Shown: in pieces, positions 1 to 54,762 of the stretch
Position numbering within the stretch: the first letter of the stretch is position 1
Layout: each line of letters opens with the position of its first letter
Assembly (NCBI GenBank): GCA_030699125.1
Contig: JAUYKM010000013.1
Span: 1 to 54,762, forward strand
From: Candidatus Daviesbacteria bacterium
GTDB taxonomy: Bacteria > Patescibacteriota > Microgenomatia > Daviesbacterales > UBA10151
Reading direction: 5' to 3'
DNA length: 54,762 nucleotides
Translations under genes and position numbers: made by a program
Notes under the pieces: model-generated
The model's database searches: none
Seen by the model: the letters and a program-made list of their open reading frames with translations, nothing else
Told to the model about the DNA's origin: nothing

Positions 1-131
1 CAACGCCAAAAACGCATTTGTGTACATCAAAGAGACTGAAAAAAGCGTAATTAGGAAAAATGAGTGGCTCGAACCTGAAAATAGATCGATAGATCGGACT
101 AAAAAGGCATTTTTGCAAATGCAGTCCGATA
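1..131 (+). pseudogene. Possible 3'-end relic of a large serine recombinase
   Basis: One frame is open from the left edge and reads on through the tRNA that follows. It contains the tetrapeptide WLEP, which also occurs near the C-terminus of the recombinase at the right end of this window. Two blocks are identical to that gene in the same order: 12 bp at 65-76 (54605-54616) and 13 bp at 120-132 (54742-54754). The distance between the blocks differs by 82 bp, which would shift the frame, as expected for a decayed copy. Continuous reading into an antisense tRNA is typical of recombinases inserted at tRNA 3' ends. The rest of the stretch does not obviously align, so this is a tentative call. Confidence 0.35.
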
Positions 132-205
132 TGGAGCGGGTGAGGAGAATCGGACTCCCGTACCCAGTTTGGAAAACTGGTATTCTACCATTGAATTACA
201 CCCGC
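132..205 (-). tRNA. tRNA-Gly (anticodon TCC)
   Basis: The reverse strand folds as a cloverleaf with acceptor GCGGGTG/CACCCGC, anticodon stem CCAGT/ACTGG around loop TTTCCAA, and a T arm with loop TCCGATT. The discriminator is T and CCA is encoded. The 13-bp block shared with the recombinase at the right end of the window ends at the last base of this gene. Confidence 0.93.
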
Positions 206-236
206 AGTCCTTCTAATTTTAGCTAAAAGTAGGGTT

Positions 237-980
237 TTATTCAATCTGGTAGCTTAAGTTTACGTTAACTGTGATTTCAGCTGAACCAGGCTCAATTTGG
301 GTGGTGGGGACTTCAGCCTGGCCTACAGCCAGCTCAGATCTTAAAGGTATGGGTATGGGATAGCCGCCAAAGTTCTCAGAATAATTGATGATTTTCCCCA
401 GCCTAAATCCGGCTATTTTGGCAGCATTCTCAGCCTTACTTTTAGCATCAGCAACCGCCTTTTCTCTGGCTTCATTTTGTAGCTTTATTTTATCATCCAC
501 GTCAAAGCTGATTGAGCTAACCTGATTAGCCCCGTTGGTAGTAGCAGTATCTATTACAGAGTTAATATTATCTATTTGTCTGACCTTGATTTGTAAATTT
601 GTGCTGGCGGAATATCCGGTGATTCTTTGGCCTTCACGAAAGTCGTAATTGGGATTAATGTTGTAATTAGTGGTTTGGACATCTTTCTGGTCAACACCTA
701 AATCTTTTATAGCTTTCGAGATATTATTTATGGTGGTATTTATCTGATCTTGAGCTACCTTCACTGTTGATCCATTGGCCTGGATGCCAACCGTAACAGT
801 GGCAATATCCGGTTGAGCATCCACTTTACCCTCACCTGTGACATCAAAAGTGGTGGATTTCTGGGTGGTAACTGAAGTCACGGAGAATGGGATAGGACCA
901 ACCAGCTTCGTATAAATCAACAGAAGAGTGAAAAAAGTAGTAATACCAATAATGGGCAGAAAGAAGATTCTGTTGTTCAT
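237..980 (-). CDS. SIMPL (DUF541) domain protein, membrane-anchored
   Basis: The protein has 247 residues. An N-terminal hydrophobic segment (about residues 4-24) is followed by a SIMPL/DUF541 domain, recognised by VTGEGKV, QPDIATVTVGI, the repeated YNINPNY-type strands and the alanine-rich helix EAREKAVADAKSKAENAAKIAGF. The family forms secreted or periplasmic oligomers of poorly defined function (YggE, BP26). The protein is probably anchored with its domain outside the cell. A start 10 codons upstream at 1010 is possible, but that codon lies inside a short repeat (1006-1030), so the Met at 980 is preferred. No clear Shine-Dalgarno sequence is seen. It is transcribed after the truncated DUF763 gene. 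Confidence 0.85.
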   Translation of the reverse strand: MNNRIFFLPIIGITTFFTLLLIYTKLVGPIPFSVTSVTTQKSTTFDVTGEGKVDAQPDIATVTVGIQANGSTVKVAQDQINTTINNISKAIKDLGVDQKDVQTTNYNINPNYDFREGQRITGYSASTNLQIKVRQIDNINSVIDTATTNGANQVSSISFDVDDKIKLQNEAREKAVADAKSKAENAAKIAGFRLGKIINYSENFGGYPIPIPLRSELAVGQAEVPTTQIEPGSAEITVNVNLSYQIE

Positions 981-1005
981 ATTAAGTATGATACCATACA
1001 ACCTT

Positions 1006-1030
1006 GTCATTCCGCACTTGATGCGGAATC
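1006..1030. repeat. Short palindromic repeat of the GTCATTCC...GGAATC type
   Basis: The element runs from GTCATTCCGCA through a 3-5 base loop to TGCGGAATC and resembles the 25-bp repeat at 18168-18192 (GTCATTCCTGCG...). Such small dispersed palindromes occur in many bacterial genomes. Here it lies between the SIMPL gene and the truncated DUF763 gene. Confidence 0.5.
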
Positions 1031-1083
1031 TATATAAATATTTTTATGGTGAGGAAAATTAACATCACGTGGTTTTAATAAAG

Positions 1084-1335
1084 TCAGCTCATCCTGGCCT
1101 CTTTAAGCGCTGCGGTTAGTATGGTGGTCAGACCGGAAGCATTCCAGTCAAAAGCTAAAACAGTTCCCAAAGATTGAAACCAGACAGGATCGGAAATTCT
1201 CTTAATAAACTCCTCAGGACCGTATTCTTCAATTAAAACCCGTGTCATCTCTCTGCCCAGTTTAACCATCCTCTCAAACAGCCAGGGAGGACATTTTCCG
1301 AAGTCCAAGGTAAAGGTGGCAATTCCTCTTTGCAT
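1084..1335 (-). CDS. Truncated DUF763 protein (N-terminal fragment)
   Basis: The 83 residues match the start of the DUF763 family: MQRGIATFTLDFGKCPPWLF, RMVKLGREMTR, EEYGPEEFIKRISDPVWFQ and the AFDW/GLTTILTAALKEA region. As I recall, full-length members have several hundred residues. Here a stop follows directly and only about 100 bases separate it from the next gene, so the body of the protein is missing. It still has a TATAAT box exactly 6 bases before the ATG. It may be a decaying gene or a retained short form. The function of the family is unknown to me. Confidence 0.65.
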   Translation of the reverse strand: MQRGIATFTLDFGKCPPWLFERMVKLGREMTRVLIEEYGPEEFIKRISDPVWFQSLGTVLAFDWNASGLTTILTAALKEARMS

Positions 1336-1341
1336 ACCTAT

Positions 1342-1347
1342 ATTATA
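1342..1347 (-). promoter_or_regulatory. -10 box of a leaderless promoter for the DUF763 fragment
   Basis: TATAAT lies 6 bases before the ATG at 1335, so transcription would begin at or next to the start codon. It overlaps the intergenic space after the histidine kinase stop. No good -35 is visible. Confidence 0.5.
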
Positions 1348-2556
1348 TCAATGGTACGGCGCATTAAGCGGTAGTTCCAGGGTAAATGTAGATCCTTTCA
1401 GGGGTTTGCTAGACAGATTAATCTTTCCTCCATGAGCTTTGACTATTTGGGAAGCAATATATAAACCCACTCCCAAACCATTTGAATGCTCATTTGTTGA
1501 ATCTGTTCTCTTAAAAAGGCCAAAAATAAGCTTCTGATCCTGTGTGGGGATTCCAACTCCCTGGTCCTCAATTGTAAGTTTGATTATTTTTTTATTATCA
1601 GATATTTGAATATTGATAGGCTTACCTCTGCCGTATTTAATAGCATTTGATAAAAGATTAGTTATTGCCTGCTCCATTCTCATTTTATCGAATCTTCCCG
1701 AAATAGGGGACTTTGCTTCAAATTTTATCTGGAATTTCTCTTTTTTTAAAACCTCTGAAAAATTTTCCAGGACCCTTTTTGTTATTTCAACCAAATCAGC
1801 CTTTTCCAGCTTTAATTCCATTCTACCGGTTGTGATAAGTGAAATATCTAACAGGTCATTAATCATCACAGTTAAACGCTTTATTTGTTGCTCGGAACCC
1901 TGAAGAGCTTTCATTAACTCCGGGACGGAAAAGTTAGCCAAAGGAACATTATGAACAGTATTTAATAAATTATGCAGTTTAAGAAGCATGGTTGTCAGAG
2001 GAGTTCTGAGCTCATGAGATATGATGGATAGAAATTCATCTCTGGATTTAATTTCTTCCTTAGCTTTAGCATAATCATTTTGCAGTTTAACAAACGATTG
2101 GGCATAGATTTTTTCCTGTTTTTTCAGTCTATTTATGGTATTTGTCTGGCGAATTCCATCTACTACAAAACTAATTACAGAAGCGCCTATGATAAAGAAA
2201 ATAAACTGTATCAATGAATTAGCATCACTAATCATAAAAAAAGCACCAACTGAAATAATCGCGGTTGAGAGCAGTGCTGAATTTATACCGCCAATACTGG
2301 CACTAAGTAATATTAAAATAAGGTATAAGGTATAAAATGAAGTTTCCTCCGGGAAAAAATTAGTTGAATAGGTTAAATATAAGATCAGTAGAGAGGAGAC
2401 TATGGAAAAGCCATATGGAATAAAAGAGTTTAAGATTTTATCCTCTGTGATATCTTCTAGTCCTATTTTTTGCAGGGTTCTATATGGTATATACCTTTTT
2501 GAATAGGCATATAATCTTGAATATCGCCTTCTTTGAGCATTTGGACTATTTTTCAT
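1348..2556 (-). CDS. Membrane sensor histidine kinase
   Basis: The protein has 402 residues. Several hydrophobic segments (about residues 45-135) look like a compact membrane sensor region without a large extracellular domain. A short coiled linker follows. The dimerisation/phosphoacceptor box SHELRTPL has His181. The ATPase domain shows the N box NLLSNAIKYG, the G1 box DQGVGIP and the G2 box GLGVGLYIA. It should autophosphorylate and pass phosphate to a response regulator. The divergent gene beginning 97 bases away encodes a receiver-domain protein and is the obvious partner. A possible ribosome site GGAGAG precedes the ATG. Confidence 0.93.
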   Translation of the reverse strand: MKNSPNAQRRRYSRLYAYSKRYIPYRTLQKIGLEDITEDKILNSFIPYGFSIVSSLLILYLTYSTNFFPEETSFYTLYLILILLSASIGGINSALLSTAIISVGAFFMISDANSLIQFIFFIIGASVISFVVDGIRQTNTINRLKKQEKIYAQSFVKLQNDYAKAKEEIKSRDEFLSIISHELRTPLTTMLLKLHNLLNTVHNVPLANFSVPELMKALQGSEQQIKRLTVMINDLLDISLITTGRMELKLEKADLVEITKRVLENFSEVLKKEKFQIKFEAKSPISGRFDKMRMEQAITNLLSNAIKYGRGKPINIQISDNKKIIKLTIEDQGVGIPTQDQKLIFGLFKRTDSTNEHSNGLGVGLYIASQIVKAHGGKINLSSKPLKGSTFTLELPLNAPYH

Positions 2557-2638
2557 ATAGAAAGCTCTCCGAAATATCTGCCCATGAAATATATCAACTA
2601 TCGCAAATTAAATCAAGAAATTGAGTAATTGGTAATGG

Positions 2639-2644
2639 TATAAT
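2639..2644 (+). promoter_or_regulatory. -10 box of the receiver/PH gene, leaderless GTG start
   Basis: TATAAT ends 9 bases before the GTG start at 2654 and no Shine-Dalgarno sequence lies between them, which suggests an mRNA with almost no leader. Confidence 0.5.
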
Positions 2645-2653
2645 TTAGCTAAA

Positions 2654-3589
2654 GTGCAAAAAACAATCCTGATCGTAGATGATGATACTGATTTAAGAGT
2701 TTCTTTGCGCAAAATCCTGACAAATAATAACTTCAGAGTTTTGGAAGCTGCTGATGGCGCAGAGGCTTTAGAAATAGTAGAGAGTGAATTGCCTGAATTG
2801 GTGATATTGGACTTCGGGATACCAACTGTTCCCGGAGAAACTGTTTGTGTAAAAATCAAGGAAAATCATCCAGAGATAATTGTTATTGCATTAACAAAAA
2901 AGATCCAAAGCTCTGATGTTATACACGGCTTACAAATAGGTGCTGATGATTATATCAGTAAACCATTCATGGCAGAGGAATTGATTGCCAGAATTGATAC
3001 CAGGATAAAAAATCCCACCAAAAAGAATAATCCTGCCGAAGAATCAGCAGATCCGAAAACGAAAACTTCAGAAAAGTCAGAAGAGCGTAAATTGATATTT
3101 AGAGAAAGTACGACTTTAATCCTTATTAGACTGTTTACTGCTGAACTACTTTTTGGGCTGGCAATAATCTTATCCAGTTCATTTTTTTCTCTTCTTAGAA
3201 ATTCCTTTGATACATCTAACACTTTTGTTTTGGATTTCAGTATTTTACTTATAATATTTCTGATTAATATCGCTGTGGTGGTTTATATTTTATTGAGATG
3301 GGAGTCTGAATATGTGGAGTTAACTTCTGATAGCCTTATTAAACATAAAGGAATTTTGAATAAAACAGAACAAAAATATGCCTGTAACTTTGTGGAAGCA
3401 ATTACGCTGAATCAATCTTTAATGGGAATACTTTTTAACTATGGCACTATTGAGTTGTATGATCCCGCGCTTAAGGAGCAAATATATCTGGTAAATATAG
3501 CAAACCCAAAAAGATATCGGGAGATTATAGAGCAGAGAGTTTCCAAGGATCAAAACCGGCCAATGCCATTTATTGCTAAAAAAGATTAG
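2654..3589 (+). CDS. Receiver domain fused to membrane segments and a PH-like domain
   Basis: Residues 1-115 form a response-regulator receiver: the acidic cluster DDD at 9-11, the phosphoacceptor Asp53 in VILDFGIP, Thr81 and Lys103 in SKPF. A charged linker (about 115-148) leads to two hydrophobic segments (about 152-180 and 188-212). The last 100 residues resemble a bacterial PH domain of the YdbS/bPH2 kind (SDSLIKHKGIL, FVEAITLNQSLMG, YGTIELY). Response regulators normally end in a DNA-binding or enzymatic output domain, so a membrane-held PH output is unusual. The gene starts with GTG. It is divergent from the histidine kinase and overlaps the dehydratase gene tail to tail by 4 bases. Confidence 0.85.
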   Translation: MQKTILIVDDDTDLRVSLRKILTNNNFRVLEAADGAEALEIVESELPELVILDFGIPTVPGETVCVKIKENHPEIIVIALTKKIQSSDVIHGLQIGADDYISKPFMAEELIARIDTRIKNPTKKNNPAEESADPKTKTSEKSEERKLIFRESTTLILIRLFTAELLFGLAIILSSSFFSLLRNSFDTSNTFVLDFSILLIIFLINIAVVVYILLRWESEYVELTSDSLIKHKGILNKTEQKYACNFVEAITLNQSLMGILFNYGTIELYDPALKEQIYLVNIANPKRYREIIEQRVSKDQNRPMPFIAKKD

Positions 3590-3915
3590 CTTAAACTTTC
3601 TATCTTGGCTGCCAGCACAAAGTCATTTTCTGAGAGGCCACCGATTGAGTGGGTGGAGAGATTAATTATCACCCTTTTGTAGTAAATATGAATATTGGGA
3701 TGATGATCTTCTTCTTCAGCTAACTTTCCCACTTCTTGGGCAAATTCTAGCCCATTTAAATAGCTTTCAAACTTAAACTCATGTTTAATTTTTTTATCTT
3801 CAATAACTTCCCACTCTAGCTTTAATTGTTTTAGTAGAGGAGTGAATTCAGTTTTGGTTAGGGGAGGGGTGCCTTCTTCACAGGGGATACATTTTTTAGA
3901 GGTTAAATCACTCAT
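3586..3915 (-). CDS. 4a-hydroxytetrahydrobiopterin dehydratase (pterin carbinolamine dehydratase)
   Basis: The protein has 109 residues, the usual family length. The signature is present: EEEDHHPNIHI with His71, His72 and Pro73, followed by the VIINLSTHSIGGLSENDF strand and helix with His89. The enzyme dehydrates 4a-hydroxytetrahydropterin and recycles pterin cofactors in the cytosol. No aromatic amino acid hydroxylase is seen here, so its partner is unknown. It overlaps the upstream DUF1003 gene by 4 bases (ATG inside the previous stop), which implies coupled translation. Confidence 0.93.
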   Translation of the reverse strand: MSDLTSKKCIPCEEGTPPLTKTEFTPLLKQLKLEWEVIEDKKIKHEFKFESYLNGLEFAQEVGKLAEEEDHHPNIHIYYKRVIINLSTHSIGGLSENDFVLAAKIESLS

Positions 3916-4340
3916 GCTTGGGCTCTGGGTGGATGGCCACTACCAGAGGACTTTAGCATACCAGATTTTTTCAAAACATCAAGATCATGCTGCAGCATTC
4001 TGATTTCTCTACCGATATTAATTAAAGCTTTATGAGAAACTTCATCTTCTATAACGTCTTCTTGAATGTCTTCAATATCTTCTTCCACATCTTCCAAACT
4101 TTCGGTATTTCTATTGACCGTCATTTGAATAAATATGGCTAAATAAATAGCCTCAATAGATAACCAGGTAGTAAAAATTAGTAGTACGGATCGAAGATCC
4201 ATCCCCAAAAAAGTGAGTCCCGTGATAGATAAAAAAAGAAGGGTATGGAGAATAACAGAGTAGGGGGTACCTACCCACTTGGTGAGCTTGATAGAAACTT
4301 TTTCTAAGAAATTTAGTTTCTTCTCCAGAGCTTTAACCAT
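3912..4340 (-). CDS. DUF1003-like small membrane protein
   Basis: The 142 residues contain two transmembrane segments (about 28-45 and 50-72) with the pattern KWVGTPYSVILHT...LSIEAIYLAIFIQMTVNR, which resembles the DUF1003 family. A long acidic stretch rich in EDVEEDIEDI and a C-terminal helix follow. The function is unknown. The ribosome site GGAGGGG is correctly spaced before the ATG. The gene is the first of a two-gene operon with the pterin dehydratase. Confidence 0.75.
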   Translation of the reverse strand: MVKALEKKLNFLEKVSIKLTKWVGTPYSVILHTLLFLSITGLTFLGMDLRSVLLIFTTWLSIEAIYLAIFIQMTVNRNTESLEDVEEDIEDIQEDVIEDEVSHKALINIGREIRMLQHDLDVLKKSGMLKSSGSGHPPRAQA

Positions 4341-4456
4341 AAAAAACCCCTCCGGCTATTTATCCCAACAAAAAAATCTCTTTTCCCGTCACAGGTTTTG
4401 AGATTTCTAAGTTAATTGTCTCTCCTTAATAAGATCCTGTCAACCCCCCAAAATAG

Positions 4457-4485
4457 TTGAATCTGTGGTCATTTTTGGCTATAAT
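4457..4485 (+). promoter_or_regulatory. Sigma70-type promoter of the secreted protease
   Basis: TTGAAT, a 17-base spacer and TATAAT. The -10 ends 10 bases before the ATG at 4496, so the transcript is almost leaderless. A frame opening at 4457 would begin inside the -35 box, which argues for the later start. Confidence 0.75.
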
Positions 4486-4495
4486 CTGGTTCAAA

Positions 4496-5446
4496 ATGAG
4501 TATAGAGAGAAAATCAGCAAATATTTGGATAGGGCGAGCAGCCAGTTTTCTGCTGGGAGCTACAACGATAATGGCTCCTGGTTGCATCACGCGGGATCAT
4601 TCCCAGGCTAAATCTACAGCAACAACTGGAATTGAGCCTTCGACTCAAATCTTAACACCCACCCCGGAGATCACCCCACTTGTTACCAGAGTTCCCATGA
4701 TTGAAGGTCCGCTTAGACCGGAAGTTTTAAGTATGGTTAAAGGAAGTCTGGTTAATATCTATTACTCGGTACTGCCAGAGTACCAGCATCTTAAAATCTC
4801 TTCGGGAATTTGTAATGGCTTTGTAATTAAGGACGGATTGGGAAAACCCTTGGTGGTGACTGCCAGGCACTGTATGCCTCAAATTGCCAAATCAGAGGCT
4901 GACGGTAAAAACTACTCTACAACTGATGCATTGGGACAATATATATTTGCAACCAAAATCATAGATACTTACGGAAAAACCTATGATGCCTATCCCTACA
5001 ACTATTATCTAAGTAATTATCCAGATACAGCAACGGATGTAATGCTCTTCCAGACCCCTGATCCTAAGTTTAGTCCACCGACAATTTTATTAAATCCGGG
5101 AATTCCTCAAAAATGGGATACACTTCATAGAGTAAGCGTTAATTTAGATCAAGGAGTTCAGGTTACCAGTCATGAGCTTCAACATTTTAATTACAATTCT
5201 GACCGGACATTACTTCTTTTCAGTGTTATCAATCCTGAATCATCATGTTCTCCTGGAACAAGCGGTTCACCGATAGTGGATAAAAATGGTTCGGTTGTGG
5301 GAATAGTATCAGGGTATGTATCCGAAGAAATAACTAAAAATGAAGCTGTGATATTTGGTGTTGAAGATTACTATGTTGGTAAGAAATTTACCTTTTGTAT
5401 GGCAGTGAGATCATCCCTAATCCGGGGCTTAATTAGAAATCCCTAG
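4496..5446 (+). CDS. Secreted trypsin-like serine protease, probable lipoprotein
   Basis: The protein has 316 residues. The N-terminus is a signal sequence ending in a lipobox-like IMAPGC (Cys30), followed by a Thr/Pro-rich linker. The chymotrypsin fold is shown by His125 in VTARHC, Asp181 in ATDVMLF and Ser256 in SPGTSGSPI, which form a full catalytic triad. Cysteines next to the His and Ser motifs could form disulphides outside the cell. The product is probably tethered to the outer face of the membrane and cleaves surface or host proteins, but no substrate can be read from the sequence. It has its own promoter. Confidence 0.85.
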   Translation: MSIERKSANIWIGRAASFLLGATTIMAPGCITRDHSQAKSTATTGIEPSTQILTPTPEITPLVTRVPMIEGPLRPEVLSMVKGSLVNIYYSVLPEYQHLKISSGICNGFVIKDGLGKPLVVTARHCMPQIAKSEADGKNYSTTDALGQYIFATKIIDTYGKTYDAYPYNYYLSNYPDTATDVMLFQTPDPKFSPPTILLNPGIPQKWDTLHRVSVNLDQGVQVTSHELQHFNYNSDRTLLLFSVINPESSCSPGTSGSPIVDKNGSVVGIVSGYVSEEITKNEAVIFGVEDYYVGKKFTFCMAVRSSLIRGLIRNP

Positions 5447-5450
5447 TCAT

Positions 5451-6011
5451 TCAACCCCCCCGTAAAGAGTTAGTTCTTTTTAATCCGTGTAATATTCCAT
5501 AGGGTGTTGATCCTTTGGAACTCCTATAATTATAAAACTGATCTTCCATCCAAATGGCAACTCCTCCTATAGCATAAGATGAGTGTATAAAAAGAGGCTG
5601 ATAATCTACCGATTGTCCAATATATACAGCCAGATGATGAGCGGGATAACGCTTAATATAGGCTCTAACTGCAAGAGGATCGTCTTTTATACTATCAGGG
5701 ATGAGTTGGGGATTCGTATCAGATTTACCAAAAAAAGCCACATCACCTGCCCGCAATTCTTCGTTCTGATCCAGAAATCTGGAATAACGACTATCCAACC
5801 ACCATTCAACCGGACCCAGATCATCCGGAAGTTTAATTCCGTATACCTCCTCATTTATTAGGTGGGCCAATGCAGCACAATTTAACCCCGTCTTCTGGGC
5901 TGTTTCCAAATTTGGGACATATGCCGGCCCCATCTGCATATTGTATTTTATACCCAAGTATTTTCCTAACTCGAAAATTGTAGGTTTTAGTAATTCTCTA
6001 TCTATTATCAT
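5451..6011 (-). CDS. NlpC/P60-like papain-fold protein
   Basis: The protein has 186 residues. The order of motifs fits an NlpC/P60-like cysteine peptidase or amidase: nucleophile Cys45 in GLNCAALAHLI, the turn LRAGDVAFFG, His126 in HHLAVYIG and His143 in FIHSSYAIGGV. Family members cut peptidoglycan stem peptides or related amides. No signal peptide or membrane segment is seen, so it may act inside the cell or be a divergent member. It converges with the protease gene, and tRNA-Pro lies directly upstream. Confidence 0.7.
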   Translation of the reverse strand: MIIDRELLKPTIFELGKYLGIKYNMQMGPAYVPNLETAQKTGLNCAALAHLINEEVYGIKLPDDLGPVEWWLDSRYSRFLDQNEELRAGDVAFFGKSDTNPQLIPDSIKDDPLAVRAYIKRYPAHHLAVYIGQSVDYQPLFIHSSYAIGGVAIWMEDQFYNYRSSKGSTPYGILHGLKRTNSLRGG

Positions 6012-6020
6012 ATATCCGTT

Positions 6021-6095
6021 TGGTCGGAGACCGGGGAATTGAACCCCGTGCTTCTCGCTCCCAAAGCGAGCGTTCTACCGATGAACTAGTCTCCG
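6021..6095 (-). tRNA. tRNA-Pro (anticodon TGG)
   Basis: Acceptor CGGAGAC/GTCTCCG, anticodon stem CTCGC/GCGAG around loop TTTGGGA, and T loop TTCAATT. The discriminator is A and CCA is encoded. Confidence 0.95.
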
Positions 6096-6109
6096 TGGAA
6101 GGTATTTTA

Positions 6110-6697
6110 TCAGTTTAACACTGCCAAAACCAGCAGTCTTTTAAAACTGGTTCCTGCCGGATAGCAGGTCATTAAAGTTAAAGTTTGACCCGTTCCATTT
6201 CCTTTTATATATTGAACATCAGAAGCTGAAACAATTTTTTTCTCATAAACTTTATAAATAAAGGGCTTTTCTTGAAAATAAACTGTAATTTCATCACCAT
6301 TTTCCAGCTTATCTAGTAGATAAAATACGGAATTATACCTTTGAGCCTCATAAAAATTAACAGAGGAGTGAGAAAAAAGAAAAACATTTCCATTTTGTCC
6401 GGGGTATGCCGAACCGGCAGCATGGGCCACCCCTTTGGTTAAAGCATATTGGTAGACAGTTGGATCAAAAGGGTCAACATTTTCCACCACAACTGCATTA
6501 GCCCCTATTTTGGGTATAACTATGCCAAAAAGGGTATCTTTAGGAATAATTTCCTCTACTTTCTCAGCTTTAGCCGCCTTCCATTGATAATTTACTTCTT
6601 CTTTTAAAACAGGATAGAAAATCAACACAAAAAGAAATATAGATAACCCAACTATGACTAACCCTGCCTTTATCAGGACAGATGATAAGTGTTCCAT
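6110..6697 (-). CDS. Sortase (class D/E-like transpeptidase)
   Basis: The 195 residues begin with a membrane anchor (about 8-30). The sortase barrel follows, with His110 in LFSHSS, Cys178 in TLTLMTCYPAGT and Arg187 in FKRLLV, the complete His-Cys-Arg set. Sortases cut LPxTG-type signals and link the protein to the envelope. The gene is last in an operon with a giant protein ending in LPATG, 12 bases after an Ig/FnIII-like protein. The LPATG protein is therefore the likely substrate. How it is anchored in a cell of this type is not visible from the sequence. Confidence 0.93.
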   Translation of the reverse strand: MEHLSSVLIKAGLVIVGLSIFLFVLIFYPVLKEEVNYQWKAAKAEKVEEIIPKDTLFGIVIPKIGANAVVVENVDPFDPTVYQYALTKGVAHAAGSAYPGQNGNVFLFSHSSVNFYEAQRYNSVFYLLDKLENGDEITVYFQEKPFIYKVYEKKIVSASDVQYIKGNGTGQTLTLMTCYPAGTSFKRLLVLAVLN

Positions 6698-6709
6698 TTA
6701 AGGATAAAA

Positions 6710-7684
6710 TTATTTGGACTTGCGATAGAGGTAAACTCCACCTATTAGTATTATAGCAATAAGAAGCAATAGCAAGTTTCTGCCTGTGAGCAAACCAGCT
6801 TCATCTTCAACTTCACCTTCGACACCTTTTTCTGCACTTGGCAGGCCCTCTTCTCCCAACACTTGCCCCTCTTCGGTGGCAACTCCCTCAGAAACACCTG
6901 AAACACCCAGAATTTCTCCACCTGTTGCACCTGATACAGGAATTGCTCCTGCTGGTGCCACTGTCACAGGGCCAGCTACTTGCACTTCTTTGGTGATTAC
7001 ATTGGTATTGGAATCTCCCACGAGTCCCGAGCCATTTCCGGCATCATCAAAGGCACGGATTACAAAATAATAGGTTTTATTACAATCCGATATGGATGTA
7101 GTAAATTCACCTTCTTGATCTGAACCAATTCCTACCTCACCAACCTTGGTTCCTGAATCAGCAGAGAATGAGGTAAAGGAAGACATATAAATCTCCACCT
7201 TATGTGTCAAACTATCATTGGATGTTTTAAATTTGATCTTATACTCACAAGTCCCCACTTTTTCTTTACTAAAGTTATAAGGATTAGCAGGGGCTTGAGT
7301 TTTATATTCAACAGTCACAGTAGAGGAGGTGGCAGTATCGCCATCAGCTTTGGCCTCAACATAAAACTGATAGGTACCCTGACTACCCATGAGGGTTGAG
7401 TCAACCTGGCAATCACCGCTGTTTCCACCAGCTGGAAGAGCTATATCAGCGCCAAATTGGCTAAATCCACCATCAACTGGGCCCTTTTTAAAGCATTTAA
7501 CAACTACATCTCTGCTGTCGGTATCCAGAGTCACAAAAGTTATATTGAAGCTGTTATCGTTAGTAGGATTCTTTGGTTCTTCTAGTCTAATAGATAGAAA
7601 GCCAGCCATAGCAGTGGGAACTGCTGTTATTGATATAACAGTTATAAAAATTATAAGTATTATACTTTTCAAGAGATTATTCAT
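6710..7684 (-). CDS. Secreted, membrane-anchored Ig/FnIII-like protein
   Basis: The protein has 324 residues. A signal peptide (about 1-27, ending PTAMAG) precedes two beta-rich domains (about 30-135 and 140-235); the second has the fibronectin-III-like ending NKTYYFVIRAFDDAGNGSG. A low-complexity Gly/Ala/Glu linker leads to a C-terminal membrane segment and a YRKSK tail. No LPxTG motif is present, so it is probably held by the membrane segment alone. Cys residues within the domains could pair outside the cell. Its start overlaps the end of the giant repeat protein gene by 8 bases, and the sortase gene follows, so all three form one surface operon. Confidence 0.75.
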   Translation of the reverse strand: MNNLLKSIILIIFITVISITAVPTAMAGFLSIRLEEPKNPTNDNSFNITFVTLDTDSRDVVVKCFKKGPVDGGFSQFGADIALPAGGNSGDCQVDSTLMGSQGTYQFYVEAKADGDTATSSTVTVEYKTQAPANPYNFSKEKVGTCEYKIKFKTSNDSLTHKVEIYMSSFTSFSADSGTKVGEVGIGSDQEGEFTTSISDCNKTYYFVIRAFDDAGNGSGLVGDSNTNVITKEVQVAGPVTVAPAGAIPVSGATGGEILGVSGVSEGVATEEGQVLGEEGLPSAEKGVEGEVEDEAGLLTGRNLLLLLIAIILIGGVYLYRKSK

Positions 7685-10600
7685 ATTTTCTCCTCATTAA
7701 TACACCTGTCATAATCATAGCTGAGCCCAGGATAAATAAGGCTCCTGCCAGTCCAATCCACTTAATATCGGCTCCGGTAGCCGGCAGCTCTATGGATGCG
7801 CCTAACACCTCAGAGATTCTCTCTTCTGTTCTTTCAACTTCATAATTCTCACCACCAGGCGCCCTAGTAACATTAACTTCTGTTCCCACAAATACTCCGC
7901 TATTCTCATTAGCCAAAATTTCATCATTATTCATGGAATTACCAACTGAGAAGGCGAGATCCTTATATAATCCCAAATCAATATCACCCTTAATATCGGC
8001 AACGAGTGTCAGGGTCACAATTTCACCATTCACCATATCACCCAACTGCCATACACCTGGTGAGGCATAAGTAGGTTCTGTAGTAATACCCGAGTCTTTC
8101 AGATCCCCTCTGAGGGATGATAAGGATGTCCAGGAACCTAATCTATAGGTGAACCCGTTTGGCAATACATCGGTCAGAGTAACATCTTCCAATCCTGATC
8201 CGGAAAGCTCCACAGTCAAAGTATAGAGCACATCTGAACCGGGAGCTACATCCTGTCCCAGTCTGTTGTTAGTTTTACTTAAAGTTAAAACAGGTGTTAC
8301 AAACTCGTTGGTAAAAATACAGGTAATATTTTGATCTTTTTCCAGATCCAGTTCAATTGTTCTGCCGCTGCCTGAGGCCACTTCTTGCTCCTCATCAGCA
8401 AAACAGATATAGGATGCGACATAACCCTGGCCGTTTTCTTCGGTAATTGTATAAGGACCTGTTGGCAAATTGTGAGGCCCGGTTTGACCACCATCACCTA
8501 TGGTGGCAGACTCTTCTGCCTCACCTGAAATTAAGATATCCCACAAAGACTCATCGTCAGGTACCACATCTTTAATGACAGTGATGGTACCGCTATCTCT
8601 GGTATTTATAATGGTACAAGTTACTTCCTCATCCAAACCTAAAACAATTTGATTTTCACCCGGATTGGCCTCACCACAATCCCAATCTGAGGCGCTGTAG
8701 CCTGTAGGGCCATCTTCAGATAAAGTATAGATTTCATTAGCCAAAACTTCATGGAATGTATCAGAATCACCACTATCTGAGAAACCGCCATCTCCAGAGG
8801 CCGTTAATGTCCAATCAGAAGAAAAGGCATTCCCACCTTCAACCTCTTTTACCAGGTTTAGTAGGGGAGCGATGTCATTATTCTCAATAGTACAAGTGGC
8901 GGATTCACCTAATTCCAGGCTAATCTCATTACCATTTTGTTCACCATCGCCGGTACATTCCCAATCTGAGGCACTGTAGCCATCAGGGCCTGATTCTGAC
9001 AAAGTATATGTACCTGCGCTAAAATCAACACCACTGAGGGCACCACCATTTCCTGAAATAGGAGTGGGACCATCAGCCTCCAAAGACCACTCAGTAGCTT
9101 CTGATTGACCGCCATTATCATTTATAACTTCTTTAATGAGGGTAAGAGAGGGTATATCATCATTATTGGTGATTGTACAGGTGGCTGAACCTCCATTAGG
9201 TATCAATATATCTTCGCAATTATCATAACTGACAGTGTAGCCGGTTACTGAAGGTTCAACTATTGTATATGTGCCGGCATCAACTGTTAAGTCATTTTGT
9301 CCATCAGCTTCAAAGCTTTGTGCAGACTCTTCATTCACCTGGAATGAGAAATCTTCCGGATCAAGCTTCCCGCCGTTATCGTTTAAAACAACTTTTTTAA
9401 CTATTAAAGTAGCTGATTGATCATCATTGGTAATGGTACAAGCCTTAGTCTCTCCCACCAGGATTGTGCCATCGCAATCTCCATCAGTACTCATGCTGTA
9501 GCCATCCTGTTCAATTTCACCTACCTGATAGCCTCCTTCATCCAGAGTTACTGTGGTACCGGTCTCAGAACCAACAAAGATTGGCTCTGACACATTGTCT
9601 CCCAAAACTAGCATGGTAAAGTCAGAGGCATCTAGATTACCTCCATTATCATTGACAACGTGCTTAATAACTATTAGCTGAGGTACAATGTCATCATTGG
9701 TGATAATACAGCTAATATTTTCACCCTCATCCAAAATAACTGTTCCACCTAAAACTTCAGGACATTTACTGTCACCAGTGATGGAAACAAATGAGTAGCC
9801 GGAAACTAAACTCTCATTTATCTCAATGGGGGTATTAGCTAAAACCTCAGTAGTAGAGCCGGATAAAACCACATTGCCATCAACTGTTAAATCAAAATCA
9901 TCAGCTAGGGCCTCCCCTCCATTATCATTAATAACTTCCTTAGTTAAGGTAACTGATGCGCTGTTGTCATTATTCGTGATAACACACTCTTTATTATCAC
10001 CCAAATTTAGGGTGACATTTCCATTCGCATCACAGTCTCCTGAGATGGTGGCTGAATACCCAGCTAGATTTGTTTCAGAAACTACATAATCTCCCCCGTC
10101 AAAACCATTTTGTTCGCCAGATATAACCTGCGTGGTAGAAACATACAAATCAAAATCTGAGACCTGAGCATCACCGCCATTGTCAGTTATGACAATTTTT
10201 ATAACAGTTAATAATGGTTCAATATCATCATTGGCAATGGTACAAGTAACTTCATCTACTAAACTTAAGGTAATTTCATTACCATTTTGCAAACCGCCAT
10301 CACAATCCCAATCAAAAGCAGTATAGCCTGCGGGTCCATTCTCGGATAATGTATAAGTTTCGTTAGCTAAAACCTCATGGAAGATATCAGCATCTCCATC
10401 TTCTGAAAAACCACCATCTCCATTAGCTGTCAGTGTCCATTCAGAAGCAATTGCTTCTCCACCATTATCATTAGTAACAGCCTTGACCAATTTCAATTTG
10501 GGTGCAATATCATCATTGGTTATGGTGCAACTGATATCTTCACCCTCATCTAAAACAACTGTTCCACCCAAAACATCAGGACATTTATCATCCCCTGTGA

Positions 10601-13600
10601 TGGATACAAAACTGTAGCCTGCCAGCAAAATCTCATTAAGTGAGATGGCTGTATTAGAAAGTACTGCCACGCTGTCTCCTGAGTTGGTAGCATTTCCGTC
10701 AATGGTCAGATTAAAATCATCTGGATTGGCATTACCACCATCATCGTTGATAACATTTTTTATCAAGGTAATAGTTGGGGCCACGTCCTGATTGGTAATG
10801 GTACAGATAATTGCTTTACCCTCATCCAAAGTAACAGATCCACCTAATGCCTCTGGACATTTCTCATCACCGCTGATAGATACAAAAGTGTAGCCCGTAA
10901 TCTGGGTTTCATCAATGATATGTTCTTCGTTGGCCAAAACACCTGTGGTGGAACCTGACAGTACTACATTTCCATCAATTGTTAGGTTAAAATCATTGGA
11001 GATAGCATTTCCGCCAAAGCTGTTGCTGACCACCTTAATCAAGGTAATTTGAGCAATCTCATCATCATTGGTGAAAGTACATACTTTGGTCTCACCATTA
11101 GCAATTGTACCTGCACAATCACCGGTATTAGAAGCTGCGTATCCTGATAGCTGATCTTCTGTAACTGAATAAGTACCGGCATCAACCTGAGTATCAACTC
11201 CGGGAGCTTCTGCACCGGCAAAACTTACTCCTACGCCCACTGAAGTACCATTTATATGCATGGTAAAGTCAGAAGCAGAGTTATCTCCACCATTATTGTT
11301 GACTACATGCTTGATCACTATAATATGAGCTGGCTGGTCATTGTTGGTAATGGTACAGGTGGCTGAACCGCCGTTTGGCACTACTACATTTGTACAATTA
11401 TCATAAGAGGTATCATAGCCGGAAGCTACAGGCTCAGTTACTGAATAGCTACCGGCATTAACTATCAGATCATTTTGTCCATCAGCTTCAAATGGAGTGA
11501 CACTGCCTCCATTAACCTGGAAGCTAAAATCATCTGTATCAAGCTGACCACCATTATCATTAATGACTAATTTTTTAACAATCAATGTGCCAGGCTCATC
11601 ATCGTTAGTTATAGTACAAGTTTTATGCTCGCCTAAAGCTAAACTAACTGAACCATCGCCGCTACAATCTCCGCCCCAAACTGAGGCTGTGTAGCCTGAA
11701 AGGGTATCTTCAGAAGCTGTATAAGATCCGGCCGGAAGAGTTTGGGCAACACTCCAATCAACAGGATTTCCATTAATATATGCTTGGAAGTCATCTGCCA
11801 CAGCTGTTCCACCGTTATCTGTGATGACTGTCTTTACCAAAGTGAGTGTGCTTGATTTTTGTCTGTTAACTACATAAACATTAACTGTTTCCCCGGCTGG
11901 AACATTTATTTGGCTGGAAGTAATACTAAAAAGATCATATCCTGCTGGGGGAGTGTCTTCAGTGATAGTATGATCACCTGGGACTACATTATTATATGTT
12001 ACTGTTCCACCATCGGTGAAAGATTGCGGATCAACTCCGTCTAATCTGATTGTAAAGTTTTGAGAGGCATCTACAATATCCTCGCTATTTGGTCCTTGGA
12101 CATCCTTATGAACAATAATAGATGAGGGGTTTAGAGTGTTTGTAATGATACAGACAATATCTTCGCCTTCTTCTATTGAAACAGTCAGTGGGCCGCTATT
12201 TTCAGATTGTGCCACAACTTGTCCGCTTCCATTTAAGTCTTTGCAGACAATTGAAGAAGAATAGCCAGCCAAAGAAGTGTTAGTTCCGGTAGTTTCTCCT
12301 ACACTGTGGTCCCCCACAGTAACTACTTTCTCACCTGTGGTACCACCATCGGAAACATCAGCTGCCTGGGTCACACTATCTATTTGCAAATTAAACAGAC
12401 CGGAATCCTCAGTTGGAATAAGATCTTTAACTACCTCAAGTCTGCCGGTATTATCTTTAAAGATTATACAATCCGAAGGATCAGAATTTGGTTGGGAAGA
12501 GGGATAAGAACAGACATCCACCAATTCCGCCATTCCCACACCACCCACATCATCTAAATCAATACTGCAACTTGCTTTAGTATCATTTGGGTAATTAGAG
12601 CCAGCTGGAAAAGGATCATCTATAGCAAGAGTGGCGGTGCAGGCAGTGCCAGGACCAGGTGTTAAAACAGCAATAGGATTGGTACACCTATCTGCTTTGC
12701 CGTCTCCACAAGAATAAAGAGTGGTTGTTAAAATAGAGGCCGGATTTCCCCCCACTGTTACACACAAGGAATAGTTGACTAAACCATCCCCGTCTGTATC
12801 AAATAAACTGCAACCATCTCCGGTATTATTACCTGGCCAAGATGAATCATCCCAATTCCAATCCATAGCGACACTACTTGGAAGTCCGGAATAATCAACA
12901 CACATTTTAGTTAAATCCTTTTGACCCGGTTCATCATTGGCACCAGCTGAATCATTATTACATCCGGATACGGGAGAGTCTGTAAAGCTTACTGATGCCA
13001 AGAGAGCACCTGATAGATCATAAGCTTCCACAAAATATAATGGTCTGTAGGTCCCATCCAGCTGATACAGGTAAGTAAAAGAGCCGTTTGCATCAGTTGA
13101 TACACTATCTTCAAGGCGGTAATTATCTGCGGTGATTATTAGCCTCAACTGGGTATCCTTCGGGAAATCAGATCCAGCGATTACCGCAGTGTCAGTAGGT
13201 GCATAATCCCCCCTATCAGTAGTTAAAGTGGCGCTTGTCAAATCTTGTGCAGACAGATCCAGTTCCAGACTGTCAGCATCAGTATTTTCCAGAATATAAG
13301 TTGATAATTGGCCTGTGTTTATGATTGTTTCCAGAACAGGTTGATCTGTTGGAGTAGGAGTAGATAAAGTTTCATCAGATGTTTGCTTACTGTCGGGGGG
13401 AGCATTTGGCTGACCCTCTGTTATTTCATTAGACTCTTTAGTTGTTTGATCCTCAGCAATTGGAGTAGCAGTTGGTTCAGTCACTTCAACTATTACACTT
13501 TCGGGACTAGGAGATGGTATAACTGTTAAATCTTCTGAATATTCTGTTTGGGAAATTGATTCCTCAACTTGAGTAGGAGTCTCAACTATGGCACTATCAG

Positions 13601-13709
13601 TTGCTTCTTGAGCATATGCAACTGAGGGCATCACTGATTGAAACACCACCAATAGTGTTGTAAAAAAGGATAAAATACTTTGATAAATTTTATGACTAGT
13701 TCTATTCAT
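7677..13709 (-). CDS. Giant LPxTG surface protein with about 15 prealbumin-like repeats
   Basis: The protein has 2010 residues. A signal peptide ends at SVAYA-QE and is followed by a Ser/Thr/Pro-rich stalk. A beta-rich region with many Asp/Gly (about 160-410) comes next. About 15 units of 85-95 residues follow, each running from NDNGG...DF through Y-x3-E...GY to a final Cys and TITNDD. They look like Cna-B/prealbumin folds. A DUF11-like domain (about 1820-1930), a spacer, the sorting signal LPATG, a membrane segment and an RRKYE tail end the protein. In most units a Lys on the first strand, a Glu in the middle and an Asn at the end match the layout of isopeptide-forming domains, and a Cys pair could form a disulphide. 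It is first in an operon with the FnIII-like protein and the sortase. It is probably a long surface adhesin or stalk; the ligand is unknown. Confidence 0.9.
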   Translation of the reverse strand: MNRTSHKIYQSILSFFTTLLVVFQSVMPSVAYAQEATDSAIVETPTQVEESISQTEYSEDLTVIPSPSPESVIVEVTEPTATPIAEDQTTKESNEITEGQPNAPPDSKQTSDETLSTPTPTDQPVLETIINTGQLSTYILENTDADSLELDLSAQDLTSATLTTDRGDYAPTDTAVIAGSDFPKDTQLRLIITADNYRLEDSVSTDANGSFTYLYQLDGTYRPLYFVEAYDLSGALLASVSFTDSPVSGCNNDSAGANDEPGQKDLTKMCVDYSGLPSSVAMDWNWDDSSWPGNNTGDGCSLFDTDGDGLVNYSLCVTVGGNPASILTTTLYSCGDGKADRCTNPIAVLTPGPGTACTATLAIDDPFPAGSNYPNDTKASCSIDLDDVGGVGMAELVDVCSYPSSQPNSDPSDCIIFKDNTGRLEVVKDLIPTEDSGLFNLQIDSVTQAADVSDGGTTGEKVVTVGDHSVGETTGTNTSLAGYSSSIVCKDLNGSGQVVAQSENSGPLTVSIEEGEDIVCIITNTLNPSSIIVHKDVQGPNSEDIVDASQNFTIRLDGVDPQSFTDGGTVTYNNVVPGDHTITEDTPPAGYDLFSITSSQINVPAGETVNVYVVNRQKSSTLTLVKTVITDNGGTAVADDFQAYINGNPVDWSVAQTLPAGSYTASEDTLSGYTASVWGGDCSGDGSVSLALGEHKTCTITNDDEPGTLIVKKLVINDNGGQLDTDDFSFQVNGGSVTPFEADGQNDLIVNAGSYSVTEPVASGYDTSYDNCTNVVVPNGGSATCTITNNDQPAHIIVIKHVVNNNGGDNSASDFTMHINGTSVGVGVSFAGAEAPGVDTQVDAGTYSVTEDQLSGYAASNTGDCAGTIANGETKVCTFTNDDEIAQITLIKVVSNSFGGNAISNDFNLTIDGNVVLSGSTTGVLANEEHIIDETQITGYTFVSISGDEKCPEALGGSVTLDEGKAIICTITNQDVAPTITLIKNVINDDGGNANPDDFNLTIDGNATNSGDSVAVLSNTAISLNEILLAGYSFVSITGDDKCPDVLGGTVVLDEGEDISCTITNDDIAPKLKLVKAVTNDNGGEAIASEWTLTANGDGGFSEDGDADIFHEVLANETYTLSENGPAGYTAFDWDCDGGLQNGNEITLSLVDEVTCTIANDDIEPLLTVIKIVITDNGGDAQVSDFDLYVSTTQVISGEQNGFDGGDYVVSETNLAGYSATISGDCDANGNVTLNLGDNKECVITNNDNSASVTLTKEVINDNGGEALADDFDLTVDGNVVLSGSTTEVLANTPIEINESLVSGYSFVSITGDSKCPEVLGGTVILDEGENISCIITNDDIVPQLIVIKHVVNDNGGNLDASDFTMLVLGDNVSEPIFVGSETGTTVTLDEGGYQVGEIEQDGYSMSTDGDCDGTILVGETKACTITNDDQSATLIVKKVVLNDNGGKLDPEDFSFQVNEESAQSFEADGQNDLTVDAGTYTIVEPSVTGYTVSYDNCEDILIPNGGSATCTITNNDDIPSLTLIKEVINDNGGQSEATEWSLEADGPTPISGNGGALSGVDFSAGTYTLSESGPDGYSASDWECTGDGEQNGNEISLELGESATCTIENNDIAPLLNLVKEVEGGNAFSSDWTLTASGDGGFSDSGDSDTFHEVLANEIYTLSEDGPTGYSASDWDCGEANPGENQIVLGLDEEVTCTIINTRDSGTITVIKDVVPDDESLWDILISGEAEESATIGDGGQTGPHNLPTGPYTITEENGQGYVASYICFADEEQEVASGSGRTIELDLEKDQNITCIFTNEFVTPVLTLSKTNNRLGQDVAPGSDVLYTLTVELSGSGLEDVTLTDVLPNGFTYRLGSWTSLSSLRGDLKDSGITTEPTYASPGVWQLGDMVNGEIVTLTLVADIKGDIDLGLYKDLAFSVGNSMNNDEILANENSGVFVGTEVNVTRAPGGENYEVERTEERISEVLGASIELPATGADIKWIGLAGALFILGSAMIMTGVLMRRKYE
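8290..12450 (-). repeat. Tandem prealbumin-like repeat array inside the giant surface gene
   Basis: About 15 coding units of 255-290 bases. Some are much closer to each other than to the rest: the units near 9700-9960 and 10790-11040 share nearly the same text around DGNVVLSGSTT and KCPE(A/V)LGG. The units near 9170-9410 and 11340-11580 share FEADGQNDL, SYDNC and PNGGSATCTITNN. This suggests duplication or gene conversion of blocks. Confidence 0.8.
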
Positions 13710-13750
13710 TTAATAATGTATAATAAAATATTATAGGACCTTAGAGGAGC

Positions 13751-13779
13751 ATTTTACTATAGGTACTTCTATTTGTCAA
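13751..13779 (-). promoter_or_regulatory. Sigma70-type promoter of the surface operon
   Basis: On the reverse strand TTGACA, a 17-base spacer and TAAAAT, about 41 bases before the ATG. A second -10-like TATAAT lies closer, at 13730-13735. The first is the best consensus promoter in the left part of the window. Confidence 0.7.
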
Positions 13780-13801
13780 GTGTCTGTTGTTTAGAAGAAG
13801 T

Positions 13802-13886
13802 TGGTGCTGATGGTGGGAGTCGAACCCACATGCCTTTTGGGCATTCGCTCTTAAGGCGAACGTGTATGCCATTCCACCACATCAGC
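13802..13886 (-). tRNA. tRNA-Leu (anticodon TAA)
   Basis: Class II cloverleaf with a long variable arm, acceptor GCTGATG/CATCAGC, and a loop CTTAAGA that gives anticodon TAA. The discriminator is A and CCA is encoded. Confidence 0.95.
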
Positions 13887-13930
13887 AAATATGAGCATAT
13901 TCTATCAAAATATAGTATTCTTTTAAAAGA

Positions 13931-14791
13931 ATGAAAAGAAGAATTGTTTCTCCGTTTCTGATAATTACCGTTTTTGTGGGTGTTTTGGCCATTGTCTTAT
14001 CTTTAACTGGAACCAAACAAGTGAATGTTCCGGTGCCACCAGAGCCACAAATCATACAATCAAGTCCTACTCCTACCCCCACTGCCACACCACTACCTAT
14101 CCCAGCTCACAGTGGAAGACAAGTGGAAATTCCCATCCTCACCTACCATTATATAGGGTATAACCCTAATCCAGAAGATAAAAGTAGACAATATTTGCAA
14201 GTTACCCCGGATAAATTTGAAGAACAGATGAAGTATTTATCTGAAAATGGCTATCAGACTATTGATTTTGACAGGCTATTTGCAGTACTTTCTGGCCAAG
14301 CCATACTTGAGCCAAAGTCCATTATTTTAACTTTTGATGATGGCTACGTTGATTTTTATATCAATGCTTACCCTATACTTAAACAGTACAATCTTCACGC
14401 TGTTTCATTTATTCCAACTAATCTTATTGGGGGAAGCTACTATATGAATTGGGATCAAATCAGAGAGATCAATTCATCCGGTTTAGTTTCTTTTCAGTCT
14501 CATTCTGTCAACCATTCCGATTTAATCTCCCTTAGTGACTCCCAACTTAAGTATCAGTTAGGTGAAAGTAAAAAGGTTTTGGAGGAAAAATTAGGAAAGA
14601 ATATTAACACTCTTTGTTATCCGTACGGAAGGTCTGATGAAAGAGTATGGCAAGCCGTAAGAGAAGTTGGATATATAGGGGCAGTTGGAACTTGGGTAAG
14701 CTCCACTATATCTGAAGGCGTTATTTTAGATATGCCCAGGATTAAAATCTCAGGCACATATAATCTAAGCGACTTTATTTCCCAGCTTTAA
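13931..14791 (+). CDS. Polysaccharide deacetylase (NodB family), secreted
   Basis: The protein has 286 residues. An N-terminal anchor (about 8-27) and a Pro/Thr linker precede the NodB domain: the TFDDG motif with Asp136 and Asp137, the metal ligands His191 and His195 in SHSVNH, and the CYPYGR strand. The enzyme removes acetyl groups from N-acetylated sugars in peptidoglycan or surface glycans, outside the membrane. It stands alone between tRNA-Leu and the RRM gene, which it meets tail to tail with a 4-base overlap. A TATAGT box 14 bases before the ATG may be the -10. Confidence 0.92.
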   Translation: MKRRIVSPFLIITVFVGVLAIVLSLTGTKQVNVPVPPEPQIIQSSPTPTPTATPLPIPAHSGRQVEIPILTYHYIGYNPNPEDKSRQYLQVTPDKFEEQMKYLSENGYQTIDFDRLFAVLSGQAILEPKSIILTFDDGYVDFYINAYPILKQYNLHAVSFIPTNLIGGSYYMNWDQIREINSSGLVSFQSHSVNHSDLISLSDSQLKYQLGESKKVLEEKLGKNINTLCYPYGRSDERVWQAVREVGYIGAVGTWVSSTISEGVILDMPRIKISGTYNLSDFISQL

Positions 14792-15048
14792 CGTTCTTCT
14801 CTTGGTCTGGCAATATTGACCACAATTTTTCTGCCGTCAACATCAGTACCATTTAAGTTTTTAACTGCGTTTTGAGCTTCTTCATCTGTAGACATTTCTA
14901 CAAAACCAAATCCTCTGGATCTGCCGCTTTCTCTATCTTTAACAACCTGTGCTGAAACAACATTACCTGCTTGGGAAAAAATTTGGGCCAGTTGAGCATC
15001 ATCAACTCCCCATGGCAGGGAGCCAACGAATAATTTTTTGTTATTCAA
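14788..15048 (-). CDS. Small RNA-binding protein with one RRM
   Basis: The protein has 86 residues and is a single RRM: RNP2 is KLFVGSLPW and RNP1 is RGFGFVEM, with a short RPREER tail. Such proteins resemble the cold-inducible RNA-binding proteins of cyanobacteria. The start is taken as TTG at 15048 because a strong AGGAGGTGA ribosome site lies about 6 bases before it. The upstream GTG at 15057 is part of that site and cannot be the start. The space upstream holds operator-like repeats related to those in front of the Fic gene. Confidence 0.9.
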   Translation of the reverse strand: MNNKKLFVGSLPWGVDDAQLAQIFSQAGNVVSAQVVKDRESGRSRGFGFVEMSTDEEAQNAVKNLNGTDVDGRKIVVNIARPREER

Positions 15049-15185
15049 AAAAATCACCTCCTATCATTAGATTTCGTGGAGGTGAATTACAGTAGAATCA
15101 CTAAATACACTCTAACCACTATTGTAAGTATCTCAAACACACAGATAAATTGCAAGTGGCAGTTAATGGAGACAGTTTGCGAAAT

Positions 15186-15207
15186 TTGCGCGCAATTTAG
15201 CGCGCAA
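15186..15207. promoter_or_regulatory. Operator-like repeats downstream of fic and upstream of the RRM gene
   Basis: TTGCGCGCAA (15186-15195) and TAGCGCGCAA (15198-15207) are spaced 12 bases apart. They match the 10-base units in front of the Fic gene. They lie between the end of the Fic gene and the start of the RRM gene, about 140 bases from the RRM start. Confidence 0.45.
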
Positions 15208-15210
15208 CCT

Positions 15211-16266
15211 TTACGGCCTTAGTTCATAATAATATGAGTTCCCGGCCCCTTTTTGGTTTAAAAAGCCCTTATCAACAAGTTTTTTAAGTTTAAGCTGCGC
15301 CGTTCTTTTGGCAACTTTTAGTATATCCACAACATCCTCCGAAGTTACCCTGCCAACTATGGCTAAGAATTCGGCTATTGCTACCTCATCCTTATCTAAA
15401 AAGATTTGCTCACCCTCTCCCGTAATCCTGTCTAATCCTGTTGCCTGAATATCAGCCTTTACTCTTAAAGCTTCCACTAAAAAACCCTCTGTAAAGTATT
15501 CAATCCATGAGGTGATATCTTTTCCGATTCTTTCCCGATAGGTTTTATCAATCTGCAAAGCATTATAATATTCCAATCTATCTTGATTATAGTATTCATC
15601 CAGAACCAGTATTTTCCTAAAATCCCACCCCCCTTGCAAAAGATGTAATTGTGTTAGAAGTCTGGTAGTTCTTCCGTTGCCATCGGTGAATGGATGAATA
15701 GATGCAAATTCCAAATGGAGGATACCTGCTCTGATGATGGGGTGAAGACCTTCTTTTGCTGCTTTTTTCAACCATGTTAACAGGTCAAATATAGCCACGG
15801 GAACTTTTTTGGCAGAAGGAGGTCTATACATTACTTTATCTATATTATGCAGGGTATTTACTACATAAACGGTTGATGGTCTAAAGTAACCTGATTTTTT
15901 AGGAGGAAGAATACCCTTTGTTACCTCATGTTGAATTGCCAAAATATCCGAAACATTGAAATCTTTTGCCTCACCTGCAATTTTTTCTACCAGAATTAGC
16001 GCATCCTTGTAATTTTTGATTTCCTTAATAGATTTAGGTTCTGCTTTCACCGATTCATCAGCTAAGACTCTATTTACCTGAAACTCCGCCAGTTCGTTCC
16101 CTTCAATAGATGTTGAAGTATGTACCATTCTAATAATTGCTTGTCTTCTTAGTTGAATTTCTCTTTTAGGTAATACCCTTGATCTTTCAACAATACTCTT
16201 TATTTCAGCAATTTGAGTTATTTTATCTAAAATTGAATTGGTAATGGTAAACTTTGGATTATACAT
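15211..16266 (-). CDS. Fic family protein with inhibitory helix and C-terminal winged helix
   Basis: The protein has 351 residues from the Met at 16266. The inhibitory motif STSIEGNE near residue 55 matches S/T-x3-E-G/N, and the catalytic motif is HPFTDGNGRTTR. Fic enzymes usually transfer AMP to a hydroxyl on a target protein; the inhibitory helix on the same chain keeps the enzyme off until it is released. The last 70 residues look like a winged helix (VTSEDVVDILKVAKRTAQLKLKKL), suggesting DNA binding. The start is chosen because TATAAT lies 6 bases before it; the in-frame codons further upstream lie within the promoter. Three operator-like repeats over the promoter fit self-regulation. Confidence 0.9.
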   Translation of the reverse strand: MYNPKFTITNSILDKITQIAEIKSIVERSRVLPKREIQLRRQAIIRMVHTSTSIEGNELAEFQVNRVLADESVKAEPKSIKEIKNYKDALILVEKIAGEAKDFNVSDILAIQHEVTKGILPPKKSGYFRPSTVYVVNTLHNIDKVMYRPPSAKKVPVAIFDLLTWLKKAAKEGLHPIIRAGILHLEFASIHPFTDGNGRTTRLLTQLHLLQGGWDFRKILVLDEYYNQDRLEYYNALQIDKTYRERIGKDITSWIEYFTEGFLVEALRVKADIQATGLDRITGEGEQIFLDKDEVAIAEFLAIVGRVTSEDVVDILKVAKRTAQLKLKKLVDKGFLNQKGAGNSYYYELRP

Positions 16267-16272
16267 ATGAGT

Positions 16273-16317
16273 ATTATAGCATATTTGCGCGCAATTTGTG
16301 TGCACTTTTGTGCGCAT
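16273..16317 (-). promoter_or_regulatory. Leaderless fic promoter covered by three operator-like repeats
   Basis: The -10 box TATAAT is at 16273-16278. Three 10-base units follow on the upstream side: TTGCGCGCAA (16285-16294), TTGTGTGCAC (16296-16305) and TTGTGCGCAT (16308-16317). They are spaced 11 and 12 bases, about one helical turn. They cover the spacer and -35 region, as expected for repression. Confidence 0.55.
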
Positions 16318-16340
16318 ACTTCTTTAGGGATCGTATCTGG

Positions 16341-16346
16341 TATAAT
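16341..16346 (+). promoter_or_regulatory. -10 box of the oxidoreductase/rhomboid operon
   Basis: TATAAT 12 bases before the ATG at 16359, with no Shine-Dalgarno sequence. It lies only 24 bases from the outermost Fic operator-like unit, so both divergent promoters could respond to the same protein. Confidence 0.45.
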
Positions 16347-16358
16347 TTATTATAACTC

Positions 16359-17057
16359 ATGATTGGTAAAATAATAGATAAAAAGGAAGTTGCCGAGAAA
16401 ACTTTACAGGTCACATTTGGAGTTGAGGAACCGGTCACTTTTAAGGCTGGGCAATATATTTTTGTAACCTTAATTAATCCCACTTATACTGATGACAGAG
16501 GAAACAGAAGGCAATTTTCCATCAATAACTCTCCCAATGAAAAGGGTGTTATTACCATTACCACCAGGTTGTCCGAGTCTGGATTTAAAAGAGGCTTAAA
16601 TAAACTCAACATTGGAGATAGAGTTGAGTTGGGACCAATTGCCGGGGCTTTTGTATTGCCTGAAGATACCCAAACACCACTGATACTAATTGCCGGAGGA
16701 ATTGGTATTACTCCATACCTGAGCATGCTAAAGTTTATTGAAGAGCAAAAACTGCCGTATCAAGTAACGTTGATTTATTCCAATAGAACTACTCAATCTA
16801 CTGCTTATTTGGAGGATTTAAAAAGGTTAAATATTGCCGGTTTTAGATTAATACCCATTATGAGTGATCAACAGGATTGGCAAGGGGAAAAAAGAAGAAT
16901 TGATCCCCAATTTATTAAAGAGTACTTCCCCAATGTTAATGCCCAAAATTATATGGTGGTGGGACCCCCAGGCATGGTTTCTGCTGTCCAGAAAGCTTTA
17001 ATGGATGCAGGGGTAGAAGCGGCTAATATCAAAATCGAAAACTTTACCGGTTATTAA
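16359..17057 (+). CDS. FAD/NAD(P)-binding ferredoxin reductase-like oxidoreductase
   Basis: The protein has 232 residues. The FAD domain shows RQFS at 51-54 followed by a serine-rich stretch, and the nucleotide domain shows AGGIGITPYLSML near 112-124 and MVVGPPGMV near the C-terminus. This is the ferredoxin-NADP reductase fold without an iron-sulphur domain, so it needs a separate redox partner, which is not visible here. The protein is cytosolic. The rhomboid gene starts 2 bases after its stop and is co-transcribed. Confidence 0.88.
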   Translation: MIGKIIDKKEVAEKTLQVTFGVEEPVTFKAGQYIFVTLINPTYTDDRGNRRQFSINNSPNEKGVITITTRLSESGFKRGLNKLNIGDRVELGPIAGAFVLPEDTQTPLILIAGGIGITPYLSMLKFIEEQKLPYQVTLIYSNRTTQSTAYLEDLKRLNIAGFRLIPIMSDQQDWQGEKRRIDPQFIKEYFPNVNAQNYMVVGPPGMVSAVQKALMDAGVEAANIKIENFTGY

Positions 17058-17059
17058 AA

Positions 17060-17704
17060 ATGATTCCACTTAAAGACTCACAATCAGCAAATATTTTTCC
17101 CTTTTGGGTATTCACCATCATTGCCATCAATATTTATGTTTTTTATTTGCAGCTGACTTCTATAAACCCTGAGTTATTGATTTCACAATATGCTCTGATC
17201 CCGAATTTAGTAAATTTTTCTGATTTTCAAACACTTCCCCCCTTTATTACATCTCAATTTTTGCATGGAGGATTCCTGCATATCATCTCCAACATGCTGT
17301 TTCTTTGGGTATTTGGAGATAATGTGGAAGAAAGATTGGGGTTTTTATTTTTCCCCATCTTTTATCTTGCCTCAGGTGCCGTAGCAACCCTGGCTCAATA
17401 TTTCTTTATAGCCGATGCCAATATTCCCATGATTGGTGCATCTGGAGCCGTGGCAGGAGTCTTGGGGGCTTATCTGGCTTTTTTCCCCGGACACACCATC
17501 AAGACCTTGGTACCTTTTTTTGGTTTCTTAACTGTCATTAATATACCAGCCTCTTTTATGCTGATTTATTGGTTCTTTACCCAGATTTTTTCCGGCTTTG
17601 CCTCAATTGCTGTTGAAACAGCTTCCATAGGAGGTGTGGCCTTTTTTGCCCACATTGGAGGCTTTCTCTTCGGTTGGATTATTGCCAGTACATTAAAGAG
17701 ATAG
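17060..17704 (+). CDS. Rhomboid family intramembrane serine protease
   Basis: The protein has 214 residues and about six transmembrane segments. It has the HGGFLHIISNMLFLWVFG region, catalytic Ser128 in GASGAVAGVLGAY and His198 in AHIGGFLFG, giving the Ser-His dyad. Rhomboids cut transmembrane helices of other proteins within the membrane. The gene follows the oxidoreductase directly. The sequence suggests no substrate. Confidence 0.92.
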   Translation: MIPLKDSQSANIFPFWVFTIIAINIYVFYLQLTSINPELLISQYALIPNLVNFSDFQTLPPFITSQFLHGGFLHIISNMLFLWVFGDNVEERLGFLFFPIFYLASGAVATLAQYFFIADANIPMIGASGAVAGVLGAYLAFFPGHTIKTLVPFFGFLTVINIPASFMLIYWFFTQIFSGFASIAVETASIGGVAFFAHIGGFLFGWIIASTLKR

Positions 17705-17735
17705 TTTATCTGCCCAACATGTTAAAATCATTCTA

Positions 17736-19424
17736 ATGTTGATTAAACTATTGCTGCTTTTTTTTGTTTTCTCCTTTTTATTTAGAAGCGACCTTTCTTT
17801 TGACCAGGATCTGGGCAGACATATAAAGTTGGGTGAGATTATTGTGGCAGAAGGGAAGGTACCCAAAACCAATCTTTTCTCCTATACCAACCCTGACTTT
17901 CCCTTTATTAATACCCACTGGCTATTTGAGGTTTTAGTATATGGTTTTGACCAAACCATCGGATTGCAAGCGTTACTGATACTAAAAATAATTGTCGTTC
18001 TCACTGCTGTGGGGATAATATTAAAACTGATATCAAAGGATAATGCAGCTTTACTTTTACCTGTGGGTTTTATTTTCCTGCATGTATTAAGGGAGAGATT
18101 GGAACTAAGGCCGGAGATTTTCAGTTTTTTATTCACTGCAGGCACTTACTACATCCTGGAGAAAAGTGTCATTCCTGCGAAGGCAGGAATCCAATTAAAC
18201 AAATTTCATTCTGCCTATATTCTTCCGTTAATTCAGCTGATCTGGATAAATATCCACATTTACTTTTTTGTAGGGTTAATCCTACAGGCCATTTATTTAA
18301 TTCATTTAGGATACCAATATTTACGTTCTCAAACCGGGTTTGTAAAGATAAAAATAATGAGTGTAATCTTAATCCTATCGGTCTTAGTAAGTCTTATAAA
18401 CCCCAACGGTCTCCAAGGCCTGCTTTATCCGCTGAAAGTCACCGCAAATTATGGCTATAGCATAGTGGAAAATCAGACCATGTTTTTCTTGGAAAATATC
18501 AATTTCAGGGATCCCAACTTTTTGTTTGTAAAAATTTCCACCGGGATCGTAATATTATCTCTTTTAGCAGCACTTATCAGGCGTCACTTTGATATTAGAA
18601 ATTTTCTACAGGCAATATCAGGAGTGGTTTTAACCCTAATGTATGTTAGAAGCTTTCCGTATTTGGTTTTTTTATCTCTGCCGGCCGTTTTACAAAATTT
18701 TGGTGTAATTAAATATAAAGGGCTTACTTATTCCTTATCACTTGTTACTTGTCTCCTGTTACTTTTTGAATCTTTTCTTTACCTTAATGGAGATTATTAC
18801 CGTTTCAGAGATGATCAGCACCAGGTGAAATTAGGTTATACAGAAAGTGTAAAAGGAGCAATGGATTTTGTGCTGGAAAATAATCTGCCTCAGCCTATCT
18901 TTAATAATTTTGATATTGGATCCTACATCATATATAGAGGCTATCCCAAATACCAAGTGTTTGTGGATGGCAGACCAGAAGCATATCCATCTCAGTTTTT
19001 TAGCGGCATCTACATTCCCGGACAAGCAGATTATAACAATTTTAAAGAACTGGAAAAACTATACGGCTTTAGAACCATCATTTTCTCTCATACGGACCAA
19101 ACCCCCTGGGCAAAAACATTTTTAAGTGCAGTTACTCGAGATGAGAATTGGAATTTGGTCTATGTTGACGATTTTATGATAATCTTGGTAAAACCAGAGA
19201 CTGCAAAAGCTTTACAGCTTAAACATGTTGATCTTACCACTCTCAGTCCCAATTCCTACCAATTTAAAGATCATCTATCTTATTTAAGGCTGGGGCTTTT
19301 TTTACTAAATAACCAATATCAAAATGGACTCTCCTTTATACAAAGAGCATTACTGATTAATCCTAATAGCCCCGCGGCCAATTCTATTATGGGAAATGCC
19401 TCTACAAATAGCTTTTTCTGGTAA
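17736..19424 (+). CDS. Large polytopic membrane protein of unknown function
   Basis: The protein has 562 residues, with about ten hydrophobic segments in the first 350 and a soluble C-terminal part that ends in a TPR-like stretch (FIQRALLINPNSPAANS). The first loop contains FDQDLGRHIKLGE, and its arrangement recalls GT-C type glycosyltransferases or their relatives, but no catalytic motif can be named. A 25-base palindromic repeat lies inside the frame and adds the residues VIPAKAGIQ near position 146. The end is abrupt, so the C-terminus may be shortened. It probably belongs to the same transcript as the oxidoreductase and rhomboid genes. Confidence 0.7.
   Translation: MLIKLLLLFFVFSFLFRSDLSFDQDLGRHIKLGEIIVAEGKVPKTNLFSYTNPDFPFINTHWLFEVLVYGFDQTIGLQALLILKIIVVLTAVGIILKLISKDNAALLLPVGFIFLHVLRERLELRPEIFSFLFTAGTYYILEKSVIPAKAGIQLNKFHSAYILPLIQLIWINIHIYFFVGLILQAIYLIHLGYQYLRSQTGFVKIKIMSVILILSVLVSLINPNGLQGLLYPLKVTANYGYSIVENQTMFFLENINFRDPNFLFVKISTGIVILSLLAALIRRHFDIRNFLQAISGVVLTLMYVRSFPYLVFLSLPAVLQNFGVIKYKGLTYSLSLVTCLLLLFESFLYLNGDYYRFRDDQHQVKLGYTESVKGAMDFVLENNLPQPIFNNFDIGSYIIYRGYPKYQVFVDGRPEAYPSQFFSGIYIPGQADYNNFKELEKLYGFRTIIFSHTDQTPWAKTFLSAVTRDENWNLVYVDDFMIILVKPETAKALQLKHVDLTTLSPNSYQFKDHLSYLRLGLFLLNNQYQNGLSFIQRALLINPNSPAANSIMGNASTNSFFW
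18168..18192. repeat. VIPAKAGIQ-type palindromic repeat inside a gene
   Basis: GTCATTCCTGCGA followed by AGGCAGGAATCC forms a palindrome and is read in frame as VIPAKAGIQ. This short dispersed element is known from many bacterial genomes. Here it sits in a loop of the membrane protein without breaking the frame. Confidence 0.7.
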
Positions 19425-19427
19425 ACA

Positions 19428-20342
19428 TCAGCTTTGTTCTAAAACCCGCCTGGATTTGAGGAAAAAATAGCCTACCACCAAAGCTGTCACTACAGGGGAA
19501 AGCCACTGGGGGATATGAAGTCCAAAGCTATCCAAAAGCATAATCATCCCTAGAAATAAAATAGAATACATAGCGCCGTTTTTTAGGAAAACATACTTCT
19601 TAATTCTCTCTATATTGGCAACAGTCAGCTGACGTACTACTATGGCTCCAATACCATTACCAATTAAAATCAGAGGCACGATCAAAGTAAAAGCAAAAGC
19701 TCCCACCACTCCATCAATGGAAAAGGTGGCATCAATCACTTCCAAATAAAATATTTTACTGATATCTGATTTATTACTGGTAAGCAGCCCCTCTTCGGTT
19801 TTTTGGGCATTTTCTTTAAACCCGTGTACAATAAAAAAGGCAGTGGAGCCCACCACCGCCCCAAAAGCCATTAAAGGATTAGTCTTTAGAGCAAACCAAA
19901 CCACCGTTGCCAAAATAATTGAAACTACAGCGTAAAACCAAACCCCCTGTTTTAAAATAAATCTCTCACCCCTAAGCCCAAACTGTTTAGGCTCCAGAAA
20001 CAACCAGTGAAAAAATAGGAAAATCAAAAATATTCCACCTCCGGAAAGCAAGATAGGGGAGGAAGCCTCAATTGAAGCAATTACCTGAGGATCGGAGGAT
20101 AAACTGGCGCTGAAGGCTCCCAATGGCCCTAAAGAAGGGTTAACTGCCCAAACTATCATCCATGGTAGCAGTCCCCTCAAAACAAAAACCGCAATTAGAA
20201 TTCCCCACAAAAGAAACCACTTTTTAGCTCTCTGAGACATGGTGGATAAAACATCAGCATTGATGATGGCATTATCAATTGAGGTGATGGTTTCAAAAAG
20301 TATTAAGCCTAAAACTATTAAAACAAGCGTTGAAATATCCAT
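19428..20342 (-). CDS. DUF475 (TerC-like) integral membrane protein
   Basis: The protein has 304 residues and about eight or nine transmembrane segments. Acidic residues sit inside membrane segments, as in FETITSIDNAIINADVL and YLEVIDATFSIDGVVGAFAF, a pattern of the DUF475/TerC group, which is thought to handle metal ions. The exact role is unknown. TATAAT lies 6 bases before the ATG, so the message is leaderless. It is divergent from the S41 protease gene and converges with the large membrane protein. Confidence 0.87.
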   Translation of the reverse strand: MDISTLVLIVLGLILFETITSIDNAIINADVLSTMSQRAKKWFLLWGILIAVFVLRGLLPWMIVWAVNPSLGPLGAFSASLSSDPQVIASIEASSPILLSGGGIFLIFLFFHWLFLEPKQFGLRGERFILKQGVWFYAVVSIILATVVWFALKTNPLMAFGAVVGSTAFFIVHGFKENAQKTEEGLLTSNKSDISKIFYLEVIDATFSIDGVVGAFAFTLIVPLILIGNGIGAIVVRQLTVANIERIKKYVFLKNGAMYSILFLGMIMLLDSFGLHIPQWLSPVVTALVVGYFFLKSRRVLEQS

Positions 20343-20348
20343 GTCTTG

Positions 20349-20378
20349 ATTATACTTTAATCTTTACAGTAATATAAT
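20349..20378. promoter_or_regulatory. Divergent -10 boxes for DUF475 and S41 genes
   Basis: TATAAT on the reverse strand at 20349-20354 serves the DUF475 gene (6 bases to ATG). TATAAT on the forward strand at 20373-20378 serves the S41 gene (11 bases to ATG). The whole divergent control region is only 47 bases long and neither gene has a Shine-Dalgarno sequence. Confidence 0.5.
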
Positions 20379-20389
20379 GCAGTCTGCCA

Positions 20390-21850
20390 ATGCAACTTAA
20401 ATCACCTATCTTAATCCCTCAAGTCCTTAAAAAACTTTCCAACTATGCGAGAGTGTTTTTGGTCATGGCCATATTTGCCCTGGGAATTGCCACGGGCTTT
20501 GTCCTTTTTGCTGACAATAAGCTTAACATTATCAGTGAACAGCCTCAGAAAGATGAAAAATATCTGCTTTTTTTGGGTGAAGTCTATGATAAGATTTTGG
20601 AAAACTACTGGGAAACTATCTCCGAGGAGCAGCTGGCTCAAATGTATCGACAAACTATCGAGAGATTAATTGGCACTCCACAAAAGCTCGATGCTAATGG
20701 TAGCACACCCGAGCCCAATACCGGCTCACAAACAAAAACCAACCCGGTTACCGGCTTTGCACCTTCTTTAAATCTGCAAGGTTCCTCAGTTGAGGATTTA
20801 AAGATTATGGCAGGAGATAAAGGAAAGGGAAATTTTAAGAAAGCTCTTTATGTGATGTTGGAAAAAGTCTTAAGAAATTTAGATAAGGATAAAAGACAAG
20901 AGTTTAGCGTCAAACTGGCAGCTAATATTTTGTCATCTCTTAGCCCGCCGGGTAGATCCGGTCTATTTACTCAAAAACAAGAACAGCAGCTGAAAAATAC
21001 CGTGGAAAATATCAACCCGGATAAGGATTTATATGCTGATTTGGGACTTGAAAAAGGGGCCTCCAAAGAAGAAGTGGAGACATCTTACCAGCAAAAATCA
21101 GAACAGCTTTCAAAAGAGGATTCAGAAGAAGCCAAAGCCGAGCTTGAGAAAATTACCTATGCCAGGGAAGTTCTAACTGAGGAGGAAAAGAAACAAAATT
21201 ATGATACCAAAGGGGTGGAGCCAACTGTTTCAGAACAATTCTTGGGCCAGGATATTGCCTATATTAAGTTTGATAAATTTTCTCCCACAACTTACGATGA
21301 ATTTGTCAAAACAATTACTTCATTTGACAATCCGGAGGGTCCCTCTGCTTTAATTTTTGATCTTCGGGGCAACATTGGGGGGGCTATTGATGCTCTACCT
21401 TTTTTTCTGGGTAATTTTTTAGGCGATAAGCAATATATCTATGATTTTTTGCAAAGAGGGGAATATCAACCTTATAGGAGTATCGGCAATAAATTACCAG
21501 GTATTAACAGATTAAAACAGGTGGTTATTTTGGTTGATGAAAACACCCAATCTTCGGCGGAGTTGATGGCAGCCAGTTTAAAAAGATACCGTTTTGGAGT
21601 TTTGGTAGGTACTCCCACCAAAGGCTGGGGAACTGTGGAAAAAGTGTTTCAGCTGGAAAACCAGATCGATGAAGGAGAAAAATATTCCATTTTTTTGGTA
21701 CATTCCATTACTTTAAGAGATGATAATCAGCCAATTGAAGGAAGAGGGGTGGAGCCGGACATTAACATTAAAGACCCAAATTGGGAAGAGAAATTAACAA
21801 ATCATTTTAGGTATCCTGAGCTCACATCATCTTTGAAAAGTATTCTCTAA
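20390..21850 (+). CDS. S41 (C-terminal processing) protease with a J-like domain
   Basis: The protein has 486 residues. A membrane anchor (about 20-40) leads to a helical region. Residues about 212-272 read like a J domain (DLYADLGLEKGASKEEVETSY...YAREVLTEEEKKQNYD) but lack the HPD motif. The S41 domain follows, with AYIKFDKFSPTT, the LIFDLRGNIGG strand, Ser388 in NTQSSAE and Lys411 in TPTKGWG as the Ser-Lys dyad, and GRGVEPD. The PDZ domain normally found before the S41 core is not recognisable; the J-like segment takes its place. The protease is predicted to act outside the membrane on C-terminal ends of proteins. An HPD-less J domain cannot stimulate DnaK and is more likely a structural or binding module. 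Confidence 0.85.
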   Translation: MQLKSPILIPQVLKKLSNYARVFLVMAIFALGIATGFVLFADNKLNIISEQPQKDEKYLLFLGEVYDKILENYWETISEEQLAQMYRQTIERLIGTPQKLDANGSTPEPNTGSQTKTNPVTGFAPSLNLQGSSVEDLKIMAGDKGKGNFKKALYVMLEKVLRNLDKDKRQEFSVKLAANILSSLSPPGRSGLFTQKQEQQLKNTVENINPDKDLYADLGLEKGASKEEVETSYQQKSEQLSKEDSEEAKAELEKITYAREVLTEEEKKQNYDTKGVEPTVSEQFLGQDIAYIKFDKFSPTTYDEFVKTITSFDNPEGPSALIFDLRGNIGGAIDALPFFLGNFLGDKQYIYDFLQRGEYQPYRSIGNKLPGINRLKQVVILVDENTQSSAELMAASLKRYRFGVLVGTPTKGWGTVEKVFQLENQIDEGEKYSIFLVHSITLRDDNQPIEGRGVEPDINIKDPNWEEKLTNHFRYPELTSSLKSIL

Positions 21851-21913
21851 AATTAATATATATTAATTAGTTGATTTTTTAGGTTTCACATATTATATTT
21901 CACGAACACATTC

Positions 21914-23179
21914 ATGGATATCCACCAAATTAATCATTTTAATAGAAAACAAATGGCAAGATATAAGTCCAAAACAGGAATCTTTGTAGATATTCAAAAT
22001 ATTGGCAAAAATAATCGGCTGCTGGCAGTAAAAGAGGAGGAATCAATAGAAAAAATTCGACAGGGTATTTGGCTAAAAAAAGGTTCTCTAGATTTAAACC
22101 AGGGAAACTTCACTAATTACTATGATCTTTATTATGATCAATGCCAACCAGATATTGCACCCAATATTTTCTCAACTAATAATCCCTTTTATCTTTTTAA
22201 TCAAGTCCGCTCTAATCCGGAAATAATCGGGTCAATTAATGGAGCTTTTTATTTTCTAACAGACTTTGCTGAAAGATACCCTTTGGATTTACAATACGAT
22301 CTCTGTATCAGGGATTATAAAATTAAAGGCTTACCTTCGGAAGATCAACCAATAGCTTTTATTGAAGAAGGTAAGATTAATTTTCTAAACTCGAAAGCTC
22401 AAGGATTAATAAAAATTGGGAATAAAATGTTGAGTTGGGTTGGTTCTAAAAGCAAAAAAAGTGACGGCCGCAATTTCGATGCAATTCTTTATAATTCCAA
22501 GTGTTCAAATATCATCAGGTTCCGGGAGGAGGAAAATAATATTCAAATAGGGGTTTTGGATTCTGAAAACATAACTACTCTTAAGGGCACTGAGATTATA
22601 GATTTAGTTATTAACGCTGATAAAAATAACGATTTGAAAATAGCAGATATTAAAAAGGGGGGTGGTACACATTTTTTTAATGGGTTGTTTATACTTCAGA
22701 TTAAATTTAACCAATTCGATTTTAAAATTAATGACAGTGTTAACCCCTTAACTTTAGATAATCTAAAACTGGAAAATGTTTCATCAGCCATAACTATCGG
22801 CAGGAGTGTTCATGACAAATTTTATCTTGATCCGGAAAGAAAGTATATTAGAGACGCCCGTTCACTAGTAGCTGAGGATAAATTAGGTAATATACATTTT
22901 ATAGTCTTTGACGGCTCTAAATATATTCCAGGTTTTAAAGGACCAACTACTCAGGAGGTGTCTTCAATTATTAAAAAAAATGGATTTAGATATGCCTACT
23001 TTTTAGATGGAGGCGGTTCATCAAGATTAATTGCCAGAGACGCAAAAAAAATCAGAAGTTTTGCTAATGAATTTGCCTTTAGAAAGTTTAAATATGGCAA
23101 GTTCCTTTGGGACTGGGAAAGAGCCAGGCTAATTGCCTCATCAATTTCACTAAAAATTAACAGTAGAAAACAATCTTAA
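21914..23179 (+). CDS. Phosphodiester glycosidase-like (NAGPA/DUF2233) protein
   Basis: The protein has 421 residues. The C-terminal half carries the NAGPA-type signature: AITIGRSVHD, GNIHFIVFDGSK, the TQEVSSIIKKNGFRYA helix and FLDGGGSSRLIARD. Family members cleave N-acetylglucosamine phosphodiesters or related sugar-phosphate bonds. The N-terminal half resembles nothing I can name. No signal peptide is visible, which is unusual because most relatives are secreted. It follows the S41 gene by 63 bases, and a TATTATAT stretch there may be its own -10. Confidence 0.75.
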   Translation: MDIHQINHFNRKQMARYKSKTGIFVDIQNIGKNNRLLAVKEEESIEKIRQGIWLKKGSLDLNQGNFTNYYDLYYDQCQPDIAPNIFSTNNPFYLFNQVRSNPEIIGSINGAFYFLTDFAERYPLDLQYDLCIRDYKIKGLPSEDQPIAFIEEGKINFLNSKAQGLIKIGNKMLSWVGSKSKKSDGRNFDAILYNSKCSNIIRFREEENNIQIGVLDSENITTLKGTEIIDLVINADKNNDLKIADIKKGGGTHFFNGLFILQIKFNQFDFKINDSVNPLTLDNLKLENVSSAITIGRSVHDKFYLDPERKYIRDARSLVAEDKLGNIHFIVFDGSKYIPGFKGPTTQEVSSIIKKNGFRYAYFLDGGGSSRLIARDAKKIRSFANEFAFRKFKYGKFLWDWERARLIASSISLKINSRKQS

Positions 23180-23181
23180 AT

Positions 23182-23985
23182 TTACCTTTGGAATATATTA
23201 TTTTCGTAAATAAAATCTGCAACTGCCCTGCTGATAAATCTAATTCCGGTGGGGGATGGATGGATATAATCATCCTCGCTTATATATTCCGGATTCCCAT
23301 CAGCGTTTTCCATAAGTGACTCCTCAAATACATTTATCAGAGGAATGTTATTTTCTTTTGCATATTTAATATGATTTTTCATATAGGCAATCCTCTCAGC
23401 TACCCACTCCTTCCTCACCTGCGGGCTTAAGTCCACCTGATTTTTGGCAAAGATCATTTTATTGGGAGAGATGGTGGTGATAAAAACAATTTTCCCTTGA
23501 GGATTGGAAGAGGTTAATTCTTCTACAATTTTATCAAGCTCTTCCGTTTGTCTTTTTAGTCCCTCATCTAAAGAATATTCAGAAAGAGGATTTTGCCCGA
23601 AGGATTCCAAAAGTATTAAATCATAAGCAATCTCGTTAATCGGCCTAAAGCTTCTTCCATGTTGGGTCTCAACAACGATCCTATCCATAGCAGAGAGAAT
23701 ATTGGTAGCCCCAAAACCATAATTTAGAACCTCAAAAGTTTTATCAGGATAATAATCAGTTAAATAACTTTTAATTTCGTCACTATTACCCAGGGCCTCT
23801 GTCATGGAATCACCAATCATTACAACTACAAAATCCTGGGGATATTTCACCTTTGATTTACCTGACAGATTAACCTCTTTTGGCCCCTCCGTTGATCCAT
23901 TCTGATTAGACCTATCAGCTTTTGAGACAAAAAAGGTAATTCCAGCCAGTAATATTAACGGAATAATCAGGATTTTAAAACGCAT
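23182..23985 (-). CDS. SGNH/GDSL hydrolase, membrane-anchored
   Basis: The protein has 267 residues with an N-terminal anchor (about 4-21). The SGNH blocks are VVVMIGDSMTE with Ser60, NYGFGATN with its Gly, LLESFGQNP in place of the usual GxND block, and DDYIHPSPTG with Asp239 and His242. These enzymes are esterases, often removing acetyl groups from glycans. It lies 18 bases after the cupin gene and is probably co-transcribed with it. The two together suggest sugar or glycan processing, but that is inference. Confidence 0.88.
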   Translation of the reverse strand: MRFKILIIPLILLAGITFFVSKADRSNQNGSTEGPKEVNLSGKSKVKYPQDFVVVMIGDSMTEALGNSDEIKSYLTDYYPDKTFEVLNYGFGATNILSAMDRIVVETQHGRSFRPINEIAYDLILLESFGQNPLSEYSLDEGLKRQTEELDKIVEELTSSNPQGKIVFITTISPNKMIFAKNQVDLSPQVRKEWVAERIAYMKNHIKYAKENNIPLINVFEESLMENADGNPEYISEDDYIHPSPTGIRFISRAVADFIYENNIFQR

Positions 23986-24003
23986 AAAATCAATCAGCCC
24001 AAA

Positions 24004-24480
24004 TTATTTTAGATTCCAGCCTCTGTTGGGATCTTTTCTCATTTTTTCTGTCTCAGTGGGACGGGCATAATCATCTTCCAATCTAAAAGTGTTACCGACC
24101 TCCGGAGTAGAAACTTCAATCACATCACCACCACCTTTTCCACCAATTAGCCGATGTTTTTGGCCAACTTGTGTAGTGTAGCCAACACCTTTTTCCATTT
24201 CAGTCTCCTCCATCTGACCATTTGACCTCTCCATCAACAAGATGATTTCACCACTAAAAAGAAACCAGCTTTCCAGTTTTGCATCATGAATCTGCAGGCT
24301 TAATCTTTTCCCCTCATCAATATGAAGAATCTTCCCCATGTATGGTTTATCATCCGCCACCCAGTGCAGTTCATATCCCCAAGGCTTTTCCACTTTTTCG
24401 CTATATGGCTGATTGTTAAATTTGGATTTATCCACCTGACTGAGAAACTCTTTCAACTTTGCACTTCCATGATAATCCAC
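24004..24480 (-). CDS. Cupin-domain protein of the mannose-6-phosphate isomerase type
   Basis: The protein has 158 residues and is a single cupin barrel beginning KPWGYELHW, with metal-site candidates in LSLQIHDAKLESWFLFSGE and the VGQKHRLIG strand. It resembles the type II mannose-6-phosphate isomerase domain, but the family also includes non-enzymatic sugar binders, so the reaction is not certain. The start codon is GTG. The SGNH hydrolase gene follows on the same strand. Confidence 0.82.
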   Translation of the reverse strand: MDYHGSAKLKEFLSQVDKSKFNNQPYSEKVEKPWGYELHWVADDKPYMGKILHIDEGKRLSLQIHDAKLESWFLFSGEIILLMERSNGQMEETEMEKGVGYTTQVGQKHRLIGGKGGGDVIEVSTPEVGNTFRLEDDYARPTETEKMRKDPNRGWNLK

Positions 24481-24551
24481 TATACAGTAGTCGCTATTAC
24501 CTAATCAAGTCTGGATGCACAAAATGGGATTGCTATGAGCGAAGTCGAATG

Positions 24552-24580
24552 GCTGCGGGATGTGGATAATACACTCAACT
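24552..24580. repeat. Degenerate copy of the tRNA-Gln attachment site
   Basis: The 29 bases match the left attachment site of the island (25017-25045) at all but four or five positions: GCTGCGGGA, two changed bases, TGGATAATACAC and a similar tail. It therefore looks like an older junction at the same site. The GIY-YIG gene lies between the two copies. Confidence 0.6.
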
Positions 24581-24840
24581 TATCTTTTAAAAAATTTTCT
24601 TAACATCTGCTTTAAAGTTACCTTACCTTTTGTTGTTTTAAAATAACTTTCTCTTCTTTTGGCATCATTAATATTTCTATATGCTTCATAATAAATAAGT
24701 TCAAAAGGAGCATAATGTTTAGTAGATAATTCTTCTTTGTTGTTATGTTCTTGAAATCTTCTCTTTAAATCTTGGGTAAACCCAACATAGAGAAAGTCCT
24801 TAACTAAACTTTTAAGGACATAAACATAGAAAAACTTCAT
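24580..24840 (-). CDS. GIY-YIG nuclease domain protein
   Basis: The 86 residues form one GIY-YIG domain: YVYVLKS in place of GIY, LYVGFT in place of YIG, the DLKRRFQEHN helix, and the conserved YYEAYRNINDAKRRESYFK region with the catalytic Glu. Stand-alone proteins of this size (the UPF0213/YhbQ type) are common and their targets are not known. It sits between two copies of the tRNA-Gln attachment sequence, so it may have arrived as cargo of an earlier insertion. Confidence 0.9.
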   Translation of the reverse strand: MKFFYVYVLKSLVKDFLYVGFTQDLKRRFQEHNNKEELSTKHYAPFELIYYEAYRNINDAKRRESYFKTTKGKVTLKQMLRKFFKR

Positions 24841-24850
24841 GGGTCTAGTT

Positions 24851-24920
24851 GGGATATACTAGTCACTTCGGGACGTACTATCACTTTGTTCAAGTACGCC
24901 TCTACTTTCCAGTATATCCC
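24851..24920. repeat. Nested inverted repeats upstream of the GIY-YIG gene
   Basis: GGGATATACT (24851-24860) pairs with AGTATATCCC (24911-24920). Inside it CGTACT (24874-24879) pairs with AGTACG (24893-24898). This could be a recombinase binding site or a control region for the GIY-YIG gene; the sequence alone does not decide. Confidence 0.45.
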
Positions 24921-25016
24921 TGCCTCACCACTCATAATACCAAACTTTAGAAGGCAGATTGAAGTAATACTAATAACTGGCGAAGCGATGTACCCGAACG
25001 TAGTGAGTGGTTCGTT

Positions 25017-25032
25017 GCTGCGGGACATGGAT
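25017..25032. repeat. Left attachment site (attL core) of the island
   Basis: Perfect 16-base copy of the right site at 45543-45558, derived from the tRNA-Gln 3' end. Sequence identity stops at both edges. Confidence 0.8.
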
Positions 25033-25182
25033 AATACACCCAATTCCCAGATTTGCTCCGAAAGAATATACCTTCGGTATATCTTCGGATCAAGCTGCCC
25101 GACGTATAAACAGTTCGTACTGCAATTAGCCTGGATAGAACAACTTAGACAAGTATATGAGCCCGAAAAGGAGATGGAATAA
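25027..25182 (+). other. Stem-loop and doubtful 51-codon frame at the left island end
   Basis: A strong hairpin lies at 25057-25089 (TCCGAAAGAATATACC against GGTATATCTTCGGA with a 3-base loop). The surrounding frame begins at an ATG inside the attachment core and ends in the TAA that overlaps the next ATG. Its last 18 codons (LAWIEQLRQVYEPEKEME) look protein-like, but the hairpin part does not. The hairpin may be part of the recombination site or a regulatory element. Coding is doubtful. Confidence 0.25.
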
Positions 25183-25661
25183 TGTTTTTCTCCAAACTCT
25201 TCGGCACTTCTCCAGAATCTTTACTAACTTCAAAGCTGTTTGATGAAAATACATTCTATGAAGCTTTCATTAAGGATTTAAAGAGATGCAAAGAAGAAGT
25301 AATTATTGAAAGTCCATATATCACCTGTAGACGGATGGAGATATTAGAATCCATCTTTGAGAAGCTAATTAAGCATGGAGTAAAGATCTACATAATTACC
25401 CGCAATCCTAATGAGCATGATGAAAGCATGGCAAGACAAGCAGAGCTGGAAATTAGTATTTTTGAAGAAATGGGAGTGCAAGTATTATTGTGTACCGGTA
25501 ATCACCACCGCAAACTCGCTATTTTGGATAGGAAAACACTTTGGGAAGGTAGTTTAAATATACTTTCGCAGGGCATTAGCCGTGAAATTATGAGAAGAAT
25601 TGAGAGTTATGAGCTAACGATGCAGATGTTTAAGTTTTTGAAACTTGAAAAGTTTCTCTAA
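25182..25661 (+). CDS. Phospholipase D-like nuclease domain protein
   Basis: The 159 residues carry one HKD motif near residue 110: HRKLAILD followed by GSLN. Before it is the typical PLD strand and helix VIIESPYIT...LIKHGVKIYIITR. Single-HKD proteins of this kind dimerise and often act as nucleases in DNA defence or repair. The ribosome site AAAGGAG precedes the ATG. It is the first clear gene inside the island. A partner is not obvious, although the large helicase further on also begins with a PLD-like domain. Confidence 0.82.
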   Translation: MFFSKLFGTSPESLLTSKLFDENTFYEAFIKDLKRCKEEVIIESPYITCRRMEILESIFEKLIKHGVKIYIITRNPNEHDESMARQAELEISIFEEMGVQVLLCTGNHHRKLAILDRKTLWEGSLNILSQGISREIMRRIESYELTMQMFKFLKLEKFL

Positions 25662-25683
25662 ATATAATAAAAAGGAGGTGTAT

Positions 25684-25908
25684 ATGGATAAAGATTGGTT
25701 AAAAAAGAATGGCTATAAACTTAAAATAGTTTACAGTTACGCTGTCGTTAATAAATTAAATATCAAATCAAAAGAAGATGTTTTAAAGATCTTACAAGCA
25801 ACTGACCCTGAAAATGCTAATGAAGGACAAGCAGAGATCTATTCAAAGATGTTGCAGCTATTTGGTAACAGACTTAGAAAAACAATTGAAAAAGGGCTAG
25901 AAAATTAA
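25684..25908 (+). CDS. Small hypothetical protein
   Basis: I do not recognise this 74-residue protein. It is charged and helical (WLKKNGYKLKIVYSYAVVNKL...SKEDVLKIL) and has no membrane segment. The start is set by a strong AAAGGAGGTG ribosome site just before the ATG; a frame continuing upstream overlaps the PLD gene and is not needed. It lies 22 bases after the PLD gene and is probably co-transcribed. Confidence 0.65.
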   Translation: MDKDWLKKNGYKLKIVYSYAVVNKLNIKSKEDVLKILQATDPENANEGQAEIYSKMLQLFGNRLRKTIEKGLEN

Positions 25909-25912
25909 AGAT

Positions 25913-26131
25913 TTACGCCTTCTTGATTAAAATCTTAAGACCTAAGGCTTTGAGTATCCTGTTGAGCTTAACAATAGAAGGATTAGCTTCTCCTCTTTCT
26001 GTCATCGCATAAAAAGTTTCCGTCACTCTCGCCTGTTTTGCTACTTCGACTTGAGTTAGCTTCTTTCCTTCTCTAGCTTCTTTTATTTGAGCCACTATTT
26101 TTGGATCTAATTTTTCCTTCTCAGGTTTCAT
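25913..26131 (-). CDS. XRE family helix-turn-helix regulator
   Basis: The 72 residues form one helix-turn-helix: QIKEAREGKKLTQVEVAKQA, then RVTETFYAMTERGEANPS, then the dimer helix LNRILKALGLKI. It is probably a repressor of cargo genes. A perfect 16-base palindrome 50 bases upstream, between this gene and the divergent 47-codon gene, is a natural operator. A TATACT at 26144-26149 may be its -10. Confidence 0.9.
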   Translation of the reverse strand: MKPEKEKLDPKIVAQIKEAREGKKLTQVEVAKQARVTETFYAMTERGEANPSIVKLNRILKALGLKILIKKA

Positions 26132-26180
26132 AAATATATTTATAGTATATCATGTTTAAAGCAAGAAATAAACTATGGGT

Positions 26181-26196
26181 TAGCTTTTAAAAGCTA
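26181..26196. promoter_or_regulatory. Perfect palindrome, candidate XRE operator
   Basis: TAGCTTTTAAAAGCTA lies between the divergent XRE gene and a small gene, about 35 bases before the start of the latter. Its size and symmetry fit binding of an XRE dimer. Confidence 0.5.
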
Positions 26197-26230
26197 TGCA
26201 AATTTTGTAAAGTTTGATATATTGTTAGTA

Positions 26231-26374
26231 ATGAGTGATTTAGAAAAAGCAATCAAGGAAAAAGACCCAGGAAAACTAGTAGAAATAATACTAGCTGGCT
26301 TTCAACAGCTTGATGAGGATCTAAAGGAAAAAAGAAAGCTTAAGAAATTATCAAAGGCAAATAAGAAAAATTAA
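26231..26374 (+). CDS. Very small hypothetical protein (47 residues)
   Basis: The frame begins MSDLEKAIKEKDPGKLVE and ends in a Lys-rich tail. It is helical and very charged. A TATATT box 7 bases before the ATG gives it a leaderless-looking start, as in other genes here, and it is divergent from the XRE gene. Its stop overlaps the end of the convergent zinc-ribbon gene. I do not recognise it. It could be an antitoxin-like or regulatory peptide, but that is a guess. Confidence 0.5.
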   Translation: MSDLEKAIKEKDPGKLVEIILAGFQQLDEDLKEKRKLKKLSKANKKN

Positions 26375-28002
26375 AGCTCTATTTTATTACCTAAAAGATC
26401 AGTAATAACCATTCTTTGTCGAGGTTTTCTAGGATGTTTCTCAAAGAATTCTTTGTTCTCATCAATTAGGTAAATAGTACAGTAACTTGTTCCATCTTCC
26501 CTTGTTAACTCTTTACCTTTTAGAACTCCTTGTCTCCGTAACTTTTGAATTGTTGAAGTATGCAAGCTACATTCATCAGCTATTTGCCAATTTTGAAGCC
26601 AAATATCACTATTTTTTACAACTTCAACTGGAATACTCCCATTTTTTATATTTAAGTGGCAATCAAAACAAGTAATTCCATCTAAATTCCACCAGATTCT
26701 ATTACCAGGAGTATTTTCTTTACAAACCATACAGGTATATATTTCGTCTCCCTCTAGAAGGAATCCATCTGGCTCTTTTTCTAATCTTCTTTTTCGGACA
26801 TTCTCAATACCCTGAAATTCACCTGATAAACGTGCTATCTGAACAGCATGATTTCCTCCATATCTCATCATTGTTTCATGATCTATTTTTGATGACTTTT
26901 CCTCTTTTTTGGCTCCCGAAAGTTCAAAAAAGTCTTCTTCCCGTTCGTACCCTTTTAACCTCCCTGATATATAACCTAAACGGTAAGAAAGACCATCGCT
27001 CATTAAACGCCAATTCGTGCCTTCCAATGTACCTTTTATGGTCTTTTGCAGATTAATTACACTATCGCCCTCTTTTCTTGAAGTATCGGCGTCCTGAAGA
27101 TTAAAAGAGACAATTACATGTTGTCCTATTTCGGGGTTATTGAAGGTAAGTTTAATGTATTGTTCCTTTTCGAAAATCCCATTTAAAAGTTTTTCCAGCT
27201 CTATAATGGTAAGTTTTTTGAGTCCAGCAGCTTTTTGATAAGCAAAACTATCATATTTCTTTAATTCTTCCTCATAAACTTGCGGAACAATTTTTAGAGC
27301 CTCAATATATTCAAAGCTTTTTTTGCCTTCCTCATCAGTACAAAGCTCTTCACGGTATTCTTCTAAAAGTTTCTTTTCTTCCTCTTCTCGTTTTTTCCTT
27401 TCAGCCCTGCTTTTTTCAAAATCATCTACTGTAGTTTCTGAGAAACCACAGGAGTTGCAGCTTATTTTCCAGATAATCTTATCTTTGCTTTCTTTAACAA
27501 CTGACATTTTAGCTTCAGCTTTACATTTGGGGCATAAATCCGGGGTTGATTCCCGAACCTTTCCATCTTCATAAACCCAAACTTTCTTTTTACAGGAAGA
27601 GCAGTCAAAAAGAAACATCATACGCAAGAGATCATCCAAGGTGGAAAGATGTTTTAGCTTAGTATGCATTATCCTTTTACAGTCTGTACAATGAATATTT
27701 TCGGGTTCTGGGGTATTATCATATTTGTCCTGCTTTATGCGGTCATCATCCATCCATTGTTGGATAGTTTCTTTTTTCTGACGATATCTATTACCTTTTA
27801 TTTGAAAAAGTTCCTGGTTTGAAATCCAGTTGAACATTTTTGCTTTATCTCCGGCTGAAGTTTCTTTGGCTTCCTCGCTTTTAAGATGTTTAGCATACGC
27901 TTCACGCCAAGATTCAATAGCCTTAAGACACTGTTTAATTGTGAATAAGTCGTATTGGTCTATATAGTGCTGCTCATCTTTTAGATACTTATAATCAGCC
28001 AT
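26371..28002 (-). CDS. Zinc-ribbon and helix-turn-helix protein of unknown function
   Basis: The protein has 543 residues from the Met at 28002, chosen because TATAAT lies 6 bases before it. An N-terminal helical part is followed by several Cys pairs: CTDC near 105, CSSC near 135, CPKC and CNSC near 165-190, which look like two zinc ribbons. A charged coiled region and a beta-rich middle come next. A third zinc site (CMVC...CFDC) and a MerR- or excisionase-like helix-turn-helix (WQIADECSLHTSTIQKLRRQGVL) end the protein. It is divergent from the helicase operon, so it may be a DNA-binding sensor or regulator of that system. I know no matching family. Confidence 0.7.
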   Translation of the reverse strand: MADYKYLKDEQHYIDQYDLFTIKQCLKAIESWREAYAKHLKSEEAKETSAGDKAKMFNWISNQELFQIKGNRYRQKKETIQQWMDDDRIKQDKYDNTPEPENIHCTDCKRIMHTKLKHLSTLDDLLRMMFLFDCSSCKKKVWVYEDGKVRESTPDLCPKCKAEAKMSVVKESKDKIIWKISCNSCGFSETTVDDFEKSRAERKKREEEEKKLLEEYREELCTDEEGKKSFEYIEALKIVPQVYEEELKKYDSFAYQKAAGLKKLTIIELEKLLNGIFEKEQYIKLTFNNPEIGQHVIVSFNLQDADTSRKEGDSVINLQKTIKGTLEGTNWRLMSDGLSYRLGYISGRLKGYEREEDFFELSGAKKEEKSSKIDHETMMRYGGNHAVQIARLSGEFQGIENVRKRRLEKEPDGFLLEGDEIYTCMVCKENTPGNRIWWNLDGITCFDCHLNIKNGSIPVEVVKNSDIWLQNWQIADECSLHTSTIQKLRRQGVLKGKELTREDGTSYCTIYLIDENKEFFEKHPRKPRQRMVITDLLGNKIEL

Positions 28003-28147
28003 AATTAAATTATAGTAAATCTTTTTATAAATGCCATCTTTGGCTATCTTAAATGTACGAATTTTGCTAGAATTGACCTTAGCTGTATGTAGTTTTCTAC
28101 AAAGAAATTTAAAACTATGAAAAATTATGAAATAATCAAATAAATCT
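28003..28147. promoter_or_regulatory. Divergent control region between zinc-ribbon gene and defence operon
   Basis: A reverse-strand TATAAT at 28009-28014 serves the zinc-ribbon gene. For the forward operon only weak candidates are visible (TTGACC at about 28074 and AT-rich TATGAA-type boxes close to the ATG). No ribosome site precedes the helicase ATG. Confidence 0.4.
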
Positions 28148-31100
28148 ATGCCTATAATTGACAATAATTTACAAACAATGCATAAGGCGCTAATTAATGC
28201 ACTTACTAGCGCCGAAAGGGTTGATATTGAAGTGGCATTCTTCTATTTTTCGGGTTGGCGTCTTCTTGCAAACCATCTAAAAGACAAAAAAATAAGAATA
28301 CTTGTTGGAAAATATATCGATCCTGAGGCAATTCCCGAACTTTTATCTAAAATGAAACAAGAAGGGGAAGATGTCGACCTAGAACCTTTCCGACCTAGGC
28401 AAACTATCCCTACTCGTGGAGGTAAAAAACAGGCTTATGTTAAAAGTTTTACAAGACTGAGTAACGAATCAGCCTTGCTTGATGATAGTGATGACCAAGA
28501 TGCTTACAAAATTTTGGAAAATAAAATTGTCGACGGATCGTTAGAAATTAAGCTGACGGATAGACCAGAGCACGGTAAAATGTATATTTTTCACAATAAA
28601 CCAGAATTTAGCCAAAATAAAGATTACCCTGGAACTGTTTTTATGGGGTCAAGTAATTTCACTTTTCAAGGATTGCTTAATCAAGGAGAATTAAATGAAC
28701 GGTACAGTGACAAAGAGCACTATTTAATGTATGTGAACAAATTTAAAAGTCTATGGGATGATAGCAAAAATATCGATATAGCCACATTAGAAAATAAGGA
28801 CGATCTTTTGAAACAATTCAAAGATGAATTATGGATTCATGCATCGCCTAGTCCATATGCAGTCTATATCCGAGTACTGCATGAGTTGTTTGGGAAAGAG
28901 GATACTGAAAGCATGAAAACTCCCAGTCAAATCACAAAAAATAAATACTTTGATTTAGAATATCAAATTGATGCAATCAAATCAGTATTAAATAAGCTTG
29001 AAAAATATGACGGGGTGATTTTGGCTGACGTAGTTGGTCTTGGAAAAAGTATAATAGCTTCAGCTGTAGCGCATAATGCTGATCTAAAAACAATTATTAT
29101 TGCACCACCACATTTACAAGAGCAATGGGACGACTACCAAGAAGAATTTCGACTACCCGGTGCCAGAGTCTTTAGCTCAGGGGCCGTAGATGACGTCTAC
29201 GAAAAATATAAAAATAACAATCAACCACTACTGATTATCGTTGATGAAGCACATCGTTATAGGAATGAAGACACCGACGATTATCGAATGCTACATCATA
29301 TCTGTACAAGTCATCCGGAAAATAAAGTAATACTTCTCACCGCTACACCATTTAACAATGATCCTAAGGATGTCTTTGCATTAATCAAACTTTTCCAAAT
29401 CCCAGGACAATCTACTATTCGTTCAGTTGATAATTTGAGCTTACGCTTCAGGGAACTCATTGAGAGATATAAGAAACTCAATCGGGATATGAGAAGAGGA
29501 ACAGCAGATGAAGCACACATAGATAAAGAAGCAGATGAAATTTCTATTGAACTGAGAAGATTAATTGAAAACGTAATTATTCGCAGATCAAGACTAGATT
29601 TACGAGCGATAACGCGATATAAAGAAGATCTCGAAAAACAGCACATAGATTTTGCCGAAGTAGAGGGCCCAGAACTTTTAACATACGAACTTGGAAGTCT
29701 TTCGGATCTATATTTTGATACCCTGCTCAAACTTACGAAAACAGATGAAGAGGAGGGAGGTTTTATAGGTGCTCGTTATAAGCCAGCAGAATATATTGAG
29801 AACAGAGAAGCATTTTTAAAAGCTTACGGTAAGGATTTAGATGAATCAGATCTCAAAACCGCACAAACTAACATGGCGAAATTCATGAAAAGATTGCTAG
29901 TAATGCGGTTTGAGAGTTCAAAAGATGCATTTCGTTCAACCCTCGTAAATATGATTGCATCTACTAAAATGGTTGAGGATTGGTGGTATAAATTAGGCAA
30001 AGTTCCAATTATGAAAAAGGGGCATATTCCCGACCCAGATACAATCCTTTCAACCTCTGGTGATGATGTTAACGAGGAAATAAATAAACAAAATTCTGAA
30101 AAAGAGCTTCAAGAACTTAAGGAATCAAAAGGATTAATAGCTGTTGATAAATCGCTAATTGATGTGAGGTTTATCGAGGATGTTATAAAAGACAGAGAAT
30201 TATTAACACAAATTCATAAAGATTGGTTTGAGCCAAAGTCTTTGTCAATTAAAGACTTAGATCCTAAGCTTGATAAAGTTAAAATGCAAATTGATACACT
30301 CTTATCTGAAAACCCAGAAAGAAAAATAGTAGTCTTTTCAACCTATGCGGACACCATCAATTATTTATTTGAAGAACTTGGTAAAAGAGGATTAAACAGA
30401 GTTCTTAAATATACTGCGGCTGATGCTAGCAAAAGGATGAAAAAAACAGTTCGTGCTAACTTTGATGCAGGTTTAGATAAGGCAGATCAAGAAAATGATT
30501 ATGATGTACTGGTTGCCACAGATGCATTGAGTGAAGGTTACAATCTACACCGTGCCGGCGTAGTGATCAATTATGATATTACATATAACCCAACTCGGGT
30601 AATTCAAAGGGTTGGTCGTATAAACCGTATTAATAAAAAAGTATTTGATAAGCTTTTCATTTACAATTTCTTTCCAACAGAAAAAGGAGAAGCAATAATA
30701 AGAATTGGCGAGATATCAACCCTTAAAATGCGTTTGTTTAATTCAGTTGTGGGAAGTGATACCAAAACACTCACTGATAACGAAAAATTACAGACTTTCT
30801 TTAAGGACGAATACCAAAAAGCCGTAGATGAAAGCGAAGTACTTTCTTGGGATGCAACTCACTATGAAGCGTACGATCAAGCCAAAAAAGATAAAGAAGC
30901 TTTTGATGAAGCGCTTGAGATTAAGCCTAGAAGTCGTGTTATTAGGGATGGACAAAAAGTACCCGCGATTGTGGCATTTGGGAAAAAGGGAGAACACGTT
31001 ATCTTTGTTTTGAAAGAGCTAGAAGTTCCATCGATAGTTGCTGCAGAAATAGCACTAGAGTATTTCAAGGCTGAAAAAGGCGAGAAAGGTATAAAGGCAG

Positions 31101-31459
31101 ATAAGCAATATGACGAAGTCTTCAAGCTAATTCGGGATCTTTTGTTTGAAAAGCATCCACTGCCTTCTATAAGTGGTAGAAGATCCGAATCTTTAAAAAA
31201 GATAGAAATAATAGAAAAAGGATTACAAAGAGCTAAAGACTACTGTCAAGATCTAGCGCAAATAATCAAAAAATATGACGGTATTAATGAGGGTGATCTA
31301 AAATCAATCTCTCAGCTTTCAGTTATAAACTGCGAGAAAGCTTTTGAAGAATTGAAAGAAATAGTTCCCCAGCACCAAATAGATTCTATTAATGAGCGGG
31401 CCTCTCGGCTTGAAGGTGAGTATGAGACTATTGTTCTTAGCGAAGACATTAGATTATGA
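28148..31459 (+). CDS. PLD-domain SNF2-type helicase/ATPase
   Basis: The protein has 1103 residues. The N-terminal 250 form a PLD-like nuclease domain with HGKMYIF near 141 and GSSNF near 167. A superfamily 2 motor of the SNF2/HepA kind follows: Walker A DVVGLGKS near 297, DEAH near 366, TATPF near 398, and the C-terminal lobe ending QRVGRINRIN near 820. The last 250 residues are helical. PLD plus translocase is a known layout for restriction-like proteins that move along DNA and cut it. It is first in a run of four genes joined by 4-base ATGA overlaps, the second being a DNA methylase, so a restriction-modification-like role is likely. Confidence 0.9.
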   Translation: MPIIDNNLQTMHKALINALTSAERVDIEVAFFYFSGWRLLANHLKDKKIRILVGKYIDPEAIPELLSKMKQEGEDVDLEPFRPRQTIPTRGGKKQAYVKSFTRLSNESALLDDSDDQDAYKILENKIVDGSLEIKLTDRPEHGKMYIFHNKPEFSQNKDYPGTVFMGSSNFTFQGLLNQGELNERYSDKEHYLMYVNKFKSLWDDSKNIDIATLENKDDLLKQFKDELWIHASPSPYAVYIRVLHELFGKEDTESMKTPSQITKNKYFDLEYQIDAIKSVLNKLEKYDGVILADVVGLGKSIIASAVAHNADLKTIIIAPPHLQEQWDDYQEEFRLPGARVFSSGAVDDVYEKYKNNNQPLLIIVDEAHRYRNEDTDDYRMLHHICTSHPENKVILLTATPFNNDPKDVFALIKLFQIPGQSTIRSVDNLSLRFRELIERYKKLNRDMRRGTADEAHIDKEADEISIELRRLIENVIIRRSRLDLRAITRYKEDLEKQHIDFAEVEGPELLTYELGSLSDLYFDTLLKLTKTDEEEGGFIGARYKPAEYIENREAFLKAYGKDLDESDLKTAQTNMAKFMKRLLVMRFESSKDAFRSTLVNMIASTKMVEDWWYKLGKVPIMKKGHIPDPDTILSTSGDDVNEEINKQNSEKELQELKESKGLIAVDKSLIDVRFIEDVIKDRELLTQIHKDWFEPKSLSIKDLDPKLDKVKMQIDTLLSENPERKIVVFSTYADTINYLFEELGKRGLNRVLKYTAADASKRMKKTVRANFDAGLDKADQENDYDVLVATDALSEGYNLHRAGVVINYDITYNPTRVIQRVGRINRINKKVFDKLFIYNFFPTEKGEAIIRIGEISTLKMRLFNSVVGSDTKTLTDNEKLQTFFKDEYQKAVDESEVLSWDATHYEAYDQAKKDKEAFDEALEIKPRSRVIRDGQKVPAIVAFGKKGEHVIFVLKELEVPSIVAAEIALEYFKAEKGEKGIKADKQYDEVFKLIRDLLFEKHPLPSISGRRSESLKKIEIIEKGLQRAKDYCQDLAQIIKKYDGINEGDLKSISQLSVINCEKAFEELKEIVPQHQIDSINERASRLEGEYETIVLSEDIRL

Positions 31460-34400
31460 ATTTAGAACAAAACTACAATCGGGATGATTTTTTATTGTTC
31501 CTAAAATCTTTTATTCCCAACTTTTCAAAAGATATCAGACGTGCTGCCACCGATGGGTTGCAGGTAACAAAAGAGGTCTTTTATCTTGGGGAAAGCTCTG
31601 AGCTTAATCTGTCTGTATTTGAACTAACACATTCTTCATCTACCGATGCTCGCGTGGCTTTGGCAATGGATGGTTTCAAGATTATGAAGAACAGCGCTAC
31701 ATACCGGGCGCTAGTAGTTTACCGGTTCGATAAGGAAGATGATTGGCGGTTATCGTTAATGACGGCTACCCCTAGTGTTAATCAGGAAGGAAAAGTAAGT
31801 CAAGTATTTTCAAATCCGCGCAGATTTTCCTTTTTCTTGGGACAAAACGCTAAAGTTAATACACCATATCAATTTCTTATTAAACAAGGTTCTGTTAAGG
31901 ATTTTTCAGAATTACAAAAGCGTTTTTCAATAGAAGTAGTAAATAAGGAATTTTATGCACAAATTTCAGAGTTGTTTACTGAACTAGTGGGTGGTACCAG
32001 GGGCGAGGGTAGAAATCAACGCAAGTATCCAGGAATTATTGCTTTACCTTCTGTTTCTAAAGAAAGTAAAGAGAATCATGAATTTGCAGTGCGGTTAATC
32101 GGACGATTGATATTCTGTTGGTTCCTTAGAGAGAAAAAAAGCATTACCGACCTACCACTTATATCTAAAGATATACTCTCACTTGAAGCAGCCAATAATA
32201 ATCCAGATTATTACCATTCAGTACTAGAACCTTTATTTTTTGAAGTATTGAATAAACCTACTAAATCAAGAGTTGAAGAATACAGAAATAGTTTTTTTGG
32301 GAAAACTCCTTATCTGAACGGTGGATTATTTACTCCTCAAACTTGGGATTACTATGACTCAAAGTTGCGTAGTGTATTAAGGATTTCAGACGAATGGATT
32401 AGAAAATTATTTGAGGTTTTGGAAGTATACAACTTTACAGTTGACGAAAATACAAGCGTTGATATTGATTTATCAATTGATCCAGAAATGCTAGGTAGAA
32501 TATTTGAAAATTTACTTGCAGAAATTAATCCAGAAACTGGAGAATCAGCTAGAAAATCAACAGGAAGTTACTATACGCCAAGAACCATAGTTGATTACAT
32601 GGTTGACGAGAGCTTGATTCAATATTTGAAAGATAAAACGGGTATAGACGAGGGCAAAATAAGAGTACTCGTAAGTTATGACTTAAACGACGACGAAGAT
32701 TATCCATTAAATGAGGGTGAAAAAGATCAAGTAGTTGAATCATTAAGCAAGATAACAATCCTTGATCCAGCTTGTGGATCGGGAGCTTTTCCTATAGGAG
32801 CTTTACAGAAAATTGTTTTTATTCTACAACGGATTGATCAAGATGCTAAATTATGGTTCAAGCAACAAATTGAAAGTTCTGCACCCGAAATAAAGAGAAT
32901 TATCGAACGAGAATTTGCAGAGCGGAACTTCGACTATATTAGAAAGCTTGGAATAATAAGACAAAGTATTTTCGGGGTTGATATTCAACCTATTGCTACA
33001 GAGATTGCAAGACTGAGATGTTTCCTGACATTAGTTGTTGATGAAAGAGTTGTTGATGGAGAAGAAAACAGAGGAATAGAGCCACTTCCAAACTTAGATT
33101 TTAAATTCGTAACTGCAAATTCCTTAGTAGGACTACCTAATTCTCAAGCTAATAGCCAAGTAGGTTTATTTGAAGATCAAGAAGGAATTAATAAACTTAA
33201 AGAGGTTAGGGATATGTATTTTAGTGCTTCGGGAACTGAGCGTGAACAATTAAAAGTACAATTTGTCCAAATTCAAAACAAAATGTTTCAAAAAATGATA
33301 CAAGAACATACTCTTGCTGATCTTACTCAAAAACTTTCAACCTGGGATCCCTTTGGACATGAAGCCTCGGATTGGTTTGATCCAGATTGGATGTTTGGCG
33401 TAAATGATGGTTTTGATATCGTAATTGCAAATCCTCCATACATTGGTGAAAGGAAAAATGAGGGATTGTTTCACGAAGTAATTAAGTCAGAATTTGGAAG
33501 AAGGTATTATACGAGATGGATGGATTATTTTTATTTTTTCTTTCACCTTGCTTTTGAATATAGCAGCGATAATACAATTATTGCATTCATTTCAACAAAC
33601 TACTATCTCACAGCTACAGGAGGTAGAAAACTCAGAAAAGATTTTAAGTTAAGATCAAATGTACTACGCCTCATTAATTTTAATGAGCTAAAAATCTTTG
33701 AGAATGCTCTGGGGCAACACAACATGATTACAATCATTACAACTAATAATGATCGTGAGTGTATTGCAAAAAATTGTATTACTAAAAGGAAAGGGGTAGC
33801 TAAAGTTGATGACTTACAAAAAATTATTGACTGGAATGATAAAGATACTGATTATTACAAAATAGCCCAAAACGAATTATATGAAGGATCAGATTATCAA
33901 ATAAGAATAAGTGGTACCTCAAATAACAGTGATTTACCCAATATTACTAACATATTGTCTAAAACTAAATCCAACTCGATACCATTAGGAATAATTATGC
34001 ATATAACTATGGGAATAGTAACTCTCTCTGATACTTTAAGTCAAAGACATCTAGATAGATTTCCAGAAATCCATGGGGAAAAAGGAGATGGTATCTATGT
34101 GCTTTCAAATGAAGAATTGCAAGAATTGAATTTGAGTGAATCTGAAAAAAAGAAGTTTATTAGACCATTTTACAAAAATTCAGATATTAAACATTATTAT
34201 TCTGAAATGAAAAATAAGTCATGGTTGATTTACATTAAGGATGAGGGGTCTCACATAGAGTTAGAATTACCTTTAAAGGAACACTTCGAAAAATATAAAA
34301 AATTAATAGTCGCTCTTAAGGAAAATTTTCTAAAGAATAAAATAGCTGCATCAATAGTTAAAAAATGGTTTGCAAATAATAATTATTTCGTTTTATTTAC

Positions 34401-34863
34401 TCCAAAAAAAGAAGAATATTTCACTAGACCTAAAATAATTGTTCCATACAGGAGTAAGGAAAACTATTTTGCTTATAACGAGGCATCGTGGTTTGGTTCA
34501 AAAGATATTGGATACATTCAGCCATTAGACAGTCATTATTCTCTAAAGTATATCTTGGCCATTCTAAATTCAAAACTGATTTTTAGATGGCTATATTTTC
34601 GGGGAAAAAGAAAAGGTGAAACCCTAGAGCTATATCAGAAACCACTTTCAGAAATTCCCATTAAAAAAATATTTTCTGATGAACAAAAACCATTTATTGA
34701 AATTGTTGACAAGATTCTCGCCCTTACAAGCTCTAGTGATTATTTATCCAATACGGAAAAGCAGGCAAGAGTTAAGAACTACCAAAAACAAATTGACAAA
34801 CTAGTCTATGAGTTGTACGGGCTAACGCCGGAAGAAATAGAAGTTGTAGAAAGGGGTCAATGA
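31456..34863 (+). CDS. N6-adenine DNA methylase with target-recognition domain (Eco57I/TaqI type)
   Basis: The protein has 1135 residues. A large N-terminal region has conserved-looking strands (VFELTHSSSTDARVALAMDG). The methylase core shows TGSYYTPRTIVDYMV, SAM motif I DPACGSGAFPIGAL near 437 and catalytic NPPY near 659. The last 350 residues look like a TaqI-like specificity domain, with a terminal helical segment ending LYGLTPEEIEVVE. It should methylate adenine at a specific site and protect host DNA while the PLD helicase attacks unmodified DNA. Its ATG overlaps the helicase stop and its stop overlaps the next ATG, each by 4 bases. Confidence 0.92.
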   Translation: MNLEQNYNRDDFLLFLKSFIPNFSKDIRRAATDGLQVTKEVFYLGESSELNLSVFELTHSSSTDARVALAMDGFKIMKNSATYRALVVYRFDKEDDWRLSLMTATPSVNQEGKVSQVFSNPRRFSFFLGQNAKVNTPYQFLIKQGSVKDFSELQKRFSIEVVNKEFYAQISELFTELVGGTRGEGRNQRKYPGIIALPSVSKESKENHEFAVRLIGRLIFCWFLREKKSITDLPLISKDILSLEAANNNPDYYHSVLEPLFFEVLNKPTKSRVEEYRNSFFGKTPYLNGGLFTPQTWDYYDSKLRSVLRISDEWIRKLFEVLEVYNFTVDENTSVDIDLSIDPEMLGRIFENLLAEINPETGESARKSTGSYYTPRTIVDYMVDESLIQYLKDKTGIDEGKIRVLVSYDLNDDEDYPLNEGEKDQVVESLSKITILDPACGSGAFPIGALQKIVFILQRIDQDAKLWFKQQIESSAPEIKRIIEREFAERNFDYIRKLGIIRQSIFGVDIQPIATEIARLRCFLTLVVDERVVDGEENRGIEPLPNLDFKFVTANSLVGLPNSQANSQVGLFEDQEGINKLKEVRDMYFSASGTEREQLKVQFVQIQNKMFQKMIQEHTLADLTQKLSTWDPFGHEASDWFDPDWMFGVNDGFDIVIANPPYIGERKNEGLFHEVIKSEFGRRYYTRWMDYFYFFFHLAFEYSSDNTIIAFISTNYYLTATGGRKLRKDFKLRSNVLRLINFNELKIFENALGQHNMITIITTNNDRECIAKNCITKRKGVAKVDDLQKIIDWNDKDTDYYKIAQNELYEGSDYQIRISGTSNNSDLPNITNILSKTKSNSIPLGIIMHITMGIVTLSDTLSQRHLDRFPEIHGEKGDGIYVLSNEELQELNLSESEKKKFIRPFYKNSDIKHYYSEMKNKSWLIYIKDEGSHIELELPLKEHFEKYKKLIVALKENFLKNKIAASIVKKWFANNNYFVLFTPKKEEYFTRPKIIVPYRSKENYFAYNEASWFGSKDIGYIQPLDSHYSLKYILAILNSKLIFRWLYFRGKRKGETLELYQKPLSEIPIKKIFSDEQKPFIEIVDKILALTSSSDYLSNTEKQARVKNYQKQIDKLVYELYGLTPEEIEVVERGQ

Positions 34864-35600
34864 AAAATATAGTTAATAAAGATTCATATAAAAAAACTTT
34901 ACTCCAAGGGATTAAAGATTTTGGTGAAATCGAAAATCAGTTATTAGGTGATGGATCAACAATGCACTTATATATTAATACGGCAGCAGGAGAAGTAAGA
35001 ATTTTTATGGTTAGTTTGCTTCTCTACTTAAATGGTAAAAATCCCTACTACTCCCAAGGTTTCCATAAAGACTTTTTTGTTTCTCAGTTAAAACTTATGC
35101 ATAGAGCCTGTATTCCTTCTCTGCATATTGCAGTTGAAGCCGCTCTAAATGAATATATCAAAAGTAAAAATTTAGGAATAGAAATATCAATAGCCACGCA
35201 ACGCAGTAAGATTGTAAAAAATATTAGGGAAAAGGCAAGAGATTGTTCTTTAATTGAGAAGGAACTAAAAGAGATTGAGCATTTGGGGAGTAATCATCCA
35301 CAGTTTCAGGATTATTTGAATACTGTTTTGAATAATACTGTATTGTTTGAAGACTTAAAGACAGATAAGAAATATAAGGAAGAGACTAGAGCCTATTTTG
35401 ATGCATTATCAATAGTTCGCAATAAATCCTCACATTACACCAACCAACCATTGAAAGAAAACGAAAAAATGCGCTTAAAAAGAGGACATCTTGGAAAAAT
35501 GATTGATGACGAAGATTTATTGCAGATGGATATTCAGTTCTATCAACCAATCTTCGGAGATATTATAAAATTTGTAAACTGTCTCAGAGATTCACCATGA
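34860..35600 (+). CDS. HEPN-like protein linked to the methylase operon
   Basis: The protein has 246 residues and is mostly helical. Near its end is RNKSSH (Arg187 to His192) within a helix after YFDALSIV, which fits the R-x4-H motif of HEPN RNases. The family cannot be named. HEPN proteins often act as toxins that cut RNA when a defence system is triggered. The start overlaps the methylase stop by 4 bases and the next gene overlaps this one in the same way, so production is tightly coupled. If HEPN is correct, this would be an abortive-infection arm of the system. Confidence 0.6.
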   Translation: MKNIVNKDSYKKTLLQGIKDFGEIENQLLGDGSTMHLYINTAAGEVRIFMVSLLLYLNGKNPYYSQGFHKDFFVSQLKLMHRACIPSLHIAVEAALNEYIKSKNLGIEISIATQRSKIVKNIREKARDCSLIEKELKEIEHLGSNHPQFQDYLNTVLNNTVLFEDLKTDKKYKEETRAYFDALSIVRNKSSHYTNQPLKENEKMRLKRGHLGKMIDDEDLLQMDIQFYQPIFGDIIKFVNCLRDSP

Positions 35601-36319
35601 AAATCATAATAAAAACAATTCTGGGGTTAATTGTAACAATATTGATCATATTAGCGATAGGATTCTTAGATGCTCAAAATTTTGATAATTTCCTTTATCA
35701 GAATATTAATTCTGGTCCTCTAAATTACTATGATCTACGAATATGGGATTTCTTTATAGCTATTGGTACAGTTCTAACAGCATTAGTTACAGTTATTGCC
35801 TTATGGTTGACGTACAAGACTGGCATTTTTGATAAAACGCCAGATGTTTTGGCTTCTGGAACATTCATAATTTCAACCAAAAATGAAGATACAAATAAAA
35901 CACGCGATGAAGCTATTAAGAACAGCTCTATTCATACTTTACAACTTATAAATGTAGGTCGAGGTTTAGCAAAGAATATTATCCCGTCAGTAAGAAAAGA
36001 AGTTATAGGAAACTTTCTTGAGGATATCAACCCGCATGCTTATACTCTTGCTTCAGGTAAAAGCACTAGAGATTTGGGAGAAATTCTGAGAGTTCATGGG
36101 CAAAGGTTTGTCAAAGAGAACAAACACGCACTTAAATTTAAAGAGGATCGTAAAACGGCGTGTTTTTATATTTATTTTGAGGATTACACTAATAATTCAA
36201 AAATGACTGAGGTAAAAATCGGGAAAGTGGATAACGCTGATGGTGACTTAGGCAAACTTCTAAAGACTGATGGGATCGAAGTTTGGAAGGTAATAGAAAA
36301 TACTACTGAGGAAATCTAA
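35597..36319 (+). CDS. Two-TM protein coupled to the defence operon
   Basis: The protein has 240 residues. Hydrophobic segments at about 5-25 and 50-75 enclose a short loop, and a soluble domain of about 160 residues follows (LQLINVGRGLAKNIIPSV, ACFYIYFEDYTNNSKMTEV). I do not recognise the family. Its ATG overlaps the HEPN-like stop by 4 bases. Membrane proteins of this shape are frequent effectors in defence systems, but no specific function can be assigned. Confidence 0.6.
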   Translation: MKIIIKTILGLIVTILIILAIGFLDAQNFDNFLYQNINSGPLNYYDLRIWDFFIAIGTVLTALVTVIALWLTYKTGIFDKTPDVLASGTFIISTKNEDTNKTRDEAIKNSSIHTLQLINVGRGLAKNIIPSVRKEVIGNFLEDINPHAYTLASGKSTRDLGEILRVHGQRFVKENKHALKFKEDRKTACFYIYFEDYTNNSKMTEVKIGKVDNADGDLGKLLKTDGIEVWKVIENTTEEI

Positions 36320-36341
36320 TTATGGACAGAAGGAAATTAAA

Positions 36342-36806
36342 ATGACAGTTGGTAAACAAATAGATAGTGTAAGGATTAGTTTAATTTTGGAAATAGCTGA
36401 TTTTTTTAACAAATACGGTATTGGTTATTTGTTAGGTGGCGGAACTGCTTGTGAATTGATTAAAGAGAAAGAAATCTACAAACCTTCCAATAAAGTTCAT
36501 GATATCGACTTCCATGTATGGAAAGCACAAAAAGAGCAACTGAATAAACAGATAGGAGAATTAACAAGTAATGGGTATGAGATTGTTTCAAAGACAGATT
36601 ATAAGGTTCAAATCAAAAAATCTAATATACTCATCGAGATTTTATTTATTTTTGAAGAAAATGGCAATATTTGTTTTCGGACGACTGATCCTGCAAATAA
36701 TGGCAAACGTTGTTGCACTAAAGATTGCTTCGAAAAACAGGCTTTCATAATCAGTAACGAAACAATAGATGTCGTAAGTCAAAAATATTGTGAGTGTTTA
36801 TATTAA
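36342..36806 (+). CDS. Nucleotidyltransferase-like protein
   Basis: The protein has 154 residues. The fold signature is LLGGGTACELI near 30-40 and HDIDFHVW near 53-60, where the Asp-x-Asp pair would bind metal. It lacks a clear C-terminal partner domain. Such proteins resemble minimal or AbiEii-like nucleotidyltransferases used in toxin-antitoxin and phage-defence modules, and minimal nucleotidyltransferases often pair with HEPN proteins, one of which lies two genes upstream. A ribosome site AGAAGGAAA precedes the ATG. It follows the two-TM gene by 22 bases. Confidence 0.7.
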   Translation: MTVGKQIDSVRISLILEIADFFNKYGIGYLLGGGTACELIKEKEIYKPSNKVHDIDFHVWKAQKEQLNKQIGELTSNGYEIVSKTDYKVQIKKSNILIEILFIFEENGNICFRTTDPANNGKRCCTKDCFEKQAFIISNETIDVVSQKYCECLY

Positions 36807-36811
36807 TAAGT

Positions 36812-37510
36812 ATGATGAAAGATATAAATTGGGTTGAGTTAGTTATTGGGGGCACAATTGGTTTCTTAATTGCTTTACTAACATCTGCAATTTATGAGTG
36901 GGTCAGAAAGCCGAATCTAATTTTTAAAATAGATGAAAACCCTAATGAGGGGCAAAGAAGAATAAAAAATTTAGATTATAAATGGAAATTTCTTAATATC
37001 ATTGTTGAAAACAAAGTTCGTCCCTGGTGGCAAAGTTGGATTTTGGGAAATGTGCCCGCGGAAAACGCGAGGGCTTGGATCTCCTTCCATGACTATGATT
37101 CAAACGCAGAAGTTCAAAAAGTTAGTGCCAGATGGGCATCAACGGAACAACCAATAAATGGTTTTGGAAGTCCAGATTGGAGTTCAATTTTAGTAACTTC
37201 AAGAGAAAGTATTCCGGTAGGTGAATCAGCATCTTTGGCAGTTTCTATAAAGACAGAAAATACAAACAAAAGTGATGAAAATATATATGCGTTTAATAAT
37301 GAAAGTTATATGTTTTACCCAGAATATAAATCCCCATATGATACTCTGTGGTCAAATCCAGATTTTCTTGTTGGGGATGATAAAAAATATAAGGTTTGTA
37401 TAAAAGTTCTTAGTCAGGGACACGAATACAAAGAAGAATTTATTTTATCGAATCCAACAAAATCATATAAAACAATAAAATTACTAAAGGTAAAAGAATC
37501 AAGTTGCTGA
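36812..37510 (+). CDS. Single-TM hypothetical protein
   Basis: The protein has 232 residues. A membrane segment (about 8-27, VELVIGGTIGFLIALLTSAI) precedes a beta-rich domain (RKPNLIFKID, WKFLNIIVENK, ENARAWISFHDYD). The family is unknown to me. The shape, one or two membrane helices and a beta sandwich, is shared with the two-TM protein two genes upstream, so the two may have related jobs. A start at the neighbouring Met (36815) is also possible. Confidence 0.55.
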   Translation: MMKDINWVELVIGGTIGFLIALLTSAIYEWVRKPNLIFKIDENPNEGQRRIKNLDYKWKFLNIIVENKVRPWWQSWILGNVPAENARAWISFHDYDSNAEVQKVSARWASTEQPINGFGSPDWSSILVTSRESIPVGESASLAVSIKTENTNKSDENIYAFNNESYMFYPEYKSPYDTLWSNPDFLVGDDKKYKVCIKVLSQGHEYKEEFILSNPTKSYKTIKLLKVKESSC

Positions 37511-37527
37511 AAATTAAAGATCAAAAA

Positions 37528-37821
37528 ATGAAAATTGATGATTTACAAGAAGTAGGAGCTAGAGAGGAACTTAGAAAAATTTTATCTAAGGAACCTCAAG
37601 AGCTAACAGATTATGAAAGTAAATTTCTTCGAGCAAGAAGAAGTTATTTATCAAAGGAGCAAAGGCTTAAGTATAGTGGAGTTCTATATTTTTCAAGACC
37701 TGCTTTATATCACGAGCTAAAAACTACTTTCAAATTTTTATCAAAATTTTCTAAGGAACTTGTTATTGGCGTAATAATCGCCATAGTGGCATTTTGGATA
37801 ATCAAATTTTCTGGGTGGTAA
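37528..37821 (+). CDS. Small C-terminally anchored hypothetical protein
   Basis: The 97 residues are charged and helical for the first 65 and end in a membrane segment (ELVIGVIIAIVAFWIIKFSGW). The start is taken at the ATG that overlaps no neighbour; a TTG 24 bases earlier would overlap the previous gene. I do not recognise the family. A tail anchor suggests a membrane-bound partner of the preceding proteins. Confidence 0.5.
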   Translation: MKIDDLQEVGAREELRKILSKEPQELTDYESKFLRARRSYLSKEQRLKYSGVLYFSRPALYHELKTTFKFLSKFSKELVIGVIIAIVAFWIIKFSGW

Positions 37822-37887
37822 TCTCAGGCCAAAAAATGAAACATCTTGATTTGTCGCTGTCAACACTGGGATTATTTTAAAAATAAT

Positions 37888-38730
37888 ATGGCTTTTGAGT
37901 TTAACGAAAAACAGAAAGAATTGATTAAAGAATACCGTCAATTAATAACTTATGGGTATCAAAAAATGAGTAGCGTGCATCTTGATTTTAAAAAAGTAAG
38001 AGTAAGAAAACGAGTTCTGTATTTCATGATGGGAGCAATGCAGAGTTATTCAGAAAGCATATTGAAGCATTTGGGGACAGAGCCGGTTTACGAAAAGCCT
38101 GGAGAGTCATTATTGCGATCTCAACTAGAAATCTGGCTGAATATGAGGTTTATCTACTCAAGTAGATCAGAGGATAAAGCTAGATTATTTTTATCAGACC
38201 TGGTTATGGAATCAATAACGTATGCAAAGAAGCATAAAACCTTATGGGAAAGGTATCCAGCGTGGGATATGGTATTCGGAACAATGAAAAAGCCTACTGA
38301 TTGGGACAAATTTATCTCTGACAATACAGATCTTCTCAAGAAATATAGAAAAGAATATAAAGACAAACATGTTACGAAGTTGCCAAATCTTTATGATAGG
38401 ACCTTAGCAATTGATAAACATCTCAAGAAGATTGGGACTTTTTCAGAAAAAAATAGTGCTGAAAAATATTACACTCTTTTCTATCCATATTTTTCGCAAT
38501 CAACACACGCTAATATGTCAGGACTTCAGAGATATATGCGCGGAACAGCAGCGTCACCAGAGCCTTTTATAGATGTTGATTCGAAGCCAGAAGACGCAGA
38601 AAGAATATTGTTAGTTAGTTATCAAGGATATTTTTCAGTTCTCCACTTCTTTCTCCAAGTTTTCAATGCGTATAAACCTTTAGAGTACGAACACTATAAG
38701 CAGTATTCAAAAGGATTGATGGAAAAATAA
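37888..38730 (+). CDS. DUF5677-like helical protein
   Basis: The protein has 280 residues, almost all helical. The pattern SLLRSQLEIWLNMRFIYSS...YYTLFYPYFSQSTHANMSGLQRY resembles DUF5677, a family often found on mobile elements and loosely similar to HEPN folds, with a conserved His in the last motif. The function is not known. The start is the Met before AFEFNEKQ. A hairpin terminator follows 26 bases after the stop, so this gene closes the cargo operon. Confidence 0.6.
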   Translation: MAFEFNEKQKELIKEYRQLITYGYQKMSSVHLDFKKVRVRKRVLYFMMGAMQSYSESILKHLGTEPVYEKPGESLLRSQLEIWLNMRFIYSSRSEDKARLFLSDLVMESITYAKKHKTLWERYPAWDMVFGTMKKPTDWDKFISDNTDLLKKYRKEYKDKHVTKLPNLYDRTLAIDKHLKKIGTFSEKNSAEKYYTLFYPYFSQSTHANMSGLQRYMRGTAASPEPFIDVDSKPEDAERILLVSYQGYFSVLHFFLQVFNAYKPLEYEHYKQYSKGLMEK

Positions 38731-38755
38731 ATATATCAAACTGTATCAGTACATT

Positions 38756-38782
38756 TGAGACACCCCTTTTTATAGTGTCTCA
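38756..38782. terminator. Hairpin between convergent genes
   Basis: TGAGACAC pairs with GTGTCTCA around an 11-base T-rich loop, followed by TTT on the forward strand. Placed between convergent genes, it may stop transcription from both sides. Confidence 0.5.
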
Positions 38783-38813
38783 TTTAGCTTTGGTCTACAT
38801 TTTGCCATGTCAG

Positions 38814-39146
38814 TTACCTCACTTTCGATTCGCTGAGCCTCTGGCCCAATGGGCCATATATTAGTTCTTGTATTTCCTTAACAAGATTTTCCCAAGGTAT
38901 TTCGTTATATGACCATAAAATTATTTGGTCGGTTCTGAAACTCATAAGTTTTAAAAACTTCTGCCAATTGAACCCAGAAGGAGAAAGCTCAACTTTCCAT
39001 TCGTCCCAGAGATACTTTGGAAGCTTATTTCCATACCAAACATTCAAAGAATCCCAATTGATTTCATCCTGGCCACTTGCTTCTTGGGCGAGCATTTTAA
39101 TCCACTCTTTTACTTCTTTTGGCTCTTGAGGTGATGTTATGTTCAT
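38814..39146 (-). CDS. Hypothetical acidic protein under a repressible-looking promoter
   Basis: I do not recognise this protein of 110 residues. It is rich in Trp and Leu (INWDSLNVWYGN, LPKYLWDEWKVEL) and probably helical. It has a clear leaderless promoter, TTGACT, 16 bases and TATACT, 6 bases before the ATG. A perfect palindrome covers the -10, so the gene is probably repressed by a dimeric protein. Confidence 0.6.
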   Translation of the reverse strand: MNITSPQEPKEVKEWIKMLAQEASGQDEINWDSLNVWYGNKLPKYLWDEWKVELSPSGFNWQKFLKLMSFRTDQIILWSYNEIPWENLVKEIQELIYGPLGQRLSESKVR

Positions 39147-39180
39147 ATCCCAAGTATATGGGATATCAGAAAAAAGTCAA
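39145..39180 (-). promoter_or_regulatory. Promoter with a palindromic operator centred on the -10
   Basis: ATATCCCA (39145-39152) and TGGGATAT (39159-39166) are perfect inverted arms around the six bases of the -10 box (39153-39158). The -35 is at 39175-39180 with a 16-base spacer. Confidence 0.65.
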
Positions 39181-39189
39181 GAGGTTCTT

Positions 39190-39370
39190 AATTAATAATT
39201 GTCAGATGAATAAAGGGGTTGCACCCCTCATTACGCAAGGGTCGAGATGAACTCACTACGTTCGCCCTTGCGTAACTCACCCCGCTAGCTTCGCAGCATG
39301 TATTGGAAGCAGGCAGGCTGCTTCCAGAAATAATATTTTCTAGGAAGAGCCGAGGAAAGGGGGTGAAAAT
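39190..39370 (+). promoter_or_regulatory. Structured leader of the DUF2958 gene
   Basis: TTACGCAAGGG and CCCTTGCGTAA form an 11-bp perfect inverted repeat with a 25-base loop (about 39230-39276). A second hairpin GGAAGCA/TGCTTCC follows near 39304-39325. A ribosome site AGGGGGTG then precedes the ATG. Long structured leaders are rare in this window, so a control function is possible. Confidence 0.4.
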
Positions 39371-39670
39371 ATGCAACTACTTACAAAAGAAATAACTACA
39401 AAGCTACCATTTCTGTATACACAGGAAGACGAGGATGATCCAACAGTTATCTGTAAATTCTTTACTACATGGTCTAACTGGACATGGTATGCCATTGAGT
39501 TTGACGGAAAGGATACGTTCTTCGGCTATGTTGTGGGGCATGAGGCAGAGCTTGGATATTTTACTCTTTCCGAACTTCAAGGCCTTAAAGGGCCAATGGG
39601 TTTGGGTATAGAGCGGGATATGTATTTTAGACCGTGCAGGCTTTCAGAGATAAAAAAGCTACACGAATAA
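39371..39670 (+). CDS. DUF2958 protein
   Basis: The 99 residues match the DUF2958 family along their whole length: LLTKEITTKLPFLYTQE, VICKFFTTWSNWTWYAIEFDG, FFGYVVGHEAELGYFTLSEL and PMGLGIERDMYFRP. The family occurs on plasmids and integrative elements; its function is unknown. The gene stands alone with a structured leader and its own terminator. Confidence 0.9.
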   Translation: MQLLTKEITTKLPFLYTQEDEDDPTVICKFFTTWSNWTWYAIEFDGKDTFFGYVVGHEAELGYFTLSELQGLKGPMGLGIERDMYFRPCRLSEIKKLHE

Positions 39671-39677
39671 TATAAAG

Positions 39678-39711
39678 AACCTGCCGTCTGTGTCCCTGGC
39701 GGCAGGTTTTT
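39678..39711 (+). terminator. Rho-independent terminator of the DUF2958 gene
   Basis: AACCTGCCG pairs with CGGCAGGTT around a 13-base loop, followed by five T. It overlaps the end of the convergent replication-relaxation gene region. Confidence 0.8.
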
Positions 39712-39712
39712 A

Positions 39713-40492
39713 TTAAGCTTCTTCCCAAATTGCTTCTATTACACCAAATTTTTTAACTTCATCTATTGTTGCAAATTGGATATAAAGATCCTCTGGATTT
39801 TGATTTTCTTCCAATAGTTTTTTAGTAATGCGTTTAGCATAAATTAGATCTGCTTTGGTTGGACAAATAAACTTGAGGATTGGGAAAGGTTTATCTATAT
39901 TATCTTCCCACTGGTTGCTGTAGTAAAACTCAAGGTATGTACGGATTCTTTTTCTGATAGAATAGCGGGGTAAAGTTGCCTCGAATGCTTCCAATAAGTA
40001 GTATCTTTCCGTTGTTCCTTTTTTGTGTTTTTTCACTTCCTTGTAAACTAGGTTTGGATTTAGATCAGTTAAAAAATGGAAGGGAGAATCAACATTTACA
40101 AAATCACTGTCCATCATGACTTCCGTTTTGTTCTGTAAGCTAATATAGCTATCAGCCAATAAAATGCATTGATTGATAAAATTATCTGATCTATTTTTAT
40201 CCTTGTATAATTTCTTGATAATCTCCGGGGAACAATCATCCTGGGTTTTTAGGAATCTAATACCATTAATTCCAATCCGATAAATTGTTAATTTTGTTCT
40301 TTGCTCAAATGTACTATCCTTAGGTACTTTCTCAAGATATTCTTTTTCAACTAAATCTTTTAACCAACTATTGATTCTTCTTTTGTCTTTATGATTAAGG
40401 AGTTTTTGTATTTGTAATCTGTTTAGGATTCTGAATTTGTATATTAGTTTAGGTATTTCTTGTTGTTTGGGAGTTATGTAGGGAATTGTCAT
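39713..40492 (-). CDS. Replication-relaxation family protein
   Basis: The protein has 259 residues. A winged-helix N-terminus (RILNRLQIQKLLNHKDKRRINSWLKDLVEKEYLE) precedes the domain typical of replication-relaxation proteins (TIYRIGINGIRFL, later YYLLEAFEATLPRYSIRKRIRTYLEFY). Relatives assist replication or mobilisation of plasmids and integrative elements. It lies downstream of the TraD-like gene on the same strand, a pairing I know from other elements in this bacterial group. Confidence 0.78.
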   Translation of the reverse strand: MTIPYITPKQQEIPKLIYKFRILNRLQIQKLLNHKDKRRINSWLKDLVEKEYLEKVPKDSTFEQRTKLTIYRIGINGIRFLKTQDDCSPEIIKKLYKDKNRSDNFINQCILLADSYISLQNKTEVMMDSDFVNVDSPFHFLTDLNPNLVYKEVKKHKKGTTERYYLLEAFEATLPRYSIRKRIRTYLEFYYSNQWEDNIDKPFPILKFICPTKADLIYAKRITKKLLEENQNPEDLYIQFATIDEVKKFGVIEAIWEEA

Positions 40493-40713
40493 ATATTTAG
40501 TTTTAGTCTTTGTTTGTTTATTAGTTTATGTTTTTGTTTTGGTTCGTGTTGTTTTAGTTTTCTTTTTTGTTTGTTTTTATTTTTGTAATTACTTTCTTGC
40601 CTACCCCGACCTACTCCCTTATTTGTAAGGGTAGGTGACAAAATATTTCATTACCTAGCTTCAATAAATGGAGATAATTGTCCTCGCCCATGAGGACAGT
40701 TATCCCTAATATT
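40493..40713. other. Gene-free stretch with inverted repeats between mobility genes
   Basis: The stretch is T-rich on the forward strand in its first 110 bases. Two inverted repeats follow: CTACTCCCTTA against TAAGGGTAG near 40610-40633, and GATAATTGTCCTC against GAGGACAGTTATC (about 40674-40703, one mismatch). No T-run follows the second stem, so it is not a standard terminator. It could be a transfer or replication origin, or a 3' structure of the TraD-like message. Confidence 0.4.
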
Positions 40714-43578
40714 TTATCTTCTTCTGGCAGGCTTTTTTGCCATTGCAGTTTTAGCTTTTTTTATCTTTGCAGATTTTGGTTTATCCTCTTCAAATAGCTT
40801 TTCTAAATACTTCTCAACTGTAACTCTAGGGATGGCGTAGTATTTTCTGGTATAGCTGATAATTTCATCTTTGGTTTTCTCGCTGCTTTCAACATCAATT
40901 GGTACAGTTTTTCCTGAGAATGCATCTTCACTTTCATCACCCGTAACTTTCATAAAGAAATTAAAAGGTGCTAAGTTAACAATGTCTCCTTTTTCTACTT
41001 CCGGATCCATAAAGGGGAGGATAAACTTTTCATCATCCGGTGAGGCTTTTAAACAGACTATGGTATTGGCGTTTCCTGCAACCACATTTAAAATATCCTT
41101 ATCTTTTACCTGAGCAATGTTTTGATGTGAGGCAATTAAAGATACATGAAACTTTCTTCCCTCGCTGGTGATTTCTGAAAACCTGGGTGTAGCAAAGTTT
41201 TGAAACTCGTCTACATATAGGAAAAAGTCTCTTCTTTTACTCTCTGGTATTTTTGTCCTTTGATAAGCAGCCATCCAGATAAATGAAGTTAAAATTGTTC
41301 CAAAGAAAAAGCTTTGGTCTTCCCCTAGATCTCCTTTGGAAAGGTTTACTAACAGGATTTTTCCTTCATCCATAATCTGGCTAATACTAATGCTACTTTT
41401 TCCCTGTAATAAGATATGTCTGGACATCTTTGAAGAGATAAAAGATCCAAGTCTTTGAGTTAAAGGAGCAGTCACGGCGGATAACTGCATGTTACCCATA
41501 AGTGCAAATTCTTTTTGCCAGAACTGTTTTAAGACGGGATCTTTTAAAGTTAAAGCTATCTTTTTTTGATAAGTTTTTTCAGTTAATAACCGCTGCAATG
41601 TATAAAGATTTGGGTTAGGAGTTTGCAGGGCTGTTAAGGTGGCATTACGCAAGATATGCTCCATTCTTGGTCCCCAATACTGCTCATCGGCCAGTTTTTT
41701 AAATACTGCCAGGACAGAGCTTGCAATCCAATCATGTTCATCTTCCTTATTCCTAAATTTAATACCTGGAGAAAGAAGATTTAAGCCAATAGGATAATCT
41801 CTATCTGAGGGATCAAATACAATTACGTCTTTTCTTCTATTTTTAGGAATTTTTGTTAAAAGTTCCTGAAACATATCTCCATGAGGATCAAAAACAGCCA
41901 GCCCTTTACCATTGATCATGTCTTGAAAAATAGCACTTGTTAACATTGTTGTCTTTCCTGTACCTGTTTTACCTATCACATACATGTGTTTTTGTCTTTG
42001 AGCCAATGTTAAGCCGATGGGACTTACTTCTCCGCCATACTGATTCGCTCCTAGAATTACATCAAGGCTGGTAGTACTTCTTTTCATAGATAAAGGAGCA
42101 GGTAAATCTTTTGTCCTGCTTTTAACTAACCCTTCAGTCTTTGTAATATCGGTATATGGGAAGTGATACAAATCAGATATTTCAGAGGAGGATAAAATCG
42201 GATTGGCATTAGATAACACACGCTCTCTGAATTGAAACAGTCTGTTTTTTAAAGCAAATGAGGAAAGAAAAGGAAATGTGCCTCTTGTTTCCAGTGACTG
42301 TTGACTGCTGCTAAATTGTCCAAATGAAGATACCAATTCATCTGCTCTGCTATCAACTTCATCACCGTCCGGAGAAGCAACCAAAATCCTGATCGATGTT
42401 TCAAACAGATGTTGGTCAAGTTTTTCTTTCACAATTGTTCCTAATTCCTGTTCATAAGGATTTAAAAGCATTTGAAGATGTTTTTCTGAAGCCTTACTTG
42501 GTTGGTTAATTGGATTACTTGGACTGTTGGGAGCGAGAATTGCGTAACCAAAAGAAACTACGGATTTTAAAACAAATATGCCAATCCACCCTAAAGGACC
42601 AAGTATAAGCCACCAGAGTGAAGGAAGACTAGAAAACAAAGAGTTTTTCTCTAAAATTGGTGTTAGTGGTAATCCCTGGGTGATTCTATTTATCATTTCC
42701 CGCTTTCTCTTAATTACCCTTCCTTGAATTGAAGAAAGAATTGGAGTGGTAACTAGTTGGAAAGCAACAAGTTCCCCATCCTTTAATTTTGTCATTTGTC
42801 CAATTAGAAATGAGATTGGATCATGTTCAGAAAGAGCTTTTTGAGACTTTAGGGGTAGTACAAAATCAGAGGAGAGTTTTAATTCAACAATACCTACTGC
42901 TTTTTCAGGATCATTTAATACCTTTGGTATATAATCTTCAACTTCTTTTACCTTTAATCCTGGAAGAAAAGGTAATAGGCTCCTATGGATCACATCCACT
43001 TCTTTTTTAGGTACTCCCAGCAAAAATCTAATACCGTCATCTCTGCTTGAAACTATTTCCAGTGAAAACACCTTTTTAAGCTTTAGGAAACTTTGCCAAC
43101 CATTACTCATCCTGGCTCTGGTATGTAACAGAACATAGAGCTGTTCTGTGGCAAAAGCTGACTTGGTAGTATCCGAAGGGAAAGTTAATTCCAAAAATGT
43201 TTTCTCCCCTTGTTTTGGTTTTATCCCAACTTTTCCAAGAAGTAAAAGCATAACTGGAAAGATAACATTTTGAATCAGCTTTACTGATACAAAAATTAAG
43301 AGAGCCAGTACAAGTATTGCCCCAATTGGGCCAAGTATCATTAAAATGCCAAACCAAAATGGACTTAAGCTTAGTGAAGAGAGAAAGGGAATATTAGCTA
43401 AAAAGTTATATATACCTAGCTTCCACTCAATAGGAACAACTGGTAGTGGTAAAAGGAGTGACAAAAGGTACATATTCCAGTATGGCAATGTTTGGTCATG
43501 CACTTGTTGAATAAGCTGGATCTGTTGGAAGTCAGCTGCGCTATGAGGAATAAATGAAGGTACTGGACTCATTGCCAT
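40714..43578 (-). CDS. TraD/VirD4-like DNA-translocating ATPase
   Basis: The protein has 954 residues. Hydrophobic segments in the first 110 and again near 320-350 anchor it. The ATPase core has Walker A GKTGTGKTT near 535, the FDPHGD strand near 560 and DEFQNFATPRF near 792, as in coupling proteins that bring DNA to a secretion channel. The C-terminus is Lys/Arg-rich (KKPARRR). It probably acts with the replication-relaxation protein in mobilising the island. No other secretion genes are present, so it either uses another system or serves DNA segregation. Confidence 0.85.
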   Translation of the reverse strand: MAMSPVPSFIPHSAADFQQIQLIQQVHDQTLPYWNMYLLSLLLPLPVVPIEWKLGIYNFLANIPFLSSLSLSPFWFGILMILGPIGAILVLALLIFVSVKLIQNVIFPVMLLLLGKVGIKPKQGEKTFLELTFPSDTTKSAFATEQLYVLLHTRARMSNGWQSFLKLKKVFSLEIVSSRDDGIRFLLGVPKKEVDVIHRSLLPFLPGLKVKEVEDYIPKVLNDPEKAVGIVELKLSSDFVLPLKSQKALSEHDPISFLIGQMTKLKDGELVAFQLVTTPILSSIQGRVIKRKREMINRITQGLPLTPILEKNSLFSSLPSLWWLILGPLGWIGIFVLKSVVSFGYAILAPNSPSNPINQPSKASEKHLQMLLNPYEQELGTIVKEKLDQHLFETSIRILVASPDGDEVDSRADELVSSFGQFSSSQQSLETRGTFPFLSSFALKNRLFQFRERVLSNANPILSSSEISDLYHFPYTDITKTEGLVKSRTKDLPAPLSMKRSTTSLDVILGANQYGGEVSPIGLTLAQRQKHMYVIGKTGTGKTTMLTSAIFQDMINGKGLAVFDPHGDMFQELLTKIPKNRRKDVIVFDPSDRDYPIGLNLLSPGIKFRNKEDEHDWIASSVLAVFKKLADEQYWGPRMEHILRNATLTALQTPNPNLYTLQRLLTEKTYQKKIALTLKDPVLKQFWQKEFALMGNMQLSAVTAPLTQRLGSFISSKMSRHILLQGKSSISISQIMDEGKILLVNLSKGDLGEDQSFFFGTILTSFIWMAAYQRTKIPESKRRDFFLYVDEFQNFATPRFSEITSEGRKFHVSLIASHQNIAQVKDKDILNVVAGNANTIVCLKASPDDEKFILPFMDPEVEKGDIVNLAPFNFFMKVTGDESEDAFSGKTVPIDVESSEKTKDEIISYTRKYYAIPRVTVEKYLEKLFEEDKPKSAKIKKAKTAMAKKPARRR

Positions 43579-43659
43579 AATTTTTAAGGGCAGTGAGCAG
43601 AATAACTATATCGAAATATATCAGATGTGGTAAGGAAAGTAAATAGGCACGTTTACCTA

Positions 43660-43705
43660 TTGACAACTGTAAATATATTTATATATACTGTAATTATATT
43701 TACAC
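43660..43705 (+). promoter_or_regulatory. Promoter and repeats upstream of the recombinase operon
   Basis: TTGACA (43660-43665), an 18-base spacer and TATACT (43684-43689). The motif CTGTAA(A/T)TATATTTA occurs twice, in the spacer and over the start region, and TGTAAATATA with TATATTTACA forms an inverted pair. A repressor that controls excision could bind here. Confidence 0.6.
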
Positions 43706-43727
43706 ATCTAGGTTAGGAATGAGAATC

Positions 43728-44057
43728 ATGGAAGCTGATAAAACACAATCATTAAACACTGTACCATCAAATGAAGCTACGCTTAGCTTCTCGAATCTAT
43801 CCCCTGAATCTCAATTTAATCCGCAAGGAAGATATGATCAACTAAACGAATTATTTAACCAGCAGGATAAACAACAAAAAGATGTCCAGGAAGCACGAGA
43901 GATTTTAGGAGAATCCGCAAGAGATTTAACCGACAGCCAGGTTTATGATCTTACAAATGAAATTCAATATCTTGTTGATTCGTGGTTAGAAGAATTTGAA
44001 AGAAAAACATTTGACGGAAAAACGCTTAATGAATTATTAGGACTTGATGCAACATGA
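43728..44057 (+). CDS. Small protein coupled to the serine recombinase
   Basis: The protein has 109 residues, acidic and helical, with a Ser/Asn-rich N-terminus (about 30 residues) and a helical C-terminus (SQVYDLTNEIQYLVDSWLEEFE). I do not recognise the family. Its stop overlaps the recombinase ATG by 4 bases. Small genes coupled to large serine recombinases can encode directionality factors, so this is a candidate, without direct evidence. The start with the better ribosome site is used; an ATG 9 bases earlier is possible. Confidence 0.65.
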   Translation: MEADKTQSLNTVPSNEATLSFSNLSPESQFNPQGRYDQLNELFNQQDKQQKDVQEAREILGESARDLTDSQVYDLTNEIQYLVDSWLEEFERKTFDGKTLNELLGLDAT

Positions 44058-45667
44058 ATACCTTACAAAATAATTTTATAACTAGCGATCCTAAAAAAGC
44101 AGTTATTTATATTCGTGTTTCCTCAGAAGAACAAGTAGAAAACTTTTCCTTAAAAACCCAGGAAGAAATTTGCCGCAGAGACGCAAAATATAAAGGGTAC
44201 GAGGTGGATCAGGTTTTCAGGGAAGAAGGTCGTTCTGCAAAAAACATTATGGGCAGACCTGTACTTTTGGGAATGATTGATTATTGTAGGAAAAATAAAA
44301 AAGAGGTTAAAGCGGTTTATGTATATCGTTTAGATAGATTATCCAGACAAACTGCTGATTATCTAGCTCTTAGAAAGAGATTTTATGACATGGGTATTGC
44401 TTTAATTTCTGCATCAGAACCAACTGGGAACTCACCTACTGAAAAGTTACTTGAAACGGTATTAGCTAGTTTTGCCCAACATGATAATGATGTAAGATCC
44501 GAGAGAACGAAAAATGGTATGCGAGCAAGATTTCTAATGGGGCTTGTAACCAACCACGTCCCTCTAGGTTATGTTAATCAGGGAGGTTATGCAACCAAAG
44601 ATTCTAAATCCTTTGATCTGTACAAAAAAGCTTGGGATTTAATGGCAACCGGAAGTAAAAGCTTAAAAGAGATGCAGGTACTTATGAAAAAATGGGATCT
44701 TCCGATAGCCGGAGCACAAACAGTACATCATATGTTTCGGAACAAATTCTACATGGGACTGCTTACTTCAAAAAGTTATCCGGAGGAAGTAAAAGGTCAG
44801 CATATTCCAATGGTTACTGCTGAGCAATTCTACAAAGTACAAGCAATTTTAGATGGAAGGAATAATAACCCCAATAAAATGCCTAAATACACTAGGGATA
44901 ATCCAGACTTCCCATTAAGAAGAATTGTCGCTTGTGGCAAGTGTGGTACTCCTTTTACCGGAGGTTGGAGTAAATACCACCAATATGCCTATTACTTCTG
45001 TAGAAAGCGATGTGTTTATATCTCAGTGCCTGTTGCAGATTTGCATACAGATTTATCAAAGCTACTAAAAACAGTAAGTCCCTCAGAAGAAGGATTAAAA
45101 ATCTACTGCAATAATCTTCTGAAAACATACAACCAACAATTAACAAAATTAAAAAGAAAGAAGGGTGTCGCTGATACTGAAATTACTAAGCTGCAAGCCT
45201 TACGACAGGTCTTAATTGAGAAGAATATGGCTGGAATCTATTCTGATGAGATATTTAAAGAACAAAATGCCATGATTGAAGAGAAATTGATAGAAGCTCA
45301 TGCAGCCAAAAGTGATGAATTAATTGATAAATACGATATTAATAAGCTTCTTATCTTCCTGGAAGAGAAGCTTTCAGATCTATCAGCTACTTACTCTACA
45401 TCGTCACTTTCTCAACTCCGTAGCCTCCTCAGTACGATATTTATGTCAGGATTCAAATGGAGCTATCCTGGCTATTCGTACCAAGGGTTTGGCCCGTTAT
45501 ATCAAGCTATTCGTGATGCTGAAAAACCTGGCATCAACGTCGGCTGCGGGACATGGATTCGGACCATGATAGACGCCTCCAAAGGGCGCCGTCCTACCGT
45601 TAGACGATCCCGCAATATATGTGGGGGAAATTTGGTTATACTAAGTACACTTCTGTTCCTGGTTTAG
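44054..45667 (+). CDS. Large serine recombinase (integrase of the island)
   Basis: The frame has 537 residues. The catalytic domain shows VIYIRVSSEEQ with Ser23, the YRLDRLSR motif and the helix ending in SFAQHDNDVRSERTKNGM. The recombinase domain and a zinc ribbon (CGKCGTPF...CRKRC) follow, then a coiled coil. The last 45 codons run antisense through the attachment core and the entire tRNA-Gln, so the C-terminal end after GPLYQAIRDAEKPGI depends on the integration site. It should integrate and excise the island at tRNA-Gln. A 21-of-22-base match to its GPLYQAIR segment stands next to tRNA-Gly(GCC) at 47114. Confidence 0.93.
   Translation: MNTLQNNFITSDPKKAVIYIRVSSEEQVENFSLKTQEEICRRDAKYKGYEVDQVFREEGRSAKNIMGRPVLLGMIDYCRKNKKEVKAVYVYRLDRLSRQTADYLALRKRFYDMGIALISASEPTGNSPTEKLLETVLASFAQHDNDVRSERTKNGMRARFLMGLVTNHVPLGYVNQGGYATKDSKSFDLYKKAWDLMATGSKSLKEMQVLMKKWDLPIAGAQTVHHMFRNKFYMGLLTSKSYPEEVKGQHIPMVTAEQFYKVQAILDGRNNNPNKMPKYTRDNPDFPLRRIVACGKCGTPFTGGWSKYHQYAYYFCRKRCVYISVPVADLHTDLSKLLKTVSPSEEGLKIYCNNLLKTYNQQLTKLKRKKGVADTEITKLQALRQVLIEKNMAGIYSDEIFKEQNAMIEEKLIEAHAAKSDELIDKYDINKLLIFLEEKLSDLSATYSTSSLSQLRSLLSTIFMSGFKWSYPGYSYQGFGPLYQAIRDAEKPGINVGCGTWIRTMIDASKGRRPTVRRSRNICGGNLVILSTLLFLV
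45543..45558. repeat. Right attachment site (attR core) of the island
   Basis: Perfect 16-base copy of the left site at 25017-25032. It is the 3' end of tRNA-Gln on the reverse strand plus one flanking base. Confidence 0.8.
45544..45614 (-). tRNA. tRNA-Gln (anticodon TTG), island insertion site
   Basis: Acceptor TGCGGGA/TCCCGCA pairs fully. The anticodon stem closes the loop CTTTGGA, giving TTG, and the T stem CATGG/CCATG has loop TCCGAAT. The discriminator is G, followed by CCG, so CCA is not encoded. The gene is intact although the island joins its 3' end. Confidence 0.9.
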
Positions 45668-45884
45668 TCGGCTTATCTACCTTGACCCCAAAAGAGTCTC
45701 CTTTTTTAACTGAATCCACATCTTTGTGATCCACCTGCAAAGACTCTATTTTTTGGGAGAATTCCTCGTCACCTCTTTTAAATTTAACCTCATCTCCCAC
45801 CTTTAAGCCACCCTTCTCCAGGTCAATTATGGCCACAGAAAGCTTATCGTAATAGTGCACCACTTTACCTATCGGGTTATCCAA
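45636..45884 (-). CDS. Translation-factor-like small beta-barrel protein
   Basis: The 82 residues resemble domain 2 of elongation-factor GTPases: IGKVVHYYDKLSVAIIDLEKG, LKVGDEVKFK, IESLQVDHKDV and VKKGDSFGVKV. It has no GTPase domain. Short stand-alone proteins of this kind occur in archaea and small-genome bacteria, with unknown function. The start is set at TTG because the ribosome site GGGGGTGAT lies just before it. It overlaps the last codons of the recombinase frame tail to tail. Confidence 0.75.
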   Translation of the reverse strand: MDNPIGKVVHYYDKLSVAIIDLEKGGLKVGDEVKFKRGDEEFSQKIESLQVDHKDVDSVKKGDSFGVKVDKPTKPGTEVYLV

Positions 45885-45919
45885 AAATATCACCCCCAAT
45901 CGCAATAATTCTAGCACAC

Positions 45920-45950
45920 TTGACAACTAATACCAAAACGTGTCTATGAT
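45920..45950 (+). promoter_or_regulatory. Promoter of the DUF378 gene
   Basis: TTGACA and TATGAT separated by 19 bases, followed by a GGAGGTGAT ribosome site before a TTG start. The spacer is longer than ideal. Confidence 0.5.
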
Positions 45951-45975
45951 GGATATAAGAGGGAGGTGATAAAGA

Positions 45976-46170
45976 TTGAATACTAAACAATTAGTGGCTT
46001 GGGTATTGGTGGTTGGAGCTGTTAACTGGGGGTTGGTAGGCCTTTTGGACTTAAATATTGTCGAGACAATCTTTGGCGGATCCTCCTCAATGTTAACAAG
46101 AGCTGTTTATATAGTAGTAGGTTTGGCTGGAGCTTATAAAGCTTATATGTTGGTGACTGTCAAGAAATAA
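45976..46170 (+). CDS. DUF378 small membrane protein
   Basis: The 64 residues contain two transmembrane segments and the DUF378 pattern: WVLVVGAVNWGLVGLLDLNIVE, FGGSSSMLTRAVYIVVGLAG. The function is unknown. The start is TTG, supported by GGAGGTGAT just before it. A terminator follows. Confidence 0.9.
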   Translation: MNTKQLVAWVLVVGAVNWGLVGLLDLNIVETIFGGSSSMLTRAVYIVVGLAGAYKAYMLVTVKK

Positions 46171-46193
46171 TTTGGGGCAAGGTAATTATTTTA

Positions 46194-46228
46194 ATCCCGC
46201 CTCTCCATCTGGATGGGCGGGATTTTTT
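46194..46228 (+). terminator. Rho-independent terminator after DUF378
   Basis: ATCCCGCC pairs with GGCGGGAT around a 14-base loop, followed by six T. Confidence 0.85.
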
Positions 46229-46324
46229 GTGGAGCGGGAGATCGTTACTATTTAGCGTCCATTCTTAATCAAATTCTAATTAATTTTAAAAAGTTAATGC
46301 AGGTGTATCAAGCTTTTGAGAAAA

Positions 46325-46753
46325 CTAGTAATCCTTGAGAGGTATTACTTTTACTTTAGTAGATTTTCCATGATGTTTTACATTATCAGTAACAAGGACT
46401 GCACCAAGTTGTTCAGCAACTGATAAAAAAGATGCATCATAATAGGTTATTTTCAACTCCTGGCCAATTTTATAGGTAGATTCAGCTAGAGGAAGTGTTT
46501 CGGGAACAAAATTTAACGGTAGATTATAAACTGTTCCAAGTGAAATATATGCTGGTGTTAAGTCTAATCCTTTTTTAACTAATAAAGCATTTCCTACTTC
46601 GTATTTTGCTACTTCACTAGTAAAAAGTTCAACCTTTTCTGCTTTTGCGTCCTCTAAAATCTTATTAGCTTGATCAACACCTTCTTCTTTATAAGTATTA
46701 ACCCATTTAACAATTACAGAGGAATCTATCACAAGCGGTTGTTTTTTATTCAT
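46325..46753 (-). CDS. PIN-domain toxin (VapC-like)
   Basis: The protein has 142 residues. PIN-domain acidic residues are visible: Asp10 in LVIDSSVIVKW, Glu in the middle helix EVAKYEVGNALL, Asp in YYDASFLSVAE and Asp in LVTDN. Such proteins are metal-dependent RNases, often cutting tRNA or rRNA. Its ATG overlaps the stop of the upstream AbrB-type gene, the standard antitoxin-toxin arrangement. It lies between the island and tRNA-Gly(GCC), where a recombinase relic remains, so it may be leftover cargo of an earlier element. Confidence 0.9.
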   Translation of the reverse strand: MNKKQPLVIDSSVIVKWVNTYKEEGVDQANKILEDAKAEKVELFTSEVAKYEVGNALLVKKGLDLTPAYISLGTVYNLPLNFVPETLPLAESTYKIGQELKITYYDASFLSVAEQLGAVLVTDNVKHHGKSTKVKVIPLKDY

Positions 46754-47031
46754 TAGTGGCTATTTCTATCTTCTGCAATAAATTGCGACAAATTTCCCTC
46801 TTTACCTTTAAAAGAGCGTGACTTATTAATTAATTTCCACATTTTATCCCAGTCATATTCTTTTTTATGAGGTCTGATAACGATTTCATCAGGACGGTCG
46901 CTTGTTATAGTCACAACTGAGTTAGGAGATGACCATTCTCGTATAGCCCTAATAGAATCAGGTATAGTTAGTTGACCACGACTTCTAATTATGCTTATTG
47001 TATGAGTTACAGCTTTTGAATTCCTCGTCAT
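46753..47031 (-). CDS. AbrB/SpoVT-type antitoxin (VapB-like)
   Basis: The protein has 92 residues. The swapped-hairpin DNA-binding domain is seen as SIIRSRGQLTIPDSIRAI...VVTITSDRPDEIVIRP, and a C-terminal tail (WDKMWKLINKSRSF) would bind the toxin. It probably represses its own operon. TATAAT lies 8 bases before the ATG, and repeated TCTGA words upstream (47047-47096 on the reverse strand) may be operators. Confidence 0.85.
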   Translation of the reverse strand: MTRNSKAVTHTISIIRSRGQLTIPDSIRAIREWSSPNSVVTITSDRPDEIVIRPHKKEYDWDKMWKLINKSRSFKGKEGNLSQFIAEDRNSH

Positions 47032-47039
47032 AGTTTCAG

Positions 47040-47045
47040 ATTATA
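47040..47045 (-). promoter_or_regulatory. -10 box of the toxin-antitoxin operon
   Basis: TATAAT 8 bases before the ATG, with no Shine-Dalgarno sequence between. Confidence 0.5.
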
Positions 47046-47113
47046 AGAAGATCTTGTAACCTTCATTACATTCAGATTATCAGAAAATCAGAAACTTGTC
47101 AATAGATAAGATT

Positions 47114-47163
47114 AGCCCGTTGTATCAAGCTATTCGTCACTTTTCTGACCCTGGTATCCGGTC
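47114..47163 (+). pseudogene. Serine recombinase 3'-end relic at tRNA-Gly(GCC)
   Basis: The frame reads PLYQAIRHFSDPGIRSGAG and then runs antisense into the tRNA. The active recombinase of the island has GPLYQAIRDAEKPGINVGCG at the same place, and 21 of 22 bases are identical over the first part. The rest of the gene is gone. This is the scar of a related element once inserted at this tRNA. Confidence 0.8.
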
Positions 47164-47238
47164 TGGAGCGGGGGACGGGATTCGCACCCGCGACCTCCTA
47201 CTTGGCAAGCAGGCATTCTACTGCTGAACTACCCCCGC
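47164..47238 (-). tRNA. tRNA-Gly (anticodon GCC)
   Basis: Acceptor GCGGGGG/CCCCCGC, anticodon stem CCTGC/GTAGG with loop TTGCCAA, T loop TGCGAAT. The discriminator is T and CCA is encoded. Confidence 0.95.
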
Positions 47239-47246
47239 ATTAGAGG

Positions 47247-47319
47247 TGCCGAAGTGGTGAATCGAACACCAATAACGTGTTCTTCAGACACGCGCCTTGA
47301 CCACATTGGCAACTTCGGC
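47247..47319 (-). tRNA. tRNA-Phe (anticodon GAA)
   Basis: Acceptor GCCGAAG/CTTCGGC, anticodon stem CGTGT/ACACG with loop CTGAAGA, T stem TGGTG/CACCA. The discriminator is A, followed by CCT, so CCA is not encoded. Confidence 0.93.
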
Positions 47320-47361
47320 AGACATGCTAAATTCTACACTATTTTCTTTAAAAATTGAAGA

Positions 47362-49140
47362 TTATTTTACAGTCACACTTTTGGCAATATTTCTGGGTTT
47401 ATCTACGTTATTTCCCAGCTCTACAGCCATATAATAGGCCAAAAGCTGGAGGGGTATAATATTCATAATGGCCGAAGTCTCACCAGTATCCGGCACAGGG
47501 ATATAGTAATCAAAGCTGTCATTTCTTTTGGGACTAATGCCAATGACTAAAGCCCCGCGAGCCTTAACCTGACTGACAGCATTTAACACATCCTCCCGGG
47601 CTATATCCTCAGATACGCAAACGATCACCGGCACTCCTTTTTCCATCAAGGTAATTGCATAATGCTTCAGATCCCCGGCAGGCATACCATGTGCATGAAG
47701 ATAGGATCCCTCAATAATTTTGATCATTCCTTCCTTCATAATATTCAAATTCTGGTATTTACCAAGTAAGAATATATCCTTTTTCTTAATAAGAATTTTG
47801 GCAATCTCTTTGATAAGATTATGGTTGGCTTTAGTATTCAAATATTTTTCCATTTCATCTGATAATGTTTTTAGATTTTTCCTTCCTATATTTTCCTTGC
47901 CAGCAACTATCTTGGAAACCAAATATCCCCAGGCAATCTGAGATGTATAAACTTTGGTAGACATTACGCAAATCTCCGGCCCAGCATTTGACATAAACTT
48001 ATAATCAGAAATTCTACTCACAGTTGAGCCTGGCATATTGACAAAGCTGGCAATCTTGACACCTTTCTTCTTTGCCTCCTCTAAAACCTCCAAAACATCT
48101 GCTGATTCGCCGCTTTGGGAGGGAGTAATTATTAAATCTCCGTTAGAAAATAAGTCAAAGTAATCAATACAATCGGCAGCAGTTAAACTGATTGCCTTAA
48201 TTTTTGCTTGCGTCCGCAAATAAAAGGCAATCTGGGAAGCTGCACCGCCGGCAGTGCCCACCGCAATTGAGTAGATATTTTTAGCCTCTCTAATGGCTTG
48301 CACAAAATCTAGATACATTTTTCCATCTTGATTTAAAACCTGGTTCACCACATATGGGCTTTCATGAATTTCTTTAAGCATAAAATGTTCATAACCTTCC
48401 TTATCCACCTTACTGGATTCAAAATTTATTTTTTCAAATTTGGCACTTATTTTTTTGCCTTTCTTAATATCCCACAGCTGAATTTGGCCATTCTCGGAAA
48501 CAACCATCTGGTTATTATCCACCACTAGGGCTTTCTTAACATGAGGAGCAAAGGAAAGAGTATCAGAGGAGAAGAATATCTCACCATCATTTGTACCAAC
48601 CACCAGAGGTGAACCATTTCTTAAAGCAATCAGCCGGTTATCTTTGGTTAAAAGGATGATGGTGTTCCTACCTTTCAATGCCACAAAAGCCTCCCTAATA
48701 GCTATCAAAATATCACGCTGCAACCTTCCAGGTTGCTGGCTAAATTTTTGCTCTATCAGTCTCACTATCACTTCCGTATCTGTTTCAGTTTTAAATTTGA
48801 ATCCCTCTTTTTTCAGTTTATTCTTAAGTGTCTGGTAGTTTTCCACAATGCCGTTTTGGGCCAAACAAAATGATTTATCAGTGGAAAAATGAGGATGAGC
48901 ATTATTTTCGGTAATTCCTCCGTGTGTTGCCCATCTGGTGTGACCCATGCCAATTGATGATTTTGGCAGGGAACTCCTTCCCAAATCTCCAATGGCTCCC
49001 ACTTTTTTGTTTACTTTAATCTGATCTGCCACCACTGCCATTCCCCATGAGTCATAGCCTCGATATTCCAGCCGTTTTAGCCCTTCTAGAACCACTTCCG
49101 AGGCATTTTTAGGACCAACATAGCCAAAAATCCCGCACAT
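47362..49140 (-). CDS. glmS: Glutamine-fructose-6-phosphate aminotransferase (isomerising)
   Basis: The protein has 592 residues, the normal length. The N-terminal glutaminase domain begins MCGIFGYVG with nucleophile Cys2 and continues with RLEYRGYDSWGMAV, GHTRWATHG and the NGIVENY stretch. Two SIS domains follow (TAADCIDYFDL, SQSGESADVLEVLEEAK, the GMPAGDLKHYAITLMEKGVPV region) and the C-terminus reads DKPRNIAKSVTVK. The enzyme makes glucosamine-6-phosphate from fructose-6-phosphate and glutamine, the first step toward peptidoglycan sugars. No glmS ribozyme was noticed downstream or upstream. Confidence 0.97.
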   Translation of the reverse strand: MCGIFGYVGPKNASEVVLEGLKRLEYRGYDSWGMAVVADQIKVNKKVGAIGDLGRSSLPKSSIGMGHTRWATHGGITENNAHPHFSTDKSFCLAQNGIVENYQTLKNKLKKEGFKFKTETDTEVIVRLIEQKFSQQPGRLQRDILIAIREAFVALKGRNTIILLTKDNRLIALRNGSPLVVGTNDGEIFFSSDTLSFAPHVKKALVVDNNQMVVSENGQIQLWDIKKGKKISAKFEKINFESSKVDKEGYEHFMLKEIHESPYVVNQVLNQDGKMYLDFVQAIREAKNIYSIAVGTAGGAASQIAFYLRTQAKIKAISLTAADCIDYFDLFSNGDLIITPSQSGESADVLEVLEEAKKKGVKIASFVNMPGSTVSRISDYKFMSNAGPEICVMSTKVYTSQIAWGYLVSKIVAGKENIGRKNLKTLSDEMEKYLNTKANHNLIKEIAKILIKKKDIFLLGKYQNLNIMKEGMIKIIEGSYLHAHGMPAGDLKHYAITLMEKGVPVIVCVSEDIAREDVLNAVSQVKARGALVIGISPKRNDSFDYYIPVPDTGETSAIMNIIPLQLLAYYMAVELGNNVDKPRNIAKSVTVK

Positions 49141-49184
49141 ATTCGGGAATTATAACACTTTAGGAAAATCAGAAGGCATCTCTT

Positions 49185-50069
49185 TTAATCTATCAAAATT
49201 CCCTGGTGATATTTTAACGACTCCTTAACTAGATCCAAACTTTTCTGACCAATATTTCTAAAGCCTTCCAAAACCTTTTTATTCTCAGGTTGAAGCAGCC
49301 ATTCCAATTCTCCAAGTGTATCTATACCTGGGTGATTAAAAGCATTAAAGACTCTTCTGGGTAATCCCAGGGTATTCAGAAACGTTGAATGATAGGTGGG
49401 TACTTGTCTGTCGGTTTTCAGAGTACCAGCCAGATAAAAACCTATCACTTCTTCGGGAGTAATAACACTCTTTTTTCTATTGTTTTCAACATTAACCAGG
49501 TTCAGTGACTTTATTATCTCATCTGATTCACCCTGATAATCTGTATCTGCGATTGCCGGTTCCGGATATAAACCTCTAGCATTTAGAAAAAGGGCTAATA
49601 AATCTACTGCCTTCCCATAACTTGATGATACATGAGCAGTAAAGTAAAATTGCTTTCTGGGCAAAGGGAATTTTTTAATAATTTCTCTTATAAGTGAGAT
49701 TTCGCTAGCATATGGCGGATAATTTTTCTCCAATTCTTTCCAGCTACCCGAATCTCTCTCCATTTGCTCTTCAGTGACAAGTTGATTTCGCAATACACCG
49801 AGAAGCGGAGGCGAAAAGGTTAAACGCAAGACATTCCTTGAAGCTGATCCCAAATTTTCTCTATTATATTCCGAAAGTCCACCTGTAATAAGACCCTGAA
49901 GAAGTTTTGATCCGATTTCTGGACCGACAATTTCACCAAGAATTTTGCGTTGCTCATCAATCCCCCGCAAAATACAAGCAGCTCTTTCTCTTGACTCTTC
50001 CTCTAAATTAGGTACCCTCCAATATAGGTAACCTGCAATTAATTTTTCCGGCCTATGTTCAGAAGTCAT
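49185..50069 (-). CDS. Protein with an RNA polymerase alpha-CTD-like C-terminus
   Basis: The protein has 294 residues. The last 60 (PRRVFNAFNHPGIDTLGELEWLL...VLEGFRNIGQKSLDLVKESL) fit the helix-hairpin-helix fold of the alpha C-terminal domain, including the NIGQKSL turn. The first 230 residues are helical and not recognised, and they contain no alpha N-terminal assembly domain. It could be a DNA-binding transcription cofactor or simply share the fold. It stands between glmS and a tRNA cluster on the same strand. Confidence 0.6.
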   Translation of the reverse strand: MTSEHRPEKLIAGYLYWRVPNLEEESRERAACILRGIDEQRKILGEIVGPEIGSKLLQGLITGGLSEYNRENLGSASRNVLRLTFSPPLLGVLRNQLVTEEQMERDSGSWKELEKNYPPYASEISLIREIIKKFPLPRKQFYFTAHVSSSYGKAVDLLALFLNARGLYPEPAIADTDYQGESDEIIKSLNLVNVENNRKKSVITPEEVIGFYLAGTLKTDRQVPTYHSTFLNTLGLPRRVFNAFNHPGIDTLGELEWLLQPENKKVLEGFRNIGQKSLDLVKESLKYHQGILID

Positions 50070-50119
50070 AATTGAGGAATATTATACTTTAAAGATGGGA
50101 TTAAGTCAACTATAGGATG

Positions 50120-50193
50120 TGGACAAGACAGGGCTCGAACCTGTGACCTCCTCAGTGTAAATGAGGCGCTCTAACCAACTGAGCTACTTGTCC
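50120..50193 (-). tRNA. tRNA-Val (anticodon TAC)
   Basis: Acceptor GGACAAG/CTTGTCC, anticodon stem CCTCA/TGAGG with loop TTTACAC, T loop TTCGAGC. The discriminator is A, followed by CAT, so CCA is not encoded. Confidence 0.95.
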
Positions 50194-50254
50194 AAACGAA
50201 GCACTCTTCCTGGGTTGCTTCATTATTTTATGGTAGCTTCTTTAAGGAAGCAAT

Positions 50255-50301
50255 CCGTTTGAATACCATTTAGGCATTCAAACCCACTGAGCTAAGTGCC
50301 C
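50255..50301 (-). pseudogene. Partial tRNA-like relic
   Basis: On the reverse strand the stretch begins GGGCACTTAGCTCAGTGGGT, which looks like the acceptor strand and D arm of a tRNA. It then forms a stem GAATGCC/GGTATTC around TAAAT. No T arm or 3' acceptor strand follows. It lies between two intact tRNA genes and is probably the remains of a third. Confidence 0.5.
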
Positions 50302-50306
50302 TGATG

Positions 50307-50389
50307 TGGGCGAGAGAGGAGTTGAACCTCCACGAGCTTTCGCTCACAGCCACCTCAAGGCTGCGTGTATACCATTTCACCACTCGCCC
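50307..50389 (-). tRNA. tRNA-Leu (anticodon GAG)
   Basis: Class II fold with acceptor GGGCGAG/CTCGCCC, anticodon stem CAGCC/GGCTG with loop TTGAGGT, a long variable arm with GAGCGAAAGCTC, and T loop TTCAACT. The discriminator is A, followed by CAT, so CCA is not encoded. Confidence 0.93.
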
Positions 50390-50459
50390 TTTTGCCCATC
50401 AATTATACCTAAAGCTGTCTTAATTTTAAACCTTTACATTCAAATAATCATAGGCTAGA

Positions 50460-51011
50460 ATGGCCGTTATAATGACGGAAGCTCCAGGACCAGACATTAT
50501 AGAAATGCAGTATGGGGTAGCTTATCCTATTTGGACAGAACAGGAAGCAGAAACAATGGTTGGTGATCTAGAAAATGTAAATGTTTTTGATCAGCTCAGT
50601 ACCCCGCCAGAACGCCTGGAGAAAAATATTAATTTAGAAGGTTATCCTCTAAGGGCTACTCTTAACTATGAACCACCTCAATATAATGGACACCAAAATG
50701 CTAATATCCCTTACCAGGATGCAACTTTTTTTGAAGCTCAATTTTTACCTACTGGAGAGGTAAAGGTTAAAAGGTCGCCTCTGATTTTACAAATTTACCC
50801 TAATAACAGATACTATCCAGAAATGGATTTTTCAGCACATCTTTCATTCGAGCTACGGTTTGGAAACGGAGAAAAATTCGCTGGAGTATTAGAATCTGAA
50901 GAGAATGGTGATTGCGATGTAACAATGACTGATTCTATAGCTGATGGTAACGTGCTACTACCTAGCGACCCTAAACTTATCAGCGCTACCCAAATAGTTT
51001 TCTACAAATAA
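50460..51011 (+). CDS. Hypothetical beta-rich protein
   Basis: I do not recognise this protein of 183 residues. It has no signal or membrane segment and looks beta-rich (LRATLNYEPPQYNG, ATFFEAQFLPTGEVKVKRSPL, HLSFELRFGNGEKFAGVLE). The start is the first ATG, with an AT-rich stretch but no ribosome site before it. A recombinase 3'-end relic begins within a few bases of its stop, so it may be cargo of, or disrupted by, an old insertion. Confidence 0.6.
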   Translation: MAVIMTEAPGPDIIEMQYGVAYPIWTEQEAETMVGDLENVNVFDQLSTPPERLEKNINLEGYPLRATLNYEPPQYNGHQNANIPYQDATFFEAQFLPTGEVKVKRSPLILQIYPNNRYYPEMDFSAHLSFELRFGNGEKFAGVLESEENGDCDVTMTDSIADGNVLLPSDPKLISATQIVFYK

Positions 51012-51017
51012 ATTTAA

Positions 51018-51112
51018 TGTGCGCGCTTATGAAAAAATCCGAACCTCTTTTCGCCAAAGGTAGGCGGCGCGCCCCTTCCCGCGCCGCCCTCTATCCGCTC
51101 GGCCTTCGGCCT
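51018..51112 (+). pseudogene. Serine recombinase tail and GC-rich 3' module, copy 1
   Basis: One frame reads VRAYEKIRTSFRQR and stops at TAG (51060-51062). The same ending (YRKIRTSFSQR and stop) occurs on the reverse strand at the other copy (53031-53240). After both stops comes the same GC-rich module: GGCGGCGCGCCC, CGCGCCGCCCTCT, CCGCTCGGCCTTCGGCC. The two copies match at roughly 85% over about 80 bases and are inverted relative to each other. I read this as the 3' end and conserved downstream region of a recombinase gene. Confidence 0.6.
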
Positions 51113-51332
51113 CGCTCTATGTATTTTTTGCAAAGACAGAAAGACAAATGCGCGCGATTTTTATTATTATAGTCCCGCTGTAGCGGGACAGGAACACAAA
51201 ACCAAATTAATGTTTTCTTGCCCCAACCCACCCAGCGCGAAAACTTACTACTCCCATTTATTTTAACAGACCTTAGAAGCCAAAATTGAGATAAAATAAA
51301 GATGACACTAATTGACTATATTAGAACTTATT
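51113..51332. other. Gene-free stretch with a GC hairpin
   Basis: GTCCCGCT and AGCGGGAC (51172-51189) form a tight hairpin. A similar one, ATCCCGCT/AGCGGGAT, lies at 52987-53005 beside the other module copy. The rest of the stretch shows no gene. Confidence 0.5.
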
Positions 51333-52709
51333 TTATAAATTATTAGTCCAGCCGATGAATGTTGCTTTTCTTCGCATTGAGCCTCCATCTATATCTACTA
51401 TTTCTTGAGTATCAAGATTTAAAATTCCAAGCTTCATCTCTATTGCATTTGTGTTTACTGTTTGTGTCATGTCACTTTCATATGTTGTTTGACCAGGTTT
51501 TAATTTAAGATATGTCGTATAGATAAGGTATTTCTTGTCTGGCGACAAAGACACTGGAGAAATGTTATTCTTATCTATTAGGACTACTTTCTTTTCTACT
51601 GTCGTAACATTATATGTACCAATAGTCCCAGTCAAATTATCAGAGTAGAAAACTCTATCATTATCTAACCAAATAGTCGAGAGGCTGCCTATTTTTTCAA
51701 CATCAATCAAGTTTTTACCATCAGAATCTACGAGCGAATTTTGAGATGACATATCGAGAGTAGTTGAGTTTTCTTTTTGTATGTCACGAGTAAAAAGGAT
51801 TTTATTCCCATCAGGAGACCATGTTGCGAAACCCACAGAGGGATCAAGTAATATTTTCCCAGGCGTCCCGGTTTTTTGAGAATAAATTTGTTTATATACT
51901 AATTCACCAGAGTCTGGAATAGTGATAACATATAACCCAGACATAAAGCTTGTACAAGGATGTCCATATCCATAAGAATACACAATTATTTTTTTAGAAT
52001 CTGGAGACCATGTTGCTCCCGGACAACCAGTTTGTCTACCTTGGCTATCTGTAACTATCCGTAAGTTTTTTCCGTCAGCATCTATTATCCCCAGCATTGA
52101 TGATTCCCATACGCCAATAGTAAATAATAGTCTTTTACTGTCAGGCGACCAAGCTAACGGATAATAATGTCTATTTTTACTAACATCACTCGAGCTTGTC
52201 ACATCTTGTAAAATATTTACTTCGGTTCCTGTCGTCATGTCACGCACAATAAGCTGATCTTCCAAATGATAAGCAAGTTTTTTATTATCTGGAGAAAGTT
52301 GAAGATTACCCATGTTGGTATTTTTATTGCCTTTTGATGAGATAAGTACTTTCTTTTCTCCAGTCTTTAAATCTAGTTGTATCAATTCATCATATTGATC
52401 AGTTAAACTATTAAATACGGTTTTTTTGTAAAGAATCTTTCCTACACTTACGGATCGAAATACTTGTAACTCTAATGACAATGTGTTCTGAGTACTTGAA
52501 GAAGAAGAGGTTGTTTTATTGACAGGAAGAGTTTGTGAGGATGTACTATATTTTTGATAATAATAAAACCCAGCTATTACTAGTACAATAACTATTATTA
52601 AAATTAAGATTAGTGTAATACCTTTTTGATTCATTAAATTTCGTTTTAATTGGGGAGTTTCAGGAACGGATTGAATAGGTTTATTTTGTTCAGTATTTTC
52701 TACTTCCAT
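51333..52709 (-). CDS. Membrane-anchored TolB-like beta-propeller protein
   Basis: The protein has 458 residues. A cytosolic N-terminus and one membrane segment (about 30-52) precede a Ser/Thr linker. Then come PD40/TolB-type propeller repeats, recognised by LSPDNKKLAYH, AWSPDSKRLLFT, TWSPDSKKIIVYS, TWSPDGNKILFTRD and LSPDKKYLIYT. The propeller should face outside and bind proteins or ligands. No enzyme motif is seen. The gene is enclosed by the two inverted recombinase tail relics and may be their cargo. Confidence 0.82.
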   Translation of the reverse strand: MEVENTEQNKPIQSVPETPQLKRNLMNQKGITLILILIIVIVLVIAGFYYYQKYSTSSQTLPVNKTTSSSSSTQNTLSLELQVFRSVSVGKILYKKTVFNSLTDQYDELIQLDLKTGEKKVLISSKGNKNTNMGNLQLSPDNKKLAYHLEDQLIVRDMTTGTEVNILQDVTSSSDVSKNRHYYPLAWSPDSKRLLFTIGVWESSMLGIIDADGKNLRIVTDSQGRQTGCPGATWSPDSKKIIVYSYGYGHPCTSFMSGLYVITIPDSGELVYKQIYSQKTGTPGKILLDPSVGFATWSPDGNKILFTRDIQKENSTTLDMSSQNSLVDSDGKNLIDVEKIGSLSTIWLDNDRVFYSDNLTGTIGTYNVTTVEKKVVLIDKNNISPVSLSPDKKYLIYTTYLKLKPGQTTYESDMTQTVNTNAIEMKLGILNLDTQEIVDIDGGSMRRKATFIGWTNNL

Positions 52710-52718
52710 ATAACTGTA

Positions 52719-52747
52719 AGTATTTCAGAAAAATGGTTCATTTGCAA
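52719..52747 (-). promoter_or_regulatory. Promoter of the TolB-like gene
   Basis: TTGCAA, a 17-base spacer and AATACT on the reverse strand, with the -10 ending 9 bases before the ATG, so the leader is very short. Confidence 0.5.
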
Positions 52748-52843
52748 GTGAAATTTTAATTTGTTTGATAACTTATGTTCTATGATTTAGTTTGTAATAG
52801 ATAGTTCATCTTGTTTTGTATTCGTTTAGGTGCTAAATTTTCA

Positions 52844-52930
52844 GTGGACTCAACATTTTCTGGAATTGTGTTTTTTAATGGCGCAATCGGACAACAAAAC
52901 ACAATTCTTGTTGAGTCCACCGGTTGCGCC
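52844..52930 (+). ncRNA. Candidate structured RNA with an H-type pseudoknot
   Basis: Three perfect or near-perfect helices interlock. P1: GTGGACTCAACA (52844-52855) with TGTTGAGTCCAC (52909-52920). P2: GAATTGTGTTTT (52863-52874) with AAAACACAATTC (52896-52907). The loop segment GGCGCAATCGG (52880-52890) pairs with CCGGTTGCGCC (52920-52930) just after P1, closing a pseudoknot. In forward RNA the only irregular pair is U-G, while the reverse strand would have A-C, which favours forward transcription. A TTTT follows. It lies in the 629-base gap between the TolB-like gene and the recombinase gene. I know no matching RNA family. A DNA recombination site is the main alternative. Confidence 0.5.
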
Positions 52931-53338
52931 TTTTAAGAGAAAAACAAAAAGGGAAAAAGTTCTTTAAAAAATTTTCGCGTTTTTTGATCCCGCTAAAAGC
53001 GGGATGTTCGAGCCGACAGTTTTAGAGCTTCGGCCGAAGGCCGAGCGGACAGAGGGCGGCGCGAAAATGGGCGCGCCGCCTACCTTTGTGAAAACGAAGT
53101 TCGGATTTTTCGATAAAGGTCGACAGAAAATGAATCCGCAAAAGTGAGCCTGGATTGGCTCTGCGCGGGAGGGCGCGCGCAGAGCTCTGCAAAGCCCTTT
53201 TTGTACGAGACTGCAAGTTGCCGGAGTGAAAAAGAACAAAAAACGGAAGAACGCGAAAATTTTGGAATTTCTTAGAAAGAAGCCTGCTCGCAAGCTCGCT
53301 TAAAGAACTTTTAAGAGAGAGGGGGGAGAAATAATTTT
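52931..53338. other. Long mosaic leader before the terminal recombinase gene
   Basis: The stretch holds a GC hairpin (52987-53005), a 17-base block (53006-53022) that is the perfect inverted copy of 54702-54718, a reverse-strand recombinase relic, and repeated AACGCGAAAATTTT-type words in both orientations. A ribosome site GGGGGGAG precedes the ATG. No convincing promoter was found. Confidence 0.5.
53031..53240 (-). pseudogene. Serine recombinase tail and GC-rich 3' module, copy 2 (reverse)
   Basis: The reverse strand reads LRQLAVSYKKGFAELCA, then continues to YRKIRTSFSQR and a stop at 53080. The intact recombinase gene that follows on the other strand has NRQLAVRYKKG in its C-terminus. About 45 bases (53195-53237) match 54718-54762 as an inverted repeat. 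After the stop comes the same GC-rich module as in copy 1. It is a relic of a related recombinase inserted in the opposite direction. Confidence 0.65.
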
Positions 53339-54762
53339 ATGAAATATATTGCTTACTGTAGAAAATCCCGAGAGGAAAAGGATAAACAAATACTATCTAT
53401 TTCTGCTCAAATTGCGGAGTTGAAAGAGTACGCCAAAAGAGAACATTTAGAAATTAGCGAATTTGTAGAAGAAGAAAAAACTGCTAAGGTTCCTGGCAGA
53501 GAAAAATTTGCTGAAGTGTTAAAGAAGATAGAAAAACAACAAGTAAGTGGAATTATTGCCTGGCACCCCGACCGTTTAGCAAGAAATAGTATTGATGGGG
53601 GGAAAATTATTTACCTTTTAGATACAGGAAAATTACTTGATTTAAAATTTCCGACCTCTTGGTTTGAAAACACTCCTCAAGGAAAGTTCATGTTAAATAT
53701 TGCTTTTGGTCAGAGCAAGTATTATGTGGACAATTTGTCAGAAAATGTAAAGCGAGGATTAAGGCAAAAAATCCGAAATGGTGTTTATCCTGGCAAAGCT
53801 CCTGATGGTTATATAAACAATCCAAAAACTAGAGGAATAGATGTTGAGCCAGAAAAGTTAAATGCAATTAAGAAGGCGTTTGAATTATTTGCAGAAGGCA
53901 ATAAAACTTTTACTGATATTGCTATTTTTCTCCATAAATTCAACCTTAAAAGAAAAAATGGCAAACCATTACATATAAACGAAATCCGAAGAATTTTAGC
54001 AAATAGATTCTATGTTGGGATTATGGAATACAATGGAGAATACCACGAAGGTACGCATAAAACCATTATCTCCAAGGAATTATTCCAAAAAGTCCAGCAA
54101 GAATTAAAGTTTAGAGATAGACATAAGAAAAGAAGATATAACTTTGCTTTTATGGGTTTGATGAAATGTGGGGAATGTGGAGCAACAATTACAGCAGAGG
54201 TACATAGGAAATACTATAAAGGCACCAATAGAACTGCTGAATATGTTTACTATCGTTGCACTAAAAAATTAAAACCTTGCACTCAGAAATATATTCCAGA
54301 GTCGGAATTAAAAGCCCAATTTAGAAAAGCAGTTGATGATGTAGCACTTCCCCAAAGTTGGGCAAGTGATTGGTATAAATGGTTAGATGATGACGAGAAG
54401 CTAGAAGTTGTATCGATACATGAGAACATTGACAGATTAGAATTGGAACTAAAATCCTTAGATATAAAACTAAATAAACTTCTTGATGGTTATTTAGAAG
54501 GAATTATTGCCCCTGAAATTTACAAGACAAAAAAGAACGAATTTTTCGAAGAAAAATTAAAAATAAATGAAGAATTGGAGCAAATAAAACAGAACGGTTC
54601 GAGTTGGCTCGAACCTTTCAAAAACTTCATTGGTAGCGCACTATCGTGCGCAAAAATCGCGCGCGCAAAAAATACATCCGAAGAACTAGCATTCTTCGGA
54701 AAAACTGTCGGCTCGAACTTCTTTTTAACTAATCGGCAACTTGCAGTCCGATATAAAAAGGG
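53339..54762 (+). CDS. Large serine recombinase, cut by the window end
   Basis: At least 474 residues are present. The catalytic domain begins MKYIAYCRKSREEKD with Ser10, followed by WHPDRLARN and the helix NLSENVKRGLRQKI. The recombinase domain (GYINNPKTRG, ITDI-like FTDIAIFLHKF) and a zinc ribbon (CGECGATI...CTKK...C) come next, then a coiled coil and a C-terminal region ending NRQLAVRYKKG at the edge. The reading frame has no defect. It is only distantly related to the island recombinase at 44054. The tail shares words with the relic at the start of the window, so both may belong to one subfamily that uses tRNA-Gly or a similar site. Confidence 0.92.
   Translation, partial: MKYIAYCRKSREEKDKQILSISAQIAELKEYAKREHLEISEFVEEEKTAKVPGREKFAEVLKKIEKQQVSGIIAWHPDRLARNSIDGGKIIYLLDTGKLLDLKFPTSWFENTPQGKFMLNIAFGQSKYYVDNLSENVKRGLRQKIRNGVYPGKAPDGYINNPKTRGIDVEPEKLNAIKKAFELFAEGNKTFTDIAIFLHKFNLKRKNGKPLHINEIRRILANRFYVGIMEYNGEYHEGTHKTIISKELFQKVQQELKFRDRHKKRRYNFAFMGLMKCGECGATITAEVHRKYYKGTNRTAEYVYYRCTKKLKPCTQKYIPESELKAQFRKAVDDVALPQSWASDWYKWLDDDEKLEVVSIHENIDRLELELKSLDIKLNKLLDGYLEGIIAPEIYKTKKNEFFEEKLKINEELEQIKQNGSSWLEPFKNFIGSALSCAKIARAKNTSEELAFFGKTVGSNFFLTNRQLAVRYKK

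What the first reader, a model, noticed from the sequence alone, without database searches (positions are those of the whole stretch)
52844..52930. Candidate pseudoknotted RNA between a TolB-like gene and a recombinase
Helices of 12, 12 and 11 base pairs interlock as a compact pseudoknot. The single imperfect pair is U-G on the forward strand and A-C on the reverse strand, pointing to a forward RNA. A random sequence would very rarely hold three such helices in 87 bases.
Basis: seen in the sequence. Interest (0 to 1): 0.68.

Follow-up and report, generated by a model that had tools for sequence, protein, structure and literature searches.

The report
RNA pseudoknot leader of Patescibacteria recombinases
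The window holds a small knotted RNA at the start of the message for a DNA-integrating recombinase; the same RNA shape, held by paired mutations, occurs in dozens of uncultured Patescibacteria and matches no catalogued RNA family, and most likely controls how the jumping element's recombinase is made.

Summary
In detail: three interlocking helices lie at 52844-52930 (one base, 52920, is claimed by two of them). I found 78 distinct copies across Patescibacteria. All helices are kept while sequence changes: 99% of tested cells pair versus 29-46% in slid controls, with 163 double changes. Pairing tolerates G-U, not A-C, so the forward strand is RNA. A U-G wobble in the pseudoknot helix is kept in 72 of 78 copies. 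A -10 box sits 4-6 nt before helix A in 63 of 78, so the RNA probably starts at helix A. No Rfam family matches.

It heads a gene for a serine recombinase of elements that insert at tRNA 3' ends. In 25 copies the recombinase start is 7-47 nt after the pseudoknot, and there its 3' strand is Shine-Dalgarno-like; where the start is far or absent it is not. In the window a 350-bp attachment site separates the two. Pseudoknots followed by a recombinase are intact (26/26 for helix C); half of those without have lost pairs.

Best reading: a new cis-acting 5'-leader RNA that gates recombinase translation. The RNA is near certain, the cis link likely, the exact switch inferred.

The parts
52834..52839 (+). 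-10-like promoter box TAAATT (with upstream TGn), 5 nt before helix A
   Evidence: TATAAT match of 5/6 or better at 4-6 nt from helix A in 63 of 78 copies versus 1-7 at shifted positions
52845..52855 (+). helix A, 5' strand (probably the 5' end of the RNA)
   Evidence: 8 pairs counted on 49 distinct rows: 99.2% paired, 4 pairs with double changes; 9 pairs counted on 78 copies
52863..52874 (+). helix B, 5' strand
   Evidence: own-partner Watson-Crick run usually 7-10 bp; mean 4.1 when partners are swapped between copies
52875..52879 (+). loop 1 (end of the U run and AAU); AAU/AUU extends helix C in most homologues
   Evidence: AAU-AUU pairs in about 64-77 of 78 copies; replaced by fully paired CAGGAA/UUCCUG in L348
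52880..52890 (+). helix C (pseudoknot), 5' strand
   Evidence: 6 of 11 pairs show double changes; U-G wobble in 48 of 49 and 72 of 78
52891..52893 (+). loop 2, conserved ACA
   Evidence: ACA in 70 of 78 copies; partly a search bias, since the first pattern required it
52896..52907 (+). helix B, 3' strand
52909..52919 (+). helix A, 3' strand
52920..52930 (+). helix C, 3' strand; Shine-Dalgarno-like in copies directly followed by a recombinase start, not in this copy
   Evidence: anti-SD duplex energy -6.3 (adjacent start) versus -2.5 and -2.8 kcal/mol
52959..53308 (.). probable complete attP site of the recombinase, arms P and P' around palindromic core GTCGAC (53119-53124)
   Evidence: in relatives P' recurs 28/28 at the tRNA junction and P 38-40/40 at the left junction
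53339..54760 (+). large serine recombinase (cut by the contig end), with its own SD at about 53320-53328
   Evidence: Pfam Resolvase 8.5e-23, Recombinase 8e-16, Zn ribbon 2.4e-10; sequence
51333..52709 (-). divergent TolB-like / PD40 cargo gene
   Evidence: Pfam PD40 2e-12; TIGR02800 only below cut-off
51019..51045 (+). probable left junction of an integrated element: core GTGC plus P arm
   Evidence: the same 27 bases as the P arm of the second copy's attP

Best explanation
It is a new structured RNA family: the 5' leader of the mRNA of a tRNA-targeting large serine recombinase in mobile elements of Patescibacteria. Transcription starts at helix A. Helices A and B fold first as a hairpin; the hairpin loop (C) then pairs with the stretch just after the hairpin (C'), which in the commonest arrangement lies 7-12 nt before the recombinase start codon and carries a Shine-Dalgarno-like sequence. 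Pairing of C with C' hides the ribosome entry site, so opening or rearranging it (by the recombinase, a ribosomal protein, antisense RNA or co-transcriptional timing; not known which) would set recombinase level. In the window's sub-class an attachment site lies between leader and gene and the gene has its own SD; there the knot must act from the mRNA 5' end (standby binding, stability or elongation). Shown: RNA-level pairing, a promoter-like box at fixed distance, the link to the recombinase. Inferred: translational gating and its trigger.
For: Covariation in A, B and C; strand asymmetry G-U 126 versus A-C 12; -10 box at fixed spacing 63/78; recombinase on the same strand 7-47 nt after helix C in 25 copies and about 300-900 nt in 18; C' anti-SD energy -6.3 versus -2.5/-2.8, p = 1e-9 (p = 1e-4 on distinct sequences), the C strand shows none; helix C complete in 26/26 copies with a recombinase downstream, while 15/29 copies without one have lost a pair of C or A versus 1/26, p = 8e-5.
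Against: In the window's own class the start codon is about 408 nt away behind a good SD, so hiding a ribosome site cannot be the mechanism there. Copies without a recombinase often still hold an intact knot. Decay in those copies could reflect dead elements as a whole, and a few of the 29 are probably chance pattern matches. The SD-like spacing (about 9-11 nt or more) is long in some copies. Copies are related, so p values are optimistic.
Confidence: 0.55

Rival explanations
1. Bistable switch rather than a pseudoknot: A+B and C are alternative folds of one leader, the first leaving C' open, the second closing it.
For: Predicted energies of the two folds are almost equal (-29.0 versus -29.7 kcal/mol; A+B better in 32 of 78). 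Helix C can reach 14-18 bp with a linker of 0-1 nt after A', which is demanding for all helices at once.
Against: Loop lengths do not exclude a folded-back three-helix arrangement; both sets of helices covary, which fits either reading.
Confidence: 0.35
2. A trans-acting RNA of the element (for instance an RNA partner or guide of the recombinase, or a small regulatory RNA), not a leader.
For: 15 copies sit 75-500 nt from an antisense tRNA with no recombinase between; many of these are intact; the RNA has its own promoter-like box.
Against: Pairs decay when no recombinase follows. Near-identical knots serve elements at different tRNAs (L185 Gln, L156 Val), so no target-matching guide is visible. 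Only about 4 of 30 sampled Patescibacteria recombinases of Pfam PF07508 have it.
Confidence: 0.12
3. A self-cleaving ribozyme that processes the element's transcript.
For: Compact pseudoknot with a nearly invariant wobble pair and conserved loop residues.
Against: No Rfam ribozyme matches at E up to 10; the AAU of loop 1 mostly turns out to be paired, and wider copies change ACA and the U run.
Confidence: 0.05
4. A DNA site bound by the recombinase (attachment or regulatory site), paired only by its symmetry.
For: It lies next to a serine recombinase.
Against: Interlocking arms that covary, G-U tolerated but not A-C, a promoter-like box at its edge, and a separate att site identified next to it.
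Confidence: 0.03

Closest known systems
tisB mRNA 5' pseudoknot / ribosome standby site, E. coli (PMC7708055)
   Same: A pseudoknot near the 5' end of an mRNA controls ribosome loading; there the RBS is sequestered and lies about 100 nt away, which resembles the window's long leader.
   Different: Toxin-antitoxin mRNA, no sequence or fold relation shown; here the commonest form lies directly on the start codon and heads a recombinase.
repZ leader pseudoknot of I-complex plasmids such as ColIb-P9 (from own knowledge; antisense RNAI control of these plasmids in PMC10724649)
   Same: A hairpin loop pairs with a stretch just upstream of the start codon of a mobile-element gene.
   Different: That pseudoknot activates translation and is short; here helix C is 11-18 bp and C' itself is SD-like. 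No antisense RNA is shown here.
Bridge RNA of IS110 and omega RNA of IscB/TnpB elements (from own knowledge)
   Same: Structured RNA encoded beside the recombinase or nuclease of a mobile element.
   Different: Those are guides with target-matching parts and other enzymes; no target match is seen and the enzyme is a large serine recombinase.
Large serine recombinases of the Ccr/XisF kind (the neighbouring protein)
   Same: The protein has the Resolvase, Recombinase and Zn-ribbon domains.
   Different: Scores far below the cut-offs of the named CcrA/B/C and XisF models; those are not known to have this leader (own knowledge).

Membership tests
Any Rfam 15 family | score at or above the family's gathering threshold | tested here: not met
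   no match at 52844-52930; the best chance-like hits are miRNA precursor families far below threshold
Conserved structural RNA | compensatory changes in the proposed pairs beyond shuffled and slid controls | tested here: met
   covariation score 0.448 versus 0.128 shuffled and 0.024-0.094 slid
Cis-acting leader RNA | upstream of and on the same strand as one gene family, with a promoter before it | tested here: met
   43 of 78 copies head a recombinase (25 close, 18 far), 6 more end at a contig edge; -10 box
Cis-acting leader RNA | changes expression of the downstream gene | not testable with these tools
   needs a reporter assay
RBS-sequestering leader | the ribosome site lies in the paired strand | tested here: inconclusive
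   met in the adjacent-start class, not met in the window's class, where the gene has its own SD 408 nt away
RNA guide of a mobile-element enzyme | variable segment matching the insertion target | tested here: inconclusive
   near-identical RNAs in elements at tRNA-Gln and tRNA-Val speak against it; compared by eye, not exhaustively
Self-cleaving ribozyme | site-specific cleavage | not testable with these tools
   no Rfam ribozyme similarity
Large serine recombinase (neighbour) | Resolvase + Recombinase + Zn-ribbon domains | tested here: met

The most novel reading that the evidence does not exclude
The knot is a working RNA part of the recombination complex: a large serine recombinase that needs an element-encoded RNA to choose or activate its tRNA-end target, kept in recombinase-less satellite copies for use in trans.
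Probability: 0.06. Interest if true: 0.92.

Novelty: new variant of a known kind. Interest (0 to 1): 0.66.

Why it matters
Patescibacteria are mostly uncultured and little is known of how their genes or mobile elements are controlled. This is a strongly covarying RNA family, absent from Rfam, tied to their tRNA-end integrating elements, with an unusually long pseudoknot helix and a nearly invariant wobble pair. It gives a ready covariance model, a direct test of leader control over a DNA recombinase, and a marker for these elements.

Tried and rejected
Viral contigs: 77 matches to the loop pattern, none forms the knot. Other phyla: of 80 listed loop-pattern matches in genome contigs about 47 of 50 Patescibacteria ones pair in helix C but only 1 of 30 elsewhere (a Woesearchaeota MAG contig whose copy equals a Gottesmanbacteria one, so probably misbinned). 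A short ORF starting at the AUG of loop 1 (MAQSDN..., MAALDN...) was considered and rejected: the AUG pairs with CAU in extended helix C, lengths vary from 10 to 26 aa, and the Asp codon is always GAC in the aligned set. A UUUUUUA slippery site for frameshifting was rejected: no gene crosses it. A tRNA-like acceptor end (CCA after C') was rejected: several copies, the window included, lack it. A helix-only descriptor without sequence is too loose alone (roughly one hit per 40 kb in viral controls). Literature searches gave no description of this RNA; only open-licence papers were searched.

Full report
Observation. The three helices are in the sequence as described. A pairs 52844-52855 with 52909-52920, B pairs 52863-52874 with 52896-52907, and C pairs 52880-52890 with 52920-52930 with one U-G. 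Base 52920 is counted twice; homologues assign it to C. The nested part alone folds far better than shuffles (z -4.95). No Rfam family matches.

Homologues. A second copy lies in the same genome before another recombinase, with different letters in every helix but the same architecture. The loop pattern TTTTTAATGG-N7-GGACA hits 49 of 374 genomes of the class and 0 reversed controls. A covariance model built from 50 copies finds it in 29 of 380 genomes of the phylum. Record titles name Microgenomates groups (Daviesbacteria, Levybacteria, Woesebacteria and others), Magasanikbacteria, Jorgensenbacteria, WWE3 and others. After removing duplicates I used 78 copies.

RNA, not DNA. On 49 distinct rows the A and C pairs form in 99.1% of cells, against 29-46% with partners slid by 1-3 columns; there are 163 cells with both sides changed (shuffled mean 60) and the covariation score is 0.448 (shuffled 0.128). 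Helix B is specific to its own copy: its own-partner Watson-Crick run is mostly 7-10 bp, against a mean of 4.1 with swapped partners. Over the 78 copies exceptions to Watson-Crick are G-U (126) rather than A-C (12); without one conserved wobble column, 54 against 11. That column, the fourth pair of C counted from A', is U-G in 72 of 78. The first pattern fixed the loop letters, so loop conservation is partly imposed; copies found by the model or by way of the recombinase do vary there. In most copies AAU/AUU extends helix C, and in L348 the extension is replaced by a fully paired CAGGAA/UUCCUG, giving 18 bp.

Start of the RNA. A -10-like box at 4-6 nt before helix A is present in 63 of 78 copies and in 1-7 at shifted positions. 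In the window it is TAAATT at 52834-52839. Transcription from the first base of helix A is inferred.

Neighbourhood. Downstream on the same strand lies a large serine recombinase (Pfam Resolvase, Recombinase, Zn ribbon). Its start is 7-47 nt after C' in 25 copies and roughly 300-900 nt in 18; 15 copies have an antisense tRNA and no recombinase, 14 something else, 6 reach a contig end. The elements end at the 3' ends of tRNA genes of many isotypes. Upstream there is usually a divergent cargo gene starting about 160 nt from the end of the knot; in the window it is TolB-like (PD40).

The att sites. In the long class a 350-bp symmetrical stretch lies between knot and recombinase (window 52959-53308). 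In relatives its right arm recurs without change at the tRNA junction (28/28 in L009, L140, L148, L150, L151, L169, L181, L184, L185) and its left arm at a junction 1-3 kb upstream (38-40/40 in L148, L150, L156, L181, L185), and its core equals the tRNA end (GTGC Leu, GTCG Pro, TGGTGA Glu/Lys, TGGCTG Gln). So the recombinase's probable DNA site is next to the knot and is not the knot.

Function. When the recombinase start is adjacent, C' is complementary to the anti-Shine-Dalgarno (mean -6.3 kcal/mol); otherwise it is not (-2.5, -2.8); the C strand is not in any class. When a recombinase follows, all 11 pairs of C are present in 26 of 26 copies and one copy lacks one A pair; without one, 15 of 29 have lost a pair in C or A (p = 8e-5). 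A few of the 29 (L138, L170, L187) are probably chance matches; leaving them out gives 12 of 26. This ties the RNA in cis to the recombinase, although general decay of dead elements could add to the effect. I therefore favour a leader that gates recombinase translation. In the window's class the gene has its own SD 408 nt away, so another leader mechanism is needed there; a 5' pseudoknot acting at a distance is known for tisB (PMC7708055).

Knot or switch. A+B and C have nearly equal predicted energies and C' follows A' with 0-1 nt. A folded-back arrangement could hold all three, but two exchanging folds fit the data as well.

Limits. No expression data exist here; the copies are related, so p values are optimistic; only about 4 of 30 sampled recombinases of this Pfam family carry the RNA; literature was searched only in open-licence papers.

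Noticed in passing
52959-53308 and 51019-51115: A complete attP-like site lies inside an already integrated element, and the left end carries a P arm of another target type (GTGC, Leu) than the internal site (GTCGAC, Pro type). The layout looks like two modules in tandem: cargo plus knot flanked by inverted P arms, and recombinase flanked by inverted P' arms.
   Followed up: partly
L154, about +78 to +400 after the knot: A remnant of the recombinase N-terminus lies in antisense between knot and tRNA, as if the recombinase module can invert at the palindromic cores.
   Followed up: no
L149 near 2954 (minus strand): A hybrid knot: the left half of one copy joined head to head to the inverted left half of another, with a cargo-type gene to its right.
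   Followed up: no
upstream of many copies, e.g. L133, L139, L154, L166, L182: Cargo genes share an N-terminal membrane leader (MENQINVGDQNTQQIG...) but differ in their remaining parts and length, as if one leader is joined to changing domains.
   Followed up: no
att cores of the long class: Otherwise similar element ends carry different 4-6 nt cores, each copying the 3' end of the tRNA they sit at; the same lineage seems to change target isotype by changing the core.
   Followed up: partly
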